Shown piece by piece: positions 1 through 38,248 of a stretch of DNA of 38,248 nucleotides. Every line of letters begins with the position of its first letter. Position 1 is the stretch's first letter. The notes under the pieces were generated by a model that saw nothing but the letters and a program-made list of their open reading frames with translations, ran no database searches and was not told where the DNA came from. The stretch is from Planctomycetota bacterium (GTDB lineage Bacteria; Planctomycetota; B15-G4): contig JAJDER010000188.1 in NCBI GenBank assembly GCA_029259725.1, positions 1-38,248 on the forward strand, read 5' to 3'. The position numbers and the translations under genes are program-made.

Positions 1-311
1 GTGCGGGTGCGGGGGCCCTGGCCAGCGCGGAGTTCGACCGCATCTTCCGCGACAAGGGCCTGCCCGATGACATACCCGAGACGGACTTCCCGTCCGATCT
101 GGTGGACGAGGACGGGGTCTGGATCGCGAAGGTCCTGACCCACGTGGCGCTGGCTCCCAGCACCTCGGCGGCGCGACGGCTGGTCAAGGAGGGCGGTGTG
201 CGTGTCGATGGCGAGAAGGTGGGCGACGAGCAGGCCCGTCTCCCCCCGGGTGCCGACTGCCTGCTCCAGGTCGGCAAGCGCCGCTTCCATCGCGTGAGGA
301 TCCCGTCATGA
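1..311 (+). CDS. tyrS: Tyrosyl-tRNA synthetase, C-terminal fragment (5' end outside window)
   Basis: The reading frame is open from base 3, so the gene starts upstream of the window. The visible 102 residues match the end of bacterial TyrRS. A helical linker (EFDRIFRDKGLPDDIPE) leads into an S4 RNA-binding domain with the signature SAARRLVKEGGVRVDG and a short final strand ending QVGKRRFHRVRI. In the family this domain grips tRNA-Tyr while the missing N-terminal Rossmann domain charges it with tyrosine. The stop codon TGA overlaps the next start as ATGA, so the following secreted protein is probably co-transcribed. An isolated S4 protein is unlikely because the upstream linker is also typical of TyrRS. 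Confidence 0.88.
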   Translation, partial: AGAGALASAEFDRIFRDKGLPDDIPETDFPSDLVDEDGVWIAKVLTHVALAPSTSAARRLVKEGGVRVDGEKVGDEQARLPPGADCLLQVGKRRFHRVRIPS

Positions 312-1285
312 AGGCCCTGTCGCTCGTTGCCCCCGCCCTGGTCGCGGTGCTGGCACTCCCGTGGGGTGGCACGGCGTGGGCGCAGGTGGATGCCGGTGTC
401 GCGGCGGACACCGACCGGGAAGCAGACCCCGCGACGGAGGCGTCGCCCTGGTATCTGGAGCGCGGTACGGAGCCGCGTGACCCCGAGCCCGGCGACGACC
501 TTCCCTCGGTGATCTTCGAGCTCCAGGCGCAGCTTCGCGACGGAGCTGTCCCGGGCTTCTACGACGGCCAGTTCGCGTCCACGGCGGACCGGCCCGAGGA
601 GTTGGCACGGCTGGCCCGCGACGAGGACATCCCCCACGTGTTGCGCATGTGGGCGGTCATGGCCCTGCAGGAAGCGACCGGTGGCGATGCCTTGCGCGAA
701 GCTCTCACACCGCTCCTGCTCACGCCGCGGCTCGAATTCAACATCGAGGAGAACATCTTCCACGAGCGGCGCAGCCGGCCGACGGGCGAGGTCGACTGGA
801 TCCGCGTCCAGCTCGACGCCGATCTCTCGCGCCACGCGCGGTTCGCGCTGGCCAAGGGGGGCATCGAGGAACCCATCCGCGCCAAGATCGACGTGATGGA
901 GCGCTTCGTGAGGCGCATGATGCTGCGCCTGCTGGATCCGGCGTTGCGTTCGGATCAATGGTCCGATGTGGACTTCGGACGTTCGGTCATCTTCGACATC
1001 GCCTACCACTACCAGCAGTTCGATGACTTCGACACCGCGTCGGTCTGGTTCCGCAAGCTCACCGAGGGACTGCCCGGCCAACCCGACACGCGCTGGGCGC
1101 ACTACAACCTGGCGTGCATCGCGGCCCTCCAGGGGCGGCCGGAAGACGCGGTCGGGCACCTCGGGCAGGCCTATGAGGTCGGATTCACCGACATCGACTG
1201 GATGGACGAGGACGGCGATCTGGCCACCCTCCGCGAGCGCGACGACTACAAGGCGCTCCGCCGACGTATCCTCGTGGGTGACTGA
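308..1285 (+). CDS. Secreted TPR-like protein of unknown function
   Basis: A protein of 325 residues. The first 26 residues form a signal peptide: MK, a hydrophobic stretch, then a likely AWA-Q cleavage site. The middle section (about 60-210) is helical and contains the pairs RRSRPTGEVDW and RFVRRMMLRLLDPALRS. I recognise no enzyme motif in it. Residues about 220-320 look like TPR helices (AYHYQQFDDFDTASVWFRKL, then HYNLACIAALQGRPEDAVGHLGQAYE), followed by the WMDEDGDLATLRERDDYKALRRRI block that often closes TPR arrays. The likely role is a periplasmic or envelope scaffold. The start overlaps the tyrS stop by four bases. Function unknown. Confidence 0.8.
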   Translation: MKALSLVAPALVAVLALPWGGTAWAQVDAGVAADTDREADPATEASPWYLERGTEPRDPEPGDDLPSVIFELQAQLRDGAVPGFYDGQFASTADRPEELARLARDEDIPHVLRMWAVMALQEATGGDALREALTPLLLTPRLEFNIEENIFHERRSRPTGEVDWIRVQLDADLSRHARFALAKGGIEEPIRAKIDVMERFVRRMMLRLLDPALRSDQWSDVDFGRSVIFDIAYHYQQFDDFDTASVWFRKLTEGLPGQPDTRWAHYNLACIAALQGRPEDAVGHLGQAYEVGFTDIDWMDEDGDLATLRERDDYKALRRRILVGD

Positions 1286-1464
1286 GTCGCTCGCCATCGA
1301 GGGGAGTCGGGCCCGGCTTTCCTGAACACCTCTTCCGGACTTCATCCAGCCGACCGGGGAGCCTAACTCGCAGATTCCCAGGGACTTAGGTGATGGGGCC
1401 GTCACTCACGGCTTGGCGCGGAATGTGGACAGCCTGTGGGAACACGGTGAGCGACTTGACGGCA

Positions 1465-1478
1465 ACCTGTGCACAGGT
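1465..1478. promoter_or_regulatory. Perfect 14-base palindrome, candidate operator
   Basis: ACCTGTGCACAGGT is identical to its reverse complement and has the size of a dimeric repressor site. It sits in the gene-free stretch upstream of the GGDEF gene. A TTGAC sequence at 1456-1460 and GTCAA at 1477-1481 flank it, so the wider region can also fold as a hairpin. The binding protein is unknown. Confidence 0.35.
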
Positions 1479-1617
1479 CAACATTCTGAAACGTCTGCTC
1501 GGACCTCTCGAGGGTTCGAACGACGAGATCCATTGCGTCAGTGGTCGCGCGGGGCTTGAGCCGTTTTCCCCTCCCCAACCGCCATCTCCAGTCTCGCGAG
1601 ACCACCGACCACGACAT

Positions 1618-1656
1618 GTTGGCCCTGCTCGCTTCGCGGGCAGGGCCAACTTTTTT
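1618..1656 (+). terminator. Strong rho-independent terminator
   Basis: A 15-base-pair stem (GTTGGCCCTGCTCGC against GCGGGCAGGGCCAAC, one G-T pair) closes on a TTC loop and is followed at once by six T residues. It works on the + strand only, since the opposite side has no T run. It insulates the GGDEF gene from upstream transcription. Confidence 0.9.
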
Positions 1657-1712
1657 CATGTTTCGGTATGCTTCCCGCCCGAACGGTTCAGCGCGCCGGG
1701 GTCCGCGTTCGA

Positions 1713-1718
1713 TAGGTT
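1713..1718 (+). promoter_or_regulatory. Candidate -10 box for a leaderless GGDEF transcript
   Basis: TAGGTT lies exactly eight bases before the ATG at 1727. This fits TANNNT -10 elements whose transcript begins at or next to the start codon. No clear -35 element is seen. The same arrangement occurs before the genes starting at 11964, 17455, 22415, 30128 and 30088. Confidence 0.45.
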
Positions 1719-1726
1719 GGGATGTG

Positions 1727-2230
1727 ATGGACGATCGCACACGCGAAGCAGGTGACACGGGGCTCTTCAGCTACACGCAGATCCTGCATCTGCTGAAGAT
1801 CGAGTTCTCCCGCGCACGCCGATATCAGTACCAGCTGTCGTGCGTGCTGGTCGAGATCGACCGGCTGGGATCGCTCGGCGACATGCACGGGCATGCCGTC
1901 CGCGATCAGGTCGAGAACGCCGTTGCGGACCTGCTGAACAGGCATTCCCGCAGCTGCGATTTCGTGGGCCGTCTCGGCGACCGCTTCGTGCTGGTCCTGC
2001 CACACACCGATGCCAAGGGTGCGCAGCTGCTGGCGACGCGCCTGCACGATCGCATCAGCGAGCTGGACGTGCGCATGGACGACCGCCCGCTGCGCGTCTC
2101 GGCGAGTGTCGGCGTGGCCACCCAGGATGGCGACGACTCGATCTTCTTCGACACCGTGCTGAAGCGGGCCGAGGGCGCGCTGGCCGAGGTCGTCTCCAAG
2201 GGCGGCGACTCGGTCGCGCTGGCCAGCTGA
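1727..2230 (+). CDS. Stand-alone degenerate GGDEF-domain protein
   Basis: A protein of 167 residues that is almost entirely one GGDEF (diguanylate cyclase) domain, with no sensor or membrane segment. The first half has the fold's usual marks: a metal-site strand VLVEIDRLGSLGDMHGH (residues 41-57) and the helix that follows. The active-site signature, normally GG[DE]EF, reads L83-G84-D85-R86-F87, so the first glycine and the catalytic glutamate are replaced. The later SASVGVAT strand is kept. I infer an inactive cyclase that may bind GTP or c-di-GMP as a regulator. The ATG at 1727 is chosen because the domain starts soon after it and a TAGGTT box precedes it; the GTG at 1724 is an alternative. 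Confidence 0.85.
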   Translation: MDDRTREAGDTGLFSYTQILHLLKIEFSRARRYQYQLSCVLVEIDRLGSLGDMHGHAVRDQVENAVADLLNRHSRSCDFVGRLGDRFVLVLPHTDAKGAQLLATRLHDRISELDVRMDDRPLRVSASVGVATQDGDDSIFFDTVLKRAEGALAEVVSKGGDSVALAS

Positions 2231-2244
2231 GGCCGTCCCCTGCC

Positions 2245-3564
2245 TCAGGGCAGGACGTCGACGGCTGGCGACACCGCGATCAGGCGCGGCGCTCCATCGG
2301 GACCGGGTGGGGCCAGGAGCACCACACAGGCCGAGAGGCCGGCCTCGCCGGCCGTCTCGAAGGCGACGGGGGAGACGCCGACCCGCGCCCTGCCACCCTC
2401 CGACAGCGCACCGGAGAAGCTCGGATCGAGGCGGGCCAGGGCCAGGATGTCGTCCTCGAGCAGGGGGATCGCCCGGCCCGCGACCTCGAAGGCGTCCTCC
2501 GGGCCGGCCCGGCGTGAGCACAGGACCTGGAACGCCGTCCCCGGCGGGCCCGACAGCAGCAGGCGGCCGCCGGCCTCGGCCTCCAGCTGGGCGAAGGCCT
2601 CGACCGGGCCCGGTGACGCCCCGGTCAGGCCCTCCCTGGCCCTGGGATCGGCGGGGGCCCTGAGCTCGGCCGGGACGAGCCCGGCATCGACCAGGCCGGC
2701 CTCCAGCCCTTCGGCGACGAGTTGGTAGCCGGCCAGGTTGGGGTGGTGATCGTTGAACATCAGGGGCTCGTACCCGAACTCCGCGAAGTGACCGGTGAAG
2801 GCGCGGGCGTGGTCCACCAGCACGACACCCTGCTCCGCCGCGACCTCCCGGGCGGCGGCATTCACGTCGGCGAAGGGCCCCTCCGACTCGGCGTAGGTCA
2901 TCAGCACCGGCCGAGTCCCGGTGTCGCGGCAGAGCGACACGATGGAGCGGAGGTGTGCTGCGGTGAGCGCGGTCAGGGCGGGACCGGAGCGCACTCCCGC
3001 CTCGAGCGACGTCGCGTTGACCGGCCGCGGGCCCGCTCCGCGATCGACGAAGAACTCCCCGCGCTCGTCGCTGCTGATCTCGAACGGGTGCGCCGACGTC
3101 ACTCCGGCCGTGAGCACGCGGACGAGGCGGACCAGTTTGAGCCGGCCCATCCAGGCCCCGGGCGTGTTCTCGGCGGTCGTGTTCCAGGTGTCGTTGATGC
3201 CGACGAGCACCACCACCAGGTCCGGATCCAGGGCGTCGAGATCGGCGGCCAGGCCCGCCTCGACCTGGGCCGAGTTCTGCCCCGGAACACCGCGGTTCAG
3301 GACGGCCACGGGCGCTTCGTAGCGTCGACCAAGACGGCTGGCGAGCAGGGCCGGATAGGCGTACAGCCGGGGCAGGTGCAGGCCGTAGGTATGGCTGTCG
3401 CCCACGCACAGCACGGTGAGAGCCTGCCGCCCGTCCGGGGGGCCGTCACGACGCGCCGAGAGGGTGGCGACCACCGGGCCCGCTGCCTGGAGCGCGAGTT
3501 CCAGCAGGACCAGGAGGAGCAGGGCGCCGAGCAGCCGGCGAGGCCACCGGCGCCCGCGGCTCAC
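2245..3564 (-). CDS. SGNH/GDSL-type hydrolase, membrane-anchored
   Basis: A protein of 439 residues with an N-terminal membrane anchor (LLGALLLLVLLELALQ, residues 11-26). It carries SGNH hydrolase blocks: GDSHTYG at 55-61 with the nucleophile Ser57, the oxyanion region RGVPGQNSAQ (91-100), GINDTWN (122-128), and the C-terminal block NDHHPNLAGY (271-280) supplying Asp and His. Family members cleave ester bonds, often acetyl groups on cell-wall or surface sugars. About 130 residues after the hydrolase domain probably form an extra beta domain. The start overlaps the upstream sulfatase-fold gene by ATGA, so the two are translated together. The substrate is probably extracytoplasmic but unknown. 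The spacing from the last Asp to His is two rather than the usual three residues. Confidence 0.87.
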   Translation of the reverse strand: MSRGRRWPRRLLGALLLLVLLELALQAAGPVVATLSARRDGPPDGRQALTVLCVGDSHTYGLHLPRLYAYPALLASRLGRRYEAPVAVLNRGVPGQNSAQVEAGLAADLDALDPDLVVVLVGINDTWNTTAENTPGAWMGRLKLVRLVRVLTAGVTSAHPFEISSDERGEFFVDRGAGPRPVNATSLEAGVRSGPALTALTAAHLRSIVSLCRDTGTRPVLMTYAESEGPFADVNAAAREVAAEQGVVLVDHARAFTGHFAEFGYEPLMFNDHHPNLAGYQLVAEGLEAGLVDAGLVPAELRAPADPRAREGLTGASPGPVEAFAQLEAEAGGRLLLSGPPGTAFQVLCSRRAGPEDAFEVAGRAIPLLEDDILALARLDPSFSGALSEGGRARVGVSPVAFETAGEAGLSACVVLLAPPGPDGAPRLIAVSPAVDVLP

Positions 3565-5132
3565 CGATCCTCGCCCGGTTGCTGGGAATCGGTGTACCCG
3601 AACGCCTGCATCGTCTCCCGCAAGGACAACTCGCTCATGGCGACGCCCACATCCTGGTACTGGGCGACGATCTCGAGCTGCTCCAGGCGCGCGCTGTCGA
3701 ACGCCTCGATGGCGCCGCGCACGCGTGGATCGTCCGGCGTGCTCTCCGCGAGGTTGTGCTCCTCGCCGGGGTCGGCGGCGAGATCGTAGACCTCGATGCG
3801 CTCGCCCTCCTCGACCGGCGCTCCGCTGAGATCCTGCTCGCGCTCCGGTGACCAGGCGATGCGCGTGCGTCGCACGACCTTCATGCCGTGGTGCACGATG
3901 CCCTCGTGCAGCACGTAGTAGCCCTCGGGCTTGGCGGGGAAGAAGGACAGCGCCGAGGGCGAAGGCCGTGGCACGACCGTCCCGGTCCCTTCCATGAGCG
4001 GCAGCAGGCTGCGGCCGTAGTGCCGCGGGTCCGCCTCGATGCCCGCATAATCCATCAGCGTCGGCAGCACATCGCAGAGGGAGACGGCGGTGTCGAAGCT
4101 CTGGCCGCCAGGGATCCGACCGGGGGCCCAGAACAACATCGGGACGCGCAGCACTTCGTCGTAGAGATGCGCACGGTGACCGAACCTGCCGTGCTCGAAG
4201 AACTCCTCACCGTGGTCGGCCGTGACCACGATCAGCGTCGTGTCGAGCCGCCCCTGCTTCTCGAGGCCCTGGAGCAGCTGCCCCAGGCAGGCGTCGACCC
4301 AGGCGAGCTCCGCGTCATACAGCGCCTTGAAGTGTTCCTCGTCGTCGGCCGGCATGTCGGCGTGGATGACGTCGGGGCGGCCGGTGGGGGCGTTGCCGTC
4401 CACGGGCCCGGCGTACTTCGGGTCCACGAAGGCGTCCACGAACTGCGGCGGCGCCATGTAGTCGTAGTGCGGATCGAACAGGTGCAGGAACAGCAGGTTG
4501 CGCGGGCGGGACGTCCGCTTGAGCTGCGTGCGCGCCTGACCGATGACGCGATCCGACGTGACCTCGCGGTGCGACAGCGCCTCGCGCCTGCCCTGCTGCT
4601 CGGCGCGCCGGTCGGCCGGGATGTCGAACACCGTGGGGTTGCGCAGCATGCGCTGGTAGATGTCGAAGCCGCGGTCGAAACCGTAGCGCCCGTGCACGTA
4701 GGGCGCGGTGAAGAAGCCGGCGGTCGCGAAGTCGGCCTCGGCGAAGATCTCACCCATGGTCGGGCGGCTTGGATCGAGCACCAGGAAGTCGATGACCACG
4801 TTGTGCACGCCTGGGGGCTGTCCCGTGAAGAGGGACATGTGCGACGGCAGGGTCCAGGGAGCCGTGGTGCGGGCCTCGGTGAACACGACCCCTTCTCTCG
4901 CGAGGCGCGCCAGGGTCGGCGTGGTGTCCTTGTCGTAGCCGTAGGGCGTGAGGTGATCCGGCCGCGTCGTGTCCATCGAGATGACGATGATGGTCATCTC
5001 GTCCTGGCCGCCGCAGCCGGGCAGCACCGCAAGCAGGAACGTCGCCACCAACAGCAACACGCCCGCCGGCGAGACGGGCGTGTCGGCTGTTCGGATCGGG
5101 GAGCGGCCCTCGCCGACCCCGGCGGGGCTCAC
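3561..5132 (-). CDS. Sulfatase-fold lipoprotein with threonine at the nucleophile position
   Basis: A protein of 523 residues of the sulfatase/alkaline-phosphatase superfamily. A hydrophobic segment ends in the lipobox AVLPGC, so Cys40 is probably lipid-modified and the enzyme faces the periplasm. The metal-site start VISMDTTRPDHLTPYGY (about 50-66) and the later ADHGEEFFEHGRFGH block are present. The position that in true sulfatases is the formylglycine Cys or Ser (C-x-P-S-R) reads T94-L-P-S-H, so Thr94 is the likely nucleophile. Such members may act as phosphodiesterases, phosphotransferases or sulfatases of another kind; assigning sulfate ester hydrolysis would be a guess. It overlaps both operon neighbours by four bases. 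Confidence 0.87.
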   Translation of the reverse strand: MSPAGVGEGRSPIRTADTPVSPAGVLLLVATFLLAVLPGCGGQDEMTIIVISMDTTRPDHLTPYGYDKDTTPTLARLAREGVVFTEARTTAPWTLPSHMSLFTGQPPGVHNVVIDFLVLDPSRPTMGEIFAEADFATAGFFTAPYVHGRYGFDRGFDIYQRMLRNPTVFDIPADRRAEQQGRREALSHREVTSDRVIGQARTQLKRTSRPRNLLFLHLFDPHYDYMAPPQFVDAFVDPKYAGPVDGNAPTGRPDVIHADMPADDEEHFKALYDAELAWVDACLGQLLQGLEKQGRLDTTLIVVTADHGEEFFEHGRFGHRAHLYDEVLRVPMLFWAPGRIPGGQSFDTAVSLCDVLPTLMDYAGIEADPRHYGRSLLPLMEGTGTVVPRPSPSALSFFPAKPEGYYVLHEGIVHHGMKVVRRTRIAWSPEREQDLSGAPVEEGERIEVYDLAADPGEEHNLAESTPDDPRVRGAIEAFDSARLEQLEIVAQYQDVGVAMSELSLRETMQAFGYTDSQQPGEDR

Positions 5133-6241
5133 TTCTTGGGAACCCAGCCGTGGAAGGGCACCGGCTTCTCCGGCAGGTCCGGATGGTCGGCCTGCAGCAC
5201 GAGCGTCCCACGGAAGAAGCGCATGTCGATGTCGCTGTTGACGGTGACATCGACCTCGTAGTGCATGCCCGCCTCGACCGTGCGGATGTCCACCTCGAAG
5301 AACTCGGGCTTCTCGGTGAAGAGGTCGAACCCGGTGAGGTTGTAGGGCGTCGAGGGGTCGGTGTTCCTCACGACCATGGTGCGGGTCGTGGTCGTGTCCG
5401 GCTGCACCTGGTCGAAGGAGATGATCTTCGGCAGCGAGGGGTTGCCCGAGTCGAAGGTGACGTCCGACTCGACCACGCCCGAGAGGAAGAACTCGGTGAA
5501 GTTCACGCGCTCGTGGCCGATGAGCACGCGCACCTTGGCGCTGACCGTTCCCACCGGCCGGCTGCCCTCGAGCTTGACCGTGATGATCTTCCGGTTGTCG
5601 GTGTCGTTGGAGACGTCGAAGCCCAGGAACTCGGGAAGCGGCATGGTCTCGATGGCGCTCTCAAAGCCCTCGATGGTCCACTCCCCGATGTCGGACGACT
5701 CGAGCACCACGGTCTTCTCGATCGTCTCGCGCTTGCCGATGCTGCCCATGGTGAGCACGCTCGGGCTGATCGTCAGCGCCTTGGTGACCCGGGCGCGCAC
5801 GGGGATGCTGAGCGACGCGACCTGCGGGTCGAGATGGAACAGCTGGACCGACTTCTCGACCGAGCCGTGCTGATTGGCGGTCGAGAACTCCACGCCGACC
5901 TCGAATTCCTCGCCGGGGCCCAGGGTCACCAGGGCCTGGCCCGGGCGGGGCACGTTGGGGATCTCGGCTCCGTCGGGGCCCTTGAGCCTGGCCACCGTGC
6001 AGCCGCAGGAGGTCCGCACCTGCTGGACGGGCCAGTCGGCAGCTCCCGCGTTCTTGAACACCACCGTCTGCTTCAGGATCTCGCCGTCGAAGACGTCGCC
6101 GAAATCGACCACGGCGGGCGTCGGGACGATCGTGGCCGGGGCGGCCTCGTCGGAAGTGGCGCCCTGGCCCGCGGCGCTGGGGCCGAAGATCGCGAGGATC
6201 GTGCAGAGAAGGCTGGGGAAGAGGGTCATCGATGTGCTCAT
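5129..6241 (-). CDS. Secreted DUF1573-domain protein
   Basis: A protein of 370 residues. A signal peptide covers roughly residues 1-25 (LLCTILAIFGPSAAG). The DUF1573 domain follows with its typical VVDFGDVFDGEILKQTVVFKNAG strand pair and the signature SCGCT with Cys79 and Cys81. The rest is a row of beta-sandwich (Ig/ASH-like) segments. The domain is common in Planctomycetota and Bacteroidota surface proteins; its biochemical role is not established. I chose the ATG at 6241 because the signal peptide begins there, although the frame is open further upstream. It is the first gene of the operon with the sulfatase-fold lipoprotein and the SGNH hydrolase, which suggests a shared job on extracellular or envelope material. 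Confidence 0.87.
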   Translation of the reverse strand: MSTSMTLFPSLLCTILAIFGPSAAGQGATSDEAAPATIVPTPAVVDFGDVFDGEILKQTVVFKNAGAADWPVQQVRTSCGCTVARLKGPDGAEIPNVPRPGQALVTLGPGEEFEVGVEFSTANQHGSVEKSVQLFHLDPQVASLSIPVRARVTKALTISPSVLTMGSIGKRETIEKTVVLESSDIGEWTIEGFESAIETMPLPEFLGFDVSNDTDNRKIITVKLEGSRPVGTVSAKVRVLIGHERVNFTEFFLSGVVESDVTFDSGNPSLPKIISFDQVQPDTTTTRTMVVRNTDPSTPYNLTGFDLFTEKPEFFEVDIRTVEAGMHYEVDVTVNSDIDMRFFRGTLVLQADHPDLPEKPVPFHGWVPKK

Positions 6242-6276
6242 CGCCGTCCATCCGGGGTCAAGGATTCGGAACCAGC

Positions 6277-6299
6277 GGTACGATACGGAGCATCGTACC
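6277..6299. promoter_or_regulatory. Perfect inverted repeat in a divergent promoter region, candidate operator
   Basis: GGTACGAT and ATCGTACC are exact inverted copies separated by seven bases, placed between the divergent DUF1573 operon and the small + strand gene. A partial copy (TTACGAT) occurs near 6332. Its arms also resemble -10 boxes (TACGAT on the minus strand), so a regulator bound here could block the operon promoter. Confidence 0.45.
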
Positions 6300-6421
6300 A
6301 AGGCGCTGGATCGGTTGTCGTGCCACGGATCCGTTACGATATTCTGCTCTGCACGGGCCTCCGGTAGCATCGGCGGCACCCTCTTCCCCTTCCCTCTGCA
6401 GCACTCAGGAACCCGACCCTG

Positions 6422-6931
6422 ATGAAGAACCCCTCCCTGATGACCGCTTCGGCTCTCATCGGCCTGGCCGTCGTGGTCGGTGCCGCCACCTACCTGACTT
6501 CCGGAGACGGCGACGACCAGGCCGTGTCGCTGATCGAGGCGGTCGAGCCGGTCGAGCGCGTCACCTACAAGGACCTGTCACCCCACGAGATGCGCAAGAA
6601 GGGCCGACTCGAGGAGGCCAAGCGCTACCTCGCCCGGGTGAAGCAGGAGGGCAAGGACGTGGGTGGCCTGATCAAGATCAAGGACACCTCGGGTGACCCG
6701 CTGTACGTCTGGCCCGAGCTGATCGAGGGCGTCGGCGCCTATGGCGAGCAAAAGTTCATGATGGCGCAGGTCAAGCGCCGCGCGGGCGTGCCCCTCGTGC
6801 AGCCCATTCGCCCGGCCGGCGCCAAGGCCAAGTTGAGCAAGAAGAAGGTGCAGGTCGGCTTCGCCCAGGACGCGCCGAACTACGGTGACCGCGGCGGCAT
6901 GGGTGATGGTGAGGACGACGGCGGGAACTGA
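6422..6931 (+). CDS. Small membrane-anchored protein of unknown function
   Basis: A protein of 169 residues. Residues about 7-26 (MTASALIGLAVVVGAATYLT) form one membrane segment or uncleaved signal. A charged section follows (SPHEMRKKGRLEEAKRYLAR), then a compact middle (IKDTSGDPLYVWPELIEGVG), then a lysine-rich and glycine/aspartate-rich tail ending GDGEDDGGN. I recognise no family. A TAGCAT box at 6365-6370 could be a promoter with a leader of about 40 bases. The last 52 bases overlap the end of the convergent GT-C gene on the other strand, so both C-termini are constrained by the same DNA. Confidence 0.7.
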   Translation: MKNPSLMTASALIGLAVVVGAATYLTSGDGDDQAVSLIEAVEPVERVTYKDLSPHEMRKKGRLEEAKRYLARVKQEGKDVGGLIKIKDTSGDPLYVWPELIEGVGAYGEQKFMMAQVKRRAGVPLVQPIRPAGAKAKLSKKKVQVGFAQDAPNYGDRGGMGDGEDDGGN

Positions 6932-8718
6932 GCCGCGGAGTCCGATCGCCAGGCGGTCCACGCGCGCCGGAGTTCCCGGACCCCCGGGTGCTCCGGTGCG
7001 GTCGTTTCGGCCTCTCGGAGCGTGACCTCCGCCTCGGCTGCGGCTTCGGCCGTGCCGATGCCCACGGCGAAGCGCATCGCCAGGCGAGCTCGTTGGAGCA
7101 TCAACGCGGCGACGGATGCCGGCTCGACCCGCTCGGTCGCAAGATGGTGGCCGAGGGCCTCACCGACGAGCTTGGCCGCGTCTCCGTCCCGGCCCGAGAG
7201 GGCCAGGGCCTCCGCGAGGTCGACGACCACGCCGGCTTCCTCGGGACCAGGCGCGTCCCGATCCCGGTTGCGGTCCAGGAGCAGCAGCGCTGCCGAGAGC
7301 CAGCGCACCGCGTCCTCGGGGTCCTGATCCTGGCGCAGGGCAAAGGCCCCACGCTGGGACAGCGCCACCGCGAGCAGGCGCCCATCGGAGCTGCCCTGCG
7401 CCTGTCGGACGGCCTCCTCGAGTCGAGCCCGGACGCGCTCGGTGTCGGTCTCGGAGGAGGCCATGCCGAGTTGGGCACGGACGGAGCCGGGATGGGTGGT
7501 CAGGACGTCGGCCCAGAGCGCGGTGTCGTCGGCGAAGACCGCCGTGCGTTGGATGCTGAGGGGAACCCACCAGGCGGACAGGGCCAGGGCCACGAGGCCC
7601 AGCGCCGTCGGGCCGCGCGGAACGGCACGCGACAGGCTGCCGATTCCCAGGCCGAGCAGGGCGCCGGCGGGCAGCAGCGCCGGGTAGGCGTAGCGGTCCG
7701 CCACCAGCGAGCGCAGCGTCACCAGCAGGCTGCTGCTGGGCAGGTAGGCCAGCAGGCACCAGCTGGCGAGGAACACCGGAGCGGCGAGGCGCGGGCGGCG
7801 CATGCCCAGGACCACCGCGGTGATCGACGCGAGTCCGATCCAGGTGGCGGCGGCAGCCCACGCCGGTCCCGCTGCCGCCCAGAGTTCCTGCGGGTAGTCG
7901 ACCGACAAGCCCAGGGGCCACAGCAGGTGCCGCAGGAGCGTGCCCAGCCCGAACAGCGCCCAGCCGGCCTGGGCCATCCCGTCGCCCCCATGCGGCGCGG
8001 TCTGGATCGGCGACGCCCCCGACAGGGCGACGTGTCGCAGTCCGAGCGCGAGGAGCACGCCGATGCTCAGGGCCAGCGTCCCACCCAGGCCCCGGCTGCC
8101 CGAGAGCCGCCGGTGGGCGAGGACCACGCCCGGGAGCACCAGAGCGGCCTCCTTGGAGAGCGTCGCGAGCAGGGCCAGGACGCAGCCCCACAGCAGACCA
8201 CCGGCCGAGGCGTGGACGACCCGGGTCCCGCCCGTCGCGGCGCGCGGCGGGATGACGCAGAGCAGCGCGAGCAGACCGAGACCGACGGCGTAGAGATCGC
8301 CTCGGCTGGAGATCCACCCGACCGTCTCGACACCGAGCGGGTGGACAGCGAGGGTCAAGGCACCCAGCAGCGGCGGGCCGTCACCCGCGTCGGGGAGCAG
8401 CCGTCGGAGCAGCAGGAAACCGAGGGCCACGTTTGCCAGGTGCACCCACAACGAGTGCAGGTGGAAGCCGAAGGGCTCGAGCCCCCAACGCTGCCGGTCG
8501 AAGGCGTGGGTCAGGGCGCGGATCGGTCGATAGACGTCGCGGTCCGTGTCGGCGGTATGGGTGGCCGGGTCGAGGATCAGCTCGCCGATCGTTGCCGAAG
8601 CCAGGGCGGCGTTGTGTTCGACGAAGCGGTGGTCGTCGTAGACGAAGCCCCCGGCCAGTCCCAGCCCGTGGGCGAGTGCGGCCAGGGCCACCAGCCCGAG
8701 CACGGGGGACCGCGTCAC
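6880..8718 (-). CDS. TMTC-like GT-C glycosyltransferase with C-terminal TPR region
   Basis: A protein of 612 residues. The first 400 or so form many membrane helices with landmarks of the TMTC/PMT group of GT-C enzymes: an early luminal acid pair FVYDDHRFVEHN (Asp28, Asp29), then DVYRPIRALTHAFD, HLHSLWVHLANV, and AVHPLGVETVGWISSRGDL. These enzymes use lipid-linked sugar to modify proteins or glycans outside the membrane. After the last membrane helix comes a helical TPR-like region (LAVALSQRGAFALRQDQDPEDAVRWLSAAL). The GTG start at 8718 is chosen because it overlaps the stop of the preceding radical SAM gene as GTGA and begins just before the first membrane helix. It is the last gene of a four-gene operon. 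Transferase activity is inferred. Confidence 0.82.
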   Translation of the reverse strand: MTRSPVLGLVALAALAHGLGLAGGFVYDDHRFVEHNAALASATIGELILDPATHTADTDRDVYRPIRALTHAFDRQRWGLEPFGFHLHSLWVHLANVALGFLLLRRLLPDAGDGPPLLGALTLAVHPLGVETVGWISSRGDLYAVGLGLLALLCVIPPRAATGGTRVVHASAGGLLWGCVLALLATLSKEAALVLPGVVLAHRRLSGSRGLGGTLALSIGVLLALGLRHVALSGASPIQTAPHGGDGMAQAGWALFGLGTLLRHLLWPLGLSVDYPQELWAAAGPAWAAAATWIGLASITAVVLGMRRPRLAAPVFLASWCLLAYLPSSSLLVTLRSLVADRYAYPALLPAGALLGLGIGSLSRAVPRGPTALGLVALALSAWWVPLSIQRTAVFADDTALWADVLTTHPGSVRAQLGMASSETDTERVRARLEEAVRQAQGSSDGRLLAVALSQRGAFALRQDQDPEDAVRWLSAALLLLDRNRDRDAPGPEEAGVVVDLAEALALSGRDGDAAKLVGEALGHHLATERVEPASVAALMLQRARLAMRFAVGIGTAEAAAEAEVTLREAETTAPEHPGVRELRRAWTAWRSDSAAQFPPSSSPSPMPPRSP

Positions 8719-9791
8719 CGCACACGCCCGAGGCCGAGGAGCAGCGTCGGGAAGGCCTCGCACGGCGACCAGCACTGGGGGCACGCGCGACGCTCGACGA
8801 GGCCCAGGGCCTCCCGGGCACCGGGAAGCTCGGGAATGCGTCGCAACGCGTGGCCCACGTCGGCGAGCCTGCCCAGGGGGCGGTCGAAGATCGAGCACGG
8901 GTAGAGCGTGCCGTTCGCCGCGAGGAAGACGCTGGCGCGCAGCGCGCCGCACCCGCCTCCCACGTCCCCGTGGGTCAGGAAACGCCGCGCCAACGACCAG
9001 TACCGGCGCTCGATCAAGGCCAGCGGGGAGAGCGAGGTCGGCGTGCGCCGCTGCACGCGGTCGAGCAGGGCCAGCGCCGGCCCGATCGGCGGCACCACCG
9101 ACGCATGGTTCTTGTAGTAGTGCCCCGAGTGGTGCGCGAGGTTCAGGTGCAGATCGGCGGGGTCGACCTCGTCGGGGAGCCAGCCATCCAGGGTGGCGTC
9201 CGCGCCCGCGTCGTCCGGGTCGAACTGCTCGGGCAGGTTGTGCCGCGAGAGGGTCATGCCGGCCACGGCGCGGAAGCCTGGTCGGCGCAGCGCTTGCAGG
9301 GCGCGCAGCGTGCGGCGTGCCGAGCGCGCCGCTCCAGCCTGCCCGCGGACGCGGTCGTGGACCGCGTCGGGGCCGTCGAGACTCACGGTCACGTAGACGC
9401 GCGGGATGTCGCTCTCCAGCAGCGGCCGCACGCAAGCCAGGGTGGCCGCCGTGTCGAGGCCGGCCGTGGGGAAGTCGACCAGCGCCAGGTCCCGGCCGAG
9501 TCGAGCCACCCGTTCCATGATGCCCGGAGCGTCGGGGCGTTCGACCAGGTCACCGCCGGAGAGGTTGAGCCACGTCAGCTGGGGGTTCGCCCGCAGGACG
9601 GCCTCGATCTCCTCCAGGTCGGGGCCGGCCTCCGGGTCGCCCGCCCAGAGGTGGCAGCTCCGACAGGTGAGCGAGCAGCGCTCGGTGAGGATCCAGGTCA
9701 GCTTGAAGGGGTCGAAGGGCCCGCGCCTCGCACGCAGGACGGCGCGAGCCAGGGCCGCCGATCGGCGCAAGCGCTCAGCGAGGGAGGGCAT
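8715..9791 (-). CDS. Radical SAM protein with C-terminal cysteine-rich domain
   Basis: A protein of 358 residues. The iron-sulfur motif is Cys39-SLT-Cys43-RS-Cys46 (CX3CX2C) after the usual LTWILTERC strand. NLSGGDLVERPD follows, the glycine-rich SAM-binding turn. The barrel continues through VYVTVSLDGPDAVHDRVRG. The C-terminal part has further cysteines (GGGCGAL, LYPCSIF, then CPQCWSPC), which suggests a SPASM or twitch domain holding extra clusters. SPASM enzymes often modify peptides, but others act on small molecules. The ATG at 9791 fits the domain start. The gene overlaps the upstream GT9 gene by 17 bases and the downstream GT-C gene by four. The substrate is unknown. Confidence 0.85.
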   Translation of the reverse strand: MPSLAERLRRSAALARAVLRARRGPFDPFKLTWILTERCSLTCRSCHLWAGDPEAGPDLEEIEAVLRANPQLTWLNLSGGDLVERPDAPGIMERVARLGRDLALVDFPTAGLDTAATLACVRPLLESDIPRVYVTVSLDGPDAVHDRVRGQAGAARSARRTLRALQALRRPGFRAVAGMTLSRHNLPEQFDPDDAGADATLDGWLPDEVDPADLHLNLAHHSGHYYKNHASVVPPIGPALALLDRVQRRTPTSLSPLALIERRYWSLARRFLTHGDVGGGCGALRASVFLAANGTLYPCSIFDRPLGRLADVGHALRRIPELPGAREALGLVERRACPQCWSPCEAFPTLLLGLGRVR

Positions 9792-10944
9792 CGTCGAGCA
9801 CGGGCGAGGGACCGGGGAACCGGAGGCGCGGCTGAAGGATGCACAGGCAGGCGGACAGGACGACATCGGTGTGCAACGCCGCCATGCAGCGATGGTCCCG
9901 GCACGCGGAGCGCTTCGCCAACCGGTCGTCCAGGCAGGGACTGCAGGGCAGGTCCGCGAAGAGTGCGACCGAGCCGGCGCGCCGGGGTCCGTAGCGATGC
10001 GGCGTGTTCGGCCCGTAGAGCGCGACGGTCGGCGTGCCCAGGGCGTCCGCGAGATGCACCGGACCGGTGTCGTTGGAGACCAGCAGGTCGGCCTCGGCCA
10101 GGAGCGCGACGAGTTCCGCGACATCGAGACGACCACACAGGTCCAGGGTTCCTGCGGGCGGCCGAACACGGCGCGTGATCAGCCCGGCCTCGGCGGCCGA
10201 CCCGGTGAGCACGACGCAGGCGCCGGGCCCTTCCACGAGCAACCGCGCCAGGGAGCCGAAGCGCTCCGGCGCCCAGCGGCGACCGGGGAAGTGGTCGCCA
10301 CTTCCCGGATGGAGCACGACCAGCGGGCCGCGCACGGGGCCGAGCCGGGTCAGCACGCGGCGGCGGGCCGCCGGGTGGGCTCGCAGCGCGCCCGGGCCGG
10401 TCGGTGCCGCCAGACCGGCGGCCGCCGCGAGGGCTGCGAACGTCTCGCCGATGTGTCGCAGCGGGTCGTAGGCGACGGGACGATCGAGCAACGGCTCCCG
10501 CGCCTGGCCCGGCGTGGCCAGCCCGACGAGCGGCCGTCCGGTGGCGCGTCGGGTGAGCACCGCCGGGAGTCGCAGGAAGGTCTCGGCGTCGAGGACGACG
10601 TCCGGCGGATCCCGCCGGAGCTCGCGCGCGACGCTGACGACGGCGGGCAGGAAGGTCAGGGCGAAGGGGTCGGGAACGGTCAGCAGTTCGACCCACGGGG
10701 CGTGCACCCGCAGGAACGCCGCGTTGCGCTCCAGGGTCATCAGACGCAGCCGGCGCGCGCGGTTGGCGGCGAGGACGGGGAGCAGCAGGGCCAGGTTGCC
10801 CAGGCCCCAGAGGCGCACGATCAAGACGTCGTCGGGCGAAGCCGGAAGGCGACGGCGCGCGCCGCAGGACGCGCGCGCGAGCGTCGGGCCGAGCGCGCCG
10901 TCGAGACCCTTGGCCAGCTCGAGCATGCGACTGCGGACGCTCAC
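9775..10944 (-). CDS. Glycosyltransferase family 9 (heptosyltransferase-like) protein
   Basis: A protein of 389 residues with the two-domain GT-B layout of family 9. The N-terminal half begins DDVLIVRLWGLGNLALLLPVL, the usual first strand and glycine-rich turn. The C-terminal half has VVLHPGSGDHFPGRRWAPERF and the nucleotide-sugar site SNDTGPVHLADALGTPTVALYGP. Family members transfer heptose or other sugars to lipopolysaccharide or related acceptors on the inner face of the inner membrane. A cysteine-rich end (SPCLDDRLAKRSACRDHRC) is common in this family. The GTG start at 10944 overlaps the stop of the upstream radical SAM gene as GTGA. Which sugar and acceptor it uses cannot be told. Confidence 0.87.
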   Translation of the reverse strand: MSVRSRMLELAKGLDGALGPTLARASCGARRRLPASPDDVLIVRLWGLGNLALLLPVLAANRARRLRLMTLERNAAFLRVHAPWVELLTVPDPFALTFLPAVVSVARELRRDPPDVVLDAETFLRLPAVLTRRATGRPLVGLATPGQAREPLLDRPVAYDPLRHIGETFAALAAAAGLAAPTGPGALRAHPAARRRVLTRLGPVRGPLVVLHPGSGDHFPGRRWAPERFGSLARLLVEGPGACVVLTGSAAEAGLITRRVRPPAGTLDLCGRLDVAELVALLAEADLLVSNDTGPVHLADALGTPTVALYGPNTPHRYGPRRAGSVALFADLPCSPCLDDRLAKRSACRDHRCMAALHTDVVLSACLCILQPRLRFPGPSPVLDDALPR

Positions 10945-11897
10945 GTGAACCTCGGGCTCACGCCCGGGACGGCGCACTCACCGCAGCGAGCACAGACCGC
11001 GGGGAGGTCGCCCGCACGGTGTCGCCGGCGGAGCTCGCGCCAGTCGGCGGACGCGTAGAGCTCGGGCGGCGTGCCGTCGGCGACGTGGCCGAGAGCCAAC
11101 GCGCCGTTCACGTCCGCACAGCAGGTGGTGATGCGACCGTCGCTGAGCACGACCATGAGTCCGCGCGACGGTTCGCGGCAGGCCGTCCGGCGCGGCGCGT
11201 CCCGCATGCGTGGGATGAACTGCACGCGGTCGCACAGTGGCTCGAGGCGCGCGCGGAAGGCGTCGAGCTGGTCGCTCACGGTCTCGTCCACGACCATGGA
11301 CACGTCGAGCCGCGTTGCCAGCCCCTGGCGCTGCTGGGCCTTCCGCGCCTCGGCGAGGCGTGCGAGGACGGCGGCCTGGCCGTAGCCGCGTCGCGCCCGA
11401 TGGGTGGACTCGTCGCCGTCGAGCGAGACCGTGAGGCGCTGCAGCCCCGTCGCGGACAGGGCGACGAAGCGCTCTCCGGTGAGCAGCGTGCCGTTGGTGG
11501 TGAGGTAGCTCCGGACCCCGCGCGCGTGCGCCAGCCGCAGGACCTCGTCGAGCGGCTCGTAGAGCAGCGGCTCGCCCCACTGGAAGGGCAGCAGTGTCCG
11601 GACCGTCGGCGACTCCTGCAGCAGGCGCGCGACCACGGCGGGGTCGATGTCCCGGTTCGGCCGGCCGAGGCCGCGGTTCACGTCGCAGTACGAGCAGGCC
11701 ACGTTGCAGCGGCTCGTGAGTTCGACGTTGAGCGTCGTCAACACCGGCAGCCGGTCGGCGCCCGCACGGAAGGCCAGCTCGTTGCGCGCCCCGGCGGCCA
11801 GGCTCGGCAGGTCGGGGAACCGGATGGACAGGAACCCGGCCAGGTCGGCCTTGCCGAGGTAGCCCTTCGCGACGGCGGTGAGCAGCGTGTGCCTCAA
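10941..11897 (-). CDS. Radical SAM/SPASM-type protein, first gene of a glycosyltransferase operon
   Basis: A protein of 318 residues. The cluster motif is Cys64-NVA-Cys68-SY-Cys71 following TTLNVELTSR. PFQWGEPLLYEPLDEVLRLA (the glycine/glutamate turn), YLTTNGTLL and LTVSLDGDESTHRARRG are classic radical SAM elements. The end holds a SPASM-like region: LSDGRITTCCADVNGALALGHV and then VCARCGECAVPG. The best start is a TTG at 11897, because the N-terminal helices of the family fit and no ATG or GTG lies nearby in frame. GAGAAT, a weak -10-like hexamer, ends eight bases before that TTG. It heads the operon with GT9, a second radical SAM protein and a TMTC-like GT-C protein. The substrate is unknown. 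Confidence 0.84.
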   Translation of the reverse strand: MRHTLLTAVAKGYLGKADLAGFLSIRFPDLPSLAAGARNELAFRAGADRLPVLTTLNVELTSRCNVACSYCDVNRGLGRPNRDIDPAVVARLLQESPTVRTLLPFQWGEPLLYEPLDEVLRLAHARGVRSYLTTNGTLLTGERFVALSATGLQRLTVSLDGDESTHRARRGYGQAAVLARLAEARKAQQRQGLATRLDVSMVVDETVSDQLDAFRARLEPLCDRVQFIPRMRDAPRRTACREPSRGLMVVLSDGRITTCCADVNGALALGHVADGTPPELYASADWRELRRRHRAGDLPAVCARCGECAVPGVSPRFT

Positions 11898-11963
11898 GGC
11901 GATCGATTCTCACCCGACCCCGGCAGGGGATCAATCGAAGCCGGATCGGGTACGCTCCCGCCC
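11898..11963. promoter_or_regulatory. 66-base divergent promoter region
   Basis: This gap separates the radical SAM/glycosyltransferase operon (minus) from the phosphodiesterase-like gene (plus). On the + strand TACGCT (11951-11956) lies seven bases before the ATG at 11964. On the minus strand GAGAAT (11911 down to 11906) lies eight bases before the TTG at 11897. Both suggest leaderless or near-leaderless transcripts. I see no Shine-Dalgarno sequence for either gene. Confidence 0.4.
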
Positions 11964-13343
11964 ATGCCCGCGCGCCTCATGGTGATCGACGTCGTCGGCC
12001 TGGTGCCGTCGCTCATGGGTCCGCGTCTGGCCGCCCTGGCCGCCGAAGGCTGGCAACGCTCGCTGCGTCCGGTCTTCCCCGCGGTCACCTGCACGGCCCA
12101 GGCCTCCATGCTCACGGGTCGACGCGCCGACGGCCACGGCATCGTCGCCAACGGCTGGTACTTCCGGGACCTCGCGGAGGTCTGGCTGTGGCGACAGTCC
12201 AATCGGCTGGTCCAGGGAGACAAGGTCTGGGAGACGGCACGGGAGCGGCGGCCTGACCTCAAAACCGCCAAGATGTTCTGGTGGTACAACATGTACTCCA
12301 GCGCGGAGCTGTCGGTGACCCCGCGGCCCGAGTATCCGGCCGACGGGCGCAAGGTCCCTGGCGTCTACACCCAGCCTGCGGAGTTGCGCCGAGACCTCGA
12401 GCAGCGGCTCGGTCCCTTCCCGCTGTTCAAGTTCTGGGGCCCGGCGACGGACTTGTCGTCCACGCGATGGATCGTGGACAGCAGCCTCTACGTGCTCGGC
12501 TGCGACCGGCCGGACCTGATGCTGGTCTACCTCCCACACCTGGACTACGTGCTGCAGCGGGAGGGGCCGCAGGGTCCGAACATCGCCTCCCACGCGGCCG
12601 ACGTGGACGTCCAGGCGGGCCGGCTCGTGGACGCGGCGCGCAACACCGGCATGGAAGTACTCGTCGTGAGCGAGTACGGCATCAACGCGGTGTCGCGCCC
12701 GGTGTTCCCGAATCGAGCCCTGCGCGAGGCCGGTCTGCTCACCGTGCTGTGGCAGGACTCGGTCGGGGAGACGCTCGACGCCGGCGCCAGTCGGGCCTTC
12801 GCGGTGTGCGATCACCAGGCCGCGCACGTGTATGTCGCCGATCCCGCCGACGTGCCGCGGGCGCGCGCCGTGCTCGAGGCGTTGCCTGGCGTCCGTCGCG
12901 TGCTCGCAGGCGCCGAGCGGGCGGCCGAGGGCCTCGACCACGAACGGTCCGGAGAACTCGTGCTCGAGTCGGAGCCCGAGGCCTGGTTCGCCTACCCGTT
13001 CTGGCTCGACGACGCCCGCGCACCGGACTACGCGCCGACGGTCGACATCCATCGCAAGCCCGGCTACGACCCGGCCGAGTTGTTCCTCGACCCGGCGCTG
13101 CGCTCACCCAGGCTGCGCATCGCGCGGCGCCTGCTCGCGCGCAAGCTCGGCTTCCGCAACCTGCTCGACGTGATTCCTCTCGACCCGTCGATGGTGGCCG
13201 GTTCGCACGGGCACGTGCCGGACGACGAGGCGCTGTGGCCGCTCGTGCTGGGCAGCGCGGGCACGACGCCGCCCGCCGAAGGCCGCGACCTGACGGCGGT
13301 GCACGACGTGATGCTGGCGTGCCTCCTCGGGGCCGAGCGGTGA
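11964..13343 (+). CDS. Alkaline-phosphatase-superfamily (nucleotide pyrophosphatase-like) protein
   Basis: A protein of 459 residues, cytoplasmic by sequence with no signal peptide. It begins ARLMVIDVVGLV with Asp9 as the first metal ligand. RPVFPAVTCTAQASMLTGRRADGHGI follows, where Thr42 aligns with the nucleophile of type I phosphodiesterases. LVYLPHLDYVLQREG supplies a second metal Asp, and GSHGHVPDD near the C-terminus a His. The usual SDHG metal block reads S236-E-Y-G, so both the Asp and His ligands there are changed. Members of the superfamily hydrolyse phosphate diesters or pyrophosphates. The altered site leaves either a variant enzyme or a reduced activity. The downstream NAD kinase overlaps it by GTGA. 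Confidence 0.82.
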   Translation: MPARLMVIDVVGLVPSLMGPRLAALAAEGWQRSLRPVFPAVTCTAQASMLTGRRADGHGIVANGWYFRDLAEVWLWRQSNRLVQGDKVWETARERRPDLKTAKMFWWYNMYSSAELSVTPRPEYPADGRKVPGVYTQPAELRRDLEQRLGPFPLFKFWGPATDLSSTRWIVDSSLYVLGCDRPDLMLVYLPHLDYVLQREGPQGPNIASHAADVDVQAGRLVDAARNTGMEVLVVSEYGINAVSRPVFPNRALREAGLLTVLWQDSVGETLDAGASRAFAVCDHQAAHVYVADPADVPRARAVLEALPGVRRVLAGAERAAEGLDHERSGELVLESEPEAWFAYPFWLDDARAPDYAPTVDIHRKPGYDPAELFLDPALRSPRLRIARRLLARKLGFRNLLDVIPLDPSMVAGSHGHVPDDEALWPLVLGSAGTTPPAEGRDLTAVHDVMLACLLGAER

Positions 13344-14086
13344 CGCGGGTCGCCGTGCTCGGGGACGAACTCGGGCGCGTGCGGGAGGCTCTGGAAGCCG
13401 CCGGCCTGGAACCGGTCCGGAGCGATCCCGAACTGGTCCTGTGCCACGGAGGCGACGGTTCCCTGCTGCGCGCCGAGCGCACCTGGCCCGGTGTGCCGAA
13501 GTGCCCCGTGCGCGTCGCCAGCCGCACACGGGCCTGCGCCGAACACACCCTCGAGGCCGTGCTGGAGCGCCTCGTCGGAGGTCGGCTCGTGACCGAGGTC
13601 CTGCCCAAGCTGCGGATCGAGATCGGGTCCACGCGCCTCGCGGCCCTCAACGAGGCGACCCTGCGCAACGCGGTTCCGTCCTCGGCCTTGAGGTTTGCCG
13701 TGCACGGCGCCGGCCTGCCGGAGGAGGAGATCATCGGCGACGGTCTCGTCGTGGCGACGCCCTTCGGAAGCAGCGGCTACTTCCGCAGCATCTCCGGGCG
13801 CACCCTGGATGACGGCCTGGGTGTCGCCTTCAACAACACGACACGGGCTCATGCCCCGGTGGTCCTGCCAGCCGACAAGGTGCTGGCCATCGAGGTCATC
13901 CGGGGCCCGGCGCTGCTCGTGCGCGACAATGACATCCGCACGGTCGTGTTGCGCGAGGGCCACACGTTCCAGGTCTCGATCGCAGGCGACTCGGCGCAGG
14001 TCCTGGGTCTGGACACCCTGCGCTGCAGTCGGTGCCGCCGCGCGGACGGTCAGCGTTTCAACCCGCACGGCGACCACGCAGGTTGA
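13340..14086 (+). CDS. NAD kinase-like protein
   Basis: A protein of 248 residues. It carries the NAD kinase signatures in order: the nucleotide loop CHGGDGSLLRAE (GGDGS at 37-41), LNEATLRN with Asn104-Glu105 that contacts NAD, and GDGLVVATPFGSSGYFRSISG (133-153). NAD kinase phosphorylates the 2'-hydroxyl of NAD to make NADP. It is shorter than most bacterial forms (about 290 residues) and closer to the compact archaeal size. A terminal section with CSRCRRADGQRF is unusual. The start is the GTG at 13340, which overlaps the upstream stop. I do not assign it as the sole NAD kinase of the cell. Confidence 0.83.
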   Translation: MTRVAVLGDELGRVREALEAAGLEPVRSDPELVLCHGGDGSLLRAERTWPGVPKCPVRVASRTRACAEHTLEAVLERLVGGRLVTEVLPKLRIEIGSTRLAALNEATLRNAVPSSALRFAVHGAGLPEEEIIGDGLVVATPFGSSGYFRSISGRTLDDGLGVAFNNTTRAHAPVVLPADKVLAIEVIRGPALLVRDNDIRTVVLREGHTFQVSIAGDSAQVLGLDTLRCSRCRRADGQRFNPHGDHAG

Positions 14087-14125
14087 CCGCGACCCCGACC
14101 GCGCCCCCGACGGCGAGCCTGACCG

Positions 14126-14143
14126 CAGCCTGACCGCAGGCTG
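14126..14143. terminator. Hairpin between convergent genes, weak terminator candidate
   Basis: CAGCCTG and CAGGCTG pair over an ACCG loop. The hairpin lies in a short stretch of TGACCGC repeats between the NAD kinase stop and the pcnB stop. It has no T run, so it may act with Rho or only as a pause site. Confidence 0.3.
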
Positions 14144-14162
14144 ACCGCGCTCCGCGCGACGC

Positions 14163-16487
14163 CTACCAGTCGAACATGTCCTCGACGTCCTCGGGGTGCC
14201 GCTGCCCTGTCGAGGCGGGCTCCTCCGGCTTCTCCTTGCGCGAACTGCTGCGCGACCGCGTCTTGCTCGCGGACTTGCCGTTGCCGGTGGACTTGGCGCC
14301 GCCACCGGACTTGCCGCGCCCACCGGACTTCGCGCCGCCTCCCGATCGACCGCCCTGCTTGCCCGAACGCCCGCGACGGCTGCGGCTGCCCCCGGACGAG
14401 GCGGCCTCGGCGTCGCCCGCGGTGCGGGGGGTCGCGCCCTCGGCGCCACGGGCGTCGCCGGCCGACTTGTCGGCGGACTTGTCGGCGCCCGACGAGCGGG
14501 ACCGACCGCGCCCGCCCCGGGAGCGCCCGCGGCGTCGTCGCGGCGTGCGCCCGTCAGGCTTGCCCTCGGTGTCCTTCGCGGCGCCAGTAGCCTCGGAGGT
14601 CTCGGCGGTGTTGGCCGAGTCGCCCTCCTCGCCGGCTTGCCCACGATGCTGGCTGTCGCGACCAGAGTTGGCGCGCGCCCATCCCTGGGCACGCTTGTCG
14701 TCGGAGGTCGACGTGGAGCCGCTCGCGGTCTCGGCGGAGTCGGCACTCGCTGCGGCCGAGGTGTCCTCGCCCTTCACCTTGCGGATCAGCTTGGCCACGA
14801 AGCCGCGCAGGCCGCGAGGGGGCTCCTCCGCGGGGGCAGGAGCCTTGCCGGAATCGCCGCGCGCCGGCTCGGCGGCACGGGCGGACGCCGCGGCCTCCGT
14901 GGTCGGTGGCGCCGAGCCGCTCTCGACTTCCCGTGGCTTGCGCGGCATCGGAGCGGGCGCCTCCGCGGAGCCCTCGCGTGGCTCCCTCGCCGCGGCGCTC
15001 GCCCCACCGCGGCCACCTCGACGGGCTCCGCCCCGGCGGCGGGAGCGGGAACGCTTGGGGCGCGGTTCGCCTTCGGAGCGGGCCTCGTCCTCGGGACCGG
15101 CCGACGAGGCGCGTTCCGCGTCGGCGGCGCTGTCCCCGTCGCGCGTGTCCCGTGTCTTGCGGTCGTCGTCCGGCCGCCGCTCGCCCCCGCGGCGGGAGCG
15201 CGCCCCGCGCCGACGACGCCGGCCCGTGCCGGGCGTTTCCTCGTCGCCGCGAGTCGCGGCTGCGGTCGTGTCGCGGCCTGCGAGGCCGAGTTCCACCTCG
15301 CGCTCCGCGAGGCGCTGGGCCCAGCGAGCATGCACCTCGGGATCGCCGCTCCCGGCGAGGCAGGTGAGGTACAGGAGCTGGATCGCGTCGCGGGTCGAGG
15401 CGCGGCCGAGGAACTCGCCCATGCGCAGCCGACGGCTGCGCCGACCGCGGGTCAGTCGCAGCTGCGTGACGAGCAGTTGCTTGCAGGTGGCCACGTCGCG
15501 GCGCGCGATGCTCATGCGCAGGGCCGCGGGCGCGATCAGGTCGCGGGCGAGGGCGGCGGCGTCGGCCGACTCGTCCGCCTCCACGGCGGCGTTCCATGGA
15601 GCGTGGTACAGCGCGGCGAGCAGGAAGCCGTTCTTCAGGCGCCGCTGTCCTGCATCGATCCGGTCCAGGGCGGCCCCGACTCGCGCGAGCTCGTCACGGT
15701 GGCTGTCCCAGTAGGGTGCGATTTCGGGGAGCAGGTGCTCGAGCAGTCCGTACTCGACGAGCATCGAGAGCGAACGCTCGGCACCGCCGCAGGCGAGCAG
15801 CTTGAAGATCTCCTCGAGCACGCGCGGCGGAGCGCTGCGGCCGATGAGTTCGGCCGAGTCGCGCATGGCCGTATCGAGTCCGTCCTCGAGGGTCAGGTGC
15901 GCGCGGGCCGTGAACTTGATGGCGCGCAGCATGCGCACCGGGTCCTCGGCAAGACGTACGCCGGGCTCGCCGATGGTGCGCAGCACGCGGTTCTCGACGT
16001 CCTTGACGCCGCCGACGTAGTCGATGACCTCGTCGGTGCGCACGTCGTACAGCAGGGCGTTGATGGTGAAGTCGCGCCGGATGACGTCCTGCTCGGCCGT
16101 GCCGAACTCGTTGTCCTGCACGATGAGGAGATCCTCGTCGTCCTCGTCGTCTGCGTCGCCGTCGCCCGTGGCGCCTTCGGCTTCAGGAGGGCGGCGGAAG
16201 GTCGAGACCTCGATGATCTTGTCACCGAAGTGCACGTGGGCCAGCTTGAATCGCCGGCCGATGACGCGGCAGTTGCGGAACAGGCGCCGCACCTGGCGTG
16301 GACGTGCCGCCGTGGACACGTCGAAGTCCTTGGGGATCATCCCCATCAGCAGGTCGCGGACGCAGCCGCCGACCAGGTACGACTCGAACCCGCCGTCGTT
16401 CAGGCGTTCCACCGTCTTGACGGCGTCGGGATCGAGACTGGCGGGAAAGATGAGAGTGTTGGGGTGACGAGTAGGCTCGTGGCTCAT
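14163..16487 (-). CDS. pcnB: Poly(A) polymerase with a long disordered basic tail
   Basis: A protein of 774 residues. Residues about 1-400 are a class II nucleotidyltransferase of the bacterial PAP I type: SYLVGGCVRDLLMG, the metal pair in KDFDVSTAARP, VSTFRRPPEA, then DNEFGTAEQDVIRRDFTINALLYD, which separates PAP I from CCA-adding enzymes. PAP I adds 3' poly(A) tails that mark RNA for decay. An acidic insert (GDADDEDDED) interrupts the core near residue 112. The last 370 residues, from about 405, are low complexity: RRRRRGARSRRGG, SRSRRRGGARRGGRGG, GGR/GGAKSGG runs, one helix-like island (RGLRGFVAKLIRKVKGE, about 556-572) and a final DVEDMFDW. E. coli PcnB is near 465 residues. Its start overlaps the BtpA-family gene by ATGA. 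Confidence 0.9.
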   Translation of the reverse strand: MSHEPTRHPNTLIFPASLDPDAVKTVERLNDGGFESYLVGGCVRDLLMGMIPKDFDVSTAARPRQVRRLFRNCRVIGRRFKLAHVHFGDKIIEVSTFRRPPEAEGATGDGDADDEDDEDLLIVQDNEFGTAEQDVIRRDFTINALLYDVRTDEVIDYVGGVKDVENRVLRTIGEPGVRLAEDPVRMLRAIKFTARAHLTLEDGLDTAMRDSAELIGRSAPPRVLEEIFKLLACGGAERSLSMLVEYGLLEHLLPEIAPYWDSHRDELARVGAALDRIDAGQRRLKNGFLLAALYHAPWNAAVEADESADAAALARDLIAPAALRMSIARRDVATCKQLLVTQLRLTRGRRSRRLRMGEFLGRASTRDAIQLLYLTCLAGSGDPEVHARWAQRLAEREVELGLAGRDTTAAATRGDEETPGTGRRRRRGARSRRGGERRPDDDRKTRDTRDGDSAADAERASSAGPEDEARSEGEPRPKRSRSRRRGGARRGGRGGASAAAREPREGSAEAPAPMPRKPREVESGSAPPTTEAAASARAAEPARGDSGKAPAPAEEPPRGLRGFVAKLIRKVKGEDTSAAASADSAETASGSTSTSDDKRAQGWARANSGRDSQHRGQAGEEGDSANTAETSEATGAAKDTEGKPDGRTPRRRRGRSRGGRGRSRSSGADKSADKSAGDARGAEGATPRTAGDAEAASSGGSRSRRGRSGKQGGRSGGGAKSGGRGKSGGGAKSTGNGKSASKTRSRSSSRKEKPEEPASTGQRHPEDVEDMFDW

Positions 16488-17275
16488 GCCGTGGAGGATT
16501 CGATCAGAGCGGCGGCACGGTCAGGGTCCACGCGTCCGCTGTCGGGGTTCTTGAGGGCGGTGCCGACCACGGCGCCGGCGCAGCGAGCGAGCACGTCCTT
16601 CACGTTGGACGTGGTCGTGCCGCTCGCGGCGAGCACGGGCGCGGGGGCAACCGCCTCGGCCACCAGGCCGAGCTGGTCGAGGTCCACGGGACGCCCCGTG
16701 GACGAACCCGTCACGAGCACGGCGTCAGCCCCTTCGCGGCGCACCAGATCGATGGCGCGCTCAGCGACCGGGCGGTCGTCCAGCGTCGTGGCGTGCTTGA
16801 CATCGACGTCGGCGAGGATCGCCACGTCGGAACGCAATGCGGCACGTCGCCGCAGGAGGACGTCGGCCTCGCCCTGAACGAGGCCCTGGTCCGTGACCGC
16901 CGCACCAGCGAGCACGTTCACGCGGATGAAGGCGGCTCCGGTGGCCACGGCGACGCCGAGGGCCGACAGGCCGTCGTTGCGCAGCACGTTGATGCCGACC
17001 GGGATCTTCACCGCGGATCGCACCGCAGCAGCGACGACCGCCAAGGCGGCGATCGTCTCGGGGTCCACCCGTCCGGGGCGGAAGGGTGCGTCATGGAAGT
17101 TCTCCACGAGCACCCCGGCGTAGCCCGCCTGTTCCAGGACACGCGCATCCTCAGCCGCCGTGGCGGCCACGGACTCGACCGGCTGCTCGGCTCCGGGTGC
17201 CCCGGGAAGGGCGGGGAGGTGGAGCACGCCGATGAGCCAGGGCCGGGATCGACCGGCAAAGAGCGAACCATCCAT
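16484..17275 (-). CDS. BtpA/SgcQ-family TIM-barrel protein
   Basis: A protein of 263 residues matching the BtpA family. It begins PWLIGVLHLPALPGAPG, followed by AGYAGVLVENFHDAPF, IPVGINVLRNDGLSALGVAVATGAAFIRVNVL, and the phosphate-binding end VLAASGTTTSNVKDVL. In cyanobacteria BtpA helps stabilise photosystem I; other members such as SgcQ sit in sugar operons. The fold suggests a phosphorylated small-molecule substrate, not known here. No photosynthesis gene is present in the window. It precedes pcnB and overlaps it by four bases. The ATG at 17275 is the only good start. Confidence 0.87.
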   Translation of the reverse strand: MDGSLFAGRSRPWLIGVLHLPALPGAPGAEQPVESVAATAAEDARVLEQAGYAGVLVENFHDAPFRPGRVDPETIAALAVVAAAVRSAVKIPVGINVLRNDGLSALGVAVATGAAFIRVNVLAGAAVTDQGLVQGEADVLLRRRAALRSDVAILADVDVKHATTLDDRPVAERAIDLVRREGADAVLVTGSSTGRPVDLDQLGLVAEAVAPAPVLAASGTTTSNVKDVLARCAGAVVGTALKNPDSGRVDPDRAAALIESSTA

Positions 17276-17440
17276 AGAGGTCGCGACGCGTGAGTTCGGG
17301 AGCGCGCCTGGAGTGGTGAGGGAGACCTCGCCCTGGGCGCATGCAGACGGATGAGCCGATGATACGGCCTGAAAGGTGGCCGAACCAGGATGGGCGCCCT
17401 GCTCGGGGTGCTTGTCTCGCCGGGACGCGGGCGAATCGGC

Positions 17441-17446
17441 TACCCT
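17441..17446 (+). promoter_or_regulatory. Candidate -10 box for the M16 pair and miaA operon
   Basis: TACCCT lies eight bases before the GTG at 17455, the same spacing as at 1713, 22401 and 30114. No -35 element is visible and no Shine-Dalgarno sequence precedes the GTG. This supports both the GTG as the start and a leaderless transcript. Confidence 0.4.
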
Positions 17447-17454
17447 CCGCGACC

Positions 17455-18735
17455 GTGAAGACCGACGTCGCCGACCCCTTCGTGCAGCTCCAGGCCAGCA
17501 ACGGGGTCGAGATCCACCTGCACAGCACGGACAAGTACAAGACCGTGCTGCTGCAGTGGAACGTGATCGCGACCCTCGACGAGGGGCTCTCGGCCCGCGC
17601 CCTGCTCGGTGACCTGCTGACCCGGGCGACCCGTCGCCAACCGGACCTGTCGGCCCTCAATGCCCGCTGCGACGAGCTCTACGCCACCGAGCTGTTGGGC
17701 CACGTGTCCGCGGCCGGGCCGTACCAGTTGTTGGGACTCGGGCTGGAGACGGTGGCGGACCGTCACGTCGGGGGGCGCCCGGTGCTCGACGAGGCCGCCG
17801 AACTGCTCCGCGAGGCGCTCCAGGACCCGCCGCTCGAGGCAGGCCTCTTCCGCGAGGACCACTTCGAGCAGGAGCGGGCGAACATGATCCGCGCCATCGA
17901 GGGCCTGGCCGATGACAAGGCCACCCATGCCTACCTGAAGCTCCTGGAGCTGCTCCACGGCGGAACACCCTTCGGGCGTCACTCGTGGGGCACGCTCGCG
18001 GGTGCCAGGGCGCTCGACCGCAAGGCCGTGACCGAGGCCTGGGCCGACGTGCGAGACCGGTTGCCCGTGCGTCTGTTCCTGGTCGGCGACGTGGACGAGT
18101 CCCGGGCCCTCGCCCTGGCCGAGCGTCTCGGTGGCGAAGGTCCCCGGGATCGACCGCCGGTCGTCGTCCCGCCGCCGCCGATCCTCGCTCGCGATCCGAC
18201 CCACGGCACCGAACGGCAGCCGCTCGCGCAGAGCAAACTCGCCATGGGGTTCCGCGTGGCGCCCGAGCTGTTGCCCGGTGCCGCGGCCCCGCTGTTCGGG
18301 ATGGCCTTCGGCGGCGGCTCTCACGCGCGACTGTTCAAGCGGGTGCGCGAGGCGGAGAGCCTGGCCTACGGCTGTGGCGCGAGCCTGCAGGTCGAGAGCG
18401 GCACGCTCGTGGTCCAGGCCGGCATCGACGCGCCCGTTGCCGCACGCGTGCAGGAGCTGGTGCTCGAAGAGCTGCGCCGACTCGCGGACGAAGGGCTCGA
18501 CGAGGAGGAACTCGCCCTCTCGCGGCGCGCCCAGATGCGACGTCTCGAGAACCTGCGCGACAGCCCCCGTGGCTGGTGCCGCTTCCGACATGCGGCGCTC
18601 CTCGCCGGCCGGCCGTACCGACTGGAGGAGTCGCTCGAGCGGGTGGCCAGCGTGACTCCCGATCAGATCGCCGAGGTCGCGAGCGCCGCGACCCTCGATG
18701 CCGTGTTCCTGCTGGAAGGCACGCAGACGTCATGA
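17455..18735 (+). CDS. M16 peptidase-like protein without zinc motif (YfmF type)
   Basis: A protein of 426 residues with the M16 (insulinase-like) fold but no HxxEH zinc site. The N-terminal strand is VQLQASNGVEIHLHSTDKYKTVLLQWNV. GLFREDHFEQERANMIRAIEGLADDKATHAY matches the second part of the domain. The C-terminal half has LAMGFRVAPELLPGAAAPLFGMAFGGGSHARLFKRVREAESLAYG, the typical substrate-cradle helix and SLAY motif. Inactive M16 members pair with an active partner; the next gene is that partner and overlaps by ATGA. The pair resembles Bacillus YfmF/YfmH, linked to modification of elongation factor P. The GTG start at 17455 is favoured over the ATG at 17341, which would add 38 residues without domain likeness. 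Confidence 0.83.
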   Translation: MKTDVADPFVQLQASNGVEIHLHSTDKYKTVLLQWNVIATLDEGLSARALLGDLLTRATRRQPDLSALNARCDELYATELLGHVSAAGPYQLLGLGLETVADRHVGGRPVLDEAAELLREALQDPPLEAGLFREDHFEQERANMIRAIEGLADDKATHAYLKLLELLHGGTPFGRHSWGTLAGARALDRKAVTEAWADVRDRLPVRLFLVGDVDESRALALAERLGGEGPRDRPPVVVPPPPILARDPTHGTERQPLAQSKLAMGFRVAPELLPGAAAPLFGMAFGGGSHARLFKRVREAESLAYGCGASLQVESGTLVVQAGIDAPVAARVQELVLEELRRLADEGLDEEELALSRRAQMRRLENLRDSPRGWCRFRHAALLAGRPYRLEESLERVASVTPDQIAEVASAATLDAVFLLEGTQTS

Positions 18736-20012
18736 AGTGGGAAACGCTGACCAACCCGCTCGACGAGCCGGTGCTGACGGGCCGCACGGCCACGGGTCTT
18801 CGCGTGATCATGAACCCGCGCCCTGACTGGGTCCGCACCTTCGCCGCGTTCGGCGTGAACTTCGGTTCGGTCGATCGGGTGGGGGGCACCGATGGGGAAC
18901 CGGTCCCCGAGGGCCTCGCCCACTTCCTCGAGCACAAGCTCTTCGAGGACGAGCGCGGCGACGTGTCCGATCGCTTCGCGGCCCTGGGCGCCAGCACCAA
19001 CGCGATGACGGGCTTCACCGGCACGACCTACATCTCCTCCACCATCGCCGACCCGGAGCCGTGCCTGGACCTGCTGCTCGATTTCGTGCAGGAACCCTGG
19101 TTCACCGACGAACTCGTCGAGAAGGAGCAGGGCATCATCGCGCAGGAGATCCGGATGTACGACGACGATCCGGATTGGCGGGTCTTCTTCGGACTGCTGG
19201 GCTGTCTCTACCGGAGCCATCCGGTGAAGGACAACATCGCCGGCAGCGTCGAGAGCATCGCCGAGATCGACGCAGCGACGTTGCGGCATTGCTACGACCT
19301 CTTCTACCACCCGAACAACCTGTGCCTCGTGGTCAGCGGGCCGATGGACCCCGAGCGCGTCGCCGCCCTGGTGGAACGCGACCAGGGCGACCGCCCGGAA
19401 GACAGCCGCGCGGCTCACCAGCGCGGAGTCAGTGACGAACCACGGGATGCGATCGAAGGCCGTTGTGCCCTGACCTTGCCCGTCTCGAGGCCACGCCTGC
19501 TGATGGGCATCAAGGAGACGGTGCTCGGAGGCTCGGCGCGCGAGCAGGCGCGCCGCAAGCTGGCCACGCGGGTCGCCCTGGACCTGCTGTTGGGGCGCAG
19601 CTCGCCGGGCTTCGAGAGCCTGTACCAGGAGGGGCTCGTGGATGAGAGTTTCGGCGTGTCCTACTCGTCCGAGGCGGGCTTCGGGTTCACCACGCTGGGC
19701 GGCGACACGGATGAGCCGGAACGCCTCGAGCAGCGCATCTGGGAGATCCTCGGGCGCTCGCGGACCGGGGGGCTCGATGTCTCCGCCTTCGAGCGCGTCC
19801 GCAACAAGCTGCTGGGCAGCATGCTGCGGAGTCTCGATTCACCGGAGTCGGTGGCGTACCAGCTGCTGAACGGGGCGTTCCGTGGCGAGGCGCCGTTCGA
19901 GGCGCTCGCCATCCTGGACGAGCTGACGCCGGACGACCTGCTGGCGAGGCTCGAGGAGCACGTGCGCGAGGAGGCCCGTGCCGTCGCCGTCGTGCATCCC
20001 ACGGGGGGCTGA
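18732..20012 (+). CDS. M16 zinc peptidase-like protein (YfmH type)
   Basis: A protein of 426 residues. The inverted zinc motif is His64-FLE67-His68 in GLAHFLEHKLFED, with the third ligand probably Glu139 in GIIAQEIRMYDDDP. The domain continues with HPVKDNIAGSVESIAEIDAATLRHCYDLFYHPNNLCLVVSGP. The second half carries FESLYQEGLVDESFGVSYSSEAGFGF. Together with the zinc-free partner just upstream it should form a closed peptidase chamber. The substrate is unknown; the YfmF/YfmH likeness hints at a role near translation factor modification. Its TGA stop at 20010-20012 is in the same frame as miaA, with no normal start codon between the TGA and the MiaA P-loop. Confidence 0.87.
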   Translation: MKWETLTNPLDEPVLTGRTATGLRVIMNPRPDWVRTFAAFGVNFGSVDRVGGTDGEPVPEGLAHFLEHKLFEDERGDVSDRFAALGASTNAMTGFTGTTYISSTIADPEPCLDLLLDFVQEPWFTDELVEKEQGIIAQEIRMYDDDPDWRVFFGLLGCLYRSHPVKDNIAGSVESIAEIDAATLRHCYDLFYHPNNLCLVVSGPMDPERVAALVERDQGDRPEDSRAAHQRGVSDEPRDAIEGRCALTLPVSRPRLLMGIKETVLGGSAREQARRKLATRVALDLLLGRSSPGFESLYQEGLVDESFGVSYSSEAGFGFTTLGGDTDEPERLEQRIWEILGRSRTGGLDVSAFERVRNKLLGSMLRSLDSPESVAYQLLNGAFRGEAPFEALAILDELTPDDLLARLEEHVREEARAVAVVHPTGG

Positions 20013-20033
20013 GTCACGGCGCGCGGCGACGGC

Positions 20034-20945
20034 ATCCAGCGTGTTCTGATCGGCGGGACCGCTTCGGGAAAGAAGGGTCTCGCAGCGCGGCTCCACGAGC
20101 GAGACGGTCTGTCGCTGCTGTCGATGGACTCGATGAAGGTCTACCGCGGCATGGACATCGGGACGGACAAGCCGTCGGCGGAGTTGCAGGCCCGGGCCCC
20201 CTTCGGTCTGTTGGACCTGGTCGGCCACGAGGAGGCCTTCAGCGCGGGGCGCTGGGTCGAGGCGGCCTGCGCCGCCGCGGAAACCAGCGAGGCGCCGGTG
20301 CTCTTCGCGGGGGGGACGCCGCTCTACCTGCGGCTCCTCGTGGAGGGTCTCTTCCCTGGGCCGCCCGGCGATCCCGAGCTGCGCGCCGAGCTGGAACGGC
20401 TCTGGGACGAGCAGGGCGAACGGGTCGTGCGCGCGCAACTCGCCAGCGTGGATCCCGCTCTCGAAGCACGTCTGATGCCGGGGGATCGCAAGCGGCTGGT
20501 GCGAGGGCTGGAGGTGCACCGCATCAGTGGGCGGGCGCTCTCCGACTGGCAACGCGAGGAGACACGACCGGCGCTCCCTGGACGCTTCGTGCTCGTCGCG
20601 CTGCGCTGGGAACGTGAGGCGCACGGACGTCGGATCGACGCGCGCATCGAGACCATGTTCGAGCGTGGGTTGCTCCGCGAGGTGGCCGCGCTTGCCGCTC
20701 GCGCACCCTTCGCCCCCGAGCCCGCGCGAGCCATCGGCTACGCCGAGACCCTCGACGTCCTGGCCGGGCGGTGCACCGAGCGGGACGCCATCGAGCGCAT
20801 GCGCACGCGCACGCGACAGCTGGTGAAGAAGCAGGGCACCTTCCTGCGCTCCTTCGCCGACCTGCGCTGGATCGACATCGCGGCCGACGAGGAGCTCGAG
20901 CAGGTCTTGCCCAGGGTCGAGCGGGCACTGGAGCTCCGCTCCTAG
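20034..20945 (+). CDS. miaA: tRNA dimethylallyltransferase with altered P-loop and unclear start
   Basis: MiaA adds a dimethylallyl group to A37 of tRNAs reading codons that begin with U. Most family blocks are present: SMDSMKVYRGMDIGTDKPSA, VLFAGGTPLYLRLLVEGLF, RLVRGLEVHRISGRALS and RTRQLVKKQGTFLRSF. The N-terminal P-loop, encoded at about 20049-20078, reads GGTASGKKG, whereas the family has GPTASGKT/S; the Walker threonine is lysine here. The first ATG in frame (20124) lies after the P-loop and would remove it. No ATG, GTG or TTG lies between the upstream TGA (20010) and the P-loop. I placed the start at an ATC (20034) as a guess; GTC 20013, CTG 20046 or stop readthrough are alternatives. 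The end overlaps the convergent lipoprotein gene by four bases. Confidence 0.8.
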   Translation: MQRVLIGGTASGKKGLAARLHERDGLSLLSMDSMKVYRGMDIGTDKPSAELQARAPFGLLDLVGHEEAFSAGRWVEAACAAAETSEAPVLFAGGTPLYLRLLVEGLFPGPPGDPELRAELERLWDEQGERVVRAQLASVDPALEARLMPGDRKRLVRGLEVHRISGRALSDWQREETRPALPGRFVLVALRWEREAHGRRIDARIETMFERGLLREVAALAARAPFAPEPARAIGYAETLDVLAGRCTERDAIERMRTRTRQLVKKQGTFLRSFADLRWIDIAADEELEQVLPRVERALELRS

Positions 20946-22054
20946 TCCTGGCCCTCGGCGTCGGGCCCGGCGGCCGCGGCAGCATCGCTCAGGCCGGCGT
21001 AGACGCGTCCGACCTGGTCCGCCACGAAGCGATCGCGGATGCGCCCACGGGCTGCCTCCAGGATGCGCAGCAACTGCTCGTCGCCGGGCCGGTCGTGGAG
21101 TTGCTTGCACTCGAGCAGCACCAACAGGGCGGGGCCGTCTCCGGGGGCTCGCGAAAGCAGCGCGAGGACGTCCGCCAGGCCTTCGTCCACGTGGCCCTGG
21201 AGGACGGCCACGCGCGCCTCGAGCAGGGCGACGTCCAGCACCAGGCGGGCCGGCAGGGGCCGCGGCAGCTCGGTCAGGACGTCGGCTGCGGCCTCGGGCC
21301 CGTCGCGCGCCAGCACGTCGACGGCGATGAACAGGCGCAGATCGGGGTTGTCGGGATGACGGGTCACGGCCCGCTCCACGAGGAGGCGCACGGCGGCGGT
21401 GCGTTCCGGGTTCCGGCTGACCTCGCCGCGCAGACCCGAGAGGCCGCCCGGACCGAGATCGAGGCTGGCTTCCAGCAGGCGGTCGGCCGCCACGTCTTCG
21501 CCGACGGCGGCGTAGGCCGTGGCGATCCGCGCGAAGGCCTGGGCCACGAGCGGACGCGGCGCGGCCTCGACGGCCGCCAGTCGTCGGGCCTCCAACTCGG
21601 CCAGTTCGAGGTCGTCCTCGGCCAGGGCCGCATCGACGAGGAGCGCGCGCAGCTCGCCCTCCAGGCCGCCGGGACGCACGAAGGCCAGGGTGCTCTCCAC
21701 CGACGCGCGCACGGCCGCCGAGCGGCCCAGGGCGGCCAGCAGCGAGGTCTGCGCCGACAGGAGCTGGGGGTTGGAGGGCCGGAACTCGAGCCCACGCTGG
21801 ACGTAGGCGAGCGCCTCCTCCGGTGTCTCGGCGCGGCCGGCAGACGCCAGCCAGACCTCGGGCATCAGGGGTTCGCGCCCGCGCAGCACCGCCAGCTGGG
21901 CCGCGTCGGCGGTGGCCAGGGCTCCGAAGGTCTCCGCGGCACGGCTCATGCTGCCGCACCCACCGGCCGAGGCCAGCAGGACGGTCCCGAGCAGGGCAGC
22001 GAAGGTGCCGCCGGGCCTACCGGTGCAGCGGGCCGGACGCGTAGGACTCGTCAT
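20942..22054 (-). CDS. TPR-like lipoprotein
   Basis: A protein of 370 residues. After a short basic start comes a hydrophobic run (TFAALLGTVLLASAGGCGS) ending in Cys, probably a lipoprotein signal, although the lipobox ASAGGC lacks the usual Leu. The rest is all helical with TPR spacing: PEEALAYVQRGLEFRPSNPQLLSAQTSLLAALGRSAA, then PRPLVAQAFARIATAYAAVGEDVAADRLLEASLDLGP, and PARLVLDVALLEARVAVLQGHVDEGLADVLALL. The likely role is an envelope scaffold. The ATG at 22054 lies inside the upstream small lipoprotein gene, a 38-base overlap, so the two are co-translated. The start could be a few codons later. Confidence 0.75.
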   Translation of the reverse strand: MTSPTRPARCTGRPGGTFAALLGTVLLASAGGCGSMSRAAETFGALATADAAQLAVLRGREPLMPEVWLASAGRAETPEEALAYVQRGLEFRPSNPQLLSAQTSLLAALGRSAAVRASVESTLAFVRPGGLEGELRALLVDAALAEDDLELAELEARRLAAVEAAPRPLVAQAFARIATAYAAVGEDVAADRLLEASLDLGPGGLSGLRGEVSRNPERTAAVRLLVERAVTRHPDNPDLRLFIAVDVLARDGPEAAADVLTELPRPLPARLVLDVALLEARVAVLQGHVDEGLADVLALLSRAPGDGPALLVLLECKQLHDRPGDEQLLRILEAARGRIRDRFVADQVGRVYAGLSDAAAAAGPDAEGQD

Positions 22055-22256
22055 GCCACTCGTGGTAGGGGTCGTCCCAGTCGAGGCCCATGAAGTAGCG
22101 GTCCCACTTGCGGTGGGCTTCGCGGGCATCGGCCGACCAGGCGTCCCAGACGTCCTGACCGTGGGGCTCGAAGGGCGACACACAACTGCTCAGGGGCGCG
22201 AAGGCGGCCATCAGCAGTACGGCGGTGACGAGGCGTCGGAGCGCGACACGCGACAT
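22017..22256 (-). CDS. Small lipoprotein of unknown function
   Basis: A protein of 79 residues. The signal is MSRVALRRLVTAVLLMAAFAPLSSC, with lipobox LSSC giving Cys25. The mature 55 residues are rich in Trp, Asp, His and Tyr (QDVWDAWSADAREAHRKWDRYFMGLDWDDPYHEWHDESY), with a pattern of W/Y residues every few positions that I do not recognise. A Shine-Dalgarno-like GAGGA lies about ten bases before the ATG. It overlaps and precedes the TPR lipoprotein gene, so the two probably act together at the outer or inner membrane. Confidence 0.72.
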   Translation of the reverse strand: MSRVALRRLVTAVLLMAAFAPLSSCVSPFEPHGQDVWDAWSADAREAHRKWDRYFMGLDWDDPYHEWHDESYASGPLHR

Positions 22257-22400
22257 CGGGGGTTCCTCGCTCGAAGGGCTTGGCACGGTATCAATGGCCT
22301 GTTCGGGTGTCAAAGACGGGCCCAGGCAGACGTCTGCGGGGCCCCGGTGCCCGGGCCGAACGCGGGCCAGACGGGGGTGTCCCCGGGTCCGCCTCCCGAA

Positions 22401-22406
22401 TAGGCT
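22401..22406 (+). promoter_or_regulatory. Candidate -10 box for the HEAT-like gene
   Basis: TAGGCT lies exactly eight bases before the ATG at 22415. The eight bases between are GCTCCTCC, so a purine-rich ribosome binding site is absent. This fits a leaderless transcript as seen before other first genes here. Confidence 0.45.
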
Positions 22407-22414
22407 GCTCCTCC

Positions 22415-24046
22415 ATGCGGGTATCTCCGGTTCCGGTCGCCGTCGTGGGAGTTCTGCTCGGCCTGGTGTACCTGTTGCCCGAGCGGGCCGGAGGGATCGA
22501 TCCGATCCGACGCGAGTTCCCGGCGGCACCGCCGCTCGACGTGGTCGAGCCGCCGGCCTACACGCTCCAGCGCGGCGCCCAGGATGACGTTCTCCGCAGC
22601 CTGGACCGGCTGGCGTGGGGCGGGCACGCCGGCCTGGTCGCGTCGATGGACCATCTGCGGGATGTCGGTCACGACGGCGCCCTCACGCCCGAGGTGCTCT
22701 CGCGACTCGAGGCCCTCGGACCCCACGACCCGATCCAGACGGCCAAGTTGGTCACGGTCCTCGCCAACGGCCCCACCGACGATCCCGCGGTCCTGGACAT
22801 GCTCGTGCAGCAGGCGCTGTCCTGGAGCACCCTGGTCACGATGCAAGCGTTGCGCGCCCTGGCCTACCAGGACGACCCGCTGGCGATGATGGGCATCTAC
22901 CCGAGGCTGGGCGATCCCGACCCGTCGGTACGGCAGGTGGCGCGCAGCGCCCTCGCCTATCGCGCCAAGGAGGGGGATCGCGAGGCCCAGCACCTGATCC
23001 TCGAGGAGGTGGCGGCAGCGGCTTCCAACCCGGACCTGGCCTACCTCGTGGTGCTCGAGCACTTCGAGGAGAACCCGGAGGCGCACGAGCTGCTCACGAG
23101 AATCGCCAACGAGGGTGACGAGGTCCTCAGCCTGATCGCTTGGGCCGGGCTGCTGCGGTCCAACGACCCGGCGGCGCGCGCGCACTTCGAGGACATGCTC
23201 GCCGCCGACGATCACGTGCCGCGAGTGAACGCCCTGCGCGTCGCCGCGAGCGCGCGCGTCGTCCTGGGTGAGGAGGTCTGGGAGGCGATCGTCGATGACA
23301 AGCTGCAGCCCGAGGTCCTGACCCTGGCGGCGATGCTGCTCGTGGCGGTGGACGAGGGACACCCTTCGGCGCCCGAGGCGCAACGGTTGCTCGAGAAGGT
23401 GGCGATGGATCCCCTGCATCCGTGCACCGTCGAGGTCACGGATGCGCTCTTCGAACGCAACCACCCGTGGGCCATCGAGAAGACCCGCGGCGAGTTGAAG
23501 GCCTACGTGGGCGCGCAACTCAACGAGACCGTGAGCCGGGTCATCCGCGGCGGGGGCGCCGTGTCGCGCGAGATGGCCACCTTGGCCTTCGAACGCCTCG
23601 GGGATCCCCATCTACGAGACGTGGAGCGCGTGTTGCTCGCGCGGCTGGTGGCCCACGTGGACCCGGCGCGCGCCGCCGACCTGGTGGTGCGCTACGCCAT
23701 GGGTGGTGAGGGCGTTTCAGCCGACGTGTCCAACGGAGTGCTCGACCTGCTGGAGCGCCTCGGGCCGGTCGGGGTCCAGCGGCTCACGGGGGAGATCGGC
23801 GACGAGCGTGGCGCGCGACTGTTCGTGCGGACGGCGGCGGCTGTCCGCTCGGGTGTGGCCTTGCCGGGACTGGCGGCCGTGGTCAAGGACGCCGAGTTTC
23901 CCGAGGACCTGCGGCGCGAGGCCCTCGATTCGATCGTGGGGCTCGTCGACGGCCCACGGGTGGAGATCCTGCACGCCGTGGCCAGTGACCTGCCCGTCGG
24001 CGCCCTGCGCCAGCGCGCCCGGCTGCTCTTCTGGAACTACCTCTAA
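22415..24046 (+). CDS. Membrane-anchored HEAT-like repeat protein
   Basis: A protein of 543 residues. The N-terminus (PVPVAVVGVLLGLVYLL) is a signal anchor. The rest is made of helical pairs with HEAT or PBS-lyase-like spacing: QTAKLVTVLANGPTDDPAVLDMLVQQAL, TMQALRALAYQDDPLAMMGIYPRLGDPDPSVRQVARSAL and EVLTLAAMLLVAVDEGHP. No catalytic motif is visible. Such proteins usually scaffold other envelope proteins and are frequent in Planctomycetota. It faces the small lipoprotein gene divergently across 158 bases. The ATG at 22415 is supported by the signal anchor and the TAGGCT box; an earlier in-frame start would add residues without structure. Confidence 0.78.
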   Translation: MRVSPVPVAVVGVLLGLVYLLPERAGGIDPIRREFPAAPPLDVVEPPAYTLQRGAQDDVLRSLDRLAWGGHAGLVASMDHLRDVGHDGALTPEVLSRLEALGPHDPIQTAKLVTVLANGPTDDPAVLDMLVQQALSWSTLVTMQALRALAYQDDPLAMMGIYPRLGDPDPSVRQVARSALAYRAKEGDREAQHLILEEVAAAASNPDLAYLVVLEHFEENPEAHELLTRIANEGDEVLSLIAWAGLLRSNDPAARAHFEDMLAADDHVPRVNALRVAASARVVLGEEVWEAIVDDKLQPEVLTLAAMLLVAVDEGHPSAPEAQRLLEKVAMDPLHPCTVEVTDALFERNHPWAIEKTRGELKAYVGAQLNETVSRVIRGGGAVSREMATLAFERLGDPHLRDVERVLLARLVAHVDPARAADLVVRYAMGGEGVSADVSNGVLDLLERLGPVGVQRLTGEIGDERGARLFVRTAAAVRSGVALPGLAAVVKDAEFPEDLRREALDSIVGLVDGPRVEILHAVASDLPVGALRQRARLLFWNYL

Positions 24047-24074
24047 GAAAGGACCTCGAGAAGCTGGGCAGCCC

Positions 24075-24091
24075 GCGCGGTGTTGCCGCGC
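24075..24091. terminator. Hairpin between convergent genes
   Basis: GCGCGG and CCGCGC pair over a TGTTG loop between the stop codons at 24046 (plus) and 24093 (minus). There is no T run on either strand, so only a weak or Rho-assisted terminator is suggested. Confidence 0.25.
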
Positions 24092-24092
24092 A

Positions 24093-24635
24093 TCAGGTGT
24101 CGGAGTCCTCCTCCGCGGGTCGATCGACACGCCACCAGGGCGGCCGCGGGTCGTTGACCTCGGTCGCCGGGAAGGGGGGCGGGAAGGCGATCTCGGTCCC
24201 GCTGCGACCGAGCCGGTTGCGGCCCTCCCAGAACACACCGTCCTGGATCAGGAACTCGAGGTCACCCGTGACGCCGAAGTCGAGGGGCCAGGCGCGTAGG
24301 ATGTAGTCGTGTCTGGCCTGCCCGTCTTCGCCGCGCAGCACCCGGGTGGAGAGCCCGTAGATGTAGACCGCGTCGGTGGCGTAGGTGGGCGCCGCGCCCC
24401 GCTCGCCGGGCATCGGTACCAGCTCCGGAAAGTGTTCGACCAGCGCGCCGAAGCCGGGCAACGCCCGCCCGCCCGCCACGATCGGACGCGCGACCGCTTC
24501 GATCCGCCTGCACATCGCACGCCCGAGGGCCTCGCCCTCGATCAGCCGCCGGGCCTGGTCGTGCTCGATGTCGCGGATGACGAACGTCACGGCAACGAGG
24601 GCGAGGAACACGATCGGACCGAGCACACGACCCAT
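24093..24635 (-). CDS. Single-pass membrane protein of unknown function
   Basis: A protein of 180 residues. One membrane segment (LGPIVFLALVAVTFVI) near the N-terminus precedes a soluble domain: RDIEHDQARRLIEGEALGRAMCRRIEAVARP, then VYIYGLSTRVLRGEDGQARHDYILRAWPLDFGVTGDLEFLIQDGVFWEGRNRLGRSGTEIAF. The layout, an N-terminal helix followed by a small mixed domain, recalls pseudopilin-like proteins, but I cannot identify it. The ATG at 24635 is chosen because GGAGGA lies at the right distance before it; an ATG 33 bases upstream is possible. It is divergent from cca across 68 bases. Confidence 0.65.
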   Translation of the reverse strand: MGRVLGPIVFLALVAVTFVIRDIEHDQARRLIEGEALGRAMCRRIEAVARPIVAGGRALPGFGALVEHFPELVPMPGERGAAPTYATDAVYIYGLSTRVLRGEDGQARHDYILRAWPLDFGVTGDLEFLIQDGVFWEGRNRLGRSGTEIAFPPPFPATEVNDPRPPWWRVDRPAEEDSDT

Positions 24636-24703
24636 GGACGCTCCTCCGGACGGGGACGAGCGGGGCATGGTAGCGATCGGAGTGCCGCGGTGGAGCGACG
24701 AGC

Positions 24704-26011
24704 ATGAGTCGAGCGGAGGCGATCCGGGTGGTCGGCGTCCTGCGCGCGGCGGGTCACGAAGCGGTGTTCGCGGGTGGCTGCGTTCGCGATCGCCTGCTCG
24801 GGACCGAAGGCAGCGATCACGACATCGCCACGTCGGCCTCGCCCGCCGAGGTCATGGCGCTCTTTCCGCGCACGGTCGCCGTGGGTGAGTCCTTCGGGGT
24901 GGTCAAGGTGGTCGGGACGGAGGCCACCTACGACGTGGCCCGTTTCCGCTCGGACATCGGGATCGCGGACGGGCGCCGTCCCGGATCGGTTGCGCCGGCC
25001 ACCCTGGAAGAAGACGTGCAACGGCGCGACTTCACCATCAACGGGCTGGTGGAGGATCCCGAGACCGGTGAGGTCCTGGATCTGGTCGGGGGCCGGGCCG
25101 ATCTGCGAGCCGGAGTCATCCGGGCCATCGGCGATCCGGCCCTGCGCTTCCGCGAGGACGGCCTGCGGTTGCTCCGGGCGGTGCGCTTCGCCGCGCGGCT
25201 CGGGTTCGTCATCGAGCCCGGGACGGTGACCGCGATGGTGGAACAGGCCGCGTGCCTCGACGGCATCTCGGGCGAGCGAGTGCGCGATGAACTGCTGGCC
25301 ATGCTCACGCACCGCTCACGACGGGTTGCGATCGAGCAGCTGGCCGAAACCGGATTGCTCGTGCGCATCCTGCCCGAGATCCTGGCCATGCAGGGAGTCG
25401 AGCAGCCGCCGGAGTTCCACCCCGAAGGCGACGTGTGGATCCACACCCTGCTGGCCCTGGAGGGCCTGCCGGACGAGGTGTCGCCTGAACTCGCCCTGGG
25501 CACGCTGCTGCATGACGTCGGCAAACCGCCGACGTTCTGTCGCGCACCGGATCGCATCCACTTCGACGGCCATGTGGAGCTGGGGGCCGAGATGGCCGCG
25601 GCGATCTGCGCGCGACTGCGCATGTCCCGCGCGGCCACGCAACGTGTCGTCGCGCTGACCAGGGACCACCTGATCTTCAAGGATGTTCCCGACATGCGTC
25701 CTGCGCGCCTGCGGCGGTTGATGGCGGAGGAGCACTTCGACGAGCTGATGGTGCTCTACCGCGCGGACTGTGGCGCCTGCCATGGACTGCTGACGGCGCT
25801 GCCGGCGATCGAGGCGATGCGCGAACGCTTGCGCGAGGAAGCGCTGATCCCGCCGCCGCTGCTCCGTGGACACGACGTGGTCGCGGCCGGGGTCCCGCCG
25901 GGGCCCGAGGTGGGTCAGCTGTTGCGCGAGATCGCCGACCTGCAGTTGGAGGGCCAACTCGCCGACCGTCAGGCGGCCCTCGACTGGCTGCGCGGCCGGG
26001 TGGGCCCGTAG
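24704..26011 (+). CDS. cca: CCA-adding tRNA nucleotidyltransferase with HD domain
   Basis: A protein of 435 residues. The head domain carries AVFAGGCVRDRLLGTEGSDHDIATSA, the class II nucleotidyltransferase motif with its Asp-x-Asp metal site. EEDVQRRDFTINGLVEDPETGEVLDLVGGRADLRAGVIRAIGDP and FREDGLRLLRAVRFAARLGF follow, which fit tRNA nucleotidyltransferases rather than PAP I. An HD phosphohydrolase domain lies in the middle (LGTLLHDVGKPPTF, about residues 265-278). The enzyme builds or repairs the 3' CCA of tRNAs. Together with pcnB, the window holds two class II nucleotidyltransferases with distinct motifs. GGAG precedes the ATG at about twelve bases. Confidence 0.88.
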   Translation: MSRAEAIRVVGVLRAAGHEAVFAGGCVRDRLLGTEGSDHDIATSASPAEVMALFPRTVAVGESFGVVKVVGTEATYDVARFRSDIGIADGRRPGSVAPATLEEDVQRRDFTINGLVEDPETGEVLDLVGGRADLRAGVIRAIGDPALRFREDGLRLLRAVRFAARLGFVIEPGTVTAMVEQAACLDGISGERVRDELLAMLTHRSRRVAIEQLAETGLLVRILPEILAMQGVEQPPEFHPEGDVWIHTLLALEGLPDEVSPELALGTLLHDVGKPPTFCRAPDRIHFDGHVELGAEMAAAICARLRMSRAATQRVVALTRDHLIFKDVPDMRPARLRRLMAEEHFDELMVLYRADCGACHGLLTALPAIEAMRERLREEALIPPPLLRGHDVVAAGVPPGPEVGQLLREIADLQLEGQLADRQAALDWLRGRVGP

Positions 26012-26043
26012 GCCGGCCGACGCAGCCCGAGGGCGAGGGCCGC

Positions 26044-27111
26044 TCAGCTCGGAGGGAAGCTCCGCAGCAGCAGCCGCGATCCACCGAACAGGCCGAGGGC
26101 CAGCCCGGCCGAGACCAGCGGCCAGGTCACGTCGAGCGCGTGGACCGCGAGCAGGCACACGCTGGCGTCGAACAGGTACAGCCCGGACAGCAACACGCCC
26201 GTCAGCACCGGCGGCGGGGCCTTCTGCGCGGCCCGCACCACGCGCGCCACCGCGAGCATCGAGATCAGGAGCGCCATGCTCGCGGCGACGGGAGGGCCCG
26301 CCGCGCCGGGTGAGACCAGCGGTATCGTGGTCGTGATCGTCGTGCCGAGCACGATGCGCAGGGTGACTCCCGACGCGATCACCAGGAACGAGAGGCAGAT
26401 CAGGGTGCCGAGGATCCCGAGCAGGCTCCACGGGGAGCTCTGCGACTCGTCGTCTGTCGAAGCGTGCAGCGAGGCCGTCGCGATGGACACCGCGTAGAGC
26501 GGGATCACGAAGCCGAGGCGCGCCGCCGCGGGAAACTCGAGCGCGCCGGAGGCCTGCCAGGTCGACTGCAGCGACGCGAAGTCCTCGACGCCCAGGGCGG
26601 CCACCACGCCGAGCAGCATGCACAGGCCGCGCGCGAGCCCGAGCAAGAGGCAACCGAGCAGGCGGACGCGCTTGCCACCGGCGTGGTAGGCGGCGCTGAC
26701 CAGCACGATGACGAGCGCGACCTGCACGAGGACCGGGGAGACGAGCGCGGACAGCCCGACGCCGACCACGATCAACAGGCGCCAGATCAGGCGCACGGTC
26801 TCCACCGGCAGGGCACCTCGGGCCAGGGGGCGGTCGGGCTTGTGGCGACGGTCCTCGTCCAGATCCGCCAGGGCGTTCTGGGCCATGCCGGCGCCGAGCA
26901 AGGACACTCCGACGAGTCCGGCCAGCGCGACCGCAGACACGCTGACGTCCGCCCACTGCGCGCCCGTGGCGGCAAGCAAGGCGCGCGCGATGCAGGCGCC
27001 GGCGAGGACATCCGCGAGCGGGGACAACAGCAACGGTGCGCGGAGCACCTCGAAGACCGCTCGGACGCGACCGCCCGGAGACGCGAGCCCGGCCGATGAC
27101 GTCGTGCTCAC
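26044..27111 (-). CDS. UbiA-family membrane prenyltransferase
   Basis: A protein of 355 residues with about nine membrane helices. The first aspartate-rich motif is Asn79-ALA-Asp83-LDE-Asp87 in AQNALADLDEDRRHKPDRPLARGAL, which holds the magnesium and diphosphate of the prenyl donor in UbiA enzymes. The second acidic loop is probably ASTDDESQSSP near residue 216 and is less regular than usual. The acceptor is unknown. It could be a quinone precursor or another aromatic or sugar alcohol; EboC-like members of the same family also exist. It is the last gene of the dxr-rseP-ubiA operon, so isoprenoid precursor supply and prenyl transfer sit together. Its GTG start overlaps the rseP stop as GTGA. 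Confidence 0.85.
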   Translation of the reverse strand: MSTTSSAGLASPGGRVRAVFEVLRAPLLLSPLADVLAGACIARALLAATGAQWADVSVSAVALAGLVGVSLLGAGMAQNALADLDEDRRHKPDRPLARGALPVETVRLIWRLLIVVGVGLSALVSPVLVQVALVIVLVSAAYHAGGKRVRLLGCLLLGLARGLCMLLGVVAALGVEDFASLQSTWQASGALEFPAAARLGFVIPLYAVSIATASLHASTDDESQSSPWSLLGILGTLICLSFLVIASGVTLRIVLGTTITTTIPLVSPGAAGPPVAASMALLISMLAVARVVRAAQKAPPPVLTGVLLSGLYLFDASVCLLAVHALDVTWPLVSAGLALGLFGGSRLLLRSFPPS

Positions 27112-28925
27112 CAGATGCGCATCACGTCGTTGTAGGTCACGTACAAGACGAGCGCGAGGATCAGCACCAGCCCGCCCAGCTGGGTGTACTGGAGGAACCT
27201 GTCGGAGAGGCGCGACCCCTTCACCTTCTCCAGCAACAGGTAGACGATCTGCCCACCGTCGAGCACCGGGATCGGGAGGATGTTGATGAAGCCGAGGCTG
27301 ATCGACAGGATCCCGAGGAAGAACAGCAGCTTCGCCATGCCGTACGCGGCGAAGTGGTAGCTGAGGACCGAGATCGACACGATGCCGCCGAGGTTCTTGC
27401 CGCCCACTTCGCCGGTGAAGAGCTTGGTGAGGGTGAGCCAGGTGGTGCGCAGTGCGTTGATGGACTGGTCGAAGCCCGCGCGGAACGAACCACCCAGGGT
27501 CTCCTCGCGATGGGTGACGTACCGCCCGTTGGCCGTGAAGCCGTAGTCCCACCCGGGCGTGGTGCCCAACTCGACGTCAGCCACGGCGATGTCACCGCGG
27601 CGGTAGCGCACGGCGATCAGCCGCTGCTGCATGTCCCCGATGAAGGCCTTCAGCTCGTCATAGCGGGACAGGGTGCGCTCACCGAGGGCGAGGATCTCGT
27701 CGCCCGTGGTCATGCCGGCGCGCTGGGCGGGGGAGTCCGGGAGCACTTGCACGACCGCGCTGCTGAAGTCCTCGGTGAAGACCAGGTCTCCGGCGAGGAT
27801 CGTCGCTCGCTGCGCGGCGGTGAGGGTCAGATCGAGGTCTTCACCGCCGCGTCGCCGATGGAGATCCACCGCCCCGGGAGCCGCGTGGCGCAGGGCCTCG
27901 AGGATCTCGCCGCCAGAGAACACGTCCTTGCCGGCGATGGTCGTGACGACGTCACCGAGGCGGAGCGGGAACCCGGTGGCTTGTGCGGCCCCCCGCGCCG
28001 CTCCGATCTTCCGCGTGGTCGGGAGCACGCCGAGACGGCGTTGGTCGGGGTCGCCCACGACGGCTTGCGGGACGACGGAGACCTCGATGCGCTGGCCTTC
28101 CCGGTCGGCCACCAGGAGCATGGCGGGCAGGTCGGAGCCGGTCGTCGTGGACGCACGGTTGCGCGCTGCGAGGAGCGTGGGGCTGGCCGGCCCGTCCGTG
28201 GGCACGGGGTGGCCATCGACCTCGAGCAGCACGTCGCCGGTGCGCAGGCCCGCGGCGTAGGCGGGCCCCGTCTCGGCCACGGTGACGATACCCGTGTCGG
28301 CCGGGTAGAGGCCCGCCTCGTAGCGGCCCTCGTCCTCGTTGCGGTCCGGGCGCAGCGGCACGAGCATCTCGTCGGCGCCGCGCCGGATCAACACGACGGT
28401 GTCGTCGGGATCGCCCAGGGCGACTTCGAGCGTCACGTCCGAGAAACCGTAGATGCGCCGCCCGTTCACCTCGACGATGTTGTCGCCGGGGAGCAGGCCT
28501 GCGCGCCAGGCTGCGCTCCCGGCATCGACCACACCGACGATCGGCGCTCGAAAGGGCACTCCGAGCGCGAACACCACCGGGAAGATCAGGAACGCGAAGG
28601 CGAAGTTCACCACCACGCCGCCCGAGAAGATGATCGCGCGCTGCCAGGCGGGCTTCGCGGTGAGGTCCCGCGGGTCGAGTGTGGCCTCGTCCCCGAAGTC
28701 GCCGTACTCACCGGCGAACTTGACGTAGCCGCCGAGCGGGATGATCGAGACGCGGTAGTCGGTCTCGCCGCGGCGGAAGCCGAAGATCTTCGGCCCGAAC
28801 CCGATCGAGAAGGTCTCGATGCGCACGTCGAAGAGACGTCCGCACAGAAAATGCCCCAGCTCATGGATGAAGATCAGGAAGCTGATGCCGAGGGCGGCGA
28901 GGACGGCGGTGCCGAGGTTGAACAT
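27108..28925 (-). CDS. rseP: RseP-type site-2 metalloprotease with four PDZ-like regions
   Basis: A protein of 605 residues. The zinc site is His21-Glu22-LG-His25 in the first membrane helix, and the third ligand is in NILPIPVLDGGQIVYLL (about 547-563). GGYVKFAGEY is also typical. Site-2 proteases cut membrane proteins inside the bilayer, for example anti-sigma factors. Between the membrane halves I count four PDZ-like segments, near 125-193, 212-286, 300-370 and 386-452, compared with two in E. coli RseP, which is about 450 residues. It follows dxr with an eight-base gap, a pairing seen in many bacteria, and precedes the UbiA-family gene. Confidence 0.9.
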   Translation of the reverse strand: MFNLGTAVLAALGISFLIFIHELGHFLCGRLFDVRIETFSIGFGPKIFGFRRGETDYRVSIIPLGGYVKFAGEYGDFGDEATLDPRDLTAKPAWQRAIIFSGGVVVNFAFAFLIFPVVFALGVPFRAPIVGVVDAGSAAWRAGLLPGDNIVEVNGRRIYGFSDVTLEVALGDPDDTVVLIRRGADEMLVPLRPDRNEDEGRYEAGLYPADTGIVTVAETGPAYAAGLRTGDVLLEVDGHPVPTDGPASPTLLAARNRASTTTGSDLPAMLLVADREGQRIEVSVVPQAVVGDPDQRRLGVLPTTRKIGAARGAAQATGFPLRLGDVVTTIAGKDVFSGGEILEALRHAAPGAVDLHRRRGGEDLDLTLTAAQRATILAGDLVFTEDFSSAVVQVLPDSPAQRAGMTTGDEILALGERTLSRYDELKAFIGDMQQRLIAVRYRRGDIAVADVELGTTPGWDYGFTANGRYVTHREETLGGSFRAGFDQSINALRTTWLTLTKLFTGEVGGKNLGGIVSISVLSYHFAAYGMAKLLFFLGILSISLGFINILPIPVLDGGQIVYLLLEKVKGSRLSDRFLQYTQLGGLVLILALVLYVTYNDVMRIW

Positions 28926-28933
28926 GGGGACCG

Positions 28934-30088
28934 TCAGGAAGTGGGCTGGGGCAGGCGGGCAGAGGTTCGCAGCCGCACCGCGCGATCGGTGTCGAGGATC
29001 TCGGCCAGGTCGGGGGCAGGGCGGTTCTCGAAGTGGTCGAGAGCCTCACCGACCCGTTCCGGGATCGACGCGAAGGGGATGCGAGCTTGAAGGAACGCGT
29101 CGACCGCGATCTCGTTCGCGGCGTTGAGGATCGTGCCGGAGAGACCGCCTTCGCGGGCCACGCGCTCGCCCAGGGCCAGGCAAGGGAAGGCGTGGCGGTC
29201 GGGTGCCTCGAAGGTGAGCCCCGAGAGCGCCGTCACGTCGATCGGTGTGGCGCCGCCGGCGACACGACCCGGCGAGCCCAGGGCGTAGCGGATGGGAACG
29301 CGCATGTCCGGCGGGCCGAGCTGAGCGAGCATGGATCCGTCGATGAACTCGACCATCGAGTGGATCACGCTCTGGGGGTGGACGACGACGTCCACGTCCG
29401 ACACGTCGGCGTCGAACAAGTGACACGCCTCGACGATCTCGAGGGCCTTGTTCATCAAGGTGGCGCTGTCGATCGTGATGCGCGGGCCCATCTCCCAGGA
29501 CGGATGCTTCAGCGCTTGCGCCGGTGTGACGCCAGCCAGGTCCGCGGCCGACCAGCCGCGGAAGGGGCCCCCCGACGCCGTCAGCACCAAGCGGCGGACG
29601 CTCTCGCGCGGGTGTCCCTCGAGGCACTGGGCCAGGGCGCAGTGTTCACTGTCCACCGGAACCAAGCGCGCGCCGGTGCGGGCGCAGGTCTGCTTCACCA
29701 GATGGCCCGCCAGGACGAGGGACTCCTTGTTGGCCAGGCCGAGCACGGCTCCGGCTTCCGCGGCGGCCAGGGTCGAGCGCAGCCCGGCGGCACCGGTGAT
29801 GCCGGCGATCACGACGTCCGGCCGGGTCGCCTCGACGAGTTGCACGAGGCCGTCGGCACCGGAGAGCACGCGCGTGCCATCCGGCAGATCGAGACCGTCC
29901 AGCGCCGACGCATCGACGAGGCAGACCGCCTCGGGATGGGTGGCCTGAGCCTGACGGGAGAGGAGTTCGACGGAGCGGTTCGCCGACAGACCCACGACCT
30001 CGTGGGTGTCCTCGAGGTGGCTGAGGACGTCGAGGGTCTGGGTGCCGATGGAGCCGGTCGAGCCGAGGACGAGGACGCGGCGCTTCAT
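28934..30088 (-). CDS. dxr: 1-deoxy-D-xylulose-5-phosphate reductoisomerase
   Basis: A protein of 384 residues, close to the usual length. The NADPH-binding start is VLVLGSTGSIGTQTLDVL. Family blocks follow: GLANKESLVLAG, VPVDSEHCALAQCLEG, LTASGGPFRGW, HPSWEMGPRITIDSATLMNKALE and HPQSVIHSMVEFIDGSMLAQLG. The enzyme makes 2-C-methyl-D-erythritol 4-phosphate, the committed step of the MEP isoprenoid pathway, so this organism probably makes isoprenoids by that route. It is the first gene of the operon with rseP and a UbiA-family enzyme. TATCCT (30103 down to 30098) lies nine bases before the ATG, and no Shine-Dalgarno sequence is seen. Confidence 0.95.
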   Translation of the reverse strand: MKRRVLVLGSTGSIGTQTLDVLSHLEDTHEVVGLSANRSVELLSRQAQATHPEAVCLVDASALDGLDLPDGTRVLSGADGLVQLVEATRPDVVIAGITGAAGLRSTLAAAEAGAVLGLANKESLVLAGHLVKQTCARTGARLVPVDSEHCALAQCLEGHPRESVRRLVLTASGGPFRGWSAADLAGVTPAQALKHPSWEMGPRITIDSATLMNKALEIVEACHLFDADVSDVDVVVHPQSVIHSMVEFIDGSMLAQLGPPDMRVPIRYALGSPGRVAGGATPIDVTALSGLTFEAPDRHAFPCLALGERVAREGGLSGTILNAANEIAVDAFLQARIPFASIPERVGEALDHFENRPAPDLAEILDTDRAVRLRTSARLPQPTS

Positions 30089-30127
30089 GGCCGGTCGAGG
30101 ATAGCGGCTCTGGTATCATTTCGCCGC
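30089..30127. promoter_or_regulatory. 39-base divergent region with two opposing -10 boxes
   Basis: On the minus strand TATCCT (30098-30103) serves dxr. On the + strand TATCAT (30114-30119) serves the Nudix gene, and TGG directly before it resembles an extended -10. Each box lies 8-9 bases from its start codon. The -35 region of each promoter would fall on the start of the other gene, so polymerase probably cannot use both at once. Confidence 0.5.
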
Positions 30128-30640
30128 ATGGCAACGCCGCGACATTGCATCGAATGCGGCACGCGTCTGACTGCGCGGATGGTCGAGGGACGTCCTCGAC
30201 AGGCCTGCCCCGCCTGCGCCCGCGTGGCGTGGGAGAACCCTGTTCCGGCCGCGGGAGTCATCATCCGACACGAGCGGGAGGTGGTCCTGTGTCGGCGTGG
30301 CATCGAGCCCTTCCGGGGAAGCTGGGGGATCCCGGCTGGGTACCAGGAGGTCGACGAGACGATCGAGACCACCGCCGTCCGCGAGGCGCGCGAGGAAACT
30401 GGCCTGATCGTCCGCCTGACGGGGCTGCTGGACGTGCTCACCACCCTCGACGACCCCCGCAAGACGTCGCTGATCGTGCTCTATTCCGGCGAAGCCGTGG
30501 ATGGTGAGCTGCAGCCGGGCGACGACGCCGAGGAAGCCGCCTGGCACAGTCTGGACGAGCTGCCCGACGATCTGGGCTTCGCCAACGACCGTCGCGTCCT
30601 GGAGCGCTTGCGGGACCGCTCCCCGCGCGTGTACTCCTGA
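30128..30640 (+). CDS. Nudix hydrolase with N-terminal zinc ribbon
   Basis: A protein of 170 residues. Four cysteines (Cys7, Cys10, Cys27, Cys30) form a small zinc ribbon, as in NudC-like and related Nudix proteins. The Nudix box is perfect: Gly71, Glu77, then REAREETGL ending at residue 93. Such enzymes hydrolyse nucleoside diphosphates linked to another group, such as NADH, ADP-ribose or nucleotide sugars. Which of these applies cannot be told. The ATG at 30128 is preceded by TATCAT eight bases away and by no Shine-Dalgarno sequence. purM follows after 40 bases. Confidence 0.87.
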   Translation: MATPRHCIECGTRLTARMVEGRPRQACPACARVAWENPVPAAGVIIRHEREVVLCRRGIEPFRGSWGIPAGYQEVDETIETTAVREAREETGLIVRLTGLLDVLTTLDDPRKTSLIVLYSGEAVDGELQPGDDAEEAAWHSLDELPDDLGFANDRRVLERLRDRSPRVYS

Positions 30641-30680
30641 GCGACACTCCCCGCCCGTGAAGGAACGCATCGAGCAAGCC

Positions 30681-31733
30681 ATGGCCGAGCAGCCGTTGAC
30701 CTACAAGGACGCCGGCGTCGACATCGACGCGGTGACCGTCGCCCTGAAGTCGGTGGGCCGTATGGCCGCCGAGACCCACACCGACCGGGTGCTGACCGGG
30801 CTCGGGTCGTTCGGCGCGTTGTTCAGGGCCGACTTCGGCTCGATGGCCGAGCCCGTGCTCGTCTCCAGCACCGACGGTGTGGGAACCAAGCTGTTGGTGG
30901 CGCATCGGGCCGGGCGCTTCGACACGGTGGGCGCCGACCTCGTCAACCACTGCATCAACGACATCCTGGTGATGGGCGCCGAGCCGCTCTTCTTCCTCGA
31001 CTACGTGGCCGCGGAGCACTTCTCGCCGGGCATGCTCGAGGGCATCGTCTCCGGGTTCGCGACGGCGTGCCGCGAACAGGGCGTCGCGCTGATCGGGGGT
31101 GAGACGGCCGAGATGCCGGACCTATATCCGCCTGGGCACTTCGATCTCGCCGGCTTCGTGGTCGGTGTCGTGGATCGACCTCACGTGCTCACCGGGGACC
31201 GGGTCGCGGTGGGTGATGTGCTCATCGGGCTGCCCTCGACCGGCCTGCACACCAACGGGTACTCGTTGGCGCAGCGCATCCTGCTGGATCGTGAGGGTCT
31301 TGACCTGGACCAGACGTTGCCGGGGCTCGAGGGGTCGGTGGCCGACGCCCTGTTGGCCGTCCATCGCTGCTACCTGCAACCCTTGCGGGGGTTGTTGCGG
31401 CACACCGGCTTGCATGGGCTCGTGCACATCACGGGTGGCGGCTTCACGGACAATCTTCCCCGTGTGCTGCCTTCGACCACCGACGCGCTCATCGATCGGT
31501 CGACCTGGACGCCGCCTGCGATCTTCATGGAAATGCAGCGGCGCGGGCCGGTGGAGCGGGACGAGATGGACCGCACCTTCAACATGGGTGTCGGCATGGT
31601 GCTGGTCGTGGCCGTGGACGCGCAGGCGGAGGTGCTGGCGCACCTCGAGACGCAGGGCGAGCAGCCCTTCGTCGTCGGCCGGGTCGAAGCGGGCGAAGGT
31701 GTCGTGCGGTATGAGGGCCAGGGGCCGACGTGA
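30681..31733 (+). CDS. purM: Phosphoribosylformylglycinamidine cyclo-ligase
   Basis: A protein of 350 residues, the normal size. The start LTYKDAGVDIDA is characteristic of PurM. SSTDGVGTKLLVA, NHCINDILVMGAEPLFFLDY, LIGGETAEMPDLYPPG, GLHTNGYSLAQ and the late TFNMGVGMVLVV block follow. The enzyme closes the imidazole ring in purine synthesis using ATP. The ATG at 30681 fits family alignments best; a GTG at 30657 would add eight residues. The gene sits between the Nudix gene and a TPR protein that overlaps its stop by GTGA, so purine synthesis is co-transcribed with unrelated functions. Confidence 0.95.
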   Translation: MAEQPLTYKDAGVDIDAVTVALKSVGRMAAETHTDRVLTGLGSFGALFRADFGSMAEPVLVSSTDGVGTKLLVAHRAGRFDTVGADLVNHCINDILVMGAEPLFFLDYVAAEHFSPGMLEGIVSGFATACREQGVALIGGETAEMPDLYPPGHFDLAGFVVGVVDRPHVLTGDRVAVGDVLIGLPSTGLHTNGYSLAQRILLDREGLDLDQTLPGLEGSVADALLAVHRCYLQPLRGLLRHTGLHGLVHITGGGFTDNLPRVLPSTTDALIDRSTWTPPAIFMEMQRRGPVERDEMDRTFNMGVGMVLVVAVDAQAEVLAHLETQGEQPFVVGRVEAGEGVVRYEGQGPT

Positions 31734-33196
31734 CGGATTCGCTGCGCGTACGCGGATCACGAGCCCTGCGTTGTGCGCGCGCGCCCATGTTGCTCATCGC
31801 CCTCCTCGGTCTTGGTTGCCTCCTTGGTGGCCTCGGGATTGCTGCTCCCGTCGCGGCAGCAGTGCACGCCGTCTCCCCGGTCGTCGACGAACTCGATGAG
31901 CTCGCGGCCGAAGCGCGCTGGGACGAGGTCATCGCGGCGGCGGGGGAGCGCCTGGCGGTCGATGCGACCGACGAGGGCGCCCGCTACTGGTTGGGACTGG
32001 CCTGGCTGGTCCGCGCCGAAGGACTGCTCTCGGGAGGTTCCTTCTCGTTCGCGCAGGATCTGGCCCGTTCGAGCCTCGACCGCGCGGTGTATGCGCTGAC
32101 GGGACTCGAGCCCGATCCGTCGGGTCCGTATGGCGATGCTCGCGAGTGGTGGGCGTATGCGCGGCAGCTCCGGGGAGATGCCACCCTTGGCACTGACCTC
32201 GAGGGGTTGGTCGCGGAGCAGGGCTGGCCCTACGGCGCCTATCTCCGTGGAGTGCTCGCGAGAGACGAGCAGGACCGGACGGCCGTCGACTGGTTCCGGC
32301 AGGCCTCTGACGCGGATCCCTCACGAGCGCTCTTCGCCTTGGCGCTGGCTGAGGCCTGGGGGGCGGCTGGAGGGACCGAGCAGGCGCTCGCGGCCTGGGA
32401 GCGGGCCAGGGTGGCCGGGGCGACTCCCGCGGAACTCGCGGACGCCGCGCAACGACTGCTGCCATCGGGGGGCAAGGCCGAGGCTCGTCTGGCCCTGCTG
32501 GACCGCATCGCTGCGTCGAGCGAGGAGACGGACGGGCTGATGGCCTGGCACCGTGCGTGGACCCTGCAGCAGCTGGGGCGCATCGAGCAGGCGGAGCAGG
32601 CGCTGGCCGCGGCGACCGTCGGCCGGTCGCCCGCCGTCGAGCGGGTGCATGCGGCGCTGTTGTCTCGCGTAGGGCGTTCGCAAGAGGCGGCGGACCGCCT
32701 GCTGAAGCTGGTGCGGGAGCAGCGTGACGAGGAGGCGCGCACCCAACTCGTGGACCTGGCGGACCGACTCGCCGTGGAGCGGGAGTTCGCGTTGTCGCTG
32801 AAGTGCTACGCGGACGCGCTCGAGGCCGAGCCGAACGATGATCGGGCCCTCCGCAACCGGGCCCTGACCCTGTCACGTGCCGGAGACCTCGAGGCGTCGG
32901 AGCAGGCCTGGGAGTCCCTGGTCGAACGCCATCCCCAGCGCCCTGAGATCCTCAACGACGCGGCGCTGTGCGCCCTTGGCGAGGGGCGCCACGTACAGGC
33001 CCGTGGGTTGCTGGAGCGGGCCAAGGACCTATACGGCGGCGAAGATGCTCGGGAGAACCTCGCGCAGGTCCTCGTCGGGCAGGATCCTGAGCAGGCGGTT
33101 GAACTGCTCGACACCGTCCTCGAAGGGGAACCGGGCCGGGATCGAGCCCTCTACTTGCGTTTCCTCGCTCGCTGCAACGCGCTCGCCTCGCGTTGA
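31730..33196 (+). CDS. Membrane-anchored TPR protein
   Basis: A protein of 488 residues. A signal anchor (MLLIALLGLGCLLGGLGIAAPVAAAV, about residues 20-45) is followed by many TPR-like helices: VDELDELAAEARWDEVIAAAGERLAVDATDEGARYWLGLAWL, LFALALAEAWGAAGGTEQALAAWERARVA, QLGRIEQAEQALAAATVG, EFALSLKCYADALEAEPNDDRALRNRALTLSRAGDLEASEQAWESLV and QAVELLDTVLEGEPGRDRALYLRFL. It is an extracytoplasmic scaffold by inference, with no catalytic motif. It starts with GTG overlapping the purM stop. A hairpin and a TACACT box follow its stop codon. Confidence 0.8.
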   Translation: MTDSLRVRGSRALRCARAPMLLIALLGLGCLLGGLGIAAPVAAAVHAVSPVVDELDELAAEARWDEVIAAAGERLAVDATDEGARYWLGLAWLVRAEGLLSGGSFSFAQDLARSSLDRAVYALTGLEPDPSGPYGDAREWWAYARQLRGDATLGTDLEGLVAEQGWPYGAYLRGVLARDEQDRTAVDWFRQASDADPSRALFALALAEAWGAAGGTEQALAAWERARVAGATPAELADAAQRLLPSGGKAEARLALLDRIAASSEETDGLMAWHRAWTLQQLGRIEQAEQALAAATVGRSPAVERVHAALLSRVGRSQEAADRLLKLVREQRDEEARTQLVDLADRLAVEREFALSLKCYADALEAEPNDDRALRNRALTLSRAGDLEASEQAWESLVERHPQRPEILNDAALCALGEGRHVQARGLLERAKDLYGGEDARENLAQVLVGQDPEQAVELLDTVLEGEPGRDRALYLRFLARCNALASR

Positions 33197-33209
33197 TCGA
33201 GGCGCGGAA

Positions 33210-33234
33210 CCGGAGCTACACTCCGGGCCCTTTT
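33210..33234 (+). terminator. Hairpin with short T run, overlapping a possible -10 box
   Basis: CCGGAG and CTCCGG pair over CTACA (33210-33226), followed by GCCC and TTTT at 33231-33234. This may end the purM-TPR transcript. TACACT (33217-33222) inside the same hairpin is also a TANNNT hexamer, which would start a transcript with a leader of about 48 bases for the next gene. I cannot tell which role is real. Confidence 0.3.
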
Positions 33235-33277
33235 CCTGGCGGAGGCCGAACCGCCGACCTCCTCGGAGCCGACGTCC

Positions 33278-34720
33278 ATGCTGTTCTCCCTGATTGCCGG
33301 CGTGGCCCTCCTCGTCGCCCTTCCCGATGACACCGCACTGCCACGCTCGGGCATCAGCGCCAAGGACCTGACCAAGGCCGCGCCGGACGTATCCGACTAC
33401 TTCGAGGCCCTGGAGACGGATCGCCGCGGAGACCAGGAAGAGTCGCTGGCGTCGCTGAACAGTGCCATCGCCAAGGCGGCCGCGCGGGCCAAGGTGGAAG
33501 GCGAAGCGCTGACGTACCTCGGCGACTGGGAAGTCCTGATCCAGAACAGCAAACCGGAACAGAAGACACTCAAGTCCAAGTACGGGCGCGGCTTCACGGT
33601 GCACACGTTCACGGATCCGTACGACGGCCGCTCGGTCGAGGTGTTGCTGTCCCTACCGAAGGACTATCCGAAGGCGACGGAGGCCTTCTACCCGACGTTG
33701 ATCGGGCTCAAGCCTGTGCTCGGCTTGGAGGGCAAGGACCTGCGTGCGCGGGTCACCGACCTGGCGTCGGCCATGTACGCCGACCTGGTGGCCACCCACA
33801 TCGTGCTGGTGCCTCTCGGCGAGACGGAGGGGGCGGGCAAGAAGGCCATGCCGAAGGAGCACGAGGGCGTCTGGCTGGGTGATGGCCTCTACGCGCTGTT
33901 GACCTCGATGCGCGTGCTCTTCGAGCAGATCCGCTTCGATCGGTCGCGCCTGTTCGTCGACGGTTGGGGTGAGGCGGGCGTGGAGGCCATGCAACTCGCC
34001 AGCGTGGCGCCGGCGTGGTTCGCGGGAGTGATCAACCGTGGGGGTGGCACGGGCGATGACCAGCTGATCCTCGAGAACCTGGATGGCAAGCCGCTGCTGT
34101 ACGTGAAGGGGCTCGATGCCCTGGGAGATGCCAGCAGTCTCAAGAGCCGCGTCGAGGGCATTACCGAGCTGAGCATCGTCGAAGATGCCGAGGCCCCAGC
34201 GCTCGAGCCTTCCGACAACGGCCGTGCCGCGGTGGCGGGCTGGCTGGAGGGCAAGGCCCATGACCTGGCGCCGACGAAGCTCCAGTACAAGCTCGGCGAC
34301 ATCCGCTTCCAGAGCCATCACTGGCTCAAGGCCATGGACATCAACCGGCGCCCGACGGCCAACCCGGGTGACGCCGACTTCCCGCGGATGGAGGCGTCGA
34401 TCGATCGCGACGAGAACCTGATCTCGATCAAGACGACCAACGTCTTCGAACTCTTCGTCTTCCTCTCGGACGCGATGCTCGACCTCGACAAGGAGGTCGT
34501 GATCGAGGTCAACGGCGAGGTTGTCGTCAGTCAGGTCTTCGCCAGGGACCCGCGGCTTCTGCTCGACAACGTGTTCCTCAACAACTCGGGTGACCTGGGT
34601 CTGTATTGCGCGGAGGTCAGGATCGCGGACATCGACCCGAATCTGCCCGAGTCGGACGACGAGGCTGACGAGGCTGACGAGGCCGCCGACGACGAGGCCG
34701 CCGACCACGACGAGCGCTGA
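33278..34720 (+). CDS. Secreted alpha/beta-hydrolase-like protein with acidic tail
   Basis: A protein of 480 residues. A signal peptide (MLFSLIAGVALLVA) is followed by a helical section and then a likely alpha/beta-hydrolase core: VEVLLSLPKDYPKATEAFYPTLIGL, ATHIVLVPLG, and LFVDGWGEAGVEAMQLA, which sits where the nucleophile elbow GxSxG should be but has no Ser there. LENLDGKPLLYVKGLDAL follows, as in secreted esterase-like folds. The C-terminal section has beta strands (LISIKTTNVFELFVFLSDAML) and ends in a repetitive acidic tail of EADEADEAADDEAAD type. I think it is an inactive hydrolase-fold protein. No substrate is suggested. Confidence 0.72.
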   Translation: MLFSLIAGVALLVALPDDTALPRSGISAKDLTKAAPDVSDYFEALETDRRGDQEESLASLNSAIAKAAARAKVEGEALTYLGDWEVLIQNSKPEQKTLKSKYGRGFTVHTFTDPYDGRSVEVLLSLPKDYPKATEAFYPTLIGLKPVLGLEGKDLRARVTDLASAMYADLVATHIVLVPLGETEGAGKKAMPKEHEGVWLGDGLYALLTSMRVLFEQIRFDRSRLFVDGWGEAGVEAMQLASVAPAWFAGVINRGGGTGDDQLILENLDGKPLLYVKGLDALGDASSLKSRVEGITELSIVEDAEAPALEPSDNGRAAVAGWLEGKAHDLAPTKLQYKLGDIRFQSHHWLKAMDINRRPTANPGDADFPRMEASIDRDENLISIKTTNVFELFVFLSDAMLDLDKEVVIEVNGEVVVSQVFARDPRLLLDNVFLNNSGDLGLYCAEVRIADIDPNLPESDDEADEADEAADDEAADHDER

Positions 34721-34724
34721 CCCA

Positions 34725-36242
34725 GTGACGCACGAAGGGCCTTCGGGGCCCCGGCTGCTGGCGGTCGCCTTCCTGACAGGCGCCGCCGTGATGGTCGTCG
34801 AGCTCATGGCCGTTCGGCTGATGGCGCCGTGGTTCGGCCAGAGTCAGCTGGTGTGGACCAATGTGATCGGCGTCGTGCTCGCGTCCTTGGCTGCGGGCCA
34901 GTGGCTCGGCGGGCGTTGGGCCGAAGGGCGCGGCGGATTCGCGCCGGGCTCGCTGCTGTTCGCGGCTGGAGCTCTCGCCGTGGCTCTGCCCGACATCGTC
35001 GGTCTGCTCGGCGGTCTCGTGTTGCCGGGCGATCTCCGGCTCATCGAGGCCTACCCGTTCGTCACGTGGGGTTCCCTGCTCGTTGCTCTGGTGGGCCTCG
35101 GCCTGCCGCTGGCCGCAATGGGTGCGGTGACACCGTGGATCGTGCGCTTGTCGCGAGAGGCCACGGTCGCCCCGGGCCGTGTGGCCGGCCGGGTACTCGG
35201 AGCAGGGACACTGGGGAGTCTTGTGGGGACGTTCGGCGCCACCCACGTGCTGCTCCCGATGGTGGGGTCAGCGATGGCCGTCCGGCTTGCTGGCACCGCG
35301 CTGATTCTGGGTGCCGTGGTGATCGGGCGCCCGCGGAAGGCCGCGGCCTTGCTTTGGTTCGTCCCGCTGCTCGCCACGCTTGCACCTGGCCGGGACCGAC
35401 CGGGCCTCCTGGAGTCGGTCGAGACGGACTACCAGTTCGCCTACGTCGACGAGGATGACGACGGCACGCGCCGGCTTCGTATCAACGAGGCGCTCGACAG
35501 CTTCCACTCGGTAACCGTTCCGGGCAGTGTCCTCACGGGCATGTACTACGACGCCTTCCTGCTACCTGCTCTCCTGGCGCCACCAGGTGCGGATGGGGTG
35601 CGGCGCGCCTTCGTCGTCGGTCTTGGGGGAGGCACCATGGCGCGGCAACTTGATGCGGTGGACCCCGACCTGGTGGTCAGCGGCGTCGAGATCGATGCCG
35701 AACTCCTGCGACTGGGACGGGCGTGGCTGGACATGCCCGCCGACATCGAGGTCGCGGTAGGCCAAGATGGGCGCATGGCCTTGCGCGTCGGCGCCGAGTC
35801 GTTCGGCGCCATCCTGATCGATGCCTACGCGCAGCAGATCTACTTGCCTCAACATCTCTGCACGCGCGAGTTCTTCGAGCAGGTGCGCCATCGTCTCGTC
35901 GATGGTGGGGTGGCTGCACTGAACCTCGGGGGCTTGACGTGGGAGGACCCTGTTGTGCACGCGGTGGCCGGGACCTTTGCAACGGTGCTCGACCACGTGA
36001 CCATGGCGCGCGTCCCGGGGACCCGCAACCTGATCGCGCTGGGGTGGAAGGGCCGGCCTCCCGGCACCGAGGCCATGGCTCGCGTCTTGGTCGAGCATGG
36101 GCTGTTCGACGCGATTGGGTGGACCGTCGAGGAGGATCTCTTCGCCGCGGTTCCACCAGCAGAACATCCGCTTGTGGATGGCGACGCGCCTGTCGAAGCC
36201 CTCGCTCATGCGAGTTGGCGCGCTCTATGGGATGGTCGCTGA
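34725..36242 (+). CDS. Membrane-fused spermidine-synthase-like protein
   Basis: A protein of 505 residues. The first 235 residues carry about seven or eight membrane helices, from LAVAFLTGAAVMVVELMAVRLMAPWFG to AVRLAGTALILGAVVI. The rest is a polyamine-synthase-like methyltransferase fold: RLRINEALDSFHSV, VVGLGGGTMARQLDAVDPDLVVSGVEIDAELLRLG (nucleotide site and acidic Glu-x-Asp), and AILIDAYAQQIYLPQHLCTREFFEQVRHRL. True spermidine synthases use Asp in the DSSDP block; here the block is IDAYAQQ, so the polyamine reaction is uncertain. Fused proteins of this kind are common and uncharacterised. The GTG start follows the upstream stop by four bases. Confidence 0.82.
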   Translation: MTHEGPSGPRLLAVAFLTGAAVMVVELMAVRLMAPWFGQSQLVWTNVIGVVLASLAAGQWLGGRWAEGRGGFAPGSLLFAAGALAVALPDIVGLLGGLVLPGDLRLIEAYPFVTWGSLLVALVGLGLPLAAMGAVTPWIVRLSREATVAPGRVAGRVLGAGTLGSLVGTFGATHVLLPMVGSAMAVRLAGTALILGAVVIGRPRKAAALLWFVPLLATLAPGRDRPGLLESVETDYQFAYVDEDDDGTRRLRINEALDSFHSVTVPGSVLTGMYYDAFLLPALLAPPGADGVRRAFVVGLGGGTMARQLDAVDPDLVVSGVEIDAELLRLGRAWLDMPADIEVAVGQDGRMALRVGAESFGAILIDAYAQQIYLPQHLCTREFFEQVRHRLVDGGVAALNLGGLTWEDPVVHAVAGTFATVLDHVTMARVPGTRNLIALGWKGRPPGTEAMARVLVEHGLFDAIGWTVEEDLFAAVPPAEHPLVDGDAPVEALAHASWRALWDGR

Positions 36243-36736
36243 TGGGCGTCCGGCGCCTGCTGCCACCGCTGGCGGTGATCCTCGCGCTCGTCGCGCCGCT
36301 CCGGGCGCAAGGGGCGGAGAGCATCCTGGTGGAGGCCCAGGCGCTTCGCCGCCAAGGGCGCATGGAGGCGGCCAGTCGCGCCCTCGACGGCTTGGGTGAG
36401 GCGCTCACGGAGCACCAGCGCGGCCGTGTGTTTCTCGTGCGGGGGAACATCGCGTTCGAGCAGCTCGCCTATGGACTCGCCGCATCCCTCTATGAGCAGA
36501 GTGAGGCCTCCTTCGCGCGTGCGCGGCTCACCGACGAGGAGTCCGGCGCCGCTGGGGTCTCGGTTGCGATCGAGAATCGCGGACGAGCACGGGTCGAGGG
36601 TGATCGCCGCCGAGCCCTTGCCGGCCGAGCACGACTCGTCCAGGCGGCCGCCTTGTCACTCTTTCTGTTGGGTCTCGCGAGTGTGGGCTTCATGGCCTGG
36701 CGTTCTGTTGAGCAAGTCAACAGACGCGGCGCGTGA
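36242..36736 (+). CDS. Small TPR protein with signal peptide and C-terminal membrane helix
   Basis: A protein of 164 residues. A signal peptide (LLPPLAVILALVAPLRAQG) is followed by helical hairpins of TPR type (AESILVEAQALRRQGRMEAASRALDGLGEALTEHQRGRVFLVRGNIAFEQLAYGLAASLYEQSEASFARARL) and a C-terminal membrane helix (LVQAAALSLFLLGLASVGFMAW). The ATG at 36242 shares one base with the stop of the spermidine-synthase-like gene, so the two are likely co-translated. It may be a small envelope adaptor. No family is recognised beyond the TPR pattern. Confidence 0.72.
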   Translation: MGVRRLLPPLAVILALVAPLRAQGAESILVEAQALRRQGRMEAASRALDGLGEALTEHQRGRVFLVRGNIAFEQLAYGLAASLYEQSEASFARARLTDEESGAAGVSVAIENRGRARVEGDRRRALAGRARLVQAAALSLFLLGLASVGFMAWRSVEQVNRRGA

Positions 36737-36849
36737 AGAGCGGCACGACCGAGGACTGGGGCGGGCCTCTCCTCGGCCCCAAATGAACCGGGCGCGGAAT
36801 CGCCTAAGCGACCCCACGCCCGAGTCCGGATTCGAGCTGTCGTCGACGT
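36737..36849. other. Short convergent intergenic stretch
   Basis: 113 bases between the TPR gene and the HEAT-repeat gene. GC-rich inverted segments (CGAGGA and TCCTCG around 36751-36780) could form a weak stem, but there is no T run. I see no other signal. Confidence 0.35.
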
Positions 36850-38248
36850 TTACAGGATGTCGAGGACCTCATCGATGGCCGGGACGCGAGCCCGGTAGTT
36901 GTTGTCCTCACTGATCGATGCATTCCACGGCAGGTCGGTCTTCTCCCCGACAATCCCGAGGGCCACACAGGCGAAGGCCCGCGTGATGTTGTTGCGGCTG
37001 GTGTCGTCCGCGATGTCCTTGAGCTCCGGAATGGCGCTCTTGTCACCGATCAGGCCGAGGGCCTTGGCGACCGCAGAGCTGACACCGAGTGTCTCGGCCG
37101 TACTCAGCGTCTCGATCAGCGTGCTCACGGCTTGTTCGTCGCTCATGAGACCGAGCGCCGTCGCCACCTGGAGGCGGAACGTCGGCGTGGTGGTCTTGTT
37201 GCGAACGATGCCTCGCATCGCCTCGGCGGCGTCGGTCCAGTTGCAGAGGCCGAGACCGATGGCGAGGTATCCACGCAGATCCTGGTCCTTGCTGCTCAGG
37301 AAGTCGTCGAGCAGGACAGGCGCCATCTCCTTCGAATTCAGCAGGCCGAGAGCCACGGCGAAAGCAGACCTGTCCGAGGGGTCCTTGGTTCCCTCGTAGG
37401 CCTTCTTCAAACGTTCGATCATCCCCGCCTGCTCGCCGGTATGCGCGCGAGCGTAGAGGGCGCCACCGATACCGGCCCAGGCCTGGTGCTTGGCCTTGCT
37501 GGGCTTGGTCATCTCGCGCCCAAAGAGGGTGACGAGCTTCTCGTGGGCCTCGGTGTGATCCTGAGGGGCCTCATCGCGCCCGCCGATCTTGGCCAAGCTG
37601 ATGAAGGCGAAGTGGCGCGTCTGGACGTCTCGGCCCTCCTGGATGTAGTCGCTGAGAGCGTCGATGACGTCCGTATTGGTGATGTCCGCAAGGCGGCCCA
37701 GGCCGATGGCGGCCGACTGACGGACATAGAGGTCCGTATCCCGATCGACGAGGACGTCGAGGAGCGGGCCGACCGCCTCGGAGTCACCGAGCTTGCCCAG
37801 AGTGGTCGGAATGTAGCTCTTGATCACGTCGTCCAGCTTGCGGTCCTTGAGCTTCGAGTAGAGGAACGCGCGGTCCTCGTTCGAGACGTTTTCGGCGCTC
37901 ATGAGGCCGAGGGCCACGATGGAGCAGACCTTCACGTCGCGATCGCTGTCGGGCAGCTTGTCAATCACACCGACCAGCGTCGAGGATGCCTCGGGGTCAT
38001 CAACAAGCCCGAGCGACAACGCCGCGAAGGAGCGCACGAGCCAGTGCACCTGTCCGCCGCCGACGGCCTGCCGACCGTTGCTGCTGTCGGCAAGGAGGTC
38101 CTTCAGGACTGGAGTGGCCTTTGTCGAGGCGAGCACACCAAGCGCCAGGGTTGCGGACGTCTGGACACTCAGCTCACTGTTCGAGAGCAGCGGCATCGCG
38201 GCCTGCACGACTTGCTCGGCTGATTCCTCGCGAGCTACACGGCCCAGG
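36850..38248 (-). CDS. HEAT-repeat protein, N-terminus beyond the window
   Basis: At least 466 residues. The frame is open to the end of the window, so the true start is outside; the GTG at 38208 is internal. The visible part is about a dozen HEAT-like repeats of about 35 residues: SVQTSATLALGVLASTKATPVLKDLL, LVRSFAALSLGLVDDPEASSTLVGVID, KVCSIVALGLMSAENVSNEDRAFLYSKL, FRLQVATALGLMSDEQAVSTLIETL and VSSAVAKALGLIGDKSAIPELKDI. Many repeats share the pattern A-x-A-L-G-L. The last residues are RVPAIDEVLDIL. No catalytic motif is seen. Repeat scaffolds of this kind are frequent among secreted or surface proteins in this lineage; a signal peptide cannot be checked because the N-terminus is missing. 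Confidence 0.85.
   Translation of the reverse strand, partial: LGRVAREESAEQVVQAAMPLLSNSELSVQTSATLALGVLASTKATPVLKDLLADSSNGRQAVGGGQVHWLVRSFAALSLGLVDDPEASSTLVGVIDKLPDSDRDVKVCSIVALGLMSAENVSNEDRAFLYSKLKDRKLDDVIKSYIPTTLGKLGDSEAVGPLLDVLVDRDTDLYVRQSAAIGLGRLADITNTDVIDALSDYIQEGRDVQTRHFAFISLAKIGGRDEAPQDHTEAHEKLVTLFGREMTKPSKAKHQAWAGIGGALYARAHTGEQAGMIERLKKAYEGTKDPSDRSAFAVALGLLNSKEMAPVLLDDFLSSKDQDLRGYLAIGLGLCNWTDAAEAMRGIVRNKTTTPTFRLQVATALGLMSDEQAVSTLIETLSTAETLGVSSAVAKALGLIGDKSAIPELKDIADDTSRNNITRAFACVALGIVGEKTDLPWNASISEDNNYRARVPAIDEVLDIL

Follow-up and report, generated by a model that had tools for sequence, protein, structure and literature searches.

A tRNA-modification gene, miaA, with no canonical start codon directly after yfmH in a Planctomycetota genome, most probably started at ACG

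Introduction

The textbook case of a non-canonical start is infC, which encodes IF3 and starts at ATT in E. coli and at ATC in Streptomyces (PMC5472188). Outside infC, the closest experimental precedent for a start of this kind is sigR of Streptomyces, which begins at GTC (GTT in two species) behind a very strong ribosome-binding site and is repressed by IF3; this start is conserved across 34 genomes, was tested by mutation, and is presented as the earliest GTC start on record (PMC5472188). A further point of comparison is provided by gene pairs that are translated by termination-reinitiation (PMC6728339).

Here we describe a miaA gene in a window of 38,248 nucleotides, the whole stretch of DNA that was analysed (positions 1 to 38,248 of contig JAJDER010000188.1, assembly GCA_029259725.1, Planctomycetota lineage B15-G4). 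As at infC and sigR, a near-cognate codon stands behind a strong Shine-Dalgarno (SD) sequence with no canonical start available. The locus resembles sigR in that a non-canonical start would be borne by an unusually strong ribosome-binding site, and differs from it in being a case from one genome, known from sequence alone, in which ACG is preferred over GTC. The likeness to infC extends to relatives of the window genome, whose infC genes apparently use ACG at the same spacing, whereas miaA is another gene, located within an operon directly after a stop codon and only putatively under IF3 control, and the window genome's own infC has no ACG. As in termination-reinitiation pairs, the candidate miaA start lies a few nucleotides from the yfmH stop with the SD inside yfmH, the preceding genes overlap as ATGA, and yfmH and miaA overlap by 4 nt in four relatives; however, the window miaA would start after the stop, without overlap, and not at a canonical codon.

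Results

The window carries yfmF, yfmH and miaA homologues in one apparent operon, in which the ATG of yfmH overlaps the yfmF stop. The features discussed below are as follows.

17341..18735, + strand: yfmF-like M16 peptidase homologue; open reading frame with PF05193, first gene of the operon, start codon as predicted for the open reading frame
18732..20012, + strand: yfmH; NF047421 at 438 bits (cut-off 250), stop codon TGA at 20010-20012
20003..20008, + strand: GGGGGG, Shine-Dalgarno-like, within the final yfmH codons; anti-SD pairing of -9.4 kcal/mol
20013..20015, + strand: GTC, rival start codon, adjoining the yfmH stop; 4 nt from the G-run, sigR precedent (PMC5472188)
20016..20018, + strand: ACG, most likely miaA start; 7 nt from the G-run, favoured by spacing, SD statistics and the infC layout of relatives
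20016..20945, + strand: miaA; 309 aa if started at ACG, stop codon TAG at 20943-20945
20052..20075, + strand: P-loop GGTASGKK, with the Walker-A Ser/Thr changed to Lys
20124..20126, + strand: first in-frame ATG, an unlikely start; removes the P-loop and has no SD

The best NCBIfam match of the yfmF-like protein is YfmF, at 250 bits and under the cut-off of 285. The yfmF-yfmH pair stands directly 5' of miaA in the window and in ten relatives (L032-L035, L061, L057, L066, L068, L077, and L086). NCBIfam names yfmF and yfmH for EF-P modification; the yfmF-yfmH-miaA arrangement brings two translation-related modification functions into one apparent operon. Elsewhere in the window, positions 14163-16487 on the minus strand encode a pcnB-like protein of the poly(A)-polymerase/CCA type; it has 774 aa and ends in a long, low-complexity C-terminal tail rich in Arg, Ser and Gly.

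The miaA product matches TIGR00174 (tRNA dimethylallyltransferase) over its full length, with 201.2 bits against an equivalog cut-off of 148.65 and profile positions 3-286 of 288 covered, and also matches PF01715 (E 8e-61). The gene has no internal stops, its product shares 58-64% identity with those of family relatives, comparison with each of the five gives dN < dS, and no second miaA copy was found in the 4.79 Mb draft genome. We conclude that miaA is intact and bears no sign of decay. Its departures from the described family are the non-canonical start codon and a P-loop ending in GKK instead of GK[ST], the latter common to the whole family of the window genome. Of 90 distinct MiaA homologues, mostly from Planctomycetota (loci L002-L109), 71 lack the Walker-A Ser/Thr and have Gly, Lys, Ala, Glu, His, Asp or Asn in its place, while the three solved MiaA sequences in the alignment have Thr. 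This distribution points to a lineage trait and gives no ground to exclude the window protein from MiaA, and we regard it as a predicted tRNA-modifying MiaA.

The first-pass annotation of the window had placed yfmH and miaA in one frame with a single TGA between them, and had found no ATG, GTG or TTG from that TGA to the P-loop; reading the junction codon by codon gave the same result on both points. The TGA is followed by the 13 codons GTC ACG GCG CGC GGC GAC GGC ATC CAG CGT GTT CTG ATC and then, from 20052, directly by the P-loop codons GGC GGG ACC GCT TCG GGA AAG AAG, such that the earliest canonical codon in frame is ATG 20124. Thirteen codons without a start are unremarkable by themselves in a GC-rich genome. 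What is unusual is to find such a stretch where an intact and conserved gene begins, given that the five family relatives all carry GTG there. Sequence errors relevant to the missing start are confined to about 20010-20051; an indel in the G6 run was ruled out as its cause, since the in-frame TGA comes after that run.

The G-run pairs with the canonical anti-SD, taken from the 16S tail GGATCACCTCCTTTCT as read in a family member (G003). Only 1.1% of random sites in the window genome pair as strongly, and a near-cognate codon of any kind with such an SD turns up in only 1.65% of random 13-codon stretches. Spacings of 7 nt between GGAGG and ATG are in excess both in the window genome (29, where the mean for the same phase is 13.4) and in relatives (25 vs 8.4), and no excess was observed at 4 nt in the window genome. 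The two codons that share the G-run differ in this respect: ACG 20016, followed by GCG, lies at the favoured ATG spacing, and GTC 20013 (-9.1 kcal/mol) lies at 4 nt, for which reason we favour ACG over GTC. No SD was found at ATC 20034, CTG 20046 or ATG 20124.

The related genomes were mostly metagenome assemblies of Planctomycetota, and five of them share the window's family. All five family relatives have the yfmF-yfmH-miaA order and a GTG that precedes the P-loop by 7-10 codons, and the same order was found at five further, more distant loci (37-43% identity). Among 74 readable miaA loci, the window alone has a complete miaA without a canonical start within 24 codons of the P-loop; one other locus lacks a start, and its contig ends there. 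The non-canonical start is therefore not conserved. Nor is the G-run kept, as yfmH ends differently in the relatives; otherwise the region is undamaged in the window and aligns to theirs codon by codon. In none of the ten relatives that have this gene order does yfmH end in the frame of miaA. Four of these (L034, L061, L077, and L086) have a 4-nt RTGA overlap between the two genes, an arrangement typical of termination-reinitiation. Chance would put two adjacent genes in one frame one time in three, which may be all that the shared frame in the window reflects.

We also compared open frames from about 0.95 Mb of the window genome with those from 1.2 Mb of two relatives, using 151 own-genome ORFs that had homologues in the relatives and a closed 5' end. 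Thirteen of the 151 were flagged, and only miaA had real homology upstream of any canonical start; inspection by eye put the other 12 down to shadow frames, noise extensions or the presence of a usable start. These approximately 150 ORFs held no further gene with a clear ACG start, and a genome-wide loss of canonical starts was rejected, as no second clear case appeared among them. The missing start of miaA is isolated in the sampled part of the genome. In another genome (G004), an ABC-type ATPase frame of locus L219, from about 17789 on the plus strand, has a conserved 5' end that lacks a canonical start and shows GAGG, 7 nt, ATC, possibly a further non-canonical start.

In five of the six family members, the sequence at the 5' end of infC is GGAGG, 7-8 nt, ACG GCA/GCT, and a strong SD followed by ACG also occurs in order-mates (L244, L245, L247, and L262) and in L265, from outside the order. 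The loci with this SD-ACG layout are L231, L233, L234, L235, L236, L244, L245, L247, L262, and L265, and a canonical start near the ACG is absent in most of these genomes. Judged from this layout, ACG is the apparent infC start in 5/6 family members and four order-mates; we found no published ACG start of infC in the literature searched. In other Planctomycetota, infC has ATT, ATA, ATC or canonical starts. The infC of the window genome (L232, G000:C18:38332) has instead of ACG the candidates TTG (GAGG, 7 nt) or a later ATC, whose SD is the stronger of the two. The miaA layout GGGGG, 7 nt, ACG GCG matches the infC layout of relatives, and this same SD-ACG spacing is a reason to favour ACG for miaA.

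Discussion

On balance, we consider it somewhat probable that miaA in the window is a gene of its own whose non-canonical start closely follows the yfmH stop, and that this start is ACG 20016; the weights that we give to this and to the following explanations are judgements and were not computed. The first-pass annotation had proposed a rare start at GTC, ATC or CTG. A rare start is indeed the best supported option, while its list of codons omitted the ACG that we now prefer. From the layout of the junction, the SD pairing and spacing statistics, the conservation of the gene and the infC layout of relatives, we infer that miaA is initiated at ACG, coupled to yfmH and controlled by IF3. The G-run in the final yfmH codons would act as the SD and position the initiator tRNA at the ACG that follows after 7 nt, and ribosomes ending yfmH, held by the G-run, would reinitiate at this codon a few nucleotides beyond the stop. 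Because ACG mismatches the initiator anticodon, initiation would be weak and IF3-sensitive, as at infC, and MiaA output would follow the IF3 level. Counting against ACG are the different layout at the window genome's own infC, the lack of a second clear ACG-start gene among the approximately 150 ORFs compared, the poor conservation of the G-run, and the rarity of switches to such start codons: in close-genome triplets with about 69,000 ancestral starts, six switches to CTG or ATT were found and none to ACG was reported (PMC5622118).

A sequence or assembly error, also among the options of the first-pass annotation, is the most serious competitor, which we hold to be unlikely while giving it appreciable weight. 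Position 20016 may really be ATG, or 20013 GTG, or one base may have been gained or lost within 20013-20051, any of which would give miaA a normal start. A single substitution suffices to produce a textbook arrangement of GGGGG, 7 nt, ATG GCG, and in a single draft genome of 195 contigs, a base change giving ACG for ATG would look identical to a genuine ACG. The GTG starts of the family relatives and the isolation of the case within the sampled genome also fit an error. On the other hand, consensus errors are rare per base, the surrounding region is undamaged, and relatives appear to use ACG at the same spacing in infC. Clearly less probable is another rare start of miaA, either at GTC 20013, the next candidate after ACG, or at ATC 20034. 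GTC can draw on the proven, IF3-repressed start of sigR and on nearly the same pairing with the G-run, and ATC aligns beside the GTG start of one relative (L005); against them stand the unfavoured 4-nt distance and the description of sigR as the first GTC start to be documented (PMC5472188) for the former, and the missing SD for ATC, as for CTG 20046.

Fusion and truncation, even taken together, seem very improbable to us. Readthrough of the TGA into an M16-MiaA fusion, as the first-pass annotation had suggested, has in its favour that one TGA alone separates two genes in one frame. Since the two frames differ wherever relatives have this gene order (10/10), such a fusion is not an old feature, and the junction has no significant RNA structure (z -0.65, with a similar value in a relative), so a special hairpin between yfmH and miaA was rejected as well; we give this explanation the least weight of all. 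Scarcely more credible is a decaying miaA started at ATG 20124, the earliest canonical codon. As had been pointed out in the first pass, such a start would remove the P-loop, and with it the first strand, both present in all relatives; none of the homologues begins at the equivalent position, and a gene otherwise intact, with dN < dS and in sole copy, does not look like one in decay.

If the ACG start of miaA is real, the very few starts known to be discriminated by IF3 are joined by one more codon and one more gene. Gene finders that assume ATG, GTG or TTG would truncate this MiaA to a form without its nucleotide-binding loop, or miss the gene. The recurrent SD-ACG layout at infC in the window's order is one that we did not find described in the literature searched. 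It is conceivable, and we propose it tentatively, that ACG constitutes a genuine IF3-gated class of starts in one Planctomycetota order, used at infC across the order and with miaA drawn in. In that case, the window species would tie tRNA A37 modification to the level of IF3.
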